Positions 1 through 64,000 of a DNA stretch of 64,000 nt are shown here, piece after piece (positions within the stretch are counted from its first letter, which is position 1; every line of letters starts with the position of its first letter). The stretch is from the NCBI RefSeq assembly GCF_013388255.1, contig NZ_CP058215.1:2347332-2411331 (forward strand), given 5' to 3'. The notes under the pieces are model-generated. The model had not been told where the DNA came from, made no database searches, and saw only the letters and a list, made by a program, of their open reading frames with translations. Both the position numbers and the translations under genes were made by a program. Source of the DNA: Methanolobus zinderi. Its GTDB lineage: Archaea > Halobacteriota > Methanosarcinia > Methanosarcinales > Methanosarcinaceae.

Positions 1-1752
1 GAACAGCAGTATCATGAAAGTGCAAAGAACAATCTTATAAAAGCCCTGGACATCCTGGAAAAGCTGCTTGAAGCTAATCCTGCGGATTCCGAAATTCGTC
101 GAAGGACGGTTGCTATACTCGGCGAGCTTAACAGTCTTGTGGAAACAGAAGAAGCATCCGAAGCAAAACTTTCCTCTTACGGACTGATTGAGCGCTTGTC
201 TGAGAAATTACTTGAAACTGATCCTTCAAACACTTCCTACAGGCTGAATGTTGCCTTTTCCCGGAACATCAAAGGAAATATCCTTGCAGGATTGAACCGA
301 AATGAAGAAGCTGTTTCCGAGCTCAGGAGTGCAATAGATATTACAAGCGAAGAAACGCAGCTTGAGACGGACGATACTTACGCAAGTTCGGTGAGTATTC
401 TCATCAATGATCTTGAACTCTTTGCAGACCATCTGGACGACAGGGAAGAACAGCTCCAGATCTATGGTACAGTCCTGAACAGGTTTGAGCTGCTTGCGGA
501 ATCCTATCCTGAAAATACAACAGTAAAAGCATCTATTGCAGGTGTTCTGGAAAAAATTGCCGGTATAATGACAGAGAAGGAGAATTACGAAAATTCTGAG
601 TTCATTCTCAATGAAGCTGTAGCAATCTATGATGAACTGCTTTCACTGGAACCTGACAACGAAGAGTATCCGGATAAGCTGTCATCTGTTCTTTTATCCC
701 TTGCAGACCTTAAGTCCGGACTAAAGGATCACGAAGGCTCACTTGAACTATACCTGAGACTTTTCAGGATGAAACCGGAAAACCGGGATACCGGGGAAAA
801 AATAGACGCCACACTCACAGAAATGGAGAAGCTGGCAGAGGATACCAAAAGCAAGGATAGCCTGCTTGCAGAATATAAAAAACTGCTTGGGATCAGAGAA
901 GAGTTAGTTGAGAGCGATTCCGGTAACACACAATATAATCACAGTTTCACCAGACTTAAAGAAAAGATCGCAGCGTTACTTATCGACACCGGACGTGCCA
1001 GAGAGGGAATAGAGATATTGATCTCTACGCTTTCAGCCCGGGAGAGTCCCTCAGCTATTTCCATGATCAGTAATTCCCTGGAAAAGTTCAGGAATTCTAT
1101 TCAAACGGAAGCTGACATCAGCAAACAGATTCGGGATTATGGCCTGCTGCTGGAAGTATACGACAGGCTTGCTGACATGGAGCTTACAGATGAGAGTATA
1201 CTGGAGGATAAAGCGGAGATACTGGAGAGGATTGCAGCACTGTATGATGAGAGCGGTTCAGCTGAAAAAGCCAGGGACCATTATGAATACGCACTTTCCG
1301 TTTATACTCAAATATACTCCGCCAGACCTCCTGAGGTTTCCGGACTGGTAAAAACAGGTAATCTGAAGTGCCGGCTGGCCTCTCTACTGACGGATACCGG
1401 CCACCGGGAAGATGCTGAGAAGATGTTCAGATCATCACTGGATGACTTCCAGAATTTGCTCGAAGATGAACCATACAGCATATCCTACCAGGAAAATGCA
1501 GCATATATACTGAACAACCTGGGTTATCTGCTACTTGAAGAGGGACTTTTCAGGGAAGCCAAGCCATTGTATGAGAACGCTCTCAAGATCTACATCCATA
1601 TACTTGACCTCGAACCCGACAACGCATCCTGCAAGGCTAATGCAGCCTGCACACTCAATAATCTGGGTTACATACTTGAGAATACGGGAAGAGAGAAAGA
1701 TGCCTTGTGGATGTATGAAAAAGCAAGGGAGCTGGGTGAAGACAATAGCTGA
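1..1752 (+). CDS. TPR-repeat protein, 5' end outside window
   Basis: The reading frame is open from base 1, so the gene starts upstream; 583 codons plus stop are visible. The translation consists of degenerate tetratricopeptide-type helical pairs, with recurring patterns such as A..LYE.AL.IY, LNNLGYLL and Y..LL.LEPDN, the clearest near the C-terminus. It has no membrane segment in the visible part. TPR arrays mediate protein-protein contacts; the partner cannot be named from this sequence. An internal GTG at 139 is in frame but has no obvious ribosome site and is probably just a Val codon. The gene is followed by a large imperfect hairpin (1779-1847) that may end its transcript. Confidence 0.85.
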   Translation, partial: EQQYHESAKNNLIKALDILEKLLEANPADSEIRRRTVAILGELNSLVETEEASEAKLSSYGLIERLSEKLLETDPSNTSYRLNVAFSRNIKGNILAGLNRNEEAVSELRSAIDITSEETQLETDDTYASSVSILINDLELFADHLDDREEQLQIYGTVLNRFELLAESYPENTTVKASIAGVLEKIAGIMTEKENYENSEFILNEAVAIYDELLSLEPDNEEYPDKLSSVLLSLADLKSGLKDHEGSLELYLRLFRMKPENRDTGEKIDATLTEMEKLAEDTKSKDSLLAEYKKLLGIREELVESDSGNTQYNHSFTRLKEKIAALLIDTGRAREGIEILISTLSARESPSAISMISNSLEKFRNSIQTEADISKQIRDYGLLLEVYDRLADMELTDESILEDKAEILERIAALYDESGSAEKARDHYEYALSVYTQIYSARPPEVSGLVKTGNLKCRLASLLTDTGHREDAEKMFRSSLDDFQNLLEDEPYSISYQENAAYILNNLGYLLLEEGLFREAKPLYENALKIYIHILDLEPDNASCKANAACTLNNLGYILENTGREKDALWMYEKARELGEDNS

Positions 1753-2258
1753 GAAAAAGATTTTGTACAGATAAGTGTGAGGAATTACCACAATCGTAAA
1801 AAGAGACGGGTTTTCTTTTTTAACGGAGGAATTTGTGGTAATTCTTCTTTGACAATAACCGATGACGACAATAACCCCATACATCCCGGCGTTGTGCCGG
1901 AATGTATCCACCATCGCTCATACTCCACTTATTTAGCTCATACTCCATTTTTGAATTTCTGCGGCAAAGGAATGAAGGCAAAGTTTATGTTTTGAGGGAT
2001 TGAGGGGATGACTTTGCCCGGATCCTTTGAGATTTCGTTTTTTGATGAGGTCCATATCGAACCTGTATCCAAATTGGTCACTGCAGACAACCTGTCTTAT
2101 CAGGTTTGTGGCTGCAATTCCTACTATAAAAACAAACTATATAAATATATCTATATTATTATATATAATAATACTCATAATGATGAGGTGTTGATGGTTG
2201 CCACATAATTGAAAATATCAGAAAATACGATCGGAAAACGGATATGAGAGCTTGTATT
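1753..2258. other. Structured intergenic stretch without a supported gene
   Basis: No convincing coding region. Besides the hairpin at 1779-1847 there is a second stem at 1879-1890/1896-1907 (ATACATCCCGGC against GCCGGAATGTAT, one mismatch, 5-nt loop). The 12-bp sequence GCTCATACTCCA occurs at 1916-1927 and again at 1936-1947. A third imperfect stem (GCAGACAACCTG / CAGGTTTGTGGCTGC) lies at about 2083-2115. The 2120-2190 segment is very AT-rich. Short open frames crossing these structures look accidental. Confidence 0.5.
1779..1847. repeat. Long imperfect hairpin after the TPR gene
   Basis: Arms 1779-1793 and 1833-1847 pair over 15 bp with one G-U pair (core GAATTACCACAA / TTGTGGTAATTC is perfect). 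The inner part pairs imperfectly as well: CGTAAAAAGA at 1795-1804 against TCTTTTTTAACG. It lies 27 bp past the TPR stop. It could be a terminator or RNA-processing structure, the remnant of a small mobile element, or part of an RNA gene. Confidence 0.6.
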
Positions 2259-2423
2259 CTAATAAAGAGGAAGCTTGTTAAAAAGATATGCACAAACCCC
2301 GCCTATTACAAATATACGCATGAAATCCAGATTGTATGGCAAAGCTCCGCTTGCATAACATAACATCAGGCTAACAAGCAAGCCAATAAATATGGTATAA
2401 ATCACAAGGTCTTCCATTTCCAT
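2259..2423 (-). CDS. Very small membrane protein (54 aa)
   Basis: The ATG at 2423 is preceded by AAGTGATT, a match to the GTGAT part of the archaeal ribosome site, with 5-nt spacing. The 54-residue product has two hydrophobic segments (about 6-27, VIYTIFIGLLVSLMLC, and 34-49, FMRIFVIGGVCAYLF), suggesting a two-helix membrane peptide. It is the last of four tiny minus-strand genes with gaps of only 10-32 nt. Function unknown. Short length limits certainty, but spacing, ribosome site and composition favour a real gene. Confidence 0.5.
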   Translation of the reverse strand: MEMEDLVIYTIFIGLLVSLMLCYASGALPYNLDFMRIFVIGGVCAYLFNKLPLY

Positions 2424-2436
2424 ATTGAATCACTTT

Positions 2437-2661
2437 TCAGTAATCCGGCAGGAAAGCATACTTGCCAGTTGATAGCTTCGTATAATATGAGTATCTGTCC
2501 TGCGTGGTTTCGGTAAAATGGTCCATATCATATAAAACAGTTAACACTGCAAAAACGGACAACTTTTTTAGTATCTCATAAGTCAGAGAATGCACATAGC
2601 ATGCATATACACAAAAGCCTGTGAGAAGAATACAATAAAACGAAAAATAATCAATAAACAT
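2437..2661 (-). CDS. Small membrane protein (74 aa)
   Basis: The product has two hydrophobic stretches (about residues 4-30 and 34-45) and a polar C-terminal tail rich in Tyr, Asp and Thr. AGGGT lies about 6 nt before the ATG, within the short palindrome CCCTGTTTAACAGGG (2669-2683). It follows the zinc-ribbon genes by 32 nt and precedes the 54-residue membrane gene by 13 nt, all on one strand. I recognise no family. A chance frame is possible because the region is AT-rich. Confidence 0.4.
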   Translation of the reverse strand: MFIDYFSFYCILLTGFCVYACYVHSLTYEILKKLSVFAVLTVLYDMDHFTETTQDRYSYYTKLSTGKYAFLPDY

Positions 2662-2693
2662 ACAGGACCCTGTTTAACAGGGACCTTTTCTAA

Positions 2694-2834
2694 TCAAACA
2701 AAGTCAGAAGATACGAGGTATCCGCAACTTCTGCAGTAATAGAATACATTCATACCCATTATCTGTCTTTTCAGCATTTCCCTGCATCGGAAACATATCT
2801 TATTCTTTTTTTCCTTAGATTTCAGTAAGCCCAT
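2694..2834 (-). CDS. Zinc-ribbon mini-protein (46 aa)
   Basis: The 46-residue product has a basic N-terminus (KSKEKKNK) and two Cys pairs, C14-F-R-C17 and C34-R-S-C37-G, the spacing of a single zinc ribbon. A strong ribosome site (GAGGTG, then 6 nt, then ATG) overlaps the stop codon of the preceding gene, which suggests coupled translation. Such ribbons often bind nucleic acid or protein partners; the actual role is unknown. It forms a tandem with the gene at 2845-2982, but the two share little beyond the Cys pattern and CG(Y). Confidence 0.75.
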   Translation of the reverse strand: MGLLKSKEKKNKICFRCREMLKRQIMGMNVFYYCRSCGYLVSSDFV

Positions 2835-2844
2835 TTTCCCCACC

Positions 2845-2982
2845 TCACACAATCATCATAGAAGAGTCCAGTCTTGCTGTCCCTTTTCTGGCCCAGTAGC
2901 CACATGTTTCACAAAACTGTATTCCTTTGCCATTCTCATCCAACCGGGATTTACACACCGGACATTTTTGTAACTGCTTCAT
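2845..2982 (-). CDS. Zinc-ribbon mini-protein (45 aa)
   Basis: The 45-residue product carries C7-P-V-C10 and C24-E-T-C27-GYWA, a compact zinc-ribbon pattern. The ATG at 2982 is preceded by GTGGGG at 7-12 nt. It is the first gene of the four-gene run on the minus strand. A TATA-like TTAAATAAA (3071-3079) and the palindrome TATCA-G-TGATA (2997-3007) lie upstream. Function unknown; nucleic-acid binding is possible on family grounds only. Confidence 0.75.
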   Translation of the reverse strand: MKQLQKCPVCKSRLDENGKGIQFCETCGYWARKGTARLDSSMMIV

Positions 2983-2996
2983 TGTTTACCCCACTG

Positions 2997-3079
2997 TATC
3001 AGTGATAGATACGGACCCCCCAGGTAAATGATCTGAGAAGCCATCCCCGATAAGCCTATAGTGCCATGTTTTTATTTAA
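2997..3079 (-). promoter_or_regulatory. Probable promoter and palindrome of the mini-gene run
   Basis: On the minus strand TTAAATAAA at 3071-3079 fits an archaeal TATA box, putting the transcript start near 3048 and giving a leader of about 65 nt. In that leader TATCAGTGATA (2997-3007) is a perfect palindrome around a central G and could be an operator or a small stem. No experimental support. Confidence 0.4.
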
Positions 3080-3249
3080 GCTAATCTGGAATGAAATTCA
3101 TAAGGCATGCTCGGATAAGAATGCTTTTGAATTTTTAGTACTACCTTAAACACTATGCTCAGAATGAAAATAGGATCTGGACAGTAAAAATAAATACTTT
3201 ATCAAAAATATGGAATATCTTAAAATCAATAAAGGATCAATATTATCTG

Positions 3250-4077
3250 ATGGACATACACAGGACTGCAGCCTTCAACCGTCCCCTTGACCTGAACAAT
3301 ACGGGAAACTTCCTTATACTACTGATAACAGCAAGCGTAATACCCGCTTCAGTAATTTATCATTACTTTTCCACAGAATCGCTCATGAGTGCGGTATTAA
3401 GTGGTTTCAGGACAGGCATAATAGTGTTTCTTACCTGGGCAGTCTCCCGGGAACTTGATCCGGATAACGATTTATCCGCATTCGTAGCTGTAACCCTGGT
3501 ATTGATATTTATTCCGCTATTAGGACAGGCATCTGTTCTGCCTATATTCTGGATTCTCCTGATCTTGCGTACCTTAAATCGCAGCTCAGGCGTCAGACCC
3601 GGCGTTTTAGATATGTTCTTTATACTGATATTGGGAACCCTGCTTACATCTACCGTATCCTGGATATATGGTGTTCTTACAACGCTTGGGCTTTTGCTTG
3701 ATAGTAAACTGCCCCCATCTGACAGAATTCATTTTTGGGCTGGCATCTTTATGGGAATCATTACCTTATTATCCGTTTTACCTGAAGGTTTAATCCTACC
3801 AAACATCTCATTTTCGACATTACCGATACTGATCATAGTAGCGATACTGTTCCTCCCGGTGATCATGGGTTCCTCTGAAATAAAAAGCATTGCAGACAGG
3901 ACCGAAGAAAAGTTAGATCCCACAAGAGTAATGATGGCACAGTTAATGGCACTGGTCGTGGTTCTTAGTTTTAGCCTGACAGAAGTTCATGGATGGTTGT
4001 ATGCAATGTACTGTGTTCTTGCAGGTACAGGCCTGTACAGGATATTTTTCAGGAAACTGCTGCCTGAAGAACTATAA
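3250..4077 (+). CDS. Multispanning membrane protein, family not recognised
   Basis: The 275-residue product is almost entirely hydrophobic, with about eight predicted transmembrane segments separated by short charged loops (for example RELDPDND near 70 and DRTEEKLDPTR near 220). There are no transporter signature motifs I can name. GGATCA lies about 10 nt before the ATG. The gamma-carbonic-anhydrase-like gene starts 52 bp downstream on the same strand, so the two may be cotranscribed. Function unknown. Confidence 0.75.
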   Translation: MDIHRTAAFNRPLDLNNTGNFLILLITASVIPASVIYHYFSTESLMSAVLSGFRTGIIVFLTWAVSRELDPDNDLSAFVAVTLVLIFIPLLGQASVLPIFWILLILRTLNRSSGVRPGVLDMFFILILGTLLTSTVSWIYGVLTTLGLLLDSKLPPSDRIHFWAGIFMGIITLLSVLPEGLILPNISFSTLPILIIVAILFLPVIMGSSEIKSIADRTEEKLDPTRVMMAQLMALVVVLSFSLTEVHGWLYAMYCVLAGTGLYRIFFRKLLPEEL

Positions 4078-4129
4078 GGAAACAGGAATTATTAAACGAT
4101 CACAGAAAGAAGAATGATACGAGGACGAT

Positions 4130-4642
4130 ATGATGATCATGGATTTCAAGAATAAGAGACCTTCAATCTCAGAGCAGGCATACATAGCTGATTCTGCAGA
4201 CATAATAGGGGATGTTGAAATCGGAGATTTTTCAAGTATCTGGTTCAATGCCGTACTTCGTGGTGATACGGGCAGTATTCGCATAGGCAGCAGAACAAGT
4301 ATCCAGGACAATGTTGTGATCCATGCGGACAGTCCCATGAATGTACATATTGGAAATGACGTCACTGTCGGACACGGGGCTGTGGTTCATGGTTGTACGA
4401 TAGACGATAATGTGATAATAGGCATGAACTCTACGATACTCAACGGAGCACAGATTGGGAAGAACTCAATTGTCGGTGCAAACGCACTTGTTCCAGAGGG
4501 GAAGCGATTTCCTGATAACAGTATCATACTGGGAGTGCCTGCAAAGGTTAAAAGAGAAGCCACCGATCAGGACATGCAGAATATATCAGAGAATGCTGCA
4601 GAGTATGTTAGTCTTGCAAAAGAATATAAAAGTACAAAGTAG
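4130..4642 (+). CDS. Gamma-carbonic-anhydrase-like hexapeptide-repeat protein
   Basis: The 170-residue product is a left-handed beta-helix protein: hexapeptide repeats run from about residue 25 to 125 (IGDVEIGDFSSIWF, IGNDVTVGHGAVVHG). Three His (H65, H82, H87) match the zinc ligands of gamma-class carbonic anhydrases, and the RGD loop (R44-G45-D46) is typical of the YrdA/PaaY/Cam-like group. The family includes true carbonic anhydrases and proteins without known activity. It lacks the extended acidic loop of secreted methanosarcinal Cam, so it is more like the cytosolic type. GAGGA precedes the start; ATG at 4133 is an alternative. Confidence 0.88.
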   Translation: MMIMDFKNKRPSISEQAYIADSADIIGDVEIGDFSSIWFNAVLRGDTGSIRIGSRTSIQDNVVIHADSPMNVHIGNDVTVGHGAVVHGCTIDDNVIIGMNSTILNGAQIGKNSIVGANALVPEGKRFPDNSIILGVPAKVKREATDQDMQNISENAAEYVSLAKEYKSTK

Positions 4643-4674
4643 TGAAGAGATACTCTACAGGTAAAGCAGCCTGA

Positions 4675-5355
4675 TTATATCTTCTTTCTTCCAAATACAA
4701 ATGCTAGTGCAATTAACAGGGATACAGGAAGGAAAACCGATGGAAATTCAGGTATTTCCTCATATCCGGATACTCCTGAATAGTAAATCTGTGACTGGTC
4801 ACTGCACATTTGCAGGCTGTTCTCACTTATTCCACTTACCCTTCCGGTGCTTGAGAAGTTACCTTCCTGAACAGTGAGTACATGTTCAAAAGTAATACTT
4901 TCATTTGCACTGAGAGAGTCACATTCTCCGATATCACCGAAGTTGTCGTCAGTTACGCAGACATCAATTAGTCCCGAACTTCCGCTGTTGATAACCATGT
5001 ATGATATATTGACCTCTGAGCCTGAGACAAATGAAGGACCAGGGAAGGTAGCTGCATCCTGACCATCCAGCATGATCCTTATGTCGATATCATAATCTTC
5101 AGTTGACAGAGAAGAATCGGATTCATTATCCCTGGAATAGGTGACAGTACTGTGACCGCTATGTTTCCACCAACCGGGTTTTGTATCCGTTGCACCGGTC
5201 TCATTGTCATCCGGTGTTGACATCAGGGCTGGAGGATATGTCTCGTTATCGATCGGAGCAGGTGCATCATCAGTCAGTTCCTTCGGTAACTCTGGCAAAA
5301 CGATTGCAATAAGTAATATAAATACAAGTATTGAGATAATACGTTTTGGCTCCAT
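4675..5355 (-). CDS. Secreted PEF-CTERM-type surface protein
   Basis: The product starts with a basic N-terminus followed by a hydrophobic signal segment (residues 5-22). A Ser/Thr/Asp-rich ectodomain follows, containing a beta-sandwich-like stretch about 75-190 with paired Cys (ICVTDDNFGDIGEC). It ends with EIPEFPSVFLPVSLLIALAF and then a basic cluster: a PEF motif, a hydrophobic helix and a basic tail. This tripartite tail is the known substrate signal of archaeal PEF-CTERM sorting, in which an archaeosortase removes the tail and a lipid anchor is attached. I chose the ATG at 5355 (AGGT 7 nt before it); in-frame starts exist at 5361 and 5370. It stands alone, convergent with the carbonic-anhydrase-like gene. 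Ligand unknown. Confidence 0.8.
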   Translation of the reverse strand: MEPKRIISILVFILLIAIVLPELPKELTDDAPAPIDNETYPPALMSTPDDNETGATDTKPGWWKHSGHSTVTYSRDNESDSSLSTEDYDIDIRIMLDGQDAATFPGPSFVSGSEVNISYMVINSGSSGLIDVCVTDDNFGDIGECDSLSANESITFEHVLTVQEGNFSSTGRVSGISENSLQMCSDQSQIYYSGVSGYEEIPEFPSVFLPVSLLIALAFVFGRKKI

Positions 5356-5728
5356 GGTCATACCTGACACTCAAGTTTTGTGACAATAATACCCTGTATA
5401 TAAATTATATACAGATCCTGTATAATTAGGTATTGGCCGGCGCAATAGAATTTAAATTACTTAACATTAATACGAAATAATTTTCTGTATCTGTTTTTGA
5501 ATTACTTCAAAAATTAAGATGCTGTTTAAATGTAAAAAAGGATTAGGTTAAATAAAAAAAAATAACTAATTTAGATTTACGGGTTAGGGAGTGAGAAAGA
5601 GAAGACGGGAGTGGGAGCGAGATGGAATATATCTCGGCTTCGCAAGGAAAGAGGCGCCAGATGCGTGGTAATTGTTATTCTATTGGCGCCTCAACCTACC
5701 ATATACTTATTCCAACCCTTCTGAAAAA
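5356..5728. other. Intergenic stretch with a GC-rich candidate RNA
   Basis: The left part (5380-5575) is very AT-rich. At about 5579-5695 the composition changes sharply to G-rich and purine-rich. This island ends in a perfect 9-bp inverted repeat, GAGGCGCCA (5651-5659) and TGGCGCCTC (5684-5692), with a 24-nt loop. A TATA-like GGTTAAATAAA lies near 5545-5556. Together this resembles a small transcribed RNA with a 3' stem. No gene of a known RNA family was recognised. Confidence 0.4.
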
Positions 5729-6679
5729 TCAGCAATTTGTACCCCTTGTATCTGAATCACCCGTTCTGGAACTTTTCTGTAAAGACCTGTAGAGTATAGC
5801 CAGTATCTTATCCTTAATAATATCCCTGTCCGCATAGCAAGAACGATAGTATACCCTGATCTTCATGCCTTCTTTATCCGAATCCAGCCTTAGATCTATC
5901 CTGGAAGAGAAAGTTTTTCCTATTTCAGTATTGAGTTCTTCGGCGAGAGTGCTCAGGTCAAGAGAGATACCAGATGTATTTACAGGCGTTTTAGTGAGAT
6001 ACAGATCAAATTCAGTTGCAAACTGCCCTCTTCCATAATTGCGGATCGGTTTTTCGAGGAACAGCTTATTGGGTACTTTATAAAAATCATCATATGTTTC
6101 CGGAGAGTCGTCAAGCAGCACATAGAACATTCCTATATGTTTTACCATCCCCTCTATACCCTCAATGTGTATGTGATCCCCTATTTTGAAGGGTTTCTTT
6201 GTCAGCAGTATGAACCATGAGATATACGAAAGGATGACATCCCTGATCGCAAAGGCAAAACCCGTGGCAATCAGACCAAGGAATATTGCAATATCCTGAA
6301 CTTGAATGCCTATTATTACAAATACATAGATCGTGGCTATCGTATACAGGAGAGCGATATACGCCTTGCTGAGCAGTATCCTCTGTTCGGGCTCGAATGC
6401 ATCCCCGAACAGGTACATTATCCTGTTCACGGTCAGCCTTGCCACAATGGAAGCCAGGGCATAGGACATCAGGATAGTCAGCGCAAGGGACAGATAGTCT
6501 ATAACCGCCTGTGGGATGCTTATAATGTTCTGCTGGTTGGCAAGAACAACCAAAGCCAGCAACAGTATAAGAAGCAGGAACAGAAGTATTGTCCTGTTGA
6601 GAAATTTATGCCTGAACTTACCCTTGATTTCATCAAAGTTTTTTGAATTTAGTTTTTCAGTGAACGGCTCTTTGGACAT
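5729..6679 (-). CDS. MscS-family mechanosensitive channel
   Basis: The 316-residue product has a soluble N-terminal tail, about four membrane segments between residues 28 and 170, and the family's pore/beta-domain signature GFAFAIRDVILSYISWFILL followed by KKPFKIGDHIHIEGIEGMVKHIGMFYVLL. A cytoplasmic alpha/beta domain follows. Such channels release solutes upon hypo-osmotic shock. AGGTA lies 6 nt before the ATG. A second, clearly related copy lies at 19559-20545. Confidence 0.92.
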   Translation of the reverse strand: MSKEPFTEKLNSKNFDEIKGKFRHKFLNRTILLFLLLILLLALVVLANQQNIISIPQAVIDYLSLALTILMSYALASIVARLTVNRIMYLFGDAFEPEQRILLSKAYIALLYTIATIYVFVIIGIQVQDIAIFLGLIATGFAFAIRDVILSYISWFILLTKKPFKIGDHIHIEGIEGMVKHIGMFYVLLDDSPETYDDFYKVPNKLFLEKPIRNYGRGQFATEFDLYLTKTPVNTSGISLDLSTLAEELNTEIGKTFSSRIDLRLDSDKEGMKIRVYYRSCYADRDIIKDKILAILYRSLQKSSRTGDSDTRGTNC

Positions 6680-6737
6680 GGAAGTACCTTTTTAGATATC
6701 CAGGTCATTTAAGTTTATAAATCTTTATATAATCATA

Positions 6738-7148
6738 TTACACCATAATTCGGAAGCGACACTCATTATCACCGGCAAGAATTGTCTTTTCCATCTTCAC
6801 ATCCACATCCCTGCCCAGTCCAAGTCTGAATTTTTTCTTGAGATTTCCCAGTGTGCAAAAGCAGAGTGTTTTGGAAGCGCCTTCAGTATTTTCATTTACA
6901 AGCGGACAATAGCACCTGTCAAAAACAACATAAACTTCATCGTTCTCGATACTGACCCTCCACTGCCGGGATAATTCTTTCAGAAATTCATCTTCGTTTG
7001 CGGCCAGGTCCCTGATATTCAGAAGTTTTTCATCCGTAAGATGAGTGAACGGACATTCTTCACCACATGATTCCATAACTTTGATTTTTACCTTCTCGTC
7101 CAGATTTTCATCCAGACTTTTAAGTAATTGCTTTACCCATGTATCCAT
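6738..7148 (-). CDS. Conserved Cys-rich protein of unknown function
   Basis: The 136-residue soluble product has seven Cys: C28-x3-C32, C79-Y-C81, C96-F-C98 and C130, in a context (ESCGEECPF, DRCYCPLV, LCFCTLGNLKKKF) suggesting bound metal or a redox-active cluster. The start at 7148 is set by AGGAG about 7 nt upstream; an in-frame extension of 11 codons upstream is unlikely. The arrangement recalls small Cys-rich conserved proteins of methanogens (possibly DUF6144-like), but I am not certain of the family. It stands alone between mscS and a long intergenic stretch. Confidence 0.75.
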   Translation of the reverse strand: MDTWVKQLLKSLDENLDEKVKIKVMESCGEECPFTHLTDEKLLNIRDLAANEDEFLKELSRQWRVSIENDEVYVVFDRCYCPLVNENTEGASKTLCFCTLGNLKKKFRLGLGRDVDVKMEKTILAGDNECRFRIMV

Positions 7149-7735
7149 GTGTCTTCTCCTTTCAAATAAAAATACTATCATGGAAGTAAATCAGCCTTAT
7201 CCTTTGTAATCTCAAAGGTAAATTCAGTAAATTCAACACTTATCTTCGTATTTATCCGGGTCTTCAAGCTTTTATTTGTGATCATGTCCTGAATTTATTA
7301 GGTTAGTCTGATAAATCTTTGGATTCTGCCCCTGAATCTCTTTTCCCGAGTACACTCTCCACAGCAGCCTGTAAACTATATAACTTTATTCAAGTTTACA
7401 TTGAGGTTAAAACTTAAGTTAACGTTGTAAATTCAATCAGGTTTACGTTAAATACCATAACGACAGATTTTTATATGCGGATTTATCCACAATCCGCCAG
7501 AGTGGGGACAGCACTTGTCGGGGTATCTGGGTCGTATCTCGAGTCTACAAGAACAATGATGCCTGTTTGACATTTTAGTGGCATCTATCCCTACCTCCTG
7601 ATTGGAATATAAACTCATATTAAGTCATAATTGTTTTTCAACAGGAGGCATGAACACGACTCACATACGGAAAATCTGCTGTAGACTCTCCACCTCTGCA
7701 AACATCGAATTTTTAAGTGGCCACAGAATAAAAGA
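7149..7735. other. Long intergenic stretch with repeat motifs and a possible leaderless mini-ORF
   Basis: Around 7380-7455 there are several variants of GTTTACRTT and its reverse (AACGTTGTAAA), which could be binding sites for the adjacent FilR1-type regulator. TTTATAT at 7469-7475 is a good TATA box; about 27 nt later a GTG (7502) opens a 22-codon frame ending at 7570 in a locally GC-rich segment. That is consistent with a leaderless peptide, a gene remnant or a small RNA. An ATG at 7650 has AGGAGG only 1 nt before it, too close to be used normally. No firm gene. Confidence 0.4.
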
Positions 7736-8530
7736 TCAGATATCCATAACCTTTGTAGAGCTATTTCTATAATAGTCAAAAAATTCCCTGCCCCATTTAA
7801 GAGCGCTCTGACTACCGGATATGAAGCGTTTGTTGTCATAGTAGTTCTCGTTTGTCAGGAGCATGAACTGAACATAGTAGTCATTTTCCGAAAAAGATAG
7901 GAAATGCATTTCTTCCGGATAAATATACAGATCAGTATGCTCATTTTGTATCAATCTTTTAAACTTTTCATGTTGTTCGGACTGTATCTTTGCAAACAGT
8001 CCCCGGCTGAGAACCACTGATACATCCACACCCTTATCAAGAAGTTCCAGAAATAAAGATATAAACATGGGATGAAGGTATGTAGTGACCATATACAGTG
8101 AATCAGAAACCCTGGATTTTTCCTGCAAGGTGTTATCGAACTCATATATTTCAGATAGACGTGGTTCTGATATTGTGAAAGGCCCCAGCTCCTCGATCCT
8201 CTCCAGAAGTCTGTGGGGAATAAAATCCAGCCTGTGATCTTCCCAGTAGCCGTTATTGGAATCAAGGAAATCAAGTATACCCATAAGAGGTTTCATTTCT
8301 TTGACAAGCAGATCACCGATGGTTGTCAGCGCATAGGATCCGGAAGAACCCGTTTGCTTTTTTACCAGATACTGATCCTCCAGTATTTTTATTTGAAGGG
8401 CTAAAGGCTGTTTTTCAATATGCATGATATCCATGATAGTATCAAGGTCCCTGGGGCCCTCATTAAGTAGCAAAAGCAGATCTTTTCTGATATCCGACAT
8501 GAAAAGTACGTCAAAAAGTAATTCTTTCAT
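7736..8530 (-). CDS. Winged-helix regulator with FilR1/DUF1724-type middle domain
   Basis: The 264-residue product has an N-terminal winged helix-turn-helix (about 5-75, with SDIRKDLLLLLNEGPRDLDT and a wing ending GSYALTTIGDLLV). The sensor region (about 120-255) resembles the domain of FilR1 and the Msr regulators of Methanosarcina, which control methyltransferase and other methanogenesis genes. The ligand is unknown. The start has GGGATGATCGGGAA before it. No methyltransferase gene is adjacent here, so its target is unclear; the TTTACRTT motifs downstream (7380-7455) are possible sites. Confidence 0.85.
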   Translation of the reverse strand: MKELLFDVLFMSDIRKDLLLLLNEGPRDLDTIMDIMHIEKQPLALQIKILEDQYLVKKQTGSSGSYALTTIGDLLVKEMKPLMGILDFLDSNNGYWEDHRLDFIPHRLLERIEELGPFTISEPRLSEIYEFDNTLQEKSRVSDSLYMVTTYLHPMFISLFLELLDKGVDVSVVLSRGLFAKIQSEQHEKFKRLIQNEHTDLYIYPEEMHFLSFSENDYYVQFMLLTNENYYDNKRFISGSQSALKWGREFFDYYRNSSTKVMDI

Positions 8531-9027
8531 TTCCCGATCATCCCCAAAACTAAAAACCCCGCTCCAGCCCTTAATTCAGCTGATTCGGGTATTTTTCTGT
8601 TGCGGGTTGAAGTAGAATTGAATAAGCAGAGAAGTATCATACAGTTCGAAAATAAGTTTCACAGATGTTTAGCCGATATTGAATCCTGAATACTTTGATT
8701 GCCTGCCTTTAATTTATTTAGCTAAAAGTGAAGAAAGACACTTCCAGGCATCACTCCTTGCAGAACCGGGATATCTGTAATACCCCTGAAAACAATTCTC
8801 CCCCCTGATACTCCATTTCGACCCACATAAGATACTTGGCTTGCTCTTATTTAAGCAATCCCTTACTTAATTTTCAATAGCGGGCTCTTAATAGAGATGA
8901 CGTGATATTTATCTGCGGTATTGATTTTTAATAATGCCTGATTTTCAGCAGATATAAAAACAAAAAAACAAGGACAACATCAGTATTAACTCAAAACCGA
9001 AAGGAAGATATTATTTACTTATCTTCC
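8531..9027. other. Intergenic stretch, no gene seen
   Basis: The only structure noticed is a small nested stem: AAGTG (8726-8730) with CACTT (8739-8743), loosely flanked by TGCCT and AGGCA. The left side serves as upstream region of the regulator; the right side lies after the end of the CBS gene. No ribosome site with a plausible frame was found. Confidence 0.4.
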
Positions 9028-10029
9028 TTATTCGGACATTGCCTTCAAGAAGTCCTTTTCTGTCAGAATCCCTGCAAGTTCCCCATTATCCATCACAGGA
9101 AGTGAACCAATGTTGTTATCCAGCATGAGATGTGCAGCACTTCCCATATCCGCATCCTTGTTTATACTGACAGGTTCTTTAGCTATCAGTGAACTTACAG
9201 GTTCGTTAAGCGCTTCGTGGACGTTTCCTGTCATTAGCCTGTGGAATGCATCACCACTGCCCAGGAAATGCATTATATCAGAAGCTGTGACCATACCGAT
9301 TATATTTCCTTTATCCACCACCGGCACTCTTCTGAATCCGTTATCTATCATCATCTTTGTTACAGCACCGATACTTGTGTCCGTTGCCACGGATTTCACT
9401 TTCCTGGTCATATAGTGGGCCACTCTCTTGGAGGTCATGACACCCCCTGAAAAACGGAGAAAGTCCTTCTCCGTGCAGATGGCACGTACATGTCCTTCAC
9501 TGTCTACAACAGGAAGACCTCCGGAAATATTATCCAGCATCTTGCTTACAGCCTCATCAATAGCTGCACCATCTGAAATGCTGTCGGCTTCATTCTGCAT
9601 GATCTCTTTTACAGAGGCATTCACAGCCGCAAGCAGATTGCCTTTGTAATGGTTCTCAATGAGCAGGTTCTTACTGCCACCTCCAAGGAAATCAATTACA
9701 TCCACCGATGTCACCATTCCTTCAAGCCGGTTCGTACCAGCATCTGTCACCGGTATATGCCTGAAACCCTTCTCTGTCATGGTTTTGATGGCAGAGATGA
9801 TCGTGGTGGTCGGCGGGATTATAACCACATCCCTGGTGGAAACAGACATTATACTGCCTTCATGTTCGGCTATCCTTTCATCAAAGTCAATAGGACCGGC
9901 ACGGATAATGCCGTTACTTCCGTATCTGAGGGGATCTTTACTATTAAGAGACCTATCACCTGAGTTTTGTTTTTCCCGTACTTTCATCTTTTTCTGATCT
10001 TCCATGGAACGCTTATCACGAATATTCAT
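9028..10029 (-). CDS. Four-CBS-domain protein
   Basis: The 333-residue product has a basic N-terminal tail of about 50 residues, then four CBS motifs in two Bateman pairs (starts near 60, 130, 200 and 270; e.g. IPPTTTIISAIKTM...HIPVTD, MTRKVKSVATDTSIGAV, PVSINKDADMGSAAHLML...GSLPVMD). CBS pairs bind adenosyl nucleotides such as AMP, ATP or SAM and regulate partner proteins; here there is no attached catalytic domain. The ATG at 10029 has GGTG 8 nt upstream; an in-frame GTG at 10044 is an alternative. It lies directly before a second four-CBS gene on the same strand. Confidence 0.88.
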   Translation of the reverse strand: MNIRDKRSMEDQKKMKVREKQNSGDRSLNSKDPLRYGSNGIIRAGPIDFDERIAEHEGSIMSVSTRDVVIIPPTTTIISAIKTMTEKGFRHIPVTDAGTNRLEGMVTSVDVIDFLGGGSKNLLIENHYKGNLLAAVNASVKEIMQNEADSISDGAAIDEAVSKMLDNISGGLPVVDSEGHVRAICTEKDFLRFSGGVMTSKRVAHYMTRKVKSVATDTSIGAVTKMMIDNGFRRVPVVDKGNIIGMVTASDIMHFLGSGDAFHRLMTGNVHEALNEPVSSLIAKEPVSINKDADMGSAAHLMLDNNIGSLPVMDNGELAGILTEKDFLKAMSE

Positions 10030-10130
10030 TTTATAACACCACACTCACTAAGATTAGCTGACCTTCGATCCCAAAAAATGCCGCAATGAAATTTTTTGGC
10101 AGTTTTTTTGAATAGTCTGTAAAACCAGGA

Positions 10131-10907
10131 TCACCGGATTCCTGTTCCTGTAAGACATGCCTTCAGAAGGTCATGTCTGTCGGCAATTCCCACCAGTTTG
10201 TTTTCATTCGTAACGCTGATCCTGCCGATATTGCGTTCAAGCACTGTCTGGATGGCTTCACTGACAGAAGCATCAGGAGACAGAGAATAAAGAGGAGTTG
10301 ACATAACTTTCTCAACCTTTGCTGCATCACCCGAGCCCCTGCCATGCATGTCACTGGAGCCTATCCTTGCATATCCCGACCTTATTATATCACTCCGGGT
10401 CACAATGCCCATAGCCTTATTTTTATGGGAAACAACAGGAATGCCCGTATAATCCCATTCTAGCATATGCGACCATAGCTTTGCAATATTCTCGTCAGGA
10501 TATGTGGTCTCCACTGATTTTGTCATGACATCCTTCACAGTCTTAGGTGATTTTTTTGTGGGATGTATGTGCCTCAGGATATCCGCTTCACTTACGACTC
10601 CAACCAGAGTCCTGTCAACAGTTGAAGCAATTACCGGTGCACGATGCTGCTTTGCTTCAAGGAGAAGTTTGGCAGCCACCATTATATCTGTATCCGGTGT
10701 GATCGCGGGATACTCCCTTACATAACCCCTGACTGTCACATTGGATTTATTGGACTTTACGTTAAGTACATCCTGATCTGTCAGGATGCCCACGACTCTC
10801 TGCTTCCCGTCCAGAACAGGAAGACCTCTCATGAAATTGTCCCTCATGATCTGTCTGGCATGGGTAATATAATCATCCTCCCTGACAGATACAGGGTTCT
10901 TTGACAT
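10131..10907 (-). CDS. Four-CBS-domain protein, possibly with ATA start at 10925
   Basis: Four CBS motifs fill the protein (near residues 1-50, 60-120, 125-185 and 200-258; e.g. MSKNPVSVREDD...RGLPVLD, VMTKSVETTYPDENIAKLW, VMSTPLYSLSPDASVSEA). The only standard start is the ATG at 10907, but it cuts the usual beginning (K-x-x-x-IM-x-NPV) and lacks a nearby ribosome site. GGGAGTG at 10931-10937 sits exactly 5 nt before an in-frame ATA at 10925, which would add IKVGQI. No in-frame ATG, GTG or TTG exists further upstream before a stop. It is probably cotranscribed with the neighbouring CBS gene; ligand unknown. Confidence 0.87.
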   Translation of the reverse strand: MSKNPVSVREDDYITHARQIMRDNFMRGLPVLDGKQRVVGILTDQDVLNVKSNKSNVTVRGYVREYPAITPDTDIMVAAKLLLEAKQHRAPVIASTVDRTLVGVVSEADILRHIHPTKKSPKTVKDVMTKSVETTYPDENIAKLWSHMLEWDYTGIPVVSHKNKAMGIVTRSDIIRSGYARIGSSDMHGRGSGDAAKVEKVMSTPLYSLSPDASVSEAIQTVLERNIGRISVTNENKLVGIADRHDLLKACLTGTGIR

Positions 10908-11088
10908 TATCTGGCCGACTTTTATTTTTTCACTCCCTGGGGCAAGTAGCTGATATTACAGATTTCTCCCCATGGAAAAAATATGAACCCGCAATTATTT
11001 AAATGCACCTTTTGCCAGTAGAGATTATACAAAGGCGTATAAAGAAAATAATTAAGTTTGTTTCTGAAAATATCTCAATACATCGAAC

Positions 11089-11694
11089 TTACTTTGAAAG
11101 GGCATTCCGAATTTTTTTGGCATTTTTTGAAGTTAAGAACATTGAAAGCATTTCCAGCTCATCAAAGGGGATCTGCATCTCCTTCAATATGGTTTTGAAG
11201 TGAAATTCCTCAAGTTCAGATGCATACAGCTCCATATTTTTCTGCCATTCCTCCGAGATCCTGAGCTTTTCTTCCTCTGATATTCCAGACTTTGTACTTG
11301 AATCCACAATCCAGGAGGCAAAATCCCGTATGATCGAAAAACCTATGGGACACGGCTGCAGGCCAATGGAGTTCCCGGAACTGTTTACCTTAAATGGATA
11401 AAGACCACAAACAGTAGGTCTTTTGTCATATACATCGCATCTGCCGGTCCTGTTCAGAAACGAACACGGTGCGCTCATGAGATACAGCCCGGGATAGATA
11501 TCTGCATCAACAATCGCACCCGCCTTTACAGAATCCAGGATTGTGAGCATTTTCATTTCGTCTTCGAAAAGGTGGATCTGCCCTTTGCTGCAACAGTGTG
11601 CTCCGCAACTATCAGGGCATTTATAGTGTTTCAGGATGTTCTGAACAATGTTATAGCGAATCGCCTTTTTTACAGCAGCGCTAATTTCTGTCAA
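11089..11694 (-). CDS. YkgJ-family Cys-cluster protein
   Basis: The 201-residue product has the Cys pattern of the YkgJ (zinc- or iron-chelating) family: YKCPDSCGAHCCSKGQIHLF near residue 25 and then CSFLNRTGRCDVYDKRPTVC about 55 residues later. The start is a TTG at 11694 with AGGTGA 7 nt upstream. The family's biochemical role is poorly known; members bind a metal or Fe-S cluster and some act in protein modification. It stands alone and is divergent from the archaellin genes. Confidence 0.82.
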   Translation of the reverse strand: MTEISAAVKKAIRYNIVQNILKHYKCPDSCGAHCCSKGQIHLFEDEMKMLTILDSVKAGAIVDADIYPGLYLMSAPCSFLNRTGRCDVYDKRPTVCGLYPFKVNSSGNSIGLQPCPIGFSIIRDFASWIVDSSTKSGISEEEKLRISEEWQKNMELYASELEEFHFKTILKEMQIPFDELEMLSMFLTSKNAKKIRNALSK

Positions 11695-12055
11695 GCTTTT
11701 TTCACCTTTTTTAGGTCTTTACGGACGTTTTAGAATCGTTTGTATAGATAAAAAAACCAGATATAATGGTTTTGCTTGAAAGCAAGTGAAGAAATACAGT
11801 TTTCAAGATATAAATTGTGCAAAAGTGACTAAAAAAGATATAAAACGTATCAGGGATGTTTGATGATGTTCCAATAATCAATATTTTCCAGCCAACAAAC
11901 ATAGCAAAAATCGATAGCATCAATCGAAAAAAATCTACGAGAAGTACCGCCACATATTTATATACAATTTTGCTATACAAACACACATATAAAAATGTTC
12001 AAATAATACACATTTTAACAAAACCACCCGGTTTATGCTGCCAGAGAGTGTTAGA
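11695..12055. other. Divergent region upstream of archaellin 1, no gene seen
   Basis: AT-rich. It holds the archaellin promoter (11957-11964) and a small perfect palindrome TTGCTT-GA-AAGCAA (11772-11785). Open frames crossing it have no ribosome site and low-complexity, hydrophobic translations, so they are rejected as genes. Confidence 0.4.
11957..11964 (+). promoter_or_regulatory. TATA box of archaellin gene 1
   Basis: TTTATATA, placing the transcript start near 11987 and giving a leader of about 70 nt before the ATG at 12056. The leader carries GAGAGTG just before the start, as for archaellin 2. Confidence 0.5.
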
Positions 12056-12853
12056 ATGAAACAAAACAGAAAATCATACATCAGATCAGATAAAACTGCA
12101 CAGATAGGAATTGGCACTCTCATAATATTCATTGCGATGGTATTGGTAGCAGCCGTCGCTGGCGCTGTATTAATACAGACAAGCGGAGTACTGCAACAAA
12201 AGGCACAATCCACCGGGAATCAGGCGACAAAGGAAACATCGTCAAATCTCCAGATAAAGGAGATAGAAGGAATTCGTGCAAAGACTTCAGCAACCAATAT
12301 GTCCCTGACGGTGGACCTGCTGAGAATAAATGTGGGGCTTAATGCAGGAAGCGAACCTGTCGACCTGAGCCAGGTGATAGTAAGCATATCAGACGGGACC
12401 ACTACCAATGAGCTTGTCTACGCCGATGAGGATAAAGCAGGCGTAGGGACGATGGATTACTATTACACCAACGGCACCCTCACCAACCACTTAAGAGCAC
12501 TTACCATGCGCGGGGATCCGACACCGAATATCCCACATTTCTTCATAGCTGAAAAGGTAAGGGATGAAGACGGTTCGTTCACACAGAATAACCCGACGAT
12601 CAATACCGGAGATCTTGTTGACCTATATGTGGGTACGGTAAGTGAAGATGCCACCGCTTTCAAGTACCTGTACCTTGTGGATACAACAGGAGGACCCGGC
12701 GGAGCAGCACCACTAAAGGCCTCAGGATTCACAATAAGCCCGCGAACTGAACTCAGGATAATACTGACACCGGAATATGGTGCAGCAGCCACTGCCGATA
12801 TGGTAATGCCGTCCACATACGGTTCAGTGGAAAATCTTAAGCTGTATCCCTGA
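12056..12853 (+). CDS. flaB: Archaellin (archaeal flagellin) 1
   Basis: The 265-residue pre-archaellin has a short basic class III signal (KQNRKSYIRSDKTA) followed by QIGIGTLIIFIAMVLVAAVA, the hydrophobic helix that forms the filament core after cleavage by the prepilin-type peptidase. Cleavage is expected just before QIG. The rest is a beta-rich outer domain typical of FlaB/ArlB. The start at 12056 is chosen because GAGAGTG lies before it and the peptide aligns with the next gene; the 7-codon upstream extension is rejected. No arl motor genes follow within the window. Confidence 0.93.
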   Translation: MKQNRKSYIRSDKTAQIGIGTLIIFIAMVLVAAVAGAVLIQTSGVLQQKAQSTGNQATKETSSNLQIKEIEGIRAKTSATNMSLTVDLLRINVGLNAGSEPVDLSQVIVSISDGTTTNELVYADEDKAGVGTMDYYYTNGTLTNHLRALTMRGDPTPNIPHFFIAEKVRDEDGSFTQNNPTINTGDLVDLYVGTVSEDATAFKYLYLVDTTGGPGGAAPLKASGFTISPRTELRIILTPEYGAAATADMVMPSTYGSVENLKLYP

Positions 12854-12981
12854 TATTATCAGATTACAGTACATTTTTATTATTTTTTAGCACTCTTATA
12901 CAATTACTTTTACTTTTTATTTCAAAAATGTATTATGCTGAATATTAGAGAGACTTTTCTGTAGATTTATACATAAATATA

Positions 12982-12990
12982 AATATATAA
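12982..12990 (+). promoter_or_regulatory. TATA box of archaellin gene 2
   Basis: AATATATAA lies about 60 nt before the second archaellin start, implying a transcript start near 13012. This suggests the twin genes can be expressed separately. Confidence 0.5.
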
Positions 12991-13048
12991 ACAGAGAAAA
13001 CAGTGTAAGAAATACACAATATTATAACATTGTCCTGAGAGTGATAGA

Positions 13049-13849
13049 ATGAAGGCAAATAACAGACCACGTTCATTAAGGAGCGACAATGCACAGATAG
13101 GTATTGGTACCCTTATCATCTTCATTGCAATGGTTTTGGTAGCTGCTGTTGCGGCTGCGGTATTGATCCAGACAAGCGGCGTACTCCAGCAGAATGCTCA
13201 GGCTACCGGTAAGCAGGCAACGCAGGAAACGTCATCAAATCTCCAGGTAAAAGAGATAGAAGGTATTCGTGCAAGAACCTCTCCTACTAACATGTCCTCA
13301 ACGGTTGATCTTCTCAGGATAAATGTCGGACTCAACGCAGCCAGCGAACCTGTTGATATCGGACAGGTGATAATTACCATAACTGACGGGACCACTACAA
13401 ATGAGCTGGTCTATGCGAATGAGGAAAAAGCTTCTGTGGGAGGAAGCATGCCCGAATACAATACAAGCCAGGACCTGACAGGACGCCTCAGAGCTCTTAC
13501 TCTTCGCGAAGGAACAGAGTCAAATGCAGGAAATTTCTTTGTCGCCGAAAGGGTAAGGGATGAAGACGGGTCATTTACCCAGAGAACGCCTACCATGAAC
13601 AGCGGCGATCTTATTGATATATACATAGCTACTACAAGCACAACAGCTACTGCACACGACTATCTCTACCTCGTAGATTCCACAGGCGGTGAAGGCGGGG
13701 CAGCACCTCTGAAATATTCAGGACTCAATCTCTATCCCAGGACAGAAGTGAAGATAGTCCTTACTCCCGAAGCAGGAGCAACAGCTACTGTTGATATGAT
13801 ATTACCTTCAACATACGGGTCCGTGGAGAATATCAGACTCTTCCCCTGA
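13049..13849 (+). CDS. flaB: Archaellin (archaeal flagellin) 2
   Basis: The 266-residue product is a close paralogue of archaellin 1: the same class III signal (RPRSLRSDNA before QIGIGTLIIF), almost identical first 100 residues and the same C-terminal pattern (TAT.DM..PSTYGSVEN..L.P). Differences concentrate in the surface-exposed middle (about 125-160). The ribosome site GAGAGTGAT is shared. The pair likely arose by tandem duplication; methanosarcinal genomes often carry two to three archaellins with different expression. Confidence 0.94.
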   Translation: MKANNRPRSLRSDNAQIGIGTLIIFIAMVLVAAVAAAVLIQTSGVLQQNAQATGKQATQETSSNLQVKEIEGIRARTSPTNMSSTVDLLRINVGLNAASEPVDIGQVIITITDGTTTNELVYANEEKASVGGSMPEYNTSQDLTGRLRALTLREGTESNAGNFFVAERVRDEDGSFTQRTPTMNSGDLIDIYIATTSTTATAHDYLYLVDSTGGEGGAAPLKYSGLNLYPRTEVKIVLTPEAGATATVDMILPSTYGSVENIRLFP

Positions 13850-13891
13850 GAGAATCTGATTAAATCCTATTTTCTATTTTAAGAATAAAAC

Positions 13892-13917
13892 GTGGCTACC
13901 TGTTTCCTCTCAGCCAC
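13892..13917 (+). terminator. Possible stem-loop after archaellin 2
   Basis: GTGGCT (13892-13897) pairs with AGCCAC (13912-13917) across a 14-nt loop, 42 bp after the archaellin stop. There is no T-run directly after it, so it may be an RNA 3' end or chance. Confidence 0.35.
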
Positions 13918-14030
13918 ATCTCACATATTCTTAAAAGAAATTTGATCTCACAAAACGCTGAATGTGGTATAAGATCTGCCTGAAGTTTCGTTTCAGAAAA
14001 AACGTCAAAGTAAGTAAATGACCAGGAATG

Positions 14031-14062
14031 TAAAAAAAATGCTGTAACGTAGCACGTTACAG
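14031..14062 (-). terminator. Stem-loop terminator of the zinc-ribbon/heptad gene
   Basis: On the minus strand a perfect 9-bp stem (CTGTAACGT / ACGTTACAG, 3-nt loop; 14042-14062) is followed directly by CATTTTTTTTAC. It lies about 35 nt after the stop at 14098. Confidence 0.65.
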
Positions 14063-14097
14063 GCTGCTGATCAATGAAGCGATATTTTACGGTATTT

Positions 14098-14394
14098 TTA
14101 GCTTATACTTATAAGCTGGTTATTTGCTTTGATGAACTGATGCCTGAGTTTCATCAGCCTGTTTTCCAGTCCTATTAACTGATCTCCTGCTCCTATCTGC
14201 TGATTTCCTATCCCCGTAACCTGACTTCCTGACCCTATGGTCAGTGTATTGGGATATCCACACCTGGGGCACGGTGAAAGCATACTGAACGTGCCCTCAT
14301 TCCCCATACCCATAAACGCGATACGATCTTGCCGTATTTCCTTGTTTATGAGGCAGCTACATTGCGGATTCATGCAATGGAAGTTAACATACAT
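14098..14394 (-). CDS. Zinc-ribbon protein with six C-terminal heptad repeats
   Basis: The 98-residue product has an N-terminal metal site (C7, C12, C14 and C42-P-R-C45-G). Six consecutive heptads follow (residues 56-97; first four GSQVTGI, GNQQIGA, GDQLIGL, ENRLMKL). Heptad positions 4 and 7 are mostly hydrophobic and position 3 is usually Gln, as in a parallel coiled coil. At DNA level this is a degenerate 21-bp tandem repeat (14104-14229). GAGGA lies 6 nt before the ATG. A coiled coil would make the protein oligomeric. Function unknown. Confidence 0.75.
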   Translation of the reverse strand: MYVNFHCMNPQCSCLINKEIRQDRIAFMGMGNEGTFSMLSPCPRCGYPNTLTIGSGSQVTGIGNQQIGAGDQLIGLENRLMKLRHQFIKANNQLISIS

Positions 14395-14550
14395 TTATAT
14401 TCCTCATAAAGTGGTATATTCCAACCCTTTTATAAATTTATTGCCTATTTAACAATTATGAAAATGTTGAATTGACTGTCTTTGAGATTGTGTATTTAAA
14501 CCGGACATATACGGAAAATATTATGTATGAGAGTGTTTTTCTAATCTAAT

Positions 14551-14811
14551 GTGCCAATAGATGATGATATCCGAGTTAGCCTGAGCAGGGACCTTACACT
14601 TTTTGATATAACGATGATAGGGATTGCCGGGATGATCGGTGCGGGTATTTTCGCGCTCACCGGCATCGCTACAGGAATAGCCGGACCTGCTGTCCTGCTT
14701 GCGTTTCTATTGAATGGTATAATCGCAACTTTTACCGGGCTTGCATATGCAGAGCTTGGTTCTGCCATTCCCGAAGCCGGTGGAAGCTACCTGTGGGTCA
14801 AGGAAACGTGA
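14551..14811 (+). pseudogene. Truncated amino-acid permease (APC family) remnant
   Basis: The 86 codons match only the start of an APC-type permease: the TM1 motif GMIGAGIFALTGIATGIAGP, TM2 and the EAGGSYLWVKE motif that normally begins TM3. A stop follows directly and no continuation is visible in any frame after 14811, so the remaining roughly 350 residues are missing. It begins with GTG. It is presumably a decayed gene rather than a functional peptide. An intact APC permease lies at 54568-55887. Confidence 0.75.
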
Positions 14812-14900
14812 TTATATGCGAACATGTCATAATCCCCCATTCAATAACTTTCAATTAGTGAGCCGAATTCTAAAAGTATGATAATTAATAGATATCTGTT

Positions 14901-15056
14901 ATGAAGAATGTAGCGTTAAGTATAGGTATCTTGTTATCAGTTACGGGAGGATTGTGGCATATTCAGACAGGAAATACTGTTTCCTTAATTATCACTGCTC
15001 TAGGAACAGGATGTATAGCCATATATATGGCACAGTCTGAAATTGATTATAATTAA
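14901..15056 (+). CDS. Very small hydrophobic protein (51 aa)
   Basis: ATG at 14901 opens 51 codons ending with TAA at 15056. There are two hydrophobic stretches (ALSIGILLSVTGGLW and VSLIITALGTGCIAIYMA) and a polar end (QSEIDYN), the pattern of a small two-helix membrane protein. No clear ribosome site. It converges on trkH, 11 bp away. It may be a real small protein or part of the decayed permease neighbourhood; family not recognised. Confidence 0.45.
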   Translation: MKNVALSIGILLSVTGGLWHIQTGNTVSLIITALGTGCIAIYMAQSEIDYN

Positions 15057-15067
15057 ATCAATTCTGA

Positions 15068-16501
15068 TTATTCTTCCCAAAACTCAGGCAAGAACAAAAC
15101 AAAGACAGTAAGCAATTCCAATCTTCCAAATAGCATATTGCCTATTAGCATAACCTTTCCAAGGAAAGGGATTACGTCAAAATTAGCATAAGGCCCTACT
15201 ATATTAAATCCGGGGCCTATATTTCCAATGGTGGCAAAGGATGCCGTCAACGAACTTACAATGTCAACTCCCTGCAGGGCAAGTACAGAGGCTGTGAAGA
15301 ATGATAAAAGTATGTATAGGCCCAAAAAAGAAACAACAGACATAATAACGTTTTCTGGAACAGCCTTGCCGTTGAACTTTATAGGTCTGACAGACTTTGG
15401 ATGAAGTAGCCTGAACAGTTCCCTAAAACTTAATTTCACGAACAAAAGTGATCTAACAACTTTTACACCACCTGCTGCCGAACCAGCAGTTCCGCCTACG
15501 AACATGGCAGCAAGCAGAACAAACTTGGCAGAATCAGACCACATGTTAAAGTCCACAGTTGCAAACCCTGTGGCTGTGGATATGGAAACTACTTGGAATA
15601 TGGCATATCTGAATGATTCAAAGATGTTCTGGTAAGCATCCTGCCATAGAACCACTGACAATACAAGTGTCAGGGATATTAGTATTAAGCTATATGTTCT
15701 GAACTCTTCATCTTTGATCAGGCTGCTCCTGTCAGAAAAGATTGTTCTGTAATAGAGAGCGAAGTTTGCACCTGCGGCAAACATGAACAGAGTTATAATG
15801 CTTTCTACCAGAGGACTATTAAAAGCGGCGATTCCCTCTCCATATGGCGAGAAACCGCCACATCCCATTGTTGAGAACGTATGTGTTACAGCATCGTAAA
15901 GGGAAAGACCGGCTAACAACAAAGCTACCACTTCAAGTGAAGATATAACGAAGTACACTGACCATAATGTTTTAGCAGTGCTCCTGATTCTTGGTTTTAA
16001 TTTGTCTTCCATGGGTCCCGGAGCTTCTGCACGGAACAGTTGTCTTCCGGCAACACCAAGTTTAGGAAGAATTGCTATGAACAATACAATAATTCCCATT
16101 CCACCTATCCATTGTGTCATACTACGCCAGAAAAGAAGACTTTTAGAGTATGCCTCAATATCGACCAAAACAGTGGCTCCGGTGGATGTAAAACCCGACA
16201 TTGTTTCGAATATGGAGTTGATGACCGAAACGCCTTCAAGCATAAAGGGGATTGATCCGAAAATTGCAGCCGTTATCCATGCAAAAACTACAATTGCCAG
16301 TCCTTCTTTTACTTTCCACTCACCTTCAACTCTATAGACACGAGATAAGATAATGCCAAGAATACCTGTGATAGCTATTGTTATTCCAAAAGGCAACAAA
16401 GATTCGCCATAATAGACAGCTACAAGCAGAGGCACGACCATTACGAGGCTTAAAAACTTCAATAAGTTGCCTGCAAAATTAAAAATGATCGTATAGTTCA
16501 T
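15068..16501 (-). CDS. trkH: Trk potassium uptake system, membrane subunit TrkH
   Basis: The 477-residue integral membrane protein has the repeated membrane-pore-membrane layout of TrkH/KtrB. Pore-loop signatures are visible (ETMSGFTSTGATVL near 97, STMGCGGFSPYG, STATGFATVDFN, ATIGNIGPGFN), each with the filter glycine. It imports K+ together with the NAD-binding subunit TrkA, whose gene lies just 20 bp upstream on the same strand. AGGAACG precedes the start. Confidence 0.95.
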   Translation of the reverse strand: MNYTIIFNFAGNLLKFLSLVMVVPLLVAVYYGESLLPFGITIAITGILGIILSRVYRVEGEWKVKEGLAIVVFAWITAAIFGSIPFMLEGVSVINSIFETMSGFTSTGATVLVDIEAYSKSLLFWRSMTQWIGGMGIIVLFIAILPKLGVAGRQLFRAEAPGPMEDKLKPRIRSTAKTLWSVYFVISSLEVVALLLAGLSLYDAVTHTFSTMGCGGFSPYGEGIAAFNSPLVESIITLFMFAAGANFALYYRTIFSDRSSLIKDEEFRTYSLILISLTLVLSVVLWQDAYQNIFESFRYAIFQVVSISTATGFATVDFNMWSDSAKFVLLAAMFVGGTAGSAAGGVKVVRSLLFVKLSFRELFRLLHPKSVRPIKFNGKAVPENVIMSVVSFLGLYILLSFFTASVLALQGVDIVSSLTASFATIGNIGPGFNIVGPYANFDVIPFLGKVMLIGNMLFGRLELLTVFVLFLPEFWEE

Positions 16502-16521
16502 TTTTTAACGTTCCTGATCTT

Positions 16522-17856
16522 TCACTTGAACAGTTTTTCGACTTTAGTGTTTGCTGATTGCAGAGCAAAAACCACTACTCTGTCCCCTTCTTCTATAACA
16601 TAGTCACCCCGGGGAACAACGGTGTTACCATTATGGACAACCATACTTACAATAGAACCCGAAGGGAACTTGACTTTTTTCAATGGTTTTCCTACAATCT
16701 TTGATTTCTTAGAAGCTGTATATTCAACGATCTCCGCTTTTTCACCTTCGATGGTCGTAACGGTCTCAATTCCCTGGTCCATAGTGAGTTTTAGAACCTC
16801 ATTTACCGTGGTTTGTCGGGGGCTTACTGCACTATCTATGCCGACCATCTCAAAAAGTGAAACATAATCAGAACGATCAGCCCTGGCTATTACCTTCTTC
16901 GCTCCGAGATGTTTAGCTATAAGTGCGCAAAGGAGATTTTTTTCGTCACTATTGGTCACCGCTATGACAACGTCCATATCTCCAACACCTTCGTCTTTAA
17001 GGAGATTGATGTCTGTACCATCACCATTAAGCACAAGCGTGTCTGGCAGTTCTTCTGCAATTTGCACAGAACGTGCCTTGTTAGCCTCAATAATCTTTAA
17101 ATTGAATTCACCCATAGAGACAAGTTTCGCAAGATAGAAGCCTACAATTCCTCCACCTATAATCATGACATCGCTATGTTTGCCTGCCTTTTCACCGAAC
17201 ATGTCACGAACTTCTTTCATTGCGGCAGGTTTTCCGATGACGACAATGTGATCGTTTTCCTGTATAGTATCCTGCCCGCGAGGTATGATCACCTGTGCAT
17301 CTCTGAAAACTGCACTAACTATACAACAATTGGCAAGATTAAGTTCCTGGAGATTTTGACCAATTAGTTTATTATCCTCCGCTATGGAAAACTCCATCAT
17401 CTCCACTTTGCCCTCTGCAAAGTATTCAGCACCTATAGCATAGGGAATTGCCAGAATTTCGGCAACTTCCGAGGCAAGTGTCAGTTCAGGACATATCATT
17501 GTATCTATGCCTATCTGCGGACGTTCAGCAATAGGTTTGTCAATATAATCCGGATTACTTACTCTTGCAACTGTGTTCACATGCCTACTATCTTTAACTA
17601 GAAGCTTTGATGCCATACAGGCAACAATGTTTACCTCATCAGAACCCGTAACTGCAGCAAGAAGGTCAGCATCATCAAGCACAGTATTGAGAATTGAAAC
17701 ATCAGCACCATTACCCTGTATGACCTGAACATCGAGTTGATCAGCACGTTCGCATGCTTGCTCACTCTGATCAATGATAATGATGTCATTTGCCTGATGA
17801 AGTGCCTTTGCAATATGAAACCCGACTTCACCGGCTCCGATGATTACAATTTTCAT
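16522..17856 (-). CDS. trkA: Trk potassium uptake system, regulatory subunit TrkA
   Basis: The 444-residue cytoplasmic protein has two Rossmann RCK-N domains (IVIIGAGEVGFHIAKAL at 3 and VMIIGGGIVGFYLAKL near 230), each followed by an RCK-C domain, the full two-repeat TrkA form. It binds NAD(H)/ATP and gates TrkH. AAGGGATAGT lies before the ATG. It forms an operon with trkH, as in many archaea that accumulate K+. Confidence 0.95.
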   Translation of the reverse strand: MKIVIIGAGEVGFHIAKALHQANDIIIIDQSEQACERADQLDVQVIQGNGADVSILNTVLDDADLLAAVTGSDEVNIVACMASKLLVKDSRHVNTVARVSNPDYIDKPIAERPQIGIDTMICPELTLASEVAEILAIPYAIGAEYFAEGKVEMMEFSIAEDNKLIGQNLQELNLANCCIVSAVFRDAQVIIPRGQDTIQENDHIVVIGKPAAMKEVRDMFGEKAGKHSDVMIIGGGIVGFYLAKLVSMGEFNLKIIEANKARSVQIAEELPDTLVLNGDGTDINLLKDEGVGDMDVVIAVTNSDEKNLLCALIAKHLGAKKVIARADRSDYVSLFEMVGIDSAVSPRQTTVNEVLKLTMDQGIETVTTIEGEKAEIVEYTASKKSKIVGKPLKKVKFPSGSIVSMVVHNGNTVVPRGDYVIEEGDRVVVFALQSANTKVEKLFK

Positions 17857-18523
17857 ACTATCCCTTCATATGATATACAAAGAATAAACATTTCATATAA
17901 ACGATATTAGTTTTAAATCTTGCCGTACTTTTCTAAGCTGGTTTCAAAGTACAAATGCTTTATTCGACACTTAGTGTAGGGATTGAGTGGATTTAGAAGA
18001 ATACTCAGATGAAAATTGTAGATTTATCAAACCACATTTACCACCACAAACCTATTACCAGGAGAAAGAGAGTAGATGACACCATAAGGTCAGCAATTAT
18101 TTTCTTTTACTGGTTACAATCTGCCATCTTGCTTAGTTCTGGTGTCACGATGCGGAGAAGGAATAATATGATGGTCACAAGGCATGAAGCCAATTGCAGA
18201 ACCGGTTTTTAATCCGTTCTGTATTTTACTTCATTTTTGACTACAAGTTAATGAAGTTTGTTTCATGATCGGGTTTTACCCCGTCAGGATTTTAGCTTCA
18301 TTTTGCAGCTTACTTTCCTTGCGACCAATTAAAAGTATGTGCTTTACCATAGACGCCCATATAACTGCAGATTATATTAATGAGAGATTTAAAAGTCAAG
18401 ACAATCTCTGTTAATTTCAGACGAGGTTTAGAAAAATCATTATTTTGTGTTAACTCCAATTAATTATACTAGTAACATCCTAAATAACAGGATTATTTAG
18501 AAACATTGATATAATTGTTTTAT
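17857..18523. other. Intergenic stretch, no gene supported
   Basis: The left part is the promoter region of trkA (minus). Around 18268-18290 a bulged stem TGATCGGG-TTTTAC-CCCGTCA is visible, flanked by repeated TTCATTTT/AATGAAG segments. An open frame at 18009-18212 has no ribosome site and an unconvincing composition. Otherwise AT-rich. Confidence 0.4.
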
Positions 18524-18594
18524 TGCGGCTGCCGGGATTCGAACCCGGGTTAAAGGCTTGGGAAGCCTCTGTCATACCGCTAAACCACAGCCGC
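18524..18594 (-). tRNA. tRNA-Gly (CCC anticodon)
   Basis: A 71-nt cloverleaf: acceptor GCGGCTG/CAGCCGC with discriminator A, an anticodon stem GAGGC/GCCTT with loop TTCCCAA (anticodon CCC), and T-arm CCGGGTTCGAATCCCGG. CCA is not encoded. On the minus strand AAATTATAG lies about 15-25 nt upstream as TATA box. No intron seen. Confidence 0.95.
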
Positions 18595-18800
18595 ACGTTA
18601 AAAACATCTATAATTTGTATTGCAGACTGAGATTATAGATTTTGTGGTGATGGAAAGAGTCACCCACATAAAACGATATTTGAGCTTAAACCCGAATCCT
18701 TTGGATTAATTTTATTCAATGCAGCAGCAATTTCTTCGGATTTTTCCCAATGCAAGCTTTTTTAGGTATCCAGCAATTAAACTTCTCAAGGAAGAAAATT

Positions 18801-19502
18801 ATGATTAAACACGATTTAATGATCGACAATATACCGGCTGTATTATGGGGTGAGGACAGTTCAAAACTGTATGTGGCAGTGCATGGAAACATGTCACACA
18901 AAACTGACACTCCAATTTCCATTCTTGCTGAAGAAACGATTCCATTGGGTTATCAGGTACTTAGTTTTGATCTGGCGCAGCATGGAGACAGAAAAGATGA
19001 GCCTGTAACCTGCAAGGTTCAGAACTGTGTCAGCGACCTTTGTAAAATCATGGACCATGCACGAACAAAAGCTACTGATATTTCCTTATTTGCCTGCAGC
19101 ATGGGAGCGTACTTCAGTTTGCTTGCGTATAAGGAAATGCCCCTACAGAAATGCCTGTTCCTTTCCCCCGTTGTCAACATGGAACGCATCATTGACAATC
19201 TAATGACAGGGTTCAACGTAAGCAAGGAACAGTTAGAGATTGAGAAGGAAATCCCCACTCCCGTCGGACAGACATTATACTGGGATTATTATTGCTATGT
19301 TAAAGATAATCCTGTGGTTCGCTGGGATATCCCGACTGCAATTCTATACGGAAAAGAAGACAAACTTTGCGAATTTGATTTTGTGAATTCTTTTGCAAAG
19401 GAATTCAATTGCAGCCTGAAAGTAATGGAGAATGGCGAACATTTCTTTCACACACCTGAACAACTAAACTATTACAGGCAATGGTTGACAGAACATATCT
19501 GA
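18801..19502 (+). CDS. Alpha/beta hydrolase
   Basis: The 233-residue product shows the alpha/beta-hydrolase pattern: AVHGN near residue 27 (oxyanion region), the nucleophile elbow FACSMGAYFSLLAY (a CSMGA variant of GxSxG) near 98, an Asp in YGKEDKLCEF near 183 and the catalytic His in ENGEHFFHTPEQ near the end. The substrate cannot be told. The start at 18801 is preferred because AAGGAAG lies before it; a further upstream ATG at 18750 lacks a site. Transcribed away from the tRNA. Confidence 0.85.
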   Translation: MIKHDLMIDNIPAVLWGEDSSKLYVAVHGNMSHKTDTPISILAEETIPLGYQVLSFDLAQHGDRKDEPVTCKVQNCVSDLCKIMDHARTKATDISLFACSMGAYFSLLAYKEMPLQKCLFLSPVVNMERIIDNLMTGFNVSKEQLEIEKEIPTPVGQTLYWDYYCYVKDNPVVRWDIPTAILYGKEDKLCEFDFVNSFAKEFNCSLKVMENGEHFFHTPEQLNYYRQWLTEHI

Positions 19503-19558
19503 AAAAAGAAGAATCGATTACTAGTAATCGTCAGCTCTTCAAGCATCATATCCATCTT

Positions 19559-20545
19559 TCAGATCGAATAGCTCACAGCTTTGTTCTCGTGGATGCCGGC
19601 GATATCAGGGGCTCCTGTGAGACCTAGCTCTTCCAGGATTATGCTGATAAGCTGGTGGCGTATCCTGTCCCTGGCCTCGAAGGTGGATTTGTATTCGGTT
19701 ATAAGTTTCACGCCGTCCTGGTCGGAGCCAAGATGGAAAAGCGCATCACCGTGACCGATGGATCCGGCCTTTTCCCTTATCTTCTCGATCCTCTCATCCA
19801 GGTATGCTGGGATTTCCTCAAGGTAGAGGTCAAAACTGAGTTTGAACCTGCCCCTGCCATGGTTTCTTATTGAGTTCTCAAGGAAGGTCTTGTTCGGGAT
19901 CTTATAGAAATCGCTGTACACATGAGGGTAGGGATCTACCACAACGTAGAACAAGCCTACATGCTTCACGATTCCCTCTTCCTCGCCCACTTCTATATAG
20001 TCGCCTATCTTGAATGGTTTCTTTGTCAGCAATATGAACCATGCAAAGTAGGAGAGCAGGATATCCCTGAGCGCAAAGGCAAAACCCGTGGTAAGCAAAC
20101 CAAGGAATATGGCTATGTTCTGAAGGCTCAGGCCAAGCTGCCAGAAAACAACCAATGCCGCCACAGAGTATATGAAAGCCATATACATCTTGCTCAACAG
20201 AATCTTCTCTTCCTGCTCGCCTGCATTACCAAAGCTGTCGGGGATCAGGTAAACTGTCAGTTTTATAAGCACGGTCGCCATAATAAAAGCCATCAATAAG
20301 AGGACAGTGGTTTCCAGGAAGGCGAGCACCAGACCAGGAACCGTTATCAGTTCCTGATTGTTGGCTATTATCACAGTTTCAAGTGGAAGGACACCTAAAA
20401 TAAAAAGGATTATCAGTTTACTGAAATCCTTGCTGAACGTCCTTGCCTTATCTTTATACTTGTTTAACGCTTCGTCAGCTTGTGTTGTTCGGGGTGACTT
20501 CTTGTCGGGCATTATCTGATTACTTTTTGCGTGGCTAAAAGGCAT
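19559..20545 (-). CDS. MscS-family mechanosensitive channel (second copy)
   Basis: The 328-residue product shares the layout and key segment of the channel at 5729-6679: GFAFALRDILLSYFAWFILLTKKPFKIGDYIEVGEEEGIVKHVGLFY, then the SDFYKIPNKTFLENSIRNHGRG loop. The N-terminal tail is longer and charged. The start is uncertain: ATG at 20545 or 20512, neither with a strong ribosome site. Two MscS types suggest exposure to changing salinity. Confidence 0.9.
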   Translation of the reverse strand: MPFSHAKSNQIMPDKKSPRTTQADEALNKYKDKARTFSKDFSKLIILFILGVLPLETVIIANNQELITVPGLVLAFLETTVLLLMAFIMATVLIKLTVYLIPDSFGNAGEQEEKILLSKMYMAFIYSVAALVVFWQLGLSLQNIAIFLGLLTTGFAFALRDILLSYFAWFILLTKKPFKIGDYIEVGEEEGIVKHVGLFYVVVDPYPHVYSDFYKIPNKTFLENSIRNHGRGRFKLSFDLYLEEIPAYLDERIEKIREKAGSIGHGDALFHLGSDQDGVKLITEYKSTFEARDRIRHQLISIILEELGLTGAPDIAGIHENKAVSYSI

Positions 20546-20576
20546 TCAAATTTTATTGCCAGTAATCAGAAGGGCC

Positions 20577-21785
<1,209 letters not shown>

Positions 21786-21819
21786 CTACTAATTAATAAT
21801 TAAGAGCATTCGTTAAAAA

Positions 21820-22395
21820 CTATCCGTATAGCTTCTGCATAAGCCACGCCATATTCTTTCCAAGATTGCGCATGGTCTGAATTCCTTCCTCATCGCCGGC
21901 AACATCACCCTCAGCAAGACCAAGCCCCATGTTCCAGTAACTCGATCCCGGAACCACCATCTGGCTGATCCCGAAGAAATGGTTCAGCGTATCGTATACA
22001 TGGATCGAACCCGCCCTGCGTACCGCCACAACAGCAGCTCCTGTCTTTCTGGCAAGAAGATCCCCGTTTGCCTTGGACACAAAACCTGCCCTGTCTATCA
22101 GGGCCTTCATCTCGGTTGTGACATCTGAAAAATAAGTAGGCGATGCGAGTATGATGCCATCAGCTTCATCCATTTTAGCTATCCATCCGTTCACAGGATC
22201 ATCATCGAATATGCATTTCCTGTCCTGGGTCTCGAAACATTTCATGCAGGCCGTACATCCCCGCAGTTTCTCGCCTGTGAGATTTATCATCTCGGTCTCG
22301 ATCCCTTCCTTCTCGAGCTCTTCAAAAACATAATTCACCAGCATGGAAGTATTCCCTTCCTTTCTGGGACTTCCGTTAAAAGCAATTACCTTCAT
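21820..22395 (-). CDS. Iron-sulfur flavoprotein (Isf-like)
   Basis: The 191-residue product is an FMN-binding flavodoxin-like protein (FNGSPRKEGNTSMLV phosphate loop, SPTYFSDVTTEMKALIDR) with the compact Cys motif C47-x2-C50-x2-C53-x7-C61 of the Isf family. In Methanosarcina Isf holds a [4Fe-4S] cluster and FMN and takes electrons from ferredoxin, with a proposed role against O2 and H2O2. The start at 22395 is fixed by AGGAGGT; the six-codon upstream extension is not needed. Confidence 0.9.
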   Translation of the reverse strand: MKVIAFNGSPRKEGNTSMLVNYVFEELEKEGIETEMINLTGEKLRGCTACMKCFETQDRKCIFDDDPVNGWIAKMDEADGIILASPTYFSDVTTEMKALIDRAGFVSKANGDLLARKTGAAVVAVRRAGSIHVYDTLNHFFGISQMVVPGSSYWNMGLGLAEGDVAGDEEGIQTMRNLGKNMAWLMQKLYG

Positions 22396-22484
22396 TGTAC
22401 CTCCTCTGATCAATATTGCATTTATCGAATATTAGGCCATGCCTTAAGGTATAAAATTACCGCAAACATTGGCTTATAAAACAA

Positions 22485-22519
22485 TAGAAAAATAAAACCT
22501 TCCCGTATTATCAGGAAGG
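22485..22519 (-). terminator. Terminator after rpoL
   Basis: On the minus strand CCTTCC-(10 nt)-GGAAGG (22498-22519) is followed by TTTTATTTTT. It begins 25 nt after the rpoL stop and probably ends the Csl4-RpoL transcript. Confidence 0.6.
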
Positions 22520-22543
22520 AACACTTAAGGTGTCTTTTTGAAC

Positions 22544-22822
22544 TTATGCATTAACTGCAGTGGTAAAAACCGAAACGAACTCGTCACACTGGGAAATAAG
22601 TTCTTTCAGAGCATCCTTCACGACGTCTATGGGGTCAGCACCATCTGTTTTAACAAACAGTACAGGATCACTGATAGATACATGCTTCATATCGTAAGTT
22701 GCTATCTGAACCCTCTCGTCATCAAGGAGAACTGATTTGAGCATGTTAAGAAGGGTATGTGTCTCTCCCTTTATCTCAAGATGCATCTCGTCATCAGTCT
22801 TGTCAATGATCTTTAATTCCAT
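22544..22822 (-). CDS. rpoL: DNA-directed RNA polymerase subunit L (Rpo11)
   Basis: The 92-residue product has the Rpo11/AC19 fold signature (THTLLNMLKSVLLDDERVQIATYDMKHVSISDPVLFVKTDGADP). It pairs with subunit D as the archaeal counterpart of the bacterial alpha dimer. AGGTGAG lies before the ATG. It sits 33 bp after csl4, as an informational gene pair. Confidence 0.96.
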   Translation of the reverse strand: MELKIIDKTDDEMHLEIKGETHTLLNMLKSVLLDDERVQIATYDMKHVSISDPVLFVKTDGADPIDVVKDALKELISQCDEFVSVFTTAVNA

Positions 22823-22855
22823 CTTTTTCTCACCTGAAACAGATTATTTGTAATA

Positions 22856-23425
22856 TCAGAAAATGCCGGTTCCGTAGTCGGAGGACACTTTTCTCTTTTC
22901 GGTGCGTCCGCATGAAGGACATTTGAGTCTTTTACCGTCCATCTGAAGCTCGCTCCTGCATCTTGAGCAGTAAGCCTTCATAACACCAAGTGATTTCTCG
23001 GATGTGGTAAGCCTCATGTTCTGGGTATTAATGACCTTTGCCTTGACAATATCGGACATGGAGAATTCCTGTGAAAGGTTCTTGACATAGGAATCCCTCA
23101 CATTTGAAACATGGATCGCTGCAAGGCCATCCATCTGGAACTCACGCTCTCCTTTGCCCTTGATCCCGCCTATATCTACCAGAACCACAGAATCGCGCAA
23201 GTTGGTGATACCGCCAATTACTATATCGCCCTCACATAGCTCAGGAGGAGTCTTTGTTTTAGGAACTACGGAGATTGTCCTTGATTTTCTGTCAATGTTC
23301 ACATATCCCGTGCTGATAGAGTGAATGTCTCCTACATCCACATATGTTCCTTCTCCGGCTGTGAACTCTTCAGTCGTACCGATAAGGTCACCGGGCATTA
23401 CAAACTGTTTTTCTTCTTCGCTCAT
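22856..23425 (-). CDS. csl4: Exosome RNA-binding subunit Csl4
   Basis: The 189-residue product has an N-terminal beta domain (FVMPGDLIGTTEEFTAGEGTYVDVGD), a central S1 RNA-binding domain (about 60-145, GDIVIGGITNLRDSVVLVDIGG) and a C-terminal zinc ribbon (CSRCRSEL...LKCPSCGRTEKRK). Csl4 caps the archaeal exosome, an RNA-degrading and tailing complex. The frame stays open for 74 more codons upstream, to 23647, with a Lys/Ser/Glu-rich translation but no ATG, GTG or TTG; AGAGGGA lies 5 nt before an in-frame ATT at 23647. ATG at 23425 gives the usual family length and has GGGAAG upstream. Confidence 0.95.
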   Translation of the reverse strand: MSEEEKQFVMPGDLIGTTEEFTAGEGTYVDVGDIHSISTGYVNIDRKSRTISVVPKTKTPPELCEGDIVIGGITNLRDSVVLVDIGGIKGKGEREFQMDGLAAIHVSNVRDSYVKNLSQEFSMSDIVKAKVINTQNMRLTTSEKSLGVMKAYCSRCRSELQMDGKRLKCPSCGRTEKRKVSSDYGTGIF

Positions 23426-23676
23426 ATTATCTTCTTCCCTGGATACGTTCTCCGGCTGCTTCTTTGACGTATCGCTCTTTTTTGACTGTTTCTCTGAGCC
23501 TTTTGCAGTGACCTTTTCCTTCTTTACAGACTCATCCGGAGACTGAGAAGCTTCAGCAGATTTGTCAACTTCACCGCCCTTTTCATCTCCTGAACCGGAG
23601 GACTTGATCTTTCTGCGGGAAGTTTTTCTTCTATTTCTTATCCTAATTAAAATCCCTCTTATAAAACTGAAATTCG

Positions 23677-23683
23677 TATAAAT
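23677..23683 (-). promoter_or_regulatory. TATA box upstream of csl4
   Basis: ATTTATA on the minus strand, placing a transcript start near 23653, just ahead of the long open extension of csl4 and not near the ATG at 23425. This suggests the extension region is transcribed. A second TATA-like stretch (TTTTATAAG) lies at about 23658-23666. Confidence 0.4.
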
Positions 23684-23759
23684 CTTTATGGTATTGAGAT
23701 CTGATTCAAAATTTGAGAATATAGTTCATTCAAGTAAAACTGCATTTTACTTTAAGGAT

Positions 23760-24347
23760 TTATCGCATAATACGATATACTTCTACATTAATCCTTTCTA
23801 CATCTTTTTTATGGAATTTGAACGTTCTCTTCAGTGGAAACCCCGTAGTATACCAGTCACTTATTCTGGCATCTCCTATGAACTTTTCGATAAAATCATG
23901 GCTCCCACAATTGTGTATCGAGTATACCACATCACTGGTCTTCAATGCACTTAAAAGGAACGGTCGGTCATTACCCTTTGCCTGTGCACCAAAAGGGGGG
24001 TTCATTACAGTGGTATGCGCATGCCCCTGCACCTCGGAGATTTCACAATGCAAAAACTCAACATCCACACCCATCTTTTCAGCATTCTTCCTGGCGATCT
24101 CAAGAGCCTTATTATCAAGATCGAAACCGACCACCTTTTCAGCCCCAAGCAGTTTGGCCCCGATGGCAAGTATCCCGGTCCCGCACCCAAGATCAAAGAC
24201 CGTATCTTCCAGGTCACCCTGCATATAGGCAAAATGCAGAAGCTCAGCCGCAAGCACCGCAGGAGTGGGGTACTGTTCAAGGGCGGCACTGGGAGAATCA
24301 AAGCCCTCCACCTGTTCAAGCAATATCTCAAGTCTGCGCTGTTTCAC
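23760..24347 (-). CDS. METTL5-like RNA adenine methyltransferase
   Basis: The 195-residue product has the SAM motif DLGCGTGILAIGAKLLGAEKVVGFDLD and the catalytic NPPFG motif (in VMNPPFGAQAKGNDRPFL) used by amino-methyltransferases, with the YPTPAVLAAELL segment typical of METTL5 relatives. Eukaryotic METTL5 makes an m6A in small-subunit rRNA; the archaeal target is inferred only. The start is GTG at 24347, directly touching the dph2 stop, with GGTGA upstream. Part of the Hpt-Dph2-methyltransferase operon. Confidence 0.9.
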   Translation of the reverse strand: MKQRRLEILLEQVEGFDSPSAALEQYPTPAVLAAELLHFAYMQGDLEDTVFDLGCGTGILAIGAKLLGAEKVVGFDLDNKALEIARKNAEKMGVDVEFLHCEISEVQGHAHTTVMNPPFGAQAKGNDRPFLLSALKTSDVVYSIHNCGSHDFIEKFIGDARISDWYTTGFPLKRTFKFHKKDVERINVEVYRIMR

Positions 24348-25340
24348 TCACTCACCCGTTATCTCATCAAAGACAGGATTATCCCATTCCCTCTCGCCAA
24401 GTACAATCTCAAACTCCTGCGGGGTGAGCATGGGAGCATGGAACCTGCCAACTTCATCGATCGCAAGTCTCGGGCAGGCGGTATTCACAAAGGCGTCCAC
24501 CTTAAACTGCAGAAGCTGGTCTGGTGTCACAAGGTCCATGGACAATATATGGGCCTGCTTTCCATGCTTTAACGCAATATCTTTCAGTCTCCCGGCCAGC
24601 TCCAGCCTTTCCTGTCCCGGCTTTGAGGATACAACTATCCCGAAAACATTAACATCCAGGGATTTTGCTATCACGACACTTCTCTGCTTGAGTATCCTCG
24701 ATGGATCGACCTCACGTATCTCATTGACAAACGGATCCGCCACAAGCACTCTCTTTCCTGTTGAAAGTGAAACTCCAAGAGGGTGGAATTCTCCGCTTCC
24801 GATGTAAAGATATTCGTCACATTCCTCACTGCGGGCCGCAGAGAAATTACATCCGAGCACCTGCCCGGGATATGCTATCTTGCTGTCACCTGTACCTATC
24901 ACACATTCCTTACCATCGGCTTCCAGTATCCTGCAGGCGTCCTCCAGTTTATGTACATGCTGGACGGTGGTGATAAGACCTATTTTCTGTCCTCTTAGTT
25001 CAGAAATGGCATTCTCAACAACCTCACTAATGGCTGCACTGGAGCGTGTTTCAATGAAATAGACCTTGCCTGAAAGTGTATTGTCATCAAGCTGAGCATG
25101 CCCGAAATGAAACATAATATCAACCCTGTCCAGCAGGGCTACATCAAGATCGCATGCACCAAAACAGGGATTTCCCGATATGATCACACTGGTTCCCGTC
25201 TCCTCTTCAACACGAGCTGCTATGCCGGGTGAGCGGCGCTTGAATCCTTCTGGAAACTGCAGTCCCACAAGTTTTGCATCACTGTCCCTGACAATAGATA
25301 TAATACGATCTATCTGAAAATCAAAACCCTCTCTTTCCAT
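24348..25340 (-). CDS. dph2: Diphthamide synthesis enzyme Dph2
   Basis: The 330-residue product is the archaeal Dph2, an unusual radical-SAM enzyme that adds the 3-amino-3-carboxypropyl group of SAM to a histidine of elongation factor 2. Cluster cysteines lie one in each third: [19 protein letters not shown] or the preceding ECVIGTGD, and [11 protein letters not shown]. Start ATG at 25340 with GAGGA 5 nt upstream; the 12-codon longer frame overlaps hpt and is rejected. The gene starts within a base of the hpt stop. Confidence 0.93.
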
Positions 25341-25341
25341 G

Positions 25342-25896
25342 TCATTCCTCAATAGAGACACCGTTCTCATCAACATTTATCCGGACCAGTGTCCTGACAT
25401 CAAATCCAAGCTCACGCATGCCGGCAACTCCCTCACCACGTTCGATTACAACAATCGTATCGCTCACCTCGGCACCAATCTCTTTCAGGGCGCTGATGAG
25501 TGCCATCAGTGTTCCTCCCGTACTGATAACATCATCAACGATCAGAACACGGTCGCCTTTCTTTATCGCATTTATGAAGAGCTCACCCTTAGAATAACCT
25601 GTCTTCTGGGACAGGATGACTTCGCCATCCAGCTCGTAGGGACGCTTGCGTATGATAGAGAAAGGAATACCTGTTTTCAAAGAGAGGGCAGTGGCAAGAG
25701 GGATACCCATTGCTTCAATGGCAACGATCCTGTCAACATCCGTATCAGCTATCTCCATTATATGCTCCGTGATCTCATCAAGCAGTTCCGGTTCAAGGAA
25801 CGGCACACCATCGGATATCGGATGAATGAAGTAGTGGTATTCTCCCCTGTGAACGATGGGAGCTTTCAGTAATGAATCATGAAGTTTTTCCAGCAT
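25342..25896 (-). CDS. hpt: Hypoxanthine/guanine phosphoribosyltransferase (archaeal type)
   Basis: The 184-residue product has the PRPP-binding motif [18 protein letters not shown] near residue 115 and the archaeal Hpt start ([25 protein letters not shown]). It salvages purine bases to nucleotides. An adenine-type specificity cannot be fully excluded. TATATAA near 25919-25925 puts the transcript start at about the ATG, so the mRNA is probably leaderless. First gene of the hpt-dph2-methyltransferase run. Confidence 0.92.
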
Positions 25897-26037
25897 AGTT
25901 ATGGCTAATATCTGACATTATATAAAGAGGGTCCCATATTGCCTGCAAATTGCAGATTATACTAGATGATTTTTGGTGAGTATCAGTATCGGCTATTTTT
26001 CAAGACATCCGTTACTGCAGAGCTGGACGGAAAGAAT

Positions 26038-26292
26038 TCATCTCTTATAGATTTTCTTCCTGTGCCCTATCTTAATTACAAGTATGTACAGGTTCTCATT
26101 GTCAAGGTCAAGGATGATCCTGTAGTCTCCCACCCTGTACTTATAACCCGGGTCACCCACAAGTTTTGAGATATAGCTTTCGGGGCGTATCCTGATCCTC
26201 TCAAGAGATGCTATTATCCTTTTCTGCACATTTTGCTCAAGCTTCTGAAACTGCTTTTTTGCGTTTTCAGAAAAGATAATATTATACGTCAT
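26038..26292 (-). CDS. relE: RelE/ParE-family toxin
   Basis: The 84-residue product matches RelE-type toxins: FSENAKKQFQKLEQNVQKRIIASLERI, then YKYRVGDYRIILDLDNENLYILVIKIGHRKKIY. The conserved basic and aromatic residues of the mRNA-cleaving site (R near 54 and 58, H-R-K-K-I-Y end) are present. The gene overlaps the antitoxin by 4 nt. Family toxins cut mRNA in the ribosome when freed from the antitoxin. Confidence 0.9.
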   Translation of the reverse strand: MTYNIIFSENAKKQFQKLEQNVQKRIIASLERIRIRPESYISKLVGDPGYKYRVGDYRIILDLDNENLYILVIKIGHRKKIYKR

Positions 26293-26507
26293 AGACCCAG
26301 CTCATCCCTGATCTCTTCCAGAGTTGAAAATTTACCTGCCCTGATCTGCTCACGTGATTCTTTTATCTCTCTTTTAGTTTCAGCTGAAAGCTCCTTGGTG
26401 TCCTCTAACAGGTCCCAGATGACCTCTTCATAGGTCTCCCTTGAGAAGAGTTTCCGATTTGCCAGTTCAGCCCGCAGTTCTTCACTGATCTGTATCGTCG
26501 TGGCCAT
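26289..26507 (-). CDS. Antitoxin of the RelE-type module
   Basis: The 72-residue product has an N-terminal ribbon-helix-helix-like DNA-binding part (ATTIQISEELRAELANRK, then YEEVIWDLLED) and a charged helical tail that would wrap the toxin. It resembles short archaeal antitoxins once called VapB-like. It precedes the toxin with a 4-nt overlap. It probably starts leaderless, since a TATA-like CTATATTG lies about 20 nt upstream. Confidence 0.85.
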   Translation of the reverse strand: MATTIQISEELRAELANRKLFSRETYEEVIWDLLEDTKELSAETKREIKESREQIRAGKFSTLEEIRDELGL

Positions 26508-26513
26508 AGTGAA

Positions 26514-26529
26514 CTATAGTACAATATAG
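26514..26529. promoter_or_regulatory. Palindrome over the toxin-antitoxin promoter
   Basis: CTATA-(6 nt)-TATAG lies 7-22 bp before the antitoxin start and covers the presumed TATA box. Ribbon-helix-helix antitoxins usually repress their own promoter through such a site, so this is a likely operator. Confidence 0.45.
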
Positions 26530-26626
26530 CGTATTAAACGTTTGTACCTCTGAGATTAAAGGTGATGTTGACCAGGCAGAAATTGAAAGTAGAGATGAAA
26601 CGAATGTTTTGATGCAGGAAAAAAAG

Positions 26627-28231
26627 TCACACTGCCGCAAAGTCTGTCCTGGAGTTCCTTTCCTCGCATATTGCAGAATAAATATCCTCCCTGTTGAGAG
26701 ACCTCGGGTGATAGTAGCTGCCACCACTCTGCATGGCTACTTCCTGTGAAAGTGTTGAACCATTCTCACTAATGTCTATGACAAGCAGATTGATGTGATA
26801 ATTGGATATCTGCCTGCAGACCTGCATGATCTCACGCCTTATATTGCCACCAAGATTCAGGGAACTGTTTGCCGTTCCATCCGTGACGAGTATCATAATC
26901 GGAACTGCGGAGGGTTCTTTTTTCAGCTCTCTCAGAAGAGTATCCAGTCCTGTAAGCATACCCGATGCAAGGGGTGTCGTACCTCCGAAGGGTACCTTTT
27001 CAAGATAGCGTTTGGCAGCTTCCACTGACGATGTAAATGGAAGTACCAGTTCTGCGGACCTGCCACAATAGGTCACCAGGGACACCCTATCACGTTTCTG
27101 GTAGGCGTCTTTCAGCAGGGCTATGACCACATCCGTTGTGATCCTTATCTTCTCATGGTCATCCATGGAACCGGAAGTGTCAAAGACTATATTTATCAGG
27201 CTGGAAATACGCCTTCTGCGTACCTTTTCTCTTATATCGCTCTTTTTGATCTCGATCTTCCCGTCCTTTGCATGATGTGCCGCCGCTCTTACCGTTGGTG
27301 CTATCGCGATATCCGTTATCTTCTCTCCGGGCATCCTGTACCTGACATAGCGACCACGCTTACCCTTGGTCAGCACTTCAGCACGTCTGCCGGACTTGAG
27401 CCTGCCCGAAGCAAGCCTCTTTTTCTGGGAATTTCTGGCAAAATCGTTGAGTATCTTTCCCACAACCCGGTCATCCTGAAGATCCTTTTTAATCTTTTCT
27501 GGCATCTTATCCGGGGCGATATCATCCTGTTCCTGTGAAGATACGACGTCATCAGATTCGTACTCCCCGCCTGGAACATAGATCCTGGGAGTCAGTTCCA
27601 CGACAACTCCGGTATCACTATCCGAAGCTGGCCGGGAGAATATCTCAGAACAATCCCCGTCCTGCGGCCGCAGTATTTCATCTCTGCCATCAGGCAGGTC
27701 TTTAGTCTCAGAGTAAGCCGGACCCAGTTCTATTTCCATCATGGAACTGTCATCACCTTCCTCCGGAACATCAGGCGAGCTTTCTTCCGGAGAAACATTC
27801 TCCGAAACCAAATCGAACTCATTGTTAACAGTTACTTCATTACCCGCCTCTTCAGTGAGCGTTTTATCTTCAGGGGTTTCGTCTTCCTTAATCTCCTCGA
27901 TACCTTCGGATAGAGAATCGCCCATCCCGAATATAGCGGGATCATAGGAAGCATCTCCCTGCAGAAATGGTTTGAAGAAAAGAACCGGGTCCACTTTCAG
28001 GTGATCGGAATCGGCTATTAAGTAAACAGACTCAATCTCTGCAGGCCTTAGCTGTTCGATATTCAGATACAGCAAATTGTAGAGCGTATCCGTATCCACC
28101 TTTGAGATATCGGATACGGATCTTCCGGGAATGCGCAGACCGAGTACAGGTTCATCTACATACATAACTCTGATGTCATATTTCCCTGACAGGTTCCTGC
28201 GCAGGCGCAGGACGGTTTCTTCACTGCTCAT
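26627..28231 (-). CDS. VWA-domain chelatase subunit (ChlD/BchD-like)
   Basis: The 534-residue product has an N-terminal region about 1-100 with an ATPase-lid character, a long acidic Asp/Glu/Ser/Pro-rich middle (about 105-245), and a C-terminal VWA domain with a full MIDAS site (VFDTSGSMDDHEKI near 345, LVTDGTAN near 435). This matches the D subunit of Mg/Co-chelatase-type complexes, working with the AAA+ I subunit encoded 13 bp upstream. The AAA module seen in bacterial ChlD is largely missing. Metal and tetrapyrrole are not determined; cobalt insertion is plausible in a methanogen. Ribosome site GGAGGCCGGGT. Confidence 0.85.
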   Translation of the reverse strand: MSSEETVLRLRRNLSGKYDIRVMYVDEPVLGLRIPGRSVSDISKVDTDTLYNLLYLNIEQLRPAEIESVYLIADSDHLKVDPVLFFKPFLQGDASYDPAIFGMGDSLSEGIEEIKEDETPEDKTLTEEAGNEVTVNNEFDLVSENVSPEESSPDVPEEGDDSSMMEIELGPAYSETKDLPDGRDEILRPQDGDCSEIFSRPASDSDTGVVVELTPRIYVPGGEYESDDVVSSQEQDDIAPDKMPEKIKKDLQDDRVVGKILNDFARNSQKKRLASGRLKSGRRAEVLTKGKRGRYVRYRMPGEKITDIAIAPTVRAAAHHAKDGKIEIKKSDIREKVRRRRISSLINIVFDTSGSMDDHEKIRITTDVVIALLKDAYQKRDRVSLVTYCGRSAELVLPFTSSVEAAKRYLEKVPFGGTTPLASGMLTGLDTLLRELKKEPSAVPIMILVTDGTANSSLNLGGNIRREIMQVCRQISNYHINLLVIDISENGSTLSQEVAMQSGGSYYHPRSLNREDIYSAICEERNSRTDFAAV

Positions 28232-28244
28232 ACCCGGCCTCCTT

Positions 28245-29366
28245 TCAGATATTGCCCTCGACTACCGCACGTAGCTGGTCCGCGCTGAATTCCTCTTCCT
28301 CGAACGGCTTCTTGCGCATCCTGTGAGGCAGGACCATCTCTGCGGCCTCGATAATATCGTCATTTGTGATACGTTCCCGTCCTTCATAAGCTGCATTGGT
28401 GCGGGCCGCACGCTCTATCATGATATCTGCACGATGTCCGTCCACATTGAAAGCGATACATATCTCGGCTATGGTACGCAGGTTCTCCCTTGTGGTGCTC
28501 ACCCTCGGGAGAAGCTGTACTGCCTTTAGTATCTTTGAGCGCAGTTTTTCCTGCTCGGTCTCGAACTCACGGATGAAATGCTTCGGATCATCGTTGAACT
28601 GGTTTCTCCTTTCAACGATCTCGATACGCTGCTCCACATCGAAGATACCCGTGACCTCCACCTGCAGGGCAATCCTGTCGAGCAGTTGCGGCCTGAGCTC
28701 ACCCTCTTCTGGGTTCATACTGCCGACAATTATGAAGTTTGCAGGATGGCTTACACTCACACCCTCACGCTCCACGGTGTTCACACCCATTGCTGCAGCA
28801 TCGAGCAGGGCATCCACCACGAAATCGTCAAGCAGGTTGATCTCATCCACATAGAGAATTCCCCTGTTGGCCTGAGCGAGTATGCCCGGATCGAATGCCT
28901 GGACACCCTGGCGGACCGCCTTTTCGATATCAAGACTGCCCACAACCCTGTCTTCCGTGGCACCGACAGGCAGATCCACAACCTTCATCTGGCGCTTGTG
29001 CACCCGGAGGTTGCCGTTCATTTTCTTTTCCATGCATTCCCAGCAGAACTTATCAGAATCTGCGGGATCGCAGTTGAACCGACATCCTTCTATCACCTCG
29101 ATCTCAGGCAGTACCTCTGCCAGTCCCCTGATAGCGGTCGATTTAGCTGTTCCTTTCTGACCGCGTATAAGCACACCGCCGATCGACGGATTGATTGTGT
29201 TCAGAATCAGGGCACGAAGCATTTTCTGCTGACCCACGATGGCAGATACGGGATACAGAACCCTTTCCGTCCTGGTAGCTGTTTTTGCAACTTCCTCCGG
29301 TGAAACCGCAGGAGTTTCTGTTTGCTTTGGGACCTCTTTTATGGTCCCGCTGATATTCAGGCTCAT
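28245..29366 (-). CDS. AAA+ chelatase subunit (ChlI/BchI-like)
   Basis: The 373-residue AAA+ ATPase has Walker [10 protein letters not shown] near residue 65, a Cys cluster CRFNCDP-x7-CWEC near 98-116, Walker [21 protein letters not shown] and sensor [17 protein letters not shown], all typical of magnesium-chelatase subunit I. It drives metal insertion together with the VWA subunit downstream. The large tetrapyrrole-binding subunit (ChlH/CobN) is not in this window. AGGAGATAAA lies before the ATG. Confidence 0.92.
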
Positions 29367-29406
29367 TTTATCTCCTTCCTGAGCAAAGAATCCTTTATGA
29401 TCGTAA

Positions 29407-29814
29407 TTACAGGTACCTCAGTATAATCGCGGATATCAGTGCCATAAAGAGCAATACAAGTCCCACGGCAAAGAGTCCGAAGAGGATTTTCCTGTGTATC
29501 TTCTTTTCCTCATCCTGTGAAAGTCCGTTAAGTTCGTACAATGCATATGCCGTCGAAAGCAGGAAGACCATTGATGACAATAGCAGAAGCGAACCTGCGA
29601 CAACGATATATTCGGCAGTCCATGTCAGCGTCTCTGCTGTCAGAAGATCAATGAAGAAATCCTTACCGTTCCTCTCATAGGCGGCAGTGATCCACATCAT
29701 CGTATATGCGATCTCTGCGGCACTGAGAATAACAGAACATATAGCAGTCGACAGTAGTGTGATCATCGTCCCTATGTCAGGGATCTTCAGATCAATATTC
29801 CATTCATCACCCAC
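29407..29814 (-). CDS. Membrane protein of unknown function upstream of chlI
   Basis: The 135-residue product has about four hydrophobic segments (near 12-45, 65-95 and 108-133) with a charged loop DEEKKIHRK near 103. GTG start at 29814 with AAGGTGAAAAT before it. It lies 40 bp upstream of chlI on the same strand, so a link to the chelatase is possible but unproven. Family not recognised. Confidence 0.7.
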
Positions 29815-29963
29815 ATTTTCACCTTGCAGTTTTTATAAAATTATTCGTTAAAGCGGATTTCAATTACATCTGCAAGTATTTAGTGATTAAAATAATAAAA
29901 ACGTATTTATTAAATAAACTGTCAGAGTTAAAAAACAAGAACCTTGAATTTCTGTATAAATGG

Positions 29964-30848
29964 TTAGATTTCCATAAGAACACGAAAACCACGGTCATAG
30001 TCGGCGTCTTCCGTATCATCATAGGTACGGTAAGCACAGCCACAATACCGAGGAGTGCTACTCCAACTTCCACCGCGTAAAACCCTTTTGACGTTAAGAT
30101 CTATTTGCAGGCTAGCATCACCAGAAGCACCAACATCTGGATCTATCTTTTCAAAAGCACTACCATTATCAGGTGTACCGAGATAGGAGTCATGATAGAT
30201 ATCCTGACACCATTCATGCACATTTCCATGCATATCATACAGACCCCAGAGATTCGCTTTCTTCCAGCCAACCGGATGAGTTCGATCTCCCGGCTGATCA
30301 CCATTATATGGATCTGTATCATACCAGGCATAGTCATCCAGATAGGATGCACTATCACCAAAGGAGTAGAAGGTAGTAGTGCCAGCCCTGCAGGCATACT
30401 CCCACTCGGATTCAGAAGGAAGCCGGTACTTATCAGTCCCTTCCATTTCGTTCAGCCTCTTAACGAATTCCTGTGCATCATTCCATGAGACCTGTTCCAC
30501 CGGATTGTTATCACCATCAAAATAAGAAGAGTTATAACCCATTACCATAACCCACTGTTCCTGGGTGACCTCGTACTTACCAAGATAATAGGATTCACCG
30601 ATGGTTACTTTACGAACAGGACCTGCCCGGCCATCTCCGGAACCCATCATGAACTCACCTGCGGGTATTTCAACGAAATCCATACCAATGGAATTAGTGT
30701 GATCAACGCGAGCAGCAACTTCAGCAGGAGGATCAACAGGAGCTTTGTCTGGCTCATTAAGCTCTGAGAGACCAAACCAGAAAGCATTGACTAAGAGAAG
30801 CAACCATAAAAGTACCAGTATTCTCTTGCCATATCTCTTTTTGGCCAT
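29964..30848 (-). CDS. Membrane-anchored SUMF1/FGE-sulfatase-domain protein
   Basis: The 294-residue product has an N-terminal signal anchor (residues 8-28) and a formylglycine-generating-enzyme-type domain from about 50: MDFVEIPAGEFMMGS, EVTQEQWVMVMGYNSSYF, PVEQVSWNDAQEFVKRLN, RLPSESEWEYACRAGT, HPVGWKKANLWGLYDMHGNVHEWCQD and RVLRGGSW...GFRVLMEI. Some members oxidise Cys to formylglycine, but many archaeal ones have only a presumed binding or enzyme role. No sulfatase is nearby. Probably leaderless (TATA-like ATTATAT about 25 nt upstream). Confidence 0.9.
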   Translation of the reverse strand: MAKKRYGKRILVLLWLLLLVNAFWFGLSELNEPDKAPVDPPAEVAARVDHTNSIGMDFVEIPAGEFMMGSGDGRAGPVRKVTIGESYYLGKYEVTQEQWVMVMGYNSSYFDGDNNPVEQVSWNDAQEFVKRLNEMEGTDKYRLPSESEWEYACRAGTTTFYSFGDSASYLDDYAWYDTDPYNGDQPGDRTHPVGWKKANLWGLYDMHGNVHEWCQDIYHDSYLGTPDNGSAFEKIDPDVGASGDASLQIDLNVKRVLRGGSWSSTPRYCGCAYRTYDDTEDADYDRGFRVLMEI

Positions 30849-30922
30849 TATGTTTGATAAAAATTGGATATTACATATAATTTCCTGCAGAAAGTAAATG
30901 GATTCACAAGATACTGTTAAAA

Positions 30923-31846
30923 CTAGCGCATGACGTCAAACTCACGGAGAATCAACTCCGAAAGCCCCACACTAACATCCACGGACCTCATCATGGTATC
31001 CGCACGCACCACTTTGCAGCCTGCATCTTCAAAAGCATCATCCTGCGTAGTATCCTTTTCGTCTATAATAAAGGTGTCCAGGAACTCCCTGTAGAAAGCC
31101 GCAACACCTGCCGAAGATACATCCAAGCTCCTGGCCTGCATCAATTTTCCGGCCGGACCGCTCACCGCTTCATTTCCTATAATGGGACTTACAGCGATCA
31201 CTTTCTTATTCCTGAGGATATCCGTCATGCCTGGAATCGCTATAATAGGACCGATGCTTGTTATGGGATTGCTTGGCCCGATCAGTACCTCATCTTCGTT
31301 TTCCAGAGCCTTCATGACCTCAGGCGATATGGTGGCAGCAGCAATACCTTCCTGGAAAACTTCCAGAACCTCAGGTTCTCCGCGTTCACCTATCCAGAAA
31401 TCCTGAAAATGCATCCTTCCTGCTGGTGTGACGATTGTTGTTGATACCGGGTCATCCGACATGGGCAGGACCCTGGCTTTTATGCCCATAGATTCTGATA
31501 ACTTAATAATAGCTTCAGATAGCGTATACCCTTTACGCAGATAGTCCGAGCGGATGATATGGGTTGCGCGGTCAAGATCACCGAGCATCATTCTTTCCTT
31601 GTGCCCGAGAGCCTTCATGGCCTCATGGGTACGATAGGTGTCACCTTCGATTCCCCACCATTTCTTCAGGTCGATCCTGTCGGAGAAGAGATAAAGTACC
31701 GTATCAATATCAGGCGTGACAAGGTTCCCGGATACCCACAGGTCCTCTGCGGTGTTCACCACTACCGTGATTTCCTGCTCGGGAATTATTCTGCGAAGTC
31801 CGTTCAAGAGTTTTGGTGTGCCTGTGCCGCCTGAGAAGATTATCAT
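30923..31846 (-). CDS. cofD: 2-phospho-L-lactate transferase CofD
   Basis: The 307-residue enzyme joins the lactyl-phospho moiety of the activated guanylyl precursor to the deazaflavin Fo, making F420-0. Family motifs: FSGGTGTPKLLNGLRRI at the N-terminus, VVNTAEDLWVSGNLVTPDIDTVLYL, GDLDRATHIIRSDYLRKG and GPSNPITSIGPIIAIPG. F420 is the hydride carrier of methanogenesis. AGGTGAAAAA precedes the ATG. Divergent from mutS. Confidence 0.96.
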   Translation of the reverse strand: MIIFSGGTGTPKLLNGLRRIIPEQEITVVVNTAEDLWVSGNLVTPDIDTVLYLFSDRIDLKKWWGIEGDTYRTHEAMKALGHKERMMLGDLDRATHIIRSDYLRKGYTLSEAIIKLSESMGIKARVLPMSDDPVSTTIVTPAGRMHFQDFWIGERGEPEVLEVFQEGIAAATISPEVMKALENEDEVLIGPSNPITSIGPIIAIPGMTDILRNKKVIAVSPIIGNEAVSGPAGKLMQARSLDVSSAGVAAFYREFLDTFIIDEKDTTQDDAFEDAGCKVVRADTMMRSVDVSVGLSELILREFDVMR

Positions 31847-32011
31847 TTTTTCACCTGTAAACTGTCAGAATTTATACGGCAAAACGTATCCAAACAATAA
31901 AAACGATACTGAAAATTGAAGATGGATAGAGAGCCTTTGCCACATCTTCCAATGCAAACACAAAAATACTAACACCCAGATAGTCTGGGAAAAAATCATT
32001 TGACGATTATT

Positions 32012-34672
32012 ATGAAAAAGCTGACCCCTGCCATGCAGCAGTATTATGCTGCCAAGGAAGAGCATAAGGATGCCCTCATATTCTTCAGGATGGGGGATTT
32101 CTACGAATCCTTCGGAGAGGATGCAAAGACAATAGCAAGAGAGCTTGATATAACGCTTACCACCCGCGGAAAGGGAAAGGATGGGGAAAAGATGCCCCTT
32201 GCAGGTATCCCCTACCATGCCATTGACAATTATCTCCCGCGGCTTATCAAGAAAGGCTACAAGGTAGCCATATGCGAGCAGCTTGAGGACCCGAAGCAGG
32301 CAAAGGGCGTTGTTAAGCGCGGTGTTGTCAGGGTGGTCACCCCGGGTACAGCCATCGATCCCTCCATGTTCGCGGACGCATCCAGTAACTATCTCATGGC
32401 CCTGTACGGAGAGGATAAGGATTTCGGGCTGGCCTGCCTGGACATATCCACAGGAGAGTTCCTCACAACACAGCTTACGGATGAGGCACCCTATGACCGG
32501 ATAGCCAGCGAGGTCGCCCGTATGCGCCCCTCCGAGTGCATCATGCCGCCTTCACTTAAAGAAGATGAGAAACTGCTGGAGCGTTTCAGGGAACTGAAGA
32601 TCATCATCCATGAATATGATGAGTACGCCTTTGAGGAGGGGACTGCAAACAAACTCCTGACAGAGCACTTCAATGTGTCCACACTTGAAGGAATGGGATG
32701 CAGTGAGCTTCCATTTGCAGTATCATCCGCCGGAGCGGCACTAAAGTATGCGGTTGATACCCAGATGAGGGAACTCTCACATGTACAGCATCTCAAGACC
32801 TATTTTGATTCCGAGTTCATGGTGCTTGATGCCATCACCCTTCGCAATCTCGAGATCGTAAAGAACGTACGGGGGGAGGGAAATGACTCCACTTTATTGA
32901 ATGTTCTGGATGAGACAAAGACACCCATGGGCAGCAGGCTGTTGCAGAAATGGCTGCTAAAACCTCTTATCTCAGTGGATGAGATCAATGACAGGCTTGA
33001 CGCTGTCGCGGAACTTGAATCCAATACACTTGTGCGTTTTGACCTGCGGTCACACCTGTCTCAGGTAAAGGACATGGAAAGGCTGGTTGGAAGGGTGATG
33101 TATGGTAACTCGAATGCAAGGGACCTCATATCCCTGCAAAGATCACTCGAGGCAGTACCGCAGATTATCGAATCACTAAAAGAATGTCCTGATTCCAACC
33201 TTCTGAAAGATGTTGCTTCGGAACTCTTATCCTTCACCGAACTTGACGAGCTTGAAGACTTGATAGACAGGGCTATAGTTGAAGAGCCTCCGGTGAGTGT
33301 CAGGGACGGAGGAATGATAAAATCCGGCTACAATGAAAGGCTTGACGAGCTTAAGAGCCTTTCAAAGGACGGGAAACACTGGATTGCTGAGTTCCAGCAG
33401 AAAGAGCGTGACAGGACAGGGATCAAATCACTCAAGGTCGGCTACAACAAAGTATTCGGCTACTATCTCGAGGTCACAAAGGCCAATATATCCCAGGTTC
33501 CGGACGACTATATACGCAAGCAGACAATGACAAATGCCGAAAGGTTCTACACCCCGGAACTAAAGGAGCGTGAGAGCGAGATACTGTCTGCTGACGACAA
33601 GGCCACAGCCCTTGAATATGAACTGTTCTGCGAGCTTAATTCCATCGTTGCAGAGCATGCACAGCAATTGCAGAATACCGCATTCATGATAGGGACTCTG
33701 GACGTGCTTGCAAACCTGGCGGAAGTGGCGGCAAACAACAATTACGTACGCCCTGCAATTACCAGTGACTGCAGGATGCTCATAAGGGACGGCAGGCACC
33801 CGGTCGTGGAAAACTCAACACCTGGAGGTTTTGTACCCAACGATACCGAAATGGACTGCCAGAACAATCAGTTCATGCTGATCACAGGACCGAACATGGC
33901 AGGTAAGTCCACGTACATGCGCCAGATAGCGATGATTGTGATAATGGCACAGGCAGGCTCTTTTGTACCTGCATCCCATGCTTCCATCGGTATTGTGGAC
34001 CGCGTGTTCACAAGGGTCGGGGCCTTTGACGATCTTGCCAGCGGACAGAGTACCTTCATGGTGGAAATGGTGGAACTTGCCAATATCCTGAACAATGCAA
34101 CCCCTAAAAGCCTGGTTTTGCTTGATGAGGTTGGCAGGGGTACAAGTACCTACGACGGATACAGCATTGCAAGGGCCGTGGTGGAATATATCCATAACAA
34201 AGGCAGGGTTGGCGTACGCTCACTCTTTGCCACTCACTATCACCAGCTAACGGATCTCGAAGCCGCCCTGAAAAGGGTGAAGAACTTCCACATCGCAGTA
34301 AAGGAAGAAGGTGACGAGCTGGTATTCCTGCGAAAGATCGTTCCCGGTGCAACCGACAAGAGCTACGGTATCCATGTTGCAAGGATTGCAGGCGTCCCGC
34401 ATAATGTTACCAGCAGGGCAAAGGAAATACTGGAGGACATAGAGAATGAGAGCGCAATCGGAAACGGCAACAGGGCGGACAGGAAAAAACGCAGCAGCGC
34501 CAAATATACGCAGGTCGTCCTCTTTGACCAGAACGCATCAGGAGAAGAGCAGGAACCTGATCCTGTAATTGAGGATATAAAGGCTCTTGACATCAATTCA
34601 CTGACACCCCTTGAAGCACTCAACGAGCTGAACAGGATCAAGGATAAACTCTCGGGAAAAAGGGAAAAATAA
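32012..34672 (+). CDS. mutS: DNA mismatch repair protein MutS
   Basis: The 886-residue product is bacterial-type MutS1 with all domains: mismatch-binding N-terminus including the F-Y-E motif (FFRMGDFYESFGED near 28), connector, lever and clamp, ATPase (Walker A GPNMAGKST near 626, LLDEVGRGTSTYDG) and a C-terminal helical end. It recognises mismatches with MutL, encoded 1.4 kb downstream. ATG 32012 is preferred; a TTG at 32000 is in frame. MutS/MutL in mesophilic methanosarcina and haloarchaea are held to be acquired from bacteria. Confidence 0.97.
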   Translation: MKKLTPAMQQYYAAKEEHKDALIFFRMGDFYESFGEDAKTIARELDITLTTRGKGKDGEKMPLAGIPYHAIDNYLPRLIKKGYKVAICEQLEDPKQAKGVVKRGVVRVVTPGTAIDPSMFADASSNYLMALYGEDKDFGLACLDISTGEFLTTQLTDEAPYDRIASEVARMRPSECIMPPSLKEDEKLLERFRELKIIIHEYDEYAFEEGTANKLLTEHFNVSTLEGMGCSELPFAVSSAGAALKYAVDTQMRELSHVQHLKTYFDSEFMVLDAITLRNLEIVKNVRGEGNDSTLLNVLDETKTPMGSRLLQKWLLKPLISVDEINDRLDAVAELESNTLVRFDLRSHLSQVKDMERLVGRVMYGNSNARDLISLQRSLEAVPQIIESLKECPDSNLLKDVASELLSFTELDELEDLIDRAIVEEPPVSVRDGGMIKSGYNERLDELKSLSKDGKHWIAEFQQKERDRTGIKSLKVGYNKVFGYYLEVTKANISQVPDDYIRKQTMTNAERFYTPELKERESEILSADDKATALEYELFCELNSIVAEHAQQLQNTAFMIGTLDVLANLAEVAANNNYVRPAITSDCRMLIRDGRHPVVENSTPGGFVPNDTEMDCQNNQFMLITGPNMAGKSTYMRQIAMIVIMAQAGSFVPASHASIGIVDRVFTRVGAFDDLASGQSTFMVEMVELANILNNATPKSLVLLDEVGRGTSTYDGYSIARAVVEYIHNKGRVGVRSLFATHYHQLTDLEAALKRVKNFHIAVKEEGDELVFLRKIVPGATDKSYGIHVARIAGVPHNVTSRAKEILEDIENESAIGNGNRADRKKRSSAKYTQVVLFDQNASGEEQEPDPVIEDIKALDINSLTPLEALNELNRIKDKLSGKREK

Positions 34673-34699
34673 GTGAGAGCCTAAGCCTACATATCGGTT

Positions 34700-35887
34700 T
34701 TACTCATCGGCAACAACACCGATACTTCTTTTTTGTAATAACATCCAGGAAAACAGCACAAAGGCACCGCAGCCAAGGGCAATGGCACCCAGTATATCGA
34801 TCCGGTTCATCCAGTTCTGGGATACAACCCACATACCCAGACCTCCCAGGGTGAAATAGGTAAATATCAACAGGGAGGATGCAGCACCCGCATCCTTGCG
34901 AACCTGTTCCAATACCAGGTGATTGCTTGGCGGTCTGCTAATACCGATTGAATAAGTGATCATTGCCATGGGTATGGCAAAGCTCCAAGGACCGTGCTGC
35001 CCTGTTACCAGGATCAGGATACCTCCCAGCAGGATGCCTCCAAAACCGGCGGTCATCAGATACTTTGAATCCGTTCTCTGAGATATTTTCAGGCATGACA
35101 TGGAGCCGGCCATCAGGGCCAGGGCATTGAACGCGAACAGGTAGCTGAAAGTCTGCTCGCTCAGACCGAATCCGTTGATGTAAAGATCCGAGGAACCTGC
35201 AACGAAACTGTACAATGGCAGAAGACTGACGGACATGACCAGGACCATGACAATGTAACTTTTGTTGAGCAGGAGATTCCCATAGGAGTGCATGACCTTT
35301 GACAGAGGGGTTTGCGAGAACTCTTTCAGTGTCTCAGGCGTCCTTATTACACCTAGAAGGCCAAGTACACCCATCATACCCTGGGTAAAGAATATCCAGT
35401 GCCATGAAAGGTAGATCAGTATCCATCCTCCCACTATCGGGGCGAACATGGGAGCCAGGGCCATGATGATCGCGATATAGGCAAGTATCCTTTCCCTCTC
35501 TTTTCCGGAAAAGATGTCCTTGGTCATGGCCATTGACAGGGAAGCGCTGGCTGCAGCCCCTGCGGCCTGCAGTATGCGAAATGATATCAGTGTAGCAGCA
35601 CTGTTTGCCACCGCACAGAGCATGCTGGCAAGTATATAGAGTAAAATACCGGCTATCAACGGTCTCCTGCGGCCGTACCTGTCAGAGATTGGTCCGTAGA
35701 AGAGCAGGAAAAAACCATAGGTTACAAAAAAGGATATCAGTATCAGATTGACCACTGCCAGAGGCTGGTCCCATATTACTGCAAGAGAAGGAATTGCCGG
35801 CAGGATCATATCCGTGGAAAATGCCGGGAAGGCTGTTAAAAGTGCAAGTAGAGGTACTATTTTTTTAAGTTCTCCGGGATTACTCAT
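34700..35887 (-). CDS. MFS transporter, Bcr/CflA-like multidrug type
   Basis: The 395-residue product has about 12 membrane segments and the major-facilitator motif A variant GPISDRYGRRRPLIAGILLY after TM2, plus motif C-like GWILIYLSWHWIFF, as in Bcr/CflA drug or small-molecule exporters. Substrate unknown. It lies between mutS and mutL on the opposite strand, interrupting what in bacteria is often a mutSL pair. AAGGTTTTAG lies before the ATG. Confidence 0.9.
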   Translation of the reverse strand: MSNPGELKKIVPLLALLTAFPAFSTDMILPAIPSLAVIWDQPLAVVNLILISFFVTYGFFLLFYGPISDRYGRRRPLIAGILLYILASMLCAVANSAATLISFRILQAAGAAASASLSMAMTKDIFSGKERERILAYIAIIMALAPMFAPIVGGWILIYLSWHWIFFTQGMMGVLGLLGVIRTPETLKEFSQTPLSKVMHSYGNLLLNKSYIVMVLVMSVSLLPLYSFVAGSSDLYINGFGLSEQTFSYLFAFNALALMAGSMSCLKISQRTDSKYLMTAGFGGILLGGILILVTGQHGPWSFAIPMAMITYSIGISRPPSNHLVLEQVRKDAGAASSLLIFTYFTLGGLGMWVVSQNWMNRIDILGAIALGCGAFVLFSWMLLQKRSIGVVADE

Positions 35888-36048
35888 CTAAAACCTTCTG
35901 TGTTTATGGAGTCCCTACAAACATGAACAGATATAATACTTGCTGATAGTACCCATTTGTTAGCGTATAAGAATAAAGGAAAACTATGTGTATTCCAGGA
36001 TACCTTTTGAGTTAATAATGTAAATCTGTGAAATAAGAGGAAAGTAAA

Positions 36049-37950
36049 ATGGCTGACAGGACATGCGATACGCAGAGTTCCGGAATAAAGATTCTTGATG
36101 ATTCCACCATCAACAAAATAGCAGCAGGAGAGGTTGTAGAAAGACCCGCATCCGTTGTAAAAGAACTTATTGACAATTCCATAGATGCATATGCCACCGA
36201 TATTCGAGTGGAAATAAGGGGGTCGGGTACGAAAAATATTACTATTGTTGATAATGGTACAGGAATGAGCCATAAGGATGCATCACTGGCCTTTCAGAAA
36301 CATGCCACCAGTAAGATAAAAACTATCGAAGACCTCAATAGTGTAATGACCCTTGGCTTCCGGGGAGAGGCACTTGCTTCCATCGCCTCGGTTGCAAAAG
36401 TGGAGATGGTCACAAGGCAGAAGGAAGACATATCAGGCACCAAAGTGGTCGTGGACAACAAGGGTCTGAAAAGCATTTCAGCCGCAGGCTCTCCGGTGGG
36501 GACCACGATTTCCGTGGAAGACCTTTTCTATACCACACCCGCCCGCAGAAAGTACCTGAAAAGCATGAGGACCGAGCTGGCACATATAACCGATGTTGTA
36601 ACAAGATATGCAATCTCATATCCCGATATTTCCTTTACCCTTGTAAGTGATGGCAAAGAAATAGTAAGATCGCCCAGCTCACGTGATCTTCTGGACAGCA
36701 TAGTCCATCTTTATGGTGCGGATGTGGCGCGTTCACTGATCCCGCTGGAATTCGAGTCAGACCTTGTGTCCATATCTGGGTATGTGTCAAAGCCGGAACT
36801 TACAAGAAGCGGGAATGACCTGCAGGCATTTTTCATAAACGGCAGGAGCATTTCATCAAGACTCATAAGTAATGCTGTAAGACTGGGCTACTACACCCTG
36901 CTTCCGAAGGGAAGATACCCCGCAGCTTTTTTGAAATTCACAATAGACCCGAAATTTGTGGATGTCAATGTACATCCCACCAAGAGGGAAGTGCGCCTGA
37001 GTCATGAAAAAGAGATTGAAAATATGATAATCAGGGCGGTGGAGGATGCTCTGGCTTCAACGGACCTCATCCCCGAGGCAAAGGTCGGAAAAAAGGAGAC
37101 CGCATTCCAGTCAACCATATCGGGACCTGTGAAAAGCACATCAACGGCAGAAGAAAAAAAAGAAGCATCATCAGAAAGCATAAGTGCTGATGACAGGCAA
37201 CAGACAGAGAGTTACATATCTGATGCAGAGGTCAGGGAGAAAGCTGCAGTTGTAAAGGAAGCCAGGGAAGCATACCACTATCCCCTTAAAGATACACAGA
37301 GGAGATTGAAGAAAAGCGAAAGGCTGCAGGTCCAGCATGACAGCGAAACAGCTTCTGATGTACAGGGTCCGCTCAATACCAGTGATGTCAGTATATACGG
37401 CCAGTTCGCAGACCTCTATCTCATAGTCCAAAGCGAAGATAAACTTATCCTGATCGATCAGCATGCTGCACATGAACGTATCATGTACGAGCAGGTGCTG
37501 AAAATGAAGGAGCTGGGCTGGCAGGAACTGATAACCCCCGTGACCCTTGACCTCAGTATAAAGGAGAAGACCATTATCGAGGATTATATCCCGTCACTGG
37601 AGCAGATGGGTTTTGCAATATCCGAATTCGGGCAGAACAGCTATGTGGTTACAACAACACCCAGCATATTCGGAAAAGTAGAGGACACAACGGTAGTTCA
37701 TGACATAATATCCGATCTGCTCTCACAGGGCAGGGTAAAGGAGGATACTGAAATTTATGAAAGGCTTTGCAGCACCATGGCTTGCAGGGCGGCAATAAAG
37801 GCCGGGGCAGAATGCACATCTGAGCAGATGCAGGAACTTATCAGACAGCTTATGATGTGTGAAAATCCATATACATGTCCGCATGGCCGACCAACCATGA
37901 TATCCTTCACGAAAGACAAACTGGGACGTATGTTCGGAAGAACCGGATAA
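36049..37950 (+). CDS. mutL: DNA mismatch repair protein MutL, endonuclease type
   Basis: The 633-residue product has the GHKL ATPase part (NKIAAGEVVERPASVVKELIDNSIDA, DNGTGM, GFRGEALASIASV), a variable Lys/Glu/Ser linker (about 350-440) and the dimerisation domain. This holds the metal-binding endonuclease motif DQHAAHERIMYE (DQHA-x2-E-x4-E), ACRAAIKAG and CPHGRP. These mark a nicking MutL, as found in bacteria without MutH. GAGGAAAGTAAA precedes the ATG. Confidence 0.97.
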   Translation: MADRTCDTQSSGIKILDDSTINKIAAGEVVERPASVVKELIDNSIDAYATDIRVEIRGSGTKNITIVDNGTGMSHKDASLAFQKHATSKIKTIEDLNSVMTLGFRGEALASIASVAKVEMVTRQKEDISGTKVVVDNKGLKSISAAGSPVGTTISVEDLFYTTPARRKYLKSMRTELAHITDVVTRYAISYPDISFTLVSDGKEIVRSPSSRDLLDSIVHLYGADVARSLIPLEFESDLVSISGYVSKPELTRSGNDLQAFFINGRSISSRLISNAVRLGYYTLLPKGRYPAAFLKFTIDPKFVDVNVHPTKREVRLSHEKEIENMIIRAVEDALASTDLIPEAKVGKKETAFQSTISGPVKSTSTAEEKKEASSESISADDRQQTESYISDAEVREKAAVVKEAREAYHYPLKDTQRRLKKSERLQVQHDSETASDVQGPLNTSDVSIYGQFADLYLIVQSEDKLILIDQHAAHERIMYEQVLKMKELGWQELITPVTLDLSIKEKTIIEDYIPSLEQMGFAISEFGQNSYVVTTTPSIFGKVEDTTVVHDIISDLLSQGRVKEDTEIYERLCSTMACRAAIKAGAECTSEQMQELIRQLMMCENPYTCPHGRPTMISFTKDKLGRMFGRTG

Positions 37951-37991
37951 GGTCGGTAAATTTTAAAAGTATGGAGTACAATTGACCTGAG

Positions 37992-39008
37992 ATGATCGAC
38001 CCGGTAAATAAATCCAAGATTCCAGATGAATGGCTTGATCGCTCAAAAATGCCCCGCAAGGAGCTCGAAGATGGCATAAGGAGCGGAATGCTTGTTGTGT
38101 TGAGCGACGGCTCTGTTCTGAAGAGAGGATATACCACCGGGACAACCGCCGCACTGGCTGCAAAGGCAGCTGTGATGTCACTTAAGAAAGACATAAAACA
38201 TGTTTCTGTACCCACACCAGTGGGACTGCGTGCCGAAATTGATGTCAGGGCAAATAACGGACATGCGGTTGTGGAAAAAATCAATAATGACCATGAGTCA
38301 GATATTACAAGAGGCCTTGAATTCGTAGCCGATGCAAAGGAAGCGGATGAGATAAATGTCTATGCGGGTCAGGGAATAGGTATTGTTACCCGAAGCGGCC
38401 TTGAATCCAAAAAAGGACACCCTGCAATCAATCCGCGCCCCATGGAACAGATAAAGACATCTATAAAAGAGGCTGTGGAGGAACTGGGCTTAAAGGGTGC
38501 CGAAGTTACGATCTATCTTCCGGAAGGAAAAGAGATCGCTAAAAAGACACTCAACAGCCGTATCGGAGTTATTGACGGAATTTCAATTCTCGGGACCACC
38601 GGTTTTGTCGAGCCTTGGAACGACCATCTGGGAGAGATGAAAGGCGATCTAATTCGGGATTCCGATAAAGTTGTACTCACAACCGGAAGGATCGGAATAC
38701 GATATTCTACCATGCTGTTCCCGGACCATACCGTCGTACTTGCTGGCAGCCGTATCAGCGAGGCACTGGAAGCTGCAAAAGGAGATGTTGTGATATGTGG
38801 CCTCCCGGGACTTGTCCTCAAATGGGGAGATCCTGAAATGCTCAAAGACAGCGGTTATGCCACTGTCGTTGAAATGCTGGAACTGGATCCTGAAAATGAG
38901 CGGCTTAAAAAAGCCTTCAACATGGCAGTTGAAAAAGGAAATGGTGCCCGTATTGTGATCGTTCACAGGGACGGCACGGTGCTCATGGACAGCGGTGAGA
39001 AAGAATGA
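37992..39008 (+). CDS. cbiD: Cobalt-precorrin-5B C1-methyltransferase CbiD
   Basis: The 338-residue enzyme of the anaerobic cobalamin pathway methylates C1 of the corrin ring. Signatures: [53 protein letters not shown] and [12 protein letters not shown]. Its stop overlaps the start of cbiE (ATGA), so the two are translationally coupled. It follows mutL by 42 bp on the same strand. Confidence 0.96.
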
Positions 39009-39586
39009 TAGTCGTGGGTGTGGGTGTCGGTCCGAAGATGCTTACACAGGAAGCCATTGAAGCTATAAGCAATGCCCCTGTCGTGTATGGTTCCAAAAGG
39101 GCTATCGAACTTGCGCAGGACCATATAAAGTCTGAAGCCCATCCCATCAAGAGTTTCAAAAATCTCCACCTCCTGCCTGCTGACGCAGTCATACTTTCCA
39201 CAGGAGACCCTATGTTCTCAGGGCTTGGGAAGTTCGCATCAGAAAATGACAGGGTAATTACGGGAGTATCGTCCATACAGGCTGCATGTGCTCGTTTTCA
39301 TGTTGAGATGTCAAACCTTGCCATGATAACAGCCCACGGCAGGGATCCTGCTCCCGCAAAGGAAGCACTGATAAGCGAGCTGGAACTTGGCAAGAATATA
39401 TTCATGCTTCCCGCCGATACATTCGGACCCGTGGAAGTGGCGGAGATCCTGGAGGATATGAACATCGATGCCAGAATCTGCATCTATGAGAATATCGGAT
39501 ACCCTGATGAGAGAGCGGTTTGTGGTAGCACAGCTGAACCCCCTGCAAACACATCAAACATGTATTGCCTGCTGGTTATCAGGTAA
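39005..39586 (+). CDS. cbiE: Cobalt-precorrin-7 C5-methyltransferase CbiE
   Basis: The 193-residue SAM-dependent tetrapyrrole methylase starts [20 protein letters not shown] and has the family's [13 protein letters not shown] and [12 protein letters not shown] loops. It methylates C5 of the corrin ring; the decarboxylating partner CbiT is not fused here. It overlaps cbiD by 4 nt. The cobalt importer genes follow after 272 bp. Confidence 0.95.
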
Positions 39587-39786
39587 TATCAAGTAAATTT
39601 ACTTTTTTTATTTACAGATATATAATTACACCACTCTCAATTCAGCGTATTTTCAGATAGATAATTAACTAACCTGGAAAGACGTGGACTATATAGGACA
39701 TATAAGTTGCTAAAACACATATTCATATTACTATTTTAGCTTACGACAATTATCCATAGAGCGAATCGTTATCTTTATATGCAATA

Positions 39787-39827
39787 ACAAATTACAACAA
39801 TTTGTAAAAATCAAATATAGTTGATTT
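39787..39827. promoter_or_regulatory. Two inverted repeats ahead of cbiM, likely operator
   Basis: ACAAATT-(5)-AATTTGT (39787-39805) and AAATCAA-(6)-TTGATTT (39808-39827) lie side by side, 32-72 bp before the cbiM start. A TATA-like TTTATAT near 39774-39780 places the transcript start near 39800, inside the first repeat, where a metal-dependent repressor would block transcription. The regulator is unknown. Confidence 0.5.
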
Positions 39828-39858
39828 GCATTCATTATAAAATAGAAGGTGATACTAG

Positions 39859-40554
39859 TTGCATATATTCGAAGGTTTTCTGCCCTCTCCATGGTGGCAG
39901 ATATGGTTTGTGATCTCTATTCCCGTAATATTGTATGGTATGTACCAGCTGAACAAACTGGTTAGCGAGAGGCGTGAAGTAGTGCCCTTGCTAGCCGTTG
40001 CAGGTGCATTTATATTTGTGCTTTCATCCCTGAAACTTCCTTCAGTGACAGGAAGTTCCTCTCACCCAACCGGTACAGGCATGTCAGCAATCCTCTTTGG
40101 ACCTGCCATTACTGCCGTATTAAGCGTAATCGTACTGCTGTACCAGTCACTGTTCCTGGCACATGGCGGTCTGACCACGCTGGGTGCAAACGTGTTTTCA
40201 ATGGGGATAGCCGGTCCTTTTGTTGCATTCATGTTCTACAAAGCAGCATCAAAGGCAGGCATGAATTTCTATCTGAATGTATTCCTCGCAACAGCCATTG
40301 CAGACTGGGTGACCTATGTCGTAACTTCCTTACAGCTTGCTCTGGCATTCCCTTCGGCAGAAGGCGGCGTGCTTGGATCGTTCACAGCATTTGCAGCTGT
40401 TTTTGCAACAACACAGGTACCCCTTGCAATCATGGAAGGTGCACTCACTGCATTGATCATGAAGTATGTGGTACAGATAAAGAGCGATGTGCTCGTGGAC
40501 CTTAATGTACTCACATCATCTGCTGTCACAAAACTCAAGGAGACCATGCAATGA
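39859..40554 (+). CDS. cbiM: Cobalt ECF transporter S component CbiM
   Basis: The 231-residue membrane protein begins MHIFEGFLPSP; the N-terminal Met-His is the metal ligand in CbiM/NikM, so the start matters. It is a TTG at 39859 with AAGGTGAT upstream, giving exactly that N-terminus. Further family segments: GSSSHPTGTGMSAILFGP and FLAHGGLTTLGANVFSMGIAGP. Cobalt rather than nickel is inferred from neighbours cbiN and cbiD/E. Confidence 0.96.
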   Translation: MHIFEGFLPSPWWQIWFVISIPVILYGMYQLNKLVSERREVVPLLAVAGAFIFVLSSLKLPSVTGSSSHPTGTGMSAILFGPAITAVLSVIVLLYQSLFLAHGGLTTLGANVFSMGIAGPFVAFMFYKAASKAGMNFYLNVFLATAIADWVTYVVTSLQLALAFPSAEGGVLGSFTAFAAVFATTQVPLAIMEGALTALIMKYVVQIKSDVLVDLNVLTSSAVTKLKETMQ

Positions 40555-40835
40555 AATTAGAATATATTGTCGGCATAATTGTGATACTGTTTGCAGTACA
40601 GTTCCTCTATGGAGTAGCGGCCAACCCGGATTCTGAATTCGGCGGTGCAGACGGTGCAGCAGAAGATGTAATTGCAAGCATAAATCCCGATTATGAACCC
40701 TGGTTCGGTGGTATCGGCTTTGAACCCCCTGGTGGCGAGACCGAAAGTCTGCTCTTTGCTCTTCAGGCAGCATTCGGTGCAGTTATAATTGGATACGTGA
40801 TTGGATATTATAAAGGAAAGAGCGAGGCAAACTAA
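40551..40835 (+). CDS. cbiN: Cobalt transporter small subunit CbiN
   Basis: The 94-residue product has two transmembrane helices flanking an extracellular loop with the CbiN pattern SEFGGADGAAEDVIASINPDYEPW. It assists metal loading of CbiM. It overlaps cbiM by 4 nt (ATGA) with AGGAG upstream. CbiN is usually specific to cobalt systems, supporting cobalt as substrate. Confidence 0.95.
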   Translation: MKLEYIVGIIVILFAVQFLYGVAANPDSEFGGADGAAEDVIASINPDYEPWFGGIGFEPPGGETESLLFALQAAFGAVIIGYVIGYYKGKSEAN

Positions 40836-40844
40836 CACCATTCA

Positions 40845-40869
40845 TTATGCCTCTTCGAAAGAGGCATAA
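40845..40869 (+). terminator. Stem-loop between cbiN and cbiQ
   Basis: A perfect 11-bp stem TTATGCCTCTT/AAGAGGCATAA with a 3-nt loop, 9 bp after the cbiN stop, followed by pyrimidine-rich sequence with a T5 run. It probably ends or attenuates the cbiMN message, making cbiQO a separate or weaker unit. Confidence 0.6.
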
Positions 40870-41048
40870 CCCCCTTCATTTCTTCTTTTTATTTGGCCAT
40901 GTCAGATTAATTACAGAAATCAATTTACCTTTAATATTAATGGAAGATATCTACCAGTATAGTTCCAAGCAAACTTTGCAGTGTGGTTTTACTTTTAAGA
41001 TTTAACTTCTTACTGATAGTGGTTTCAAACGAAATGCTTATCAATAAG

Positions 41049-41085
41049 TAAAATATCTTATTTCCTTACATATGTAAGCAAAAAC
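41049..41085. promoter_or_regulatory. Palindrome upstream of cbiQ
   Basis: Within AT-rich sequence the perfect palindrome CTTACATATGTAAG occurs at about 41065-41078, 53 bp before cbiQ, next to TATA-like stretches. It may be an operator for a separate cbiQO promoter; it does not resemble the repeats before cbiM. Confidence 0.35.
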
Positions 41086-41130
41086 AAATAAAATCAATTT
41101 TACTTATAGTTAATCAAACAGGGTTGAAAC

Positions 41131-41913
41131 ATGGCTCATATACTGGATGACTACGCCGTACTAAGTCCTCTTAGATATAAAAACAACTGGCTCAAGTTAG
41201 CCATAGTTACCTTTGGGATTCTTGCAGGTGTTTCATCCAACTCCCCCTTCGTTCCTTTAATCATAGCTTTATGCATGGGTTTCGCAACAGTTTCTTTTGG
41301 AAAGATCCCTGCAAAATTCTACATGAGATTACTGGCAGTACCTGCTGGTTTTGTACTTGTAAGTGTTATAATAATAGCATTTTTCTTTGGAGAAGGCGTT
41401 AACCTTTTTGCATTTGATGTACTGGGTTTCACGCTCGGTGTAAGTTCAGAAGGACTTAATATGGCTCTGCTGGTGCTTGCAAGGACCCTGGGAGGTATGT
41501 CATGTCTGTTCTTCCTCTCCCTGACCACCCCAATGATAGAACTGTTCTCGGTGCTAAAGGCAACAAAATTCCCTGATTCTTTTATCGAAATCGCGATGAT
41601 GATGTATCGCTATATATTCGTCTTTCTGGAAGTTGCAATGAGTGTAAAATACGCACAAACAGTCAGGCTTGGATACAAGGACTTCAGGACGTCTTTCAAT
41701 TCAATGGTAATGCTCGGCACAAATCTCTTCATAAGGTCATGGGAACAGGGAGAAAAGCTATATTTATCAATGAACTCAAGATGCTATGACGGAAAGCTGA
41801 TAGTATTCGACGAAAAAAGACCTGTTAAGTTGGCAGAGATTGCACTGACATCAGCTTACTTCGCACTGGTTATAGCAGTATTCTACCTTACCAGGGACAT
41901 GCCTTTTGTTTGA
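41131..41913 (+). CDS. cbiQ: Cobalt ECF transporter T component CbiQ
   Basis: The 260-residue membrane protein has about five to six helices and the two coupling motifs that contact the ATPase: the A-R-A/G type motif appears as [10 protein letters not shown] and [10 protein letters not shown] near 185-225. It links CbiM to CbiO. Its end nearly overlaps the cbiO start (gap 10 bp). It lies 295 bp after cbiN with its own upstream palindrome. Confidence 0.94.
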
Positions 41914-41923
41914 GGTGAAAACA

Positions 41924-43276
41924 ATGACGATATTAGAAACAAAGAATCTTACATTTTCATATCCGGACGGTACGGTTGCCCTGGAGGACATTAGCGTCAG
42001 GATTGAAAAAGGCAAGAAAATAGCTTTCGTCGGACGTAATGGTTCAGGCAAATCCACACTGTTCCTTTCAATGAACGGTACTCACAGACCAAAGAAAGGA
42101 GAGATACTCTTTCATGGCAAGTCATTGAAATACGATTCAAAGTCCCTCAGAGAGGTTAGAAAGAACATCGGTATTGTTTTTCAGAACTCAGACGACCAGA
42201 TATTCGCTCCCACTATTTACCAAGATGTTGCCTTCGGACCCACAAACCTGGGCTATTCAAAAGAGAAGGTACAGGAGATCGTTCACAAGACATTGGAATA
42301 TGTCGGACTGATGCACCTGAAGGACAAGCCACCTCACCACTTAAGCGGAGGTCAGAAAAAAAGGGTTGCGATCGCAGGCATTGTGGCCATGGACCCTGAG
42401 ATAATCATCCTTGATGAACCTCTTGCCAATCTGGACCCGGTGGGTGCCGATGAAGTAATGGACCTGCTCAACGAACAGAGCTATTTTGGAAAGACCATAA
42501 TTATTTCAACTCATGACGTAGACCTGGCCTATAGCTGGGCAGATTACATCTTTTTGATGAACGAGCATAAGATCATCAGCGAAGGCACGCCGGAAGAGAT
42601 ATTCATGGAGACCGAGAAGTTAAAGGCTGCTCACCTCAGAAGGCCTGCAACACTGGAGATTTACGAAGAGATCAAAAGGCGAGGGATGGCCAGGAATAAC
42701 TGTTGTCCCAGAGACATCCCCGATCTTGTTCATGCTCTGCGTTCCCAGCATTTACTATGGGTGGATGTCACCCCGGAGGTAAAAGAGGGAGATTATATCA
42801 ACCTCGGTGTCTTCTATGGCGAATACGCCCAGAATTCTGACTATGAAGCCGCAAATTGTAAAGTACTCCACATCCATGACGATGGCCTTGCCATAGTTGA
42901 AATGGACAGGAAGGCCTTCAGGGCAGGCTCTATCGGAGTATATGATACTGCCAGATATTCCGGAGGAGAGTTTACGGAAATCATAAAGCGTGACGGTATC
43001 GAGTGTGTGGGCGCCATGGGCAAGAAAAGCAAGCTGCTGGCTGAAAAGGAGGACATTTACCTCGATGTGACCGCAGGAGTCATTGACCGTTCCATACTCA
43101 ATGCACTTGCAGGGCAGAGATGCCTGATCCTCACACATGGAGGAATGGTACATCATGCAATGGACAGGATAAAGGCCTATCTGGAAAAAAGTGGAATCAA
43201 TATTCCGGTAAGTATTATCAATCCCGGCGCAGATGAGCCAGTAAATCAGGAAGTCACCGAAAGCATGACGACATGA
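41924..43276 (+). CDS. cbiO: Cobalt ECF ATPase CbiO with extra C-terminal domain
   Basis: Residues 1-245 are a complete ABC ATPase: Walker [10 protein letters not shown] near 38, Q-loop [12 protein letters not shown], signature LSGGQKKR, Walker [14 protein letters not shown] and H-loop STHD. About 205 more residues follow, absent from ordinary CbiO (about 270 residues). They start with [23 protein letters not shown] and contain [19 protein letters not shown] and [14 protein letters not shown]. The extension could be a sensor or a fused separate protein; I do not recognise it. ATG at 41924 is chosen from GAGGTGA 5 nt upstream; the TTG at 41906 is rejected. Confidence 0.95.
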
Positions 43277-43412
43277 TGCTCATTATTTTTATTTGACTAC
43301 AGGCCCCATTGGATACCTTCAAAATATGAAGGGATTTTCCCATGCATTGAACTGTACAATCCTAAGTATCCAAAATCTGCAGCACAGTGATTTTTCTTTT
43401 TCCCGCATGTTT

Positions 43413-44027
43413 TCATTCCAGATCCAATCCCAGAAGGAAAGTTCCGATATGTAGTTTACTTTTAGAAAGGATCTTGGACTTGAGATACTCATCGGTCAGT
43501 CTCGAGGGTGATGCGATCACAGCTTCAGAAACAAAATCCATACTTTCAATTCCTTTCCATGGTTTCCCGCTTATCACAAGGACTGGAGCTTTAGGCTTCT
43601 TCCTCAATTCCCGTATCTTTTGACAATTGACAACTATATTTCCGAATACGCAATGTTCACTGGAATTCTGATACATGTCCATTTCATCAGGATCACTGAT
43701 ATCCCTTCCGATAATTTCTCCACCATGCATGATCTTAAGATTATCCCTGGGCCATTCATAGTCTTTGTTTGTTATAAAAGCCAGTAAAATATCGGCCCTT
43801 AAGGCCTGTTTTACTCCTATATTGCGTTTTTTACCGAAGTATGATGAACCCGTTAGCCCATCCTGCACCTCAAGCTGCCTTATTTGTATTATGTCATGTT
43901 CATCAAGAAGGAAGGCTTTTTCAACTCCTCTTGTTGCATGAAGCAGACCTATAGCATTCTCAGCTGCCGCTAAACGCAGAATGTTCCCTTTTGTCCACTG
44001 ATTTTCTATTTTGTTTGCCGGAATCAC
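43413..44027 (-). CDS. Conserved protein of unknown function beside the cobalt genes
   Basis: The 204-residue soluble product has no signal or membrane segment and no family I can name. Visible features are a basic patch (SYFGKKRNIGVKQALR), WPRDNLKIMHGGEIIGRDI, SSEHCVFGNIVVNC and VLVISGKPWKGI. GTG start at 44027 with GGTGGAT upstream. It lies between cbiO (convergent) and an ArsR-type regulator on the same strand. A role with metals is only suggested by place. Confidence 0.7.
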   Translation of the reverse strand: MIPANKIENQWTKGNILRLAAAENAIGLLHATRGVEKAFLLDEHDIIQIRQLEVQDGLTGSSYFGKKRNIGVKQALRADILLAFITNKDYEWPRDNLKIMHGGEIIGRDISDPDEMDMYQNSSEHCVFGNIVVNCQKIRELRKKPKAPVLVISGKPWKGIESMDFVSEAVIASPSRLTDEYLKSKILSKSKLHIGTFLLGLDLE

Positions 44028-44225
44028 ACAAATCCACCAAATATGATTTAAATCAATATTACTTGTTTAACATTAAGCAGGTTTATTGTATATATAATAA
44101 CCGCAAAAAGCAATTTTCCAAAAAACCACTCAGGCGAATACCACTGCCGGCCTATGATCCACAACTTTTGCCTGGCAGCTTCCTGCAGATCGCTGGAAAA
44201 CAATTAAAAGACGCATAGAGAATGA

Positions 44226-44780
44226 TCATTGGTCATCAATCCGAATATTCAGGCGTAATTTAGCGATGGGTTCAAGTTTTTTCCAGACAACCGTTGAGTT
44301 TTCTCTGATAGTACATTTTTGAACGGTCTGGTTGCAGAACTCCCCGTTTAGTTCATATATGAAAAATCCTTCATCACCATTTGTTGCGATTACCTGCTCC
44401 TTTCCATTCAACTTTTTGGTTTCGATAATTGCCACTTCGTTCAATATATCAAGGATATTGGTACCTTTTTTTACTTTCACATCTTTAGTCGGTGCGAGGA
44501 TGTCAAGTGATCTGGCAACATCTTTATTGTTGATTCCCAGAACATGCGTTTTACCATAGATATGTCTTTTTATGAGATTTGCTTCTTCAAGAATATTTAT
44601 ATGCTTTGATACTACGGGAACCGATAGATCCTGCTCACGAGCCAGTTCAGATATATATTTTTCATTCTCATACAAACTCTGGATCATCCTCAATCTTGTT
44701 TTGCTGTCCAGTGCATAAAATAATTTTAAGAATCTCAATGTTGCAGCTTCATATTCAGTTACGTTAGCTTCTGAGCTCAT
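44226..44780 (-). CDS. ArsR-type winged-helix regulator
   Basis: The 184-residue product has an N-terminal winged helix of the ArsR/SmtB type (ALDSKTRLRMIQSLYENEKYISELAREQDLSVPVVSKHINILEEANLIK, about 20-75). A C-terminal sensor-like part of about 100 residues follows, with two Cys (EFCNQTVQKC). ATG at 44780 is preferred over 44804 because the TATA box AAATATATA (44806-44814) lies about 26-30 nt before it, implying a leaderless mRNA. Its place among cobalt and nickel genes suggests a metal-responsive role; the effector is not shown. Confidence 0.85.
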   Translation of the reverse strand: MSSEANVTEYEAATLRFLKLFYALDSKTRLRMIQSLYENEKYISELAREQDLSVPVVSKHINILEEANLIKRHIYGKTHVLGINNKDVARSLDILAPTKDVKVKKGTNILDILNEVAIIETKKLNGKEQVIATNGDEGFFIYELNGEFCNQTVQKCTIRENSTVVWKKLEPIAKLRLNIRIDDQ

Positions 44781-44814
44781 ATATATACATGGAATGCAAA
44801 ACAAGTATATATTT
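44781..44814. promoter_or_regulatory. Inverted repeat over the ArsR-type promoter
   Basis: ATATATAC (44781-44788) and GTATATAT (44805-44812) are perfect inverted arms enclosing the region from the TATA box to the start codon. This is a plausible autoregulatory site, though both arms are AT-rich. Confidence 0.4.
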
Positions 44815-44933
44815 AGTTCTTATCTGTATTGTCAATTTTAATTAAAGATTATATCTTCAAAAGATAATACCATAAGATCTTCATGGATAGGAATTGAATA
44901 TAAAAAGAGACATTAACAAAAAGAAAGTATAAT

Positions 44934-44960
44934 AAAAAAAAGATCCTGCCATTTGGCAGG
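44934..44960 (-). terminator. Intrinsic-type terminator after the 64-aa gene
   Basis: On the minus strand CCTGCC-AAAT-GGCAGG is followed by ATCTTTTTTTT. It starts 26 nt after the stop at 44986; a clean stem plus T-run. Confidence 0.75.
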
Positions 44961-44985
44961 CTCCAAAAATTCAAGAAAAAGGAAT

Positions 44986-45180
44986 TTACGCTTTGACAGC
45001 TACCAATGAGAGGCCAAGTTTGCTTTCAACTTCCTCTATCTGCTTCAAATCGTCAGCAGACAGCTCGGCATTCTTAATGTCCTGTCCTGAAAATGCCAGA
45101 AGTGTAACATCCAGTTTCTTTTCAAGTTCTTCGATGGTCTTTACTGTTGATTCGTCAAGTTTTGAATAACTCCATAACAT
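44986..45180 (-). CDS. Small helical protein with a duplicated motif (64 aa)
   Basis: The 64-residue acidic product contains the same motif twice, IEELEKKLDVTLLAF (residues 17-31) and IEEVESKLGLSLVAV (48-62), each an amphipathic helix followed by a beta-like strand. A strong ribosome site (GGAGG, 8 nt spacing) and a clean terminator frame the gene, so it looks like a highly expressed single-gene unit. It lies between the ArsR-type regulator and the CDF exporter. Function unknown. Confidence 0.8.
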   Translation of the reverse strand: MLWSYSKLDESTVKTIEELEKKLDVTLLAFSGQDIKNAELSADDLKQIEEVESKLGLSLVAVKA

Positions 45181-45680
45181 CTATTAATCCTCCGTGCACC
45201 TTAGCTTAAAGTTTACACATGCTTTGGAAAGCTTTTCGGGCTATTAAAAGATTACTTTCGTTATTCTTAAAAGATAGATCATATTATCTAAAATTGCAAT
45301 ATTTGTTTCTGTTTTTCATTTCTGTTTTAACAACTTAGGATAACGTGGTTTATTTTTTTAGTTAAATATTCCAAAAAGTCGTGTGCTACTTCTTTTTGAT
45401 AATCTGACATACAATTTACCCAGTACAGAGATTTCTTTAAGAAAAATACAGCGCATTAGAAGCAATAAACTTCCCGGTACTCATGTTACAGAAAGCATTT
45501 TTGGAACATACGCAAAATACAAGACTAGAGGATTTCGGGCAGGGTTGCCGCCTGCAGCAACTACAGGAAAGATCAGACACAACTCCTTATCTTTGAAAGA
45601 TATGTTTTTAACGAACATAATATATCTAACATTAATAGATAACAATTACCATAAAGGCTTGATTTCACGGAGAAACAGAT
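45181..45680. other. Intergenic stretch upstream of the CDF gene, no gene supported
   Basis: AT-rich. An open frame at 45383-45709 overlaps the CDF start and lacks a ribosome site, so it is rejected. At about 45626-45644 TATCT-(9)-AGATA is an inverted repeat near a TATA-like ATAATATAT (45617-45625), about 40-60 bp before the CDF start. A small stem GTTGC-(8)-GCAAC lies near 45546-45563. Confidence 0.4.
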
Positions 45681-46649
45681 TTGAAGGAAGAACATCCCCA
45701 CGATCATGAAAAGAATTATGGACATACACATGGAGCTGTAGATCCTTCGATTATCACTACTTCCAGGGGAATCCGGGCTGTGAAGTGGTCATTCATAGCC
45801 TTGATGGTCACAGCCCTTCTTCAGATATCCATAGTATACATATCAGGAAGTGTTGCCCTGCTTGCGGATACTGTTCACAATTACAGTGATGCTGCAACAG
45901 CCATCCCCCTGTGGATTGCTTTTTCCCTTGCAAGACGCAAACCCAACAAGCAATATACCTATGGTTACGGACGTGTTGAAGACCTGGCCGGCATTCTTAT
46001 CGTTGTTCTTATACTATTCAGTGCATTTGTTGCCGGCTATGAATCCATAATTCGTCTGATAAATCCCCGGGAAGTAATATTCCTGCGATATGTAGCTATC
46101 GCTGCACTTATCGGTTTTGTGGGCAATGAGGCAGTTGCACAGTTCCGGATAAAGACAGGGAAGGAGATAGGCAGTGCAGCCCTCATAGCCGATGGTTACC
46201 ATGCCAGAGTAGACGGTTTTACAAGTCTTGCGGTCCTGCTTGGTGCGATCGGTGTCTGGATGGGTTATCCACTGGCAGACCCTGCAATTGGACTTATTAT
46301 TACGATAGCAATATTGAAGATCGTCTGGGACTCGGGCAAAATGATGTTTTCAAGATTGCTGGATGGTGTTGACCCGGAAGTAATCGACGAGCTAAGCCAC
46401 GCAGTCTCGCATGTTGAAGGTGTGGAAGATGTTTCCGACATCAGGGTCAGGTGGATAGGTCACAGATTGCATGCTGAGATCAACATAGCAGTAGACCCTG
46501 ATCTTTCAGTTAGTGAGGGACACCGAATAGCAGATGATGCCAGAAAAGAACTTCTGAACCACCTGAAGTACCTCTCCGGGACTACGATTCACGTTGACCC
46601 CTCAAACGAATCTGGAGAAAAATATCATAGCAATCCCATACTGGAATAA
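45681..46649 (+). CDS. Cation diffusion facilitator (CDF) metal exporter
   Basis: The 322-residue product has a His-rich N-terminus (HPHDHEKNYGHTHG), six membrane helices with the metal-site motifs LLADTVHNYSDAATAIPLWIAF (D-x3-H-x-x-x-D) and AADGYHARVDGFTSLAVL in the second half, then a cytoplasmic domain with the VEGVEDVSDIRVRWIGHRLHAEINI pattern. It exports a divalent metal (Zn, Fe, Co, Ni or Mn) by proton exchange. TTG start at 45681 with GGAG about 9-12 nt upstream. Cobalt/nickel detoxification is suggested by neighbours. Confidence 0.93.
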   Translation: MKEEHPHDHEKNYGHTHGAVDPSIITTSRGIRAVKWSFIALMVTALLQISIVYISGSVALLADTVHNYSDAATAIPLWIAFSLARRKPNKQYTYGYGRVEDLAGILIVVLILFSAFVAGYESIIRLINPREVIFLRYVAIAALIGFVGNEAVAQFRIKTGKEIGSAALIADGYHARVDGFTSLAVLLGAIGVWMGYPLADPAIGLIITIAILKIVWDSGKMMFSRLLDGVDPEVIDELSHAVSHVEGVEDVSDIRVRWIGHRLHAEINIAVDPDLSVSEGHRIADDARKELLNHLKYLSGTTIHVDPSNESGEKYHSNPILE

Positions 46650-47099
46650 ATTTCCAGAAACCTGAGATCCAAACTTTTAAAAATTGAATTAGCTGTGTCA
46701 GAACAGGTTTTAAAACACGCAAACGACCATCCTGAAAATATATGATCTTAAGTAACACAAAAATAAATGATATTCTTAACTAAAACACAAAGTACTATTA
46801 GATCATCTATTTTAAAAATTCCACCATATTTTTATAGAAAGTTCTTGAAGGTAGAAATTAATAGCTCTTTACATTGCTTTTTAATTCTCAAGAAGCAGCA
46901 ATTCTGGAAAATTAAACCTTCATTTATCTTTGGGAATCCAAAATATTAAAACTATAAATCCTCCATAGTAACACGAATGTACTAGTATTTAACATATTTA
47001 TTCATAACTTATTTATATATCAATGCCAAAGTAGTATTACTATATAACATTATAAAATCACACTTTTAAATACTCAACTACGAAAGGTGGTCAAAGGTC
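46650..47099. other. Intergenic stretch with NicO promoter, no gene seen
   Basis: Very AT-rich; a 60-codon frame at 46767-46949 has no ribosome site. TAGTATTACTA (47032-47042), a perfect palindrome around a central T, abuts the TATA-like TATATAACATTATAAAA, 58-68 bp before the NicO gene, and could be its metal-dependent operator. Confidence 0.4.
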
Positions 47100-47786
47100 A
47101 TGGAATTTCTAACACTGGGAACTGATACATTGCCTACAGAACTCAATATATTGATAATAGCCTCTGCATTTCTGCTTGGTGCACTGCACGCACTGGAGCC
47201 AGGTCATGGAAAATCCATCATGGCGGTTTTTGTAATGGGAACGGACGCAGACCTGAAAGATGCACTTCTGCTGGGCATCACTATCGTTTTCTCCCATGTC
47301 ATAGTCGTACTGGGACTGGGAGTTGCTTCCATCTATCTTGTGAACCTGCTGGACGTGGACCTGACCCACGATATCATGAGCGTGGTCGGAGGAGTAATAC
47401 TCATAGGTGTCGGATTCTGGATATTAAGGAAATTCTACCATCCCCATGAACATCCCATCGATACGAAAAAAGGAGTTGTTGCCATCGGTCTTTCCACAGG
47501 TTTGATCCCATGTCCTGCAGCACTTGCAGTATTGTTGTTCAGTATTGCAAATAACCAGGTGTATAACGGTCTTATCTATGTGCTTATATTCAGTGCGGGA
47601 CTGGCAATAGCCATAACTTCACTCTCAGTTACCTTCGTTAAAGGAAAAGGGTTCATCGAAGGTTACATGGGCAGCAAGAACATCAGTAAACTCCCCCTTA
47701 TCAGTGGTACGATTATCATAGTAATAGGCGCATTCACACTCCTCCACCCACTGCTTGAGAATTTTGCACCTGCATTGCATATTTGA
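47100..47786 (+). CDS. NicO/RcnA-type nickel/cobalt permease
   Basis: The 228-residue membrane protein has about six helices and the NicO hallmark HALEPGHGKSIMAVFVMG in the first helix pair, then VFSHVIVVLGLGV, a His-bearing loop (YHPHEHPID) and GLIPCPAALAVLLFSI. Members either export (RcnA) or import Ni2+/Co2+. The ATG is preceded by GGTGGTC at about 9-15 nt. Placed within the cobalt/nickel region. Confidence 0.9.
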   Translation: MEFLTLGTDTLPTELNILIIASAFLLGALHALEPGHGKSIMAVFVMGTDADLKDALLLGITIVFSHVIVVLGLGVASIYLVNLLDVDLTHDIMSVVGGVILIGVGFWILRKFYHPHEHPIDTKKGVVAIGLSTGLIPCPAALAVLLFSIANNQVYNGLIYVLIFSAGLAIAITSLSVTFVKGKGFIEGYMGSKNISKLPLISGTIIIVIGAFTLLHPLLENFAPALHI

Positions 47787-47808
47787 GATTTGAAGATAAA
47801 ATGGGAGT

Positions 47809-48645
47809 TCAAACACTCCCATATGTTTCTTGCAATAAGAGGGCATCACCTTCATTATCAGGACTTTCGCATATCAGAAGACCTTTCACATTAAAATCCT
47901 TAAGTGCCCTCATAAGTTCCGCATATTCCAGGTCGGAGTCCTCCAGATTCAGGTGATTCTTCTCACCCTTTTCACCATATTCGATCCCTGATACATGCAT
48001 ATGCATATCATCCAGTCCTTCACGCCCGAGTTCATTTTCAACCAGTTCAAGCGCAGAGGAAAATTCTTCATAAGTATTGACCTCTCCGTCCCTTGCATGC
48101 AGGTGTGCAAAATCGATGCATGGCAGCACACCATCAATATCCCGGCTCAGTTTCACGTTTTCCACCAGACTTCCGAACTGGCTTGCCTTGCCGGTGGTTT
48201 CAGGACGCAGGATCACATTTATGTTTTCATCTGCAAGCCTGGTAGTAAGTTCTTTAAGAATTGCAGAGACCCTTTCATACACCTTTTCAGGCGAGTCCTT
48301 ATGATAATATGCGGGATGGAAGACAATATTCCTGGCACCGCAGATACTTCCGATATTTGCCGACCTGTATATCCTTTCGATGCTGGCATCTACTTTTTCT
48401 GGCTCAGTGGAATTAAGGTTGATATAATAGGGGCTGTGTACACTCAGCAGGATATCTTGGTTTTTCGCTTTTTCAAAAACATTTCCCGCGGTCTTCTCTC
48501 CCATTTTGACACCACGGACGAATTCCAGTTCCATGCAGCCAAGACCGAGCTCCTGAACCCTCTCAATTCCTGCAATACTGTTTCTCTTCTTTGAGCTTTT
48601 CGGCGTCCCTGCTGTGCCAAAGAAAAGTTTTTCAGGTTTCATCAT
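47809..48645 (-). CDS. nfo: Endonuclease-IV-like TIM-barrel protein
   Basis: The 278-residue product resembles deoxyribonuclease IV: LFFGTAGTPKSS, LGCMELEFVRG, LSVHSPYYINLNS, NIVFHPAYY, RPETTGKASQFGSL, CIDFAHLHARDG and HMHVSGIEYGEKGEKNHL carry the His/Glu/Asp zinc ligands. It would cut DNA at abasic sites; archaeal members are less well tested. The start overlaps the preceding gene by 4 nt (ATGA). Confidence 0.85.
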   Translation of the reverse strand: MMKPEKLFFGTAGTPKSSKKRNSIAGIERVQELGLGCMELEFVRGVKMGEKTAGNVFEKAKNQDILLSVHSPYYINLNSTEPEKVDASIERIYRSANIGSICGARNIVFHPAYYHKDSPEKVYERVSAILKELTTRLADENINVILRPETTGKASQFGSLVENVKLSRDIDGVLPCIDFAHLHARDGEVNTYEEFSSALELVENELGREGLDDMHMHVSGIEYGEKGEKNHLNLEDSDLEYAELMRALKDFNVKGLLICESPDNEGDALLLQETYGSV

Positions 48646-48974
48646 ACCAGGCCGAGCTTTGCCTTAAGCTCCTTCATTTTCTCTGTTGATAACTTTTCTT
48701 CAACTATTTCCATGAAGGAGTCAATGTCTTCCTCTTCCAGTGACCTGATATCCTCTTTTCCTTCCATTGCAAGCTGCACAAGATAATCGAGCTCATCCGT
48801 GTCAAGCTTTTCAAGCCTGTTTTTGAAATCCTCACCGGATTCTGCTACCTTGTGGGATATCGGCCTGAGGATAAAAGGATAATTGTGTCCTGATGCGGAC
48901 ATTGTGTCTCCGCTCAACTCAGGTGCAAGCTTGTCAAAGATCTTCTGGTCCGTTTCACTAAATTTTCTGCCCAT
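48642..48974 (-). CDS. Conserved small helical protein, unknown function
   Basis: The 110-residue charged product has mostly helical character; notable segments are SASGHNYPFILRPISHKVAESGEDF and a C-terminal acidic/lysine-rich helix (EKLSTEKMKELKAKLGLV). No Cys and no membrane part. It is coupled to the endonuclease-IV-like gene through a 4-nt overlap, hinting at a joint role in DNA repair, but I recognise no family. Confidence 0.75.
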   Translation of the reverse strand: MGRKFSETDQKIFDKLAPELSGDTMSASGHNYPFILRPISHKVAESGEDFKNRLEKLDTDELDYLVQLAMEGKEDIRSLEEEDIDSFMEIVEEKLSTEKMKELKAKLGLV

Positions 48975-49028
48975 GAGAGTTAGTTATAGGACATATTCAA
49001 TAAAATTTTGTCCCCTTGTACATAGGAA

Positions 49029-49490
49029 TCAGTGAACAAGATGTCCGTTAATATCGATCTCACCGCGTACGACCCTGGTCGATGAAATCGGTTTCTCATC
49101 ATCCGCCATGACAAAATCGACTTTAACTATAGCAAGAGAAGACATGTTCTTATCTTTGCGGATATTGTTAATCCTGATCGCTACAGGATAGGTTTCAGGG
49201 GAAACGACGATATAGTCATAATCCTCATCAAGGGTCTTACCATAGGGGTCATTAAGCTCGATGACATTATAATCCGTGTCCTCTCCTGCAATCTGACCCA
49301 GATACTCAAGTAAGCGGGACCTGCGTGCGGAATAATCAGGAACCATGCGGTCACGCTTGTTTGCCATTTCATCGGAGGTCAGCCCGATATCCACCTCACC
49401 ATTGCCGGCAAGCTCGAATGCTTTTTTGAGAAGCGCACGATGTCCTTTATGCAGACATTCGAAAGTTCCGCCGACTACTACCCTTGTCAT
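49029..49490 (-). CDS. coaD: Phosphopantetheine adenylyltransferase (archaeal CoaD)
   Basis: The 153-residue nucleotidyltransferase has VVGGTFECLHKGHRALLKKAFE with the HxGH-type motif (H-K-G-H) and VVSPETYPVAIRINNIRK and ISSTRVVRGEID near the end. It makes dephospho-CoA from phosphopantetheine and ATP. No clear ribosome site; probably leaderless. Divergent from radA. Confidence 0.93.
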   Translation of the reverse strand: MTRVVVGGTFECLHKGHRALLKKAFELAGNGEVDIGLTSDEMANKRDRMVPDYSARRSRLLEYLGQIAGEDTDYNVIELNDPYGKTLDEDYDYIVVSPETYPVAIRINNIRKDKNMSSLAIVKVDFVMADDEKPISSTRVVRGEIDINGHLVH

Positions 49491-49636
49491 CGGATGCTAT
49501 TACTCGCGTTCCTGTGATAAGTTTTATGTCACTGAAATACTTTCACCATGCTTGCTCCAGGTATATATACTAGCTTACACATAGAACAGCACGATTGTGC
49601 ACCAAAAGGAAACCATGTGCACCTAGGAGTAAGAAA

Positions 49637-50614
49637 ATGCCTGAAGTATTATTAGAAGACCTTGACCATGTAGGTCCGGCTACCGCACAGAAACTGATGG
49701 AGTCCGGATTCACGACCGTTGAAGCAATAGCTGTCTCATCACCTGCAGAACTTGCAACTGCAGCTGATATTGGAGAGTCAACCGCTGCAAAGATAATTAT
49801 GGCCGCACGCCAGTCCGCTGATATCGGCGGCTTTGAGACAGGCGATATGGTAATGGAACGCAGAAAACTTGTGGGAAAATTATCCACGGGTTGTATTGAA
49901 TTCAATGAGATGATGGGTGGAGGAATCGACACTCAGGCAATCACCGAACTGTATGGTGAATTCGGTTCGGGAAAAACACAGGTTGCACACCAGCTTGCCG
50001 TAAACGTACAGCTCCCACCGGAACAGGGAGGACTTGATGGTTCGGTTATCATAATAGATACTGAGAACACCTTCAGACCGGAAAGGATAAAACAGATGGT
50101 AGACGGCCTTTCCGAAAAATATGGAGTAGAATACGATCACGAGGAATTCCTGAAGAACATCCGTGTGGCACGTGCCTTTAACTCCAATCACCAGATATTG
50201 CTGGTAGACTCGGCACTTGAGCTGGCAAACGAGTTAAAGAATTCGGAAAAACCTGTAAGACTCCTTATTGTGGACTCACTCACAGCCCATTTCAGGGCCG
50301 AGTACATAGGAAGAGGAACCCTTGCGGACAGGCAGCAGAAACTCAACAAGCATCTCCACGGTCTGCAGAGATTCGGAGACCTCAACAACGCAAGTGTTAT
50401 CGTAACAAACCAGGTAATGTCAAAGCCTGATGCCTTTTTCGGAGACCCTACAAAGCCGATAGGAGGGCATATCGTCGGTCACACCGCAACATTCAGGCTA
50501 TACCTGCGTAAATCAAAGGGTGATAAGAGAATTGTCAGGCTCGTTGACTCACCAAACCTTCCGGATGGCGAGGCAATAATATCCGTGACAACACCCGGAT
50601 TGCGTGATCCCTGA
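49637..50614 (+). CDS. radA: DNA recombinase RadA
   Basis: The 325-residue product has an N-terminal helix-hairpin-helix domain (about 8-60), the polymerisation/linker segment and the RecA core with Walker [10 protein letters not shown] near 107 and Walker [16 protein letters not shown], plus IVTNQV and [14 protein letters not shown]. It forms filaments on single-stranded DNA for homologous recombination. ATG at 49637 is chosen from AGGAG 7 nt upstream and family start MPEVLLEDL; the 14-codon extension is rejected. Confidence 0.97.
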
Positions 50615-50645
50615 TCATACAGTGTTAGCCTGAAGATTAGAAAAC

Positions 50646-50661
50646 GGCCCGAGATCGGGCC
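50646..50661 (+). terminator. Stem-loop after radA
   Basis: GGCCCG-AGAT-CGGGCC is a perfect 6-bp GC-only stem 32 nt after the radA stop. The following ACTAAAAACATTTTTAT is AT-rich and also holds the promoter of the phosphatase gene. Confidence 0.55.
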
Positions 50662-50700
50662 ACTAAAAACATTTTTATCTTTTTCTCCTGTTTATTGCCT

Positions 50701-51396
50701 ATGCAATTCAAAGCCATTGCCATTGATATCGACGGCACTATCACCCACATGGACCGCAGGCTCAGCCTCAGGGCGGCTGAAAAACTACGTATTCTGGATG
50801 TACCTGTGGTGCTGGCTACCGGCAATATCCTCTGTTACGCCAAAGCGACCGCCAAGCTGATAGGAGTATGCTGCCACGTCATAGCTGAGAATGGTGGTGT
50901 GGTGACAGATGGATTTGATAAGAAGCCCTATGTATCCGATGTGATCACCGAATGCGAACAGGCATATGATATCCTGTCCGAAGAATTCAAGATGGAAAAG
51001 CTGGATTCTCGCCACAGGAGAACAGAGATCGTCCTCAACAGAAACTTCGATATTGAGCGTGCCAGGGTGATTCTGAGTAACACGGATCTGGATGTTGAGA
51101 TAATAGATACACATTTTGCGATCCATATCAAAAGCAAAAAGATAAACAAGGGAACCGGGCTTGTGAGAATGGCTGATATGATGGGACTAAAGACATCCGA
51201 TTTTGTAGCAATAGGCGATTCGGTGAATGATAAGGAATTACTTGAGCTGGCAGGATACTCAATCGCAGTATCAAATGCTGATGATTTCCTAAAGGATATC
51301 GCAGACCATGTCACAGGGGAGCCCTATGGAGAGGGTACAGCAGAAGCTATAGAGTATCTTGTTTCCAACGGGATGTTAAAGGCCAGGGATCAATAG
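50701..51396 (+). CDS. Phosphoglycolate phosphatase (archaeal HAD type)
   Basis: The 231-residue HAD-superfamily enzyme has motif I DIDGTITHMDR, a type-IIB cap domain in the middle, the lysine in KSKKINKGTGLVRM and motif III/IV IGDSVNDKELLELAGYSIAV. Archaeal members hydrolyse phosphoglycolate. A TATA-like TTTTTAT at 50671-50677 lies about 25 nt before the ATG at 50701, so the mRNA is probably leaderless; the TTG at 50695 is rejected. Confidence 0.9.
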   Translation: MQFKAIAIDIDGTITHMDRRLSLRAAEKLRILDVPVVLATGNILCYAKATAKLIGVCCHVIAENGGVVTDGFDKKPYVSDVITECEQAYDILSEEFKMEKLDSRHRRTEIVLNRNFDIERARVILSNTDLDVEIIDTHFAIHIKSKKINKGTGLVRMADMMGLKTSDFVAIGDSVNDKELLELAGYSIAVSNADDFLKDIADHVTGEPYGEGTAEAIEYLVSNGMLKARDQ

Positions 51397-51436
51397 AATA
51401 CCGGCTGCAAAGTCCTGCTGAACTTTGCATTCAGCA

Positions 51437-51712
51437 TTACTGAGGCGTACTTTCGTTATGGATACCTTTTGCCATATTCTTATCAACGACAATATAGTCC
51501 TTGATGGCCCTTACGGATTCGAAGGGCAGTAATATGTACTGATCATCGGTCTGGTACTTGGAAGTATCCAGACTCATGTCGGGCTTTACAATCAGGTTTA
51601 TCAGATTTCCCGTAGCCGCATCCATTACAATATTGAAAAGAATGCCTATTTCTGTACCATCGGTAGCCATGACCTGTTTACTGGAAAGGTTTTTTGCGAA
51701 GACGTTAGCCAT
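51437..51712 (-). CDS. PRC-barrel domain protein
   Basis: The 91-residue product is one PRC-barrel: FAKNLSSKQVMATDGTEIGILFNIVMDAATGNLINLIVKPD, then the ILLPFESVRAIKDYIVVD segment. Family members bind RNA or protein (RimM-like) or serve as photosynthetic/cell-division accessory proteins in various groups. Start at 51712 with AGGGGTGA 6 nt upstream; the ATG two codons earlier lies inside the site. Role not determined. Confidence 0.88.
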   Translation of the reverse strand: MANVFAKNLSSKQVMATDGTEIGILFNIVMDAATGNLINLIVKPDMSLDTSKYQTDDQYILLPFESVRAIKDYIVVDKNMAKGIHNESTPQ

Positions 51713-51760
51713 TTTCATTCACCCCTGAATATAATAGTGACTTTTAAATTTTTCATATAT

Positions 51761-53998
51761 TTATCTGTATCCTATATAAGCACTTGGTTCTTCTTTTTTG
51801 ACACCGCCCTTGAACTGAGCCTGTATCTTCTCGTAGTATTCGATCAGATTTTCGGTCAGTGTAGGCCTTACCTTGTTGAGTGCCTGTTTGAAGTACTTCA
51901 TACCTACTTCTTCATTATTGAAATCATCCCGGAGTGCAAGCATGACAGCTTCCCTGCATACGGCTTCTATATCAGAACCTACAAATCCTTCCGTAACGCT
52001 TGCAAGCTCATCAATGGTAACATCATCCCCAAGAGGAATATTTCTGGTATGGATCTTGAAGATGGCTTTTCTTCCGGCATATGTGGATTGTCCCACAAGT
52101 ACAAGCCTGTCGAACCTGCCTGATCTGAGAAGCGCGGGGTCAAGGATATCCGGACGGTTTGTAGCTGCTATCACCACAATTTCCTTGAGTGGTTCAAGAC
52201 CATCAAGCTCGGTAAGTAACTGATTCACTATTCTTTCCGAAACCTTGCCGTCCTCTGTTATCGCACTTCTCATGGGTGCGATGGAATCAATCTCGTCGAA
52301 GAATATGATACATGGGGCTACCTGTCTTGCTTTCTTGAAAGTCTCGCGGATAGCCTTCTCGGACTCACCCACCCATTTGGAGAGCATCTGGGGTCCTTTA
52401 ATGCTTATAAAATTTGCATTGGACTCATTTGCAACCGCTTGGGCGATGAGAGTCTTTCCGGTTCCCGGTGGTCCGAAGAGCAGAACACCCTTTGGTGGTT
52501 TGATACCCATCTGCAGGAATTTCTCCGGCTTTGTGAGCGGCCATTCCACAGCTTCAACCACATCCTGTTTGGCCTTATCAAGACCTCCGACATCATTCCA
52601 TTTAACAGCCGGGATCTCCACAAGAACCTCCCGCATGGCCGAAGGCTCGATCTCACGGAGTGCATTCTCAAAGTCGTCCTTGCCAACACTCAGGATATCA
52701 AGAATCTCAGGTGCGATCTCATCTTCCTCCAGATTGATGTCGGGAAGAGCACGCCTGAGGGATTTCATCGCAGCTTCCTGCACCAGTGCCAGCAGGTCCG
52801 CCCCTACAAAGGCCTGGGTATGCTGTGAAAGGTATTCAAGGAATTCCTCGGACACATCCTCACTAAGAGGCACCCCTCTTGTGTGGATCTGGAGGATCTC
52901 AAGGCGATCATCGTTATCCGGAACACCTATCTCTATCTCCCTGTCAAACCTTCCGGGTCTGCGCAGTGCGGGGTCAATGGCATCCAGCCTGTTGGTGGCA
53001 CCGATGACAACTACCTGTCCCCTTTCCTCGAGACCGTCCATCATGGTGAGCAACTGGGCAACTACCCTCCTCTCCACCTCACCGGTAACGTTCTGTCTCT
53101 TCGGAGCAATGGAGTCTATCTCATCTATGAATATGATGGAAGGTGCGTTATCCTCCGCTTCCTCGAAGATCTTGCGTATACGTTCCTCGCTCTCTCCGTA
53201 GTACTTGCCCATGATCTCGGGACCTGCAATATACAGAAAGTTTGCCCTGGATTCATTTGCAACAGCCTTTGCGATAAGGGTTTTACCAGTACCCGGCGGA
53301 CCGTAGAGGATGATACCCTTGGGCGGGTCGATATTGAGTCTCTGGAACAGTTCGGGATGTTTCAGGGGAAGTTCTATCATTTCCCTTACGCGCTGGATCT
53401 CCGAACCAAGTCCGCCTATGTCCTCGTATGTGACACCCCTTGTGGCACCATCGTATCCCCTTACCGGTTTCTGTCTTAGTTCGATCTCGGTGATATCTCC
53501 GATAATTAGAATAGCGTCCGTTGGTTCGGTCTCAACGGCGATAAGAGGTATAGCCTGACCACCTGACATCTGGGTGGACATGGGCTGTGTCATGGAACTG
53601 ATAATAGGTACGACATCCCCTTCCACAAGAGGCCTTTTCATAATGTTTCTTTTGATTATCTCGTTAATATGGTCACCGAACTCCATTGTCACGCCTTCGG
53701 GGGGTGCGAGCACGACCTTTGTTGCGGTCTCTACCTCGGCCTTTCTTATGGTGATCCTCTCACCGATACCCACACCTGCGTTCTGCCTGATGAAACCGTC
53801 AATGCGGACTATGCCCTGTCCCCAGTCCTGCCTCTCAGCCCTCCATACTTTGGCAGCGGTCTTTCTCTTACCCTCAATCTCCACAATATCTCCGGGTGAC
53901 AGTTGCAGGCTCAGAAGTGTTGTAGGGTCAAGCCTGACAATACCCCTTCCAAAGTCGTTTGGATGCGCTTTTTCTACTTTGATCTGTACTTCGTCCAT
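51761..53998 (-). CDS. cdc48: Cdc48/VAT AAA ATPase
   Basis: The 745-residue product has the N-terminal double-psi barrel substrate domain ([23 protein letters not shown]), then two AAA modules, each with Walker A GPPGTGKT (near 215 and 490), Walker [13 protein letters not shown] or [12 protein letters not shown] and arginine fingers. It is the archaeal p97 homologue that unfolds proteins for the proteasome. ATG at 53998 matches family starts; ATG 54007 is an alternative. TATATATTTAAA about 25 nt upstream suggests a nearly leaderless message. Confidence 0.97.
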
Positions 53999-54276
53999 TG
54001 GTTTCATCCCAGAATTATTTTAAATATATAATATATGCATAATTTAATTATGATTGTAAATACTTATTTCACTCCCATGCATAAAAAAGATATGGTCAGA
54101 GCTTAGGCTCTCAATCCCTTTTTTCGGCAACAAGCTTTAAATATGAATTGAATATACTACTACTTTGTAGATTGGAGACTATTCTGTAAGCATTTGTAAA
54201 TTTAGGATTTAGATTTATATTGTTTTATAACCAGCGTGGTTGAAAATCTTCATTTGAATTTAAAGGAAGTGCATAT

Positions 54277-54486
54277 TTGTTCGGAAACAACGATGAATCA
54301 ACAGCCCCAGTAGCTGTCGGAGAGACCTACGAAGTAACCATACAGGATATCGCAAGAGAAGGAGACGGTATCGCCAGGATAGAAGGTTTTGTTATCTTCG
54401 TGCCAGGGGCAGAAGTCGGAGATACTGTAAATATCAAGATCACAAAGGTCCTGCGTAAGTTCGCATTCTCAGAGATAGAAGAATAA
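54277..54486 (+). CDS. TRAM-domain RNA-binding protein
   Basis: The 69-residue product is a single TRAM domain (VGETYEVTIQDIAREGDGIARIEGFVIFVPGAEVGDTVNIKITKV), a small beta barrel binding RNA. In methanogens such stand-alone TRAM proteins act as RNA chaperones, comparable to bacterial cold-shock proteins. TTG start at 54277 with AGGAAG upstream. It stands alone with a 270-bp upstream region divergent from cdc48. Confidence 0.93.
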   Translation: MFGNNDESTAPVAVGETYEVTIQDIAREGDGIARIEGFVIFVPGAEVGDTVNIKITKVLRKFAFSEIEE

Positions 54487-54567
54487 TATTTTAAAGAGGG
54501 CAGGTATGCCTGTCCACTAATAAATTACTATTTTACCCTTTTCCTTTTTTAAGCCGGCAGGATGGGT

Positions 54568-55887
54568 TTAGGTCTGGCCGTTATTATCGTGGTTAGAGCG
54601 TATGAAGAACCTCTCACCTGCGAAAATAACTACCATCATTACTGCTGCTACCACAATTAGAAACATATCACTGGACGCCTTTGAGATCACCAGAGCGGTC
54701 AGAACGATGGCATCAAGGATAATGGCGGATATTACGACAGAGGACTTAAACTCTATTTCTTCGCGCATATAACGTAAAAGTCCCCAGTGAATTATAATAT
54801 CCATGATCAAATAGAAGATTGCTCCCAGAGCGGCAATCCTGCTCAGATCGAAAAATATGGTCAGCAATATAGCAACCACAATCGTGTAAACAAGGGTATG
54901 TTTCTGTATGTCCCCAGGCATCCCGAAATGTCTGTGAGGTATCACATTCATGTCAGTTAACATGGCCAGCATGCGGGAGACTGCAAAGACACTGGCAATT
55001 ATACCTGATACAGTTGCGATGATCGCCAGTCCGACGGTAAACCAGAGGCCATAGTTCCCAAACACAGGCCTTGCGGCCTCAGCCAGTGCAAAATCCCTCG
55101 CTGCGATGATCTCAGGCAGATCAAGGCTTCCCGCAACCGCAAATGAGACCAGAAGATAGAGAAGCGCACAGATGGATATAGAAATAATTATTGCCCTGCT
55201 CACGTTATGATGCGGGTCCTTTATCTCAGATCCACTGTTGGTAATAGTGGTAAAACCCTTGTAGGCAAGCACAGCCAGCGCTATTGAGGCCAGGTATCCT
55301 TCCAGGCCTGCATCCATGGGAGCCGACGTTACGTTTGAAAAGGATCCTCCCGCTATCCACAAACCGACAAAACCGAAAATTGATATGCCGATTATCTTGA
55401 CAAATGCCATGGAAAATGAGAACTTTTCGATAACAGTATTTCCTGAAATGTTAACCAGGAAAGCAAATATCAGCAGGCAGACACCAAGAACAGGAACAAG
55501 ATAGGTGTTCTGGTCCATGTTGAAAAGCTGAATAGTATAAGTACCAAAAGTACGCGCCACAAGGCTCTCATTTATAACCATGGAAAAAGCCATGAGTAAA
55601 GCTGCAAAGCCGGTTACAACTCCTTTACCGTACGCTTTCTCAAGATACATGGCAATCCCTCCTGCCGAAGGATAGGTGTTGGAAAATTTTATGTAACTGT
55701 ACGCACTAAATGCAGTCACAACCGCACCCAGCAGAAAGATAAAAGGAAACATCATTCCGGCAAGTTCAGCAATCTGTCCGAGCAAAGCAAATATTCCCGC
55801 ACCGATCATAACTCCCGTACCCAGGGATACGGCACCTGTAAGTGTCAGACTGTTTTTTTCATAACTAACCACATTTATCCCATCCAC
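54568..55887 (-). CDS. APC-family amino-acid permease
   Basis: The 439-residue product has about 12 helices. TM1 bears the substrate-binding GTGVMIGAGIFALLGQIAELAG, followed by the YPSAGGIAMYLEKAYGKG motif; these mark the APC superfamily. Amino-acid specificity cannot be read from this. The same family is represented by the truncated remnant at 14551-14811. Confidence 0.92.
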   Translation of the reverse strand: MDGINVVSYEKNSLTLTGAVSLGTGVMIGAGIFALLGQIAELAGMMFPFIFLLGAVVTAFSAYSYIKFSNTYPSAGGIAMYLEKAYGKGVVTGFAALLMAFSMVINESLVARTFGTYTIQLFNMDQNTYLVPVLGVCLLIFAFLVNISGNTVIEKFSFSMAFVKIIGISIFGFVGLWIAGGSFSNVTSAPMDAGLEGYLASIALAVLAYKGFTTITNSGSEIKDPHHNVSRAIIISISICALLYLLVSFAVAGSLDLPEIIAARDFALAEAARPVFGNYGLWFTVGLAIIATVSGIIASVFAVSRMLAMLTDMNVIPHRHFGMPGDIQKHTLVYTIVVAILLTIFFDLSRIAALGAIFYLIMDIIIHWGLLRYMREEIEFKSSVVISAIILDAIVLTALVISKASSDMFLIVVAAVMMVVIFAGERFFIRSNHDNNGQT

Positions 55888-55997
55888 TAACCTGCTATTC
55901 TTTGATGCTATCCTATAAATTAAATCCGATGCTTGTTAAAAACATATCACGGACAAAAACAGAAATACTTTTAAAGTACCCAGTTTTCTTTATTAAT

Positions 55998-56648
55998 ATG
56001 GGGTTAAAAGCGTTATTTCTGAACTGTACATTAAAGAGATCTCCCGAGGTTTCAAATACAAGAGCATTGATCGATAAAGCTGTCAGGCTTTTTTCGGAAA
56101 TGGAAATTGATAGCGAGGTCATCAGAGTTGTTGACTATAACGTCAAATTCGGGGTCACATCCGACGAGGGAGATGGTGACGAGTGGCCTCAGATACTGAA
56201 GAAGATAAAGGATTGTGATATTCTGGTAATAGGTTCTCCCATATGGTTTGGTGTCATTTCCTCTGTCGCAAAAATGGTGATAGAAAGGCTTGACGGAACC
56301 TATATGGAAGGTGACCCCGAAACCGGGCAGTTCCCATTGTATGGGAAAGTTGCAGGAGTACTTGTTACCGGTAATGAAGACGGAGCACATGATGTTGCTG
56401 CCAACATACTTTTCAACCTTACTCATCTGGGATGCACAGTCCCTCCCAATGCAGACAGTTACTGGGTCGGAGATGCAGGACCAGGACCAAGTTATATCGA
56501 AGCTGGTGGCGAGCGACATTTGTACACCAACAAGACCGTCCGTTACATGACACATAACCTGGCTTTCTTTGCCGGATTATTAAAGGAAAATCCTATTCCC
56601 ACAAATCTTAACCAGCTTATTGAAGAGGCAAAAGAAGAGAGTGACTGA
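55998..56648 (+). CDS. Flavodoxin-fold NAD(P)H-dependent FMN reductase
   Basis: The 216-residue product has a flavodoxin fold: LFLNCTLKRSPEVSNTRALIDKA as phosphate loop, ILVIGSPIWFGVISSVAKMVIERL and GVLVTGNEDGAHDVAANILFNLTHLG. It lacks the Cys cluster of the Isf protein at 21820-22395. ATG at 55998 is chosen because CTTTTAAAG lies about 26 nt before it (leaderless) and it starts the conserved fold; the 32-codon extension is rejected. Electron partner unknown. Confidence 0.88.
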   Translation: MGLKALFLNCTLKRSPEVSNTRALIDKAVRLFSEMEIDSEVIRVVDYNVKFGVTSDEGDGDEWPQILKKIKDCDILVIGSPIWFGVISSVAKMVIERLDGTYMEGDPETGQFPLYGKVAGVLVTGNEDGAHDVAANILFNLTHLGCTVPPNADSYWVGDAGPGPSYIEAGGERHLYTNKTVRYMTHNLAFFAGLLKENPIPTNLNQLIEEAKEESD

Positions 56649-56820
56649 AGAAATCTCTGACTTTCGTCTTTATTCAGTCCTGTTCACAAATTTAGCCTTT
56701 GCCAGCTATTTTTATTAAAAGTGATTGGTAGGATAATTTCTGAAAATATTTACATCAGTCTTTAATACTGTTGCTCACCTAAAATGATATTAATAAAGGA
56801 GTGATCAGGGAGGTGAGAAA

Positions 56821-57027
56821 TTGGCAATGGTGAACGGTCTTGACTGGGTAGCAATGGTCCTTGTTATTGTTGGGGGACTGAACTGGGGTCTTGTAGGTGC
56901 ATTTGGTTTTGACCTTGTGGCAGCCATTTTTGGTGAAATGTCACTGATATCAAGGCTGGTATACATCCTTGTAGGTCTGGCAGCAGTTTATCTGATATAC
57001 TTCGCTACCAAGATCAGCAGTCAGTGA
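56821..57027 (+). CDS. DUF378 small membrane protein
   Basis: The 68-residue product has two membrane helices and the DUF378 pattern LDWVAMVLVIVGGLNWGLVG...FDLVAAIFG, then LVYILVGLAAVYLIYF. Function unknown. The start is a TTG with a perfect GGGAGGTGA site 4 nt upstream, a case where the site decides the start; an ATG two codons later is possible. Confidence 0.9.
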   Translation: MAMVNGLDWVAMVLVIVGGLNWGLVGAFGFDLVAAIFGEMSLISRLVYILVGLAAVYLIYFATKISSQ

Positions 57028-57063
57028 AAATTGATTCTTATGTTTCTTATATTGATGATGGAA

Positions 57064-59211
57064 TTATTCCATCATCAGATTTAAGAGACTCTTTTTTGCT
57101 TTATTTATTTCCGATATGGAAATAGATACATCAAATTCTTTTCCTGATATTTTTAGCTCATTTCCGCCAACAGTGCCGATAACGGTATGTGGAACATCTT
57201 TCAACAGCTCTTTTACAGCAGCAGGTTCCGAAGTACAGATTATCGCCCTCGCATATGACTCGGAGAAGAGCAGGTCATCGGTCCTCAGATCATTTTCGAT
57301 ATCACTCAGATCCACAGTGGCACCCATATTCTCACACATCTCACAGAGTCCTGCAGCCAGCCCTCCAAGGGACAGGTCATGTGAGGCTGTCACCTTTTTG
57401 CTCTTCACAGCCTCGATCAGGGAATTGATGATCTGTGAAACATTTTCAGGAACAGCAGGAGCCATACCATATTCCCGCTTGCCTATGGTCCTGTAGTATT
57501 CAGAGCCACCAAGCTCGTCCTTTGTTGTCCCTACAAGGATTATAGTGTCCCCTTCCTTTGTGAATACACCTGAAGGAGCAATGGTAACGTCTTCCGTGTA
57601 TCCGATCAGACCTATTGACGGAGTGGGTGCGATGGCGGTCTTGAATTCCTCGCTTTCATTATACAGAGAGACGTTACCTCCGACCACAGGAATGGAAAGC
57701 TCTCTTGCACCGTCCCCGAGACCAAGTATCGCCTGCTTGAACTGCCAGTAGATATCCGCTTTTTCAGGGTTTCCGAAATTAAGACAGTCCACAAGGGCTA
57801 TTCCGTATGCACCCTTGACAGCAAGATTCATTGCATTCTCGATGACCGTACCCTTTCCTCCCTGATATGGATCAAGAAGAGTATGTTTCGGATTGCAACC
57901 GCAGGAAAGTGCTATACCCTCATTACCGTCGATACGCAGTACACCTGCATCATCACCTGGTTTTGCCACGGTTCTCAGTTGTACCTCATGGTCATACTGC
58001 CTGTATATCCACTTCTTTGAAGCCACATTGTGGGATGAGAGTATATCAAGGATCGCCTGTTTCAGATCCTCCGGCATTTCCGGTTTTTCGCCTGCATCAC
58101 GGGGAGCAGGTTCCGTGGACGGACGCTCAAAGGTCGGAGCACCTTCTGTTAGCAGTTTTACAGGAATGCTGGCAGCCACCTCGCCTTTGAACATTACGGT
58201 ATATGATAGATCTTCGGTGAGTTCTCCTATCAAGCTGGCATTCAGGTCGTATTTTGCTGCAATGTCCAGTACGGCCTGAACATCATCGGGATCTACCTCA
58301 AGCAGCATGCGCTCCTGTGATTCGGCGATCAGTATCTCATAAGGGGTCATGCCAGTCTCACGCAGTATTACGTTGTCCGCAATGATCTTCATTCCGAGGT
58401 TACCCTTGGATGCCATCTCTGAACTTGCACCTGCAAGCCCGGCTGCTCCAAGATCCCTGCATGCTTTCACATATCCTTCTCCGATAGCCTCAAGGGTAGC
58501 TTCTATCAGGAGCTTTTCTGTGAACGGGTCACCGATCTGGATGCTTGGCCTGTCTTCGGCCTCAGATGATTCAGAAAGGTCCCTTGAAGCAAAGGAAGCT
58601 CCGCCCAGTCCGTCCCTGCCCGTAGTGGAGCCCATGAGTATGAGTTTGTTACCTGCCTTCTGCGCAGATGCGGTTACGATATTCTCCTCACGTGCAAGTC
58701 CGACGCACACAACATTCACAAGAGGGTTGCCACTGTATGATTCGTCAAAAAGTGCTTCTCCGCGTACAACAGGAACACCGATACAGTTGCCGTATCCTGC
58801 AATGCCTTCGATTATATGTTCAAAAAGATAGAGATTCTTCGGGTTGTCGAGTGGTCCGAAGTAGAGAGGGTCCATCAGTGCAATGGGACGTGCACCCATG
58901 GATATGATATCACGCACTATGCCTCCTACACCTGTTGCGGCTCCGTTGTAGGGGTCCACATATGATGGATGGTTGTGACTCTCCATACCCACTGCAAGAG
59001 CCCAGCCGTTCCCGAACCTGATGATAGCCGCATCATCTCCAGGACCTATGATAACCCGGTCTCCCGTGGTTGTGAAGGTCTTGAGTAGTGGTGCGCTTGA
59101 GCGGTATGAGCAGTGTTCGCTCCAGAGATTCAGGAAACAACCCTGTTCCACAAGGTTTGGTTCCCTTCCCATCTCTTTGGTTACTATGTTAAGGTCATTT
59201 TCAGGTAACAT
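57064..59211 (-). CDS. purL: Phosphoribosylformylglycinamidine synthase subunit PurL
   Basis: The 715-residue enzyme catalyses step 4 of purine synthesis with PurS and PurQ. Motifs: [17 protein letters not shown] with the catalytic His, [56 protein letters not shown] and [14 protein letters not shown] near the C-terminus. This is the small archaeal/Bacillus form. GAGGCACATCA lies before the ATG. PurS and PurQ are not adjacent. Confidence 0.97.
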
Positions 59212-59298
59212 TGATGTGCCTCAGTATTTAAACTCGCAATTATCAGGGTGTTAAAGCACCCGGAAGCAAATAAACGTTTCTTTAAGAAAGGAGTGGTT

Positions 59299-59655
59299 TT
59301 AACATTCGTTTTTGAATGAAAGCATGTCACCCACATGAAGGTCAGCCTTCTCCAGTGTTCCCGTACTGGTCTCGATGACGTATTTTACTTTTGCATCCGA
59401 TGAGCTAAAACCGGTCCAGGATTTAAGTCTGTCAAGTTTTACTACCCTTTTGTCCCCGTCAAGGAAGATAACTTCTATGGGAAAACTGACAAAGAGCATA
59501 TGTAATGATACATTTTGACTTTTCTTCATTACAAACACCAGAGCATAGTCATCAGGAATATTCTTCCTGAACATAAGACCCAGGGCCTGTTTGAAGATGC
59601 TGCACGCAAATTCGACGTGTGTAGCAACGGATTCACCATTAGATTTTAATATCAT
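59299..59655 (-). CDS. DUF192 protein
   Basis: The 118-residue product has the DUF192 core: FKQALGLMFRKNIPDDYALVFVM, NVSLHMLFVSFPIEVIFLDGDKRVVKLDRLKSW and KYVIETSTGTLEKADLHVGDMLSF. The family forms a small beta barrel; many members are exported but this one lacks a signal. Function unknown. Divergent from the aIF1 gene. Confidence 0.88.
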   Translation of the reverse strand: MILKSNGESVATHVEFACSIFKQALGLMFRKNIPDDYALVFVMKKSQNVSLHMLFVSFPIEVIFLDGDKRVVKLDRLKSWTGFSSSDAKVKYVIETSTGTLEKADLHVGDMLSFKNEC

Positions 59656-59738
59656 CGCTGTTTACTTTAATCATCTATTTTAATTAAAGACTATGGAGTG
59701 TTTAAAATAGATAATAAACTCGGAGGAAATACCACAAG

Positions 59739-60047
59739 ATGAGTTCTGAAATGTGTTCGGTCTGCGGATTGCCAAAGGAACTTTGCATATGTGAAGAAGT
59801 GGCAAAAGAACAGCAAAGAATAACGGTAAAAGTAAATAGAAGAAGATATGGAAAGGAAGTTACGGTTGTTGAGGGCTTCGATGCCCATGAGATCGATCTG
59901 CATGAGCTTTCTACATATTTGAAATCTAAGTTTGCATGTGGCGGTACTGTAAAAGGCAATGGTGTCGAATTGCAGGGAAACCACCTAGGACGCATGAAAG
60001 ATGTTCTTGTTGAGCGGGGATTCTCTCCGGATCAAATAAAGGATTAA
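59739..60047 (+). CDS. Translation initiation factor aIF1 (SUI1)
   Basis: The 102-residue product is a SUI1/eIF1-type factor with a zinc-knuckle-like start ([15 protein letters not shown]) and the SUI1 core [19 protein letters not shown]...[26 protein letters not shown]. It monitors start-codon choice on the small ribosomal subunit. GGAGG lies 12 nt upstream. Confidence 0.95.
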
Positions 60048-60083
60048 TTGTTTTTTATAGAATACTAAATACAGTATCCGTTT

Positions 60084-60112
60084 TTTTGTGTGAATCATCT
60101 CTTCACACAAAA
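60084..60112. terminator. Stem-loop after aIF1
   Basis: A perfect 11-bp stem TTTTGTGTGAA / TTCACACAAAA (loop 7 nt) lies 37 bp after the aIF1 stop. T-run and A-run arms make it a possible terminator in either direction. Confidence 0.55.
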
Positions 60113-60197
60113 TTTCAATTACCTCAGGCCGTAGACTACTTTTCCAATAATCGAGGGCCTTAGGTTACCTATTTATGAAATGCAGCCTCTAGTAATG

Positions 60198-61376
60198 ATG
60201 AGTACTATGAAACGCATTTATATGGACCACAGTGCTACCACACCGGTAGATCCCCTTGTGGTCGATTCCATGTTACCTTATTTTACAGAGAAATTCGGAA
60301 ATGCATCAAGTCTGCATTCCTTCGGCCAGGAAGCCTCAGAGGCACTTTCCACAGCCCGCCAACAGCTTGCAGAGTCCATCGGTGCAAAAACAGACGAGAT
60401 CATATTCACATCAGGAGGTACTGAATCCGACAATCTTGCCATCAGAGGAGTTCTGGAAAAAAAGAACAGTGGAAAAGGCAAAGACCAGCACATAATCACT
60501 TCATTGATAGAGCATCCTGCAGTACTCAGTACATGTTCCTTCCTGGAAAGTATCGGCTATGATGTTACATACGTGCCGGTGGACAGTGAAGGTATCCTGG
60601 ATATGGATGAGTTTGAAAACTCAATACAGGATAACACTTCGATAATCAGTATAATGCATGCGAACAACGAGATAGGTACAATACAACCCATCAGGGAAAT
60701 CTCAAAGATCGCAAAGGAAAACGACATATATCTCCATACCGATGCGGTACAGACCTTTGGTAAGATACCGGTCAATGTTGATGACCTGGGAGTTGATATG
60801 CTGGCCATCTCCTCTCACAAGATACACGGTCCGAAGGGAGCTGGGGCCTTATATGTAAGAGAAGGCACCGACCTGGAACCCTTCATATTCGGCGGAGGAC
60901 ATGAGCAGGGACTTCGACCCGGAACCGAGAACATACCGGGGATAGTGGGCCTTGGGAAGGCTGCTTCCCTGGCAAAGGAAAGGCTCGGAAACGATCCGGA
61001 ACACATGCTCAAACTCCGTGATTCACTAATCTCAAAAATATTTGACAGCATAGAGGATGTGCAACTGAACGGCCATTCGGAAAAGAGATTACCAAACAAT
61101 GTCAACCTGAGCTTTAAGTATGCAGAAGGCGAGTCGCTTCAGATGTTACTTGATGTCAAGGGCATTGCAGTATCTACGGCTTCCGCATGTTCATCCAAAT
61201 CCAAAAAGGAATCACATGTTTTAACTTCCATAGGAGTTGATACGGACTATATCCATGGAACCATAAGGATAAGTCTTGGTAAGGATAACACTATGGAAGA
61301 GATCGATTACGTAGCTCAGTCCCTGAAAGAAAGTGTTGACAAACTCAGGGAAATGTCTGCTATTTCAAAATGCTGA
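60198..61376 (+). CDS. iscS: Cysteine desulfurase (IscS/NifS)
   Basis: The PLP enzyme has MDHSATTPVDP at the N-terminus, IIFTSGGTESDNLAIRG, SIMHANNEIGTIQPI, HTDAVQTFGK, the PLP lysine in SSHKIHGPKGAGALYV and the active Cys in ASACSSKSKKE. It supplies sulfur for Fe-S cluster assembly on the scaffold encoded 22 bp downstream. The start is uncertain: a TATA-like TATTTATGA (60169-60177) favours a leaderless ATG at 60198; ATGs at 60180, 60195 and 60207 are in frame. Confidence 0.96.
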   Translation: MSTMKRIYMDHSATTPVDPLVVDSMLPYFTEKFGNASSLHSFGQEASEALSTARQQLAESIGAKTDEIIFTSGGTESDNLAIRGVLEKKNSGKGKDQHIITSLIEHPAVLSTCSFLESIGYDVTYVPVDSEGILDMDEFENSIQDNTSIISIMHANNEIGTIQPIREISKIAKENDIYLHTDAVQTFGKIPVNVDDLGVDMLAISSHKIHGPKGAGALYVREGTDLEPFIFGGGHEQGLRPGTENIPGIVGLGKAASLAKERLGNDPEHMLKLRDSLISKIFDSIEDVQLNGHSEKRLPNNVNLSFKYAEGESLQMLLDVKGIAVSTASACSSKSKKESHVLTSIGVDTDYIHGTIRISLGKDNTMEEIDYVAQSLKESVDKLREMSAISKC

Positions 61377-61398
61377 CAGGTTTTAAGGGAGGATGCTG

Positions 61399-61770
61399 AT
61401 GTATTCAAGAAAAGTCATTGAAGAGTTCACCAATCCAAAGAATGTAGGAGTTATCGAAGATGCAGACGGTGTTGGTGAAACTGGCAGCACGGTCGACGGA
61501 GATATAATAACTATCTATATCAAGGTAAATGATGATGTACTGGAAGATGTGAAATTCAAGACCTTCGGATGTGTGGTAGCTATATCCACATCAACAATGG
61601 TCACACAGCTTGCAAAGGGTAAGACCATTGATGAAGCACTCAAGTTAACCAACAAGGATGTGATCGACGCCCTTGGAGGACTGCCGGAAGATAAGACGAG
61701 ATGCTCGGGTTTTGCACTTGTTGCCCTTCATAAGGCTATTGAGGACTACAGGGGGAAGACTGCAGATTAA
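61399..61770 (+). CDS. iscU: IscU/NifU-type Fe-S scaffold lacking the first Cys ligand
   Basis: The 123-residue product is a full-length IscU fold (YSRKVIEEFTNPKNVG, KFKTFGCVVAISTSTMVT, CSGFALVALHKAIEDY). Of the three scaffold cysteines only two are present, C58 and C102. The first, in the usual A-C-G-D motif, is replaced by Asp (V32-D33-G34-D35); Asp35 is kept. The codon is GAC, unambiguous. ATG at 61399 is chosen from GGGAGG 6 nt upstream. It is directly downstream of iscS. Cluster binding through Asp33 is possible but inferred. Confidence 0.93.
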   Translation: MYSRKVIEEFTNPKNVGVIEDADGVGETGSTVDGDIITIYIKVNDDVLEDVKFKTFGCVVAISTSTMVTQLAKGKTIDEALKLTNKDVIDALGGLPEDKTRCSGFALVALHKAIEDYRGKTAD

Positions 61771-61793
61771 TACCTGAAAAAGAGGATGATTTT

Positions 61794-62156
61794 GTGAAAA
61801 CAACGTGTGAGATTATGGTGCAACGGGTTTTACCTGCCATCCGTGCTGAAATTGCCCGCGTGATCATTAGTGAACATGGTCGCAGCCAGCAGGAAGCTGC
61901 AGAGGTCCTGGGACTTTCAAGAGCAGCCGTATCCCAGTATCTTAGTGAGAAACGTGGAGCAGAGGTCAATTTTTCTGAAGATACATACAAAGAGATACGC
62001 AATTTTACATTTGAGCTGCTTGCAGGCATGAGCCCAAAGGATGAGGTTGCAGGGATGTGCAATATATGCAAGTACGTCCAGAAATCCGGCTGGCTGAACA
62101 GGAACGAACCAGATGCTGAGCAATGTATCCTTTGTGGGGAACCGGAGAGCAATTGA
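61794..62156 (+). CDS. HTH regulator with C-terminal Cys cluster, in the isc run
   Basis: The 120-residue product has a helix-turn-helix (about 28-55, RSQQEAAEVLGLSRAAVSQYLSEKRGA) and a C-terminal CNICKYVQ...CILCG motif (two CxxC-type pairs about 20 residues apart), plus one more Cys near the start. It resembles the COG2522-type archaeal regulators. The Cys set could bind a Fe-S cluster or zinc. It starts with GTG at 61794, with AGAGGATGA upstream, 23 bp after iscU, and its stop overlaps the nreA start. A role as Fe-S or metal sensor for this operon is inferred. Confidence 0.85.
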   Translation: MKTTCEIMVQRVLPAIRAEIARVIISEHGRSQQEAAEVLGLSRAAVSQYLSEKRGAEVNFSEDTYKEIRNFTFELLAGMSPKDEVAGMCNICKYVQKSGWLNRNEPDAEQCILCGEPESN

Positions 62157-63391
62157 ACAGCAGCCTATGTGTCAAATGTAAGGGAAAAGGACTTTGCGGA
62201 CGTCCTTTTTGCCCAATACTGGAAAAATTCAGGTCAGTAGAATCAGTATTCTCAAAAAGCCCAGGTGCTTCAGGTGAAACATCCATATTCGGAGCATCCC
62301 CACCTTCTGTTTTTGTAGGCAGACATAATTATCCGGAGGTACGGGCGGGTCCCATGATACCACCGGAGCTGGAGGGAGATGAAGCAATTCAGCTTGAAGA
62401 CCCTAAGTCCCTGCTTAAAATGGGAATCCAGGACGTCATATCATCCCGTTCCAGGCTGGTCAGGGCAAACACCGGAATAAATGTAAAGCATGCCCGCAAA
62501 CCTGACAATCCTCTTATAGAAAGATCACAGGAGCTGGCACTATCTAAAAAACCAGTGGATACCGAGGCCTGGTTCAGCAAGCCCATACAGAACAAGCTCA
62601 AATTCGATAATGTGCTCACCCCCATGGGACCTTCGGGAGAGTTGAAGAAATTCGATATCACTGAGAACCCGAAGGTTCCGAAAAAAGTAGATTCTCTTGT
62701 ATACGATACCGATGCGCTTGCAAAGGATGCGATCTCGGAATTATGGGATAGCAGCGTGCCTGCAGAGCATATCACACGTCTTTTCTCCATTGGCCTGCTG
62801 GGACAGGAGAGACGTCTTGTACCTACAAGATGGTCAATAACCGCAGTAGATGACCTTGTGGGAAAGGATCTGCTTGGAAACATAAGAGACTACCAGCAAA
62901 TAAGTGATATACAGGTTTTCAGCGGAGGTGTTTTCGGCAACCATTTCGAGGTTCTGCTCATGCCACGTGCATTTAGCTTCGAGCTCATAGAAGTATGGAT
63001 GCCACGTGCAGTCTGGTCAGGACAGAGCACCTGGATAGATTCTGATAATGAGGGTTTTTCAGGGAAAAAAGGGTATTCCAACCTTGCAGGAGGATACTAC
63101 GCCGGCAGATTAGGTGTTCTTGAATATCTGAAAAAGATTCGCAGACAGGCCTCGGTATTTGCAGTCAGGGAGATCAGGCCGGATTACTGGGCACCCCTTG
63201 GTGTATGGGTAGTGCGTGAAGGAATAAGGGATGCCATGAATTCAACACCCAGGGTCTTCGAGTCAGTGGAATCGGCACTGAATGATATGTCCACCCGTAT
63301 CAAAACACCATATGGAAAATGGAAAGAAAAGGCCATGATGCTATCTGATTTACAAGCGCAGCGGACCCTTGACTCTTTTTTCAATATTTGA
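62153..63391 (+). CDS. nreA: DNA repair protein NreA with C-terminal PIP box
   Basis: The 412-residue product has the N-terminal zinc motif CVKCKGKGLCGRPFCPIL (C-x2-C-x5-C-x4-C) and the archaeal Nre body (VRAGPMIPPELEG, FGNHFEVLLMPRAFSFELIEVWMPRAVW). It ends in QRTLDSFFNI, a perfect PCNA-interaction box (Q-x2-L-x2-F-F). Nre proteins act in archaeal DNA-damage response with PCNA. The start is TTG at 62153 with GGAGA 4 nt upstream, overlapping the stop of the regulator gene by 4 nt, so translation is coupled; a start at 62123 would cut the upstream Cys motif. Confidence 0.92.
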   Translation: MNSSLCVKCKGKGLCGRPFCPILEKFRSVESVFSKSPGASGETSIFGASPPSVFVGRHNYPEVRAGPMIPPELEGDEAIQLEDPKSLLKMGIQDVISSRSRLVRANTGINVKHARKPDNPLIERSQELALSKKPVDTEAWFSKPIQNKLKFDNVLTPMGPSGELKKFDITENPKVPKKVDSLVYDTDALAKDAISELWDSSVPAEHITRLFSIGLLGQERRLVPTRWSITAVDDLVGKDLLGNIRDYQQISDIQVFSGGVFGNHFEVLLMPRAFSFELIEVWMPRAVWSGQSTWIDSDNEGFSGKKGYSNLAGGYYAGRLGVLEYLKKIRRQASVFAVREIRPDYWAPLGVWVVREGIRDAMNSTPRVFESVESALNDMSTRIKTPYGKWKEKAMMLSDLQAQRTLDSFFNI

Positions 63392-63503
63392 TCATATGCG
63401 CATGTGTACCTATATAAAATAAATATTGCTATATAGTCTATGCAAGACACATTTATCTATATACGGTCCTTTGCCCTACCTAAAACTAAATAGAGGACAA
63501 TAA

Positions 63504-64000
63504 ATGGTGTTATTCGATCCGCTGGTAATTTTACTTGTGATTGCAGGTTTATATATGGCATGGAATATTGGCGCAAACGATCTTGCCAATGCCATGGGAA
63601 CGTCTGTAGGTAGCGGTGCGCTTTCTATAAAACAGGTTATTATCGTTGCAGCAATCTTTGAGTTCGCAGGTGCTGTCTTTTTTGGAAAACGGGTTACAAC
63701 CACTATTGCCAAAGGCATAGTACCTATCGATTCTATCAGTCTGCTTGACTCGCATCTTGTAGCTATCGGGATGCTTGCTGCTGTTCTTGCTGCCGGTTTC
63801 TGGATCACGCTGGCTACTTTTTATAATCTACCGGTCTCAACGACCCACTCAATTGTCGGAGCAGTTCTTGGTTTTGGTTTAATAGCTGCATATAACGGCA
63901 TTATTGCTTTAGGAGACATACAGTGGGGAGTTCTTATAAAGATCGTCGGAAGCTGGCTGGTATCTCCTCTTCTTGGTGCTTTGCTTGCCTTTTTGATCTT
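63504..64000 (+). CDS. PiT-family phosphate permease, 3' end outside window
   Basis: 165 codons are visible from ATG 63504, with AGAGGA 7-12 nt upstream. The product has the PiT signature [19 protein letters not shown] in the first helix pair and [18 protein letters not shown], and about five helices so far. The family imports inorganic phosphate with H+ or Na+. The gene runs past the window edge. Confidence 0.95.

Follow-up and report, generated by a model that had tools for sequence, protein, structure and literature searches.

Two very small genes, designated zr1 and zr2, form a conserved tandem pair, the existence of which is near certain, and encode probable zinc-binding mini-proteins found only in one methanogen family, the Methanosarcinaceae. 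The pair was met in a DNA stretch of 64,000 nucleotides (the window; bases 2347332–2411331 of a 2.70-Mb single-contig genome). In the named genome collection this genome stands closest to Methanolobus sp. UBA118 and to Methanolobus halotolerans SY-01 (L005), which makes it a methanogen of Methanolobus type within the Methanosarcinaceae. The preferred explanation, which is held tentatively, is that zr1 and zr2 constitute an autonomous zinc-ribbon operon, whose products would be small RNA- or complex-binding adaptors with leader-based control.

The initial annotation had described a row of four minus-strand genes preceded by a promoter and a palindrome. The four reading frames were recovered as described (45, 46, 74, and 54 aa with gaps of 10, 32, and 13 nt), and so were the two CxxC pairs read directly in each of frames 1 and 2 and the ribosome site GAGGTG of zr2, which overlaps the TGA of zr1 in the sequence TGAGGTGGGGAAAATG. 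The promoter and the palindrome were read directly as a TATA-like element and a short inverted repeat upstream of it (Table 1), the latter being present also in M. halotolerans SY-01 and partly in locus L004. According to first-order randomisations of the window, 0.55 reading frames of 40–80 aa with at least two CxxC motifs are expected per 64 kb; the window contains five, and two of these are adjacent at zr1-zr2, an arrangement which is not expected by chance. Upstream of the pair (window positions 3250–4077) lies a gene for a 275-aa hydrophobic protein without Pfam or NCBIfam match, which is found also in M. halotolerans and is lacking at the same place in L036–L038.

Table 1. Features of the zr1-zr2 region and their positions in the window
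Feature	Position	Strand	Description
zr1	2845-2982	-	predicted 45-aa zinc-ribbon protein, CPxC-x13-CxxCGYW..KGTARLD
zr2	2694-2834	-	predicted 46-aa basic zinc-ribbon protein, CxxC-x16-CxxCG
Frame 3	2437-2661	-	74-aa chance ORF and no gene; frameshifts in near strain, stops in L005
g4 (frame 4)	2259-2423	-	54-aa two-helix membrane peptide; a neighbour of the pair rather than its conserved partner
5' leader of zr1-zr2 mRNA	2983-3055	-	predicted hairpin, then ribosome site AGTGGGGT; position and topology as in relatives
TATA-like element TTAAATAAAA	3070-3079	-	read directly; recurs before the leader in many clade zr1 loci
Short inverted repeat GAATTTCATTC	3086-3099	-	upstream of the TATA element; read directly

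Distribution, order, and selection of the pair

Of 101 family genomes, 88 gave a match to zr1 and 83 a match to zr2 when single-sequence queries were used, and searches with profiles A1 (zr1) and A2 (zr2) detected each gene in 41 of 42 Methanosarcinaceae genomes. No convincing match to profile A1 was found in approximately 250 genomes elsewhere in the phylum; all matches outside the family were weak (E above 5e-5), scattered over genomes, and mostly confined to a part of the ribbon, as generic ribbons would be expected to give. Profile A2 likewise found no zr2 in the six order- and class-level genomes tested. The zinc-ribbon half of the initial annotation thus proved stronger than it had been stated, the tandem pair being conserved across the Methanosarcinaceae.

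The order of the two genes is fixed. In 38 of the 41 genomes with zr1, zr2 lies directly 3' of it on the same strand, the core gap is mostly 27–55 nt, and the reverse order was never seen among the 55 pairs collected. Invariant positions are L4, CPxC, CxxC, YW, and R37 in zr1 (alignment A1) and both CxxC motifs in zr2 (alignment A2). The dN/dS values in comparison with M. halotolerans SY-01 (0.06 for zr1 and 0.05 for zr2), together with the presence of synonymous changes only in comparison with UBA118, indicate strong purifying selection on both genes. Comparison by hhalign shows that zr1 and zr2 are related families (84.5%, E 7e-6), which suggests that the pair probably arose by an old tandem duplication.

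The flanking genes vary between genera and include gamma carbonic anhydrase, a membrane protein, a RimK-type ligase, and others. Since no neighbour was constant in the compared loci, the zr1-zr2 unit stands alone, and the assignment of function from neighbour genes was rejected for the same variability.

Solo copies exist in both families. A further zr1 copy in the genome of the window (L034/L172, G000:C1:1190740-1190874; also L169) overlaps by 8 nt at its end with another small reading frame, of 57 aa and with the motif KVLREVPLH, which recurs in M. halotolerans, so that zr1 can have another partner. A solo zr2-like gene of about 64 aa (L173, G000:C1:1685014-1685118), ahead of which zr1 was not detected, has relatives in many family genomes. 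A HepT-like gene (L033, 3774–4136) near the zr1 copy at G000:C1:1623571 is preceded by a nucleotidyltransferase-like frame, and the two may be an MNT-HepT pair.

The leader RNA of zr1

In the Methanolobus clade the region upstream of zr1 has a recurrent architecture: a TATA-like box is followed about 20 nt on by TGTCAGGATG..GTTCCC..CACCC..GGGTG..GGGAAC..TTTCCTGA and then by AGTGGGGTGAATAA and the start codon. It is likely that this leader of about 80 nt is a conserved folded RNA. Of two covariance models, R1 (built from five leaders) finds the element ahead of zr1 in clade loci and genomes, and R2 (built from 19 leaders), searched against 27 genomes of the genus, yielded 23 hits with E below 0.01. 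As judged against the positions of the zr1 searches and the locus sequences, every one of the 23 hits is immediately followed by zr1 sequence, be it a gene, the leading copy of a decaying array, or a pseudogene. Three of the weaker R2 hits (E above 0.05) were read (L168, L170, and L171) and have no zr1 behind them.

The fold is indicated by several measures of different strength. In the leader alignment 95.6% of cells are paired versus at most 58% in slid controls, and compensatory cells number 10 versus 4.1 ± 1.6 after shuffling, being concentrated in helix 3; in the confident set, whose alignment was fitted to the model, the changes in helices 1 and 2 are all one-sided. In a wider leader set, which was also fitted to the model and contains doubtful rows, double changes occur in 13 of 19 pairs. 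The mean folding z over 22 leaders was –1.76, and the structured model scored about 3–23 bits above a sequence-only model at the same places, a rough comparison as the two models weight sequences differently. A duplex self-against-cross permutation test of arm pairing was weakly positive (p 0.02–0.04), and no consensus fold emerged when divergent leaders were aligned with MAFFT. The likeness of the leaders may also come from recent duplication of related leaders.

The leader in the window itself has diverged: it was matched by neither R1 nor R2 and agrees with the clade leaders in position and overall fold topology only, while its orthologue in SY-01 was matched with 20.1 bits (E 0.006). In two further genera the leaders form hairpins of another kind. 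Rfam searches of the window region and of six leader loci gave no match at E values up to 1.

In the Methanolobus clade the amount of zr1 and zr2 would be set post-transcriptionally through this folded 5' leader, which ends next to the ribosome site, and the simplest form of such control would be binding of a zinc ribbon to its own leader. The zr1 leader resembles the autogenously regulated leaders of ribosomal proteins in being folded and in standing directly before the start codon of a gene whose product is a small zinc-ribbon protein that may bind RNA; it differs in being a candidate regulator without an Rfam family match. A bolder version of this proposal is regarded as conceivable and rather doubtful: archaeal structured leader RNAs of a new class would mediate autoregulation of the Methanosarcinaceae-specific zinc-ribbon pair, and the leader-plus-gene cassette would multiply and decay through Methanolobus genomes. 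If true, this would be a protein-RNA feedback circuit in archaea whose parts have 45 residues. To our knowledge, few cis-regulatory RNAs are known in archaea, and the zr1 leader is a candidate for one in a family with genetic tools.

Some observations concern the leader loci themselves. In L096, L097, and L100–L103 and at G075:C1:2931328-2931956, decaying zr1 copies follow one another head to tail behind a single leader; the upstream copies in such arrays no longer have all their cysteines (QHREICGYR), which would fit a cassette that is quickly duplicated and quickly lost. Two leader hits precede zr1 pseudogenes with a frameshift or stops (L166, G075:C1:2932995-2933045; L167, G097:C40:180989-181068), which were found only because the leader persists. 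In a leader subgroup (L034, 4873–4950; L099, 441–518; L139) the 5' arm TGTCAGGA can pair either with a near TTCCTGGCA or with the distal ACTCCTGA, possibly giving two exclusive folds.

Predicted folds and related systems

The AlphaFold models show a three-strand ribbon for zr1 (pLDDT 71) and a ribbon of three short strands for zr2 (pLDDT 76), which is a basic protein with a mean net charge of about +5. The nearest folds and profiles are the ribbons of RPB9/TFS and ribosomal L37Ae, which act in nucleic-acid machines. These similarities are weak: Foldseek found no match below E 1e-3 for zr1 or zr2 (best E about 0.05), and both proteins remain below the curated cut-offs of every Pfam and NCBIfam family. 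As zinc ribbons match many unrelated families weakly, such resemblances are not diagnostic. According to the preferred reading, zr1 and zr2 would form an autonomous bicistronic operon for two related cytoplasmic micro-proteins with a single zinc ribbon each, most likely acting as metal-bound adaptors, with RNA or a ribonucleoprotein or polymerase complex as their partner.

The polymerase similarity may be taken further, so that zr1 and zr2 would bind each other and dock on RNA polymerase as a split TFS/RPB9, the leader being only an element of stability or translation efficiency. The best profile match of zr1 among PDB chains is to TFS4 residues 4–25 (E 6.6e-4, one ribbon only), the zr2 model is best matched by RPB9 (Foldseek probability 1.00, TM 0.6) with a weak profile match to RPB9 83–113, and the constant order and pairing would suit stoichiometric partners. 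Despite these points the split-factor proposal is considered unlikely: zr1 and zr2 are single free-standing ribbons that share a ribbon fold with RPB9/TFS and L37Ae and show no significant structural match which would place them in the TFS/RPB9 family, both occur as solo copies, and the CxxC-x16-CxxC of zr2 is shorter than the Cys-pair spacing of a TFIIS-type C-ribbon.

A role as accessory ribosome or hibernation proteins, comparable to the HVO_2753-type zinc finger aS21, would be in line with the L37Ae-like ribbon fold and with the ribosome of Methanosarcina acetivorans, in which aS21, a small zinc finger that belongs to a different family, has been seen (PMC12605026). Neither profile gave a significant match to any chain of the solved ribosome structures searched, and therefore zr1 and zr2 are not stable ribosomal proteins in those structures, and a ribosomal role is judged improbable. 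The HVO_2753/aS21 family has four C(P)XCG motifs in one chain; with two motifs per chain and a best HVO_2753-like profile match of E 0.19, zr1 and zr2 do not belong to it.

Even less probable is that zr1 and zr2 are rubredoxin-type iron/zinc redox or metal-storage proteins with a metal- or redox-responsive leader RNA. In rubredoxin the order of the motifs is the reverse of that in zr1 and zr2, and no curated Pfam or NCBIfam cut-off was reached, although such a relation is favoured by the motifs CPxC and CxxCGYW and by the weak rubredoxin-like matches to Pfam that 10 of 27 members gave. It would also agree with the report that several C(P)XCG proteins of Haloferax do not bind zinc (PMC11241148).

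The closest known class is that of the C(P)XCG zinc-finger micro-proteins of Haloferax volcanii (HVO_2753, HVO_0758), which are shorter than 70 aa, have two or more C(P)XCG-type motifs, and are numerous per genome (PMC6562870, PMC11241148, PMC10716476); some of them affect stress adaptation, swarming, and biofilm formation (PMC6562870). Both zr1 and zr2 fit this class by their length and by the two CxxC-type motifs that each of them carries, a likeness of descriptive class and not of sequence-level membership; unlike the Haloferax proteins they make up two related families in a fixed-order tandem pair, limited to the Methanosarcinaceae and with a leader RNA in one clade. The Methanosarcina mazei sORF_06 has four clustered cysteines, is translated, and is conserved in the Methanosarcinaceae (PMC11456600); compared by description only, it may or may not be a member of zr1 or zr2, and in contrast to the pair it is described as standalone. 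No description of a tandem zinc-ribbon pair with a leader RNA was found in the open-licence PubMed Central papers searched. Archaeal micro-proteins are abundant and nearly all of unknown function, and zr1-zr2 presents a family-wide case with a fixed partner.

The neighbouring small reading frames

The initial annotation had joined the zinc ribbons with two tiny membrane proteins into a membrane-linked sensing module. This pairing did not hold, since one of the two frames is no gene and the other has homologues in few genomes and mostly lies apart from the pair, and no evidence points to a sensing module at the membrane. Stop codons in relatives or a lack of homologues, which had been named as evidence against the genes, were found for frame 3 and not for zr1, zr2, or g4.

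UBA118 is 97% identical over the region, with the promoter and leader unchanged in 128 of 128 nt and two or three changes in each of frames 1, 2, and 4; frame 3 has there three single-base deletions and 12 substitutions in 225 nt. Its counterpart in SY-01 carries stops, and no family match was found in Pfam or NCBIfam. From these comparisons frame 3 is judged to be a chance ORF and not a gene; its interpretation as a decayed or novel membrane protein was rejected owing to the near-strain frameshifts and the lack of homologues. Neighbouring small reading frames can thus be over-joined from raw sequence, and one close genome separates a gene from a chance ORF.

Frame 4 is a real 54-aa two-helix membrane peptide and a gene of its own (g4), almost limited to the genus: homologues are present in 16 of 101 family genomes, 15 of these 16 in the same genus, and dN/dS is 0.11. 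Of the four frames, only zr1 and zr2 stay together across relatives. That the four frames represent one functional micro-operon of zinc ribbons and membrane peptides is extremely improbable, despite their close spacing in the window and the coding character of g4, which lies near the pair in SY-01 too; frame 3 is frameshifted in UBA118, and most genomes with the pair have no g4, while in others the two lie apart.

In six relatives (L006–L011) a distance of about 1.2 kb separates the pair from g4, which lies downstream, beyond a RimK-type ATP-grasp gene of opposite orientation, and the only RimK-type match in the genome of the window lies elsewhere and is 37% identical. The simplest account would be that g4 came to lie near the pair when the RimK gene was lost. 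Elsewhere (L052, L053) g4 homologues were observed near an amino-acid-permease-type transporter or a URO-D-type protein, and sORF_05 of M. mazei is likewise described beside a methylamine permease.
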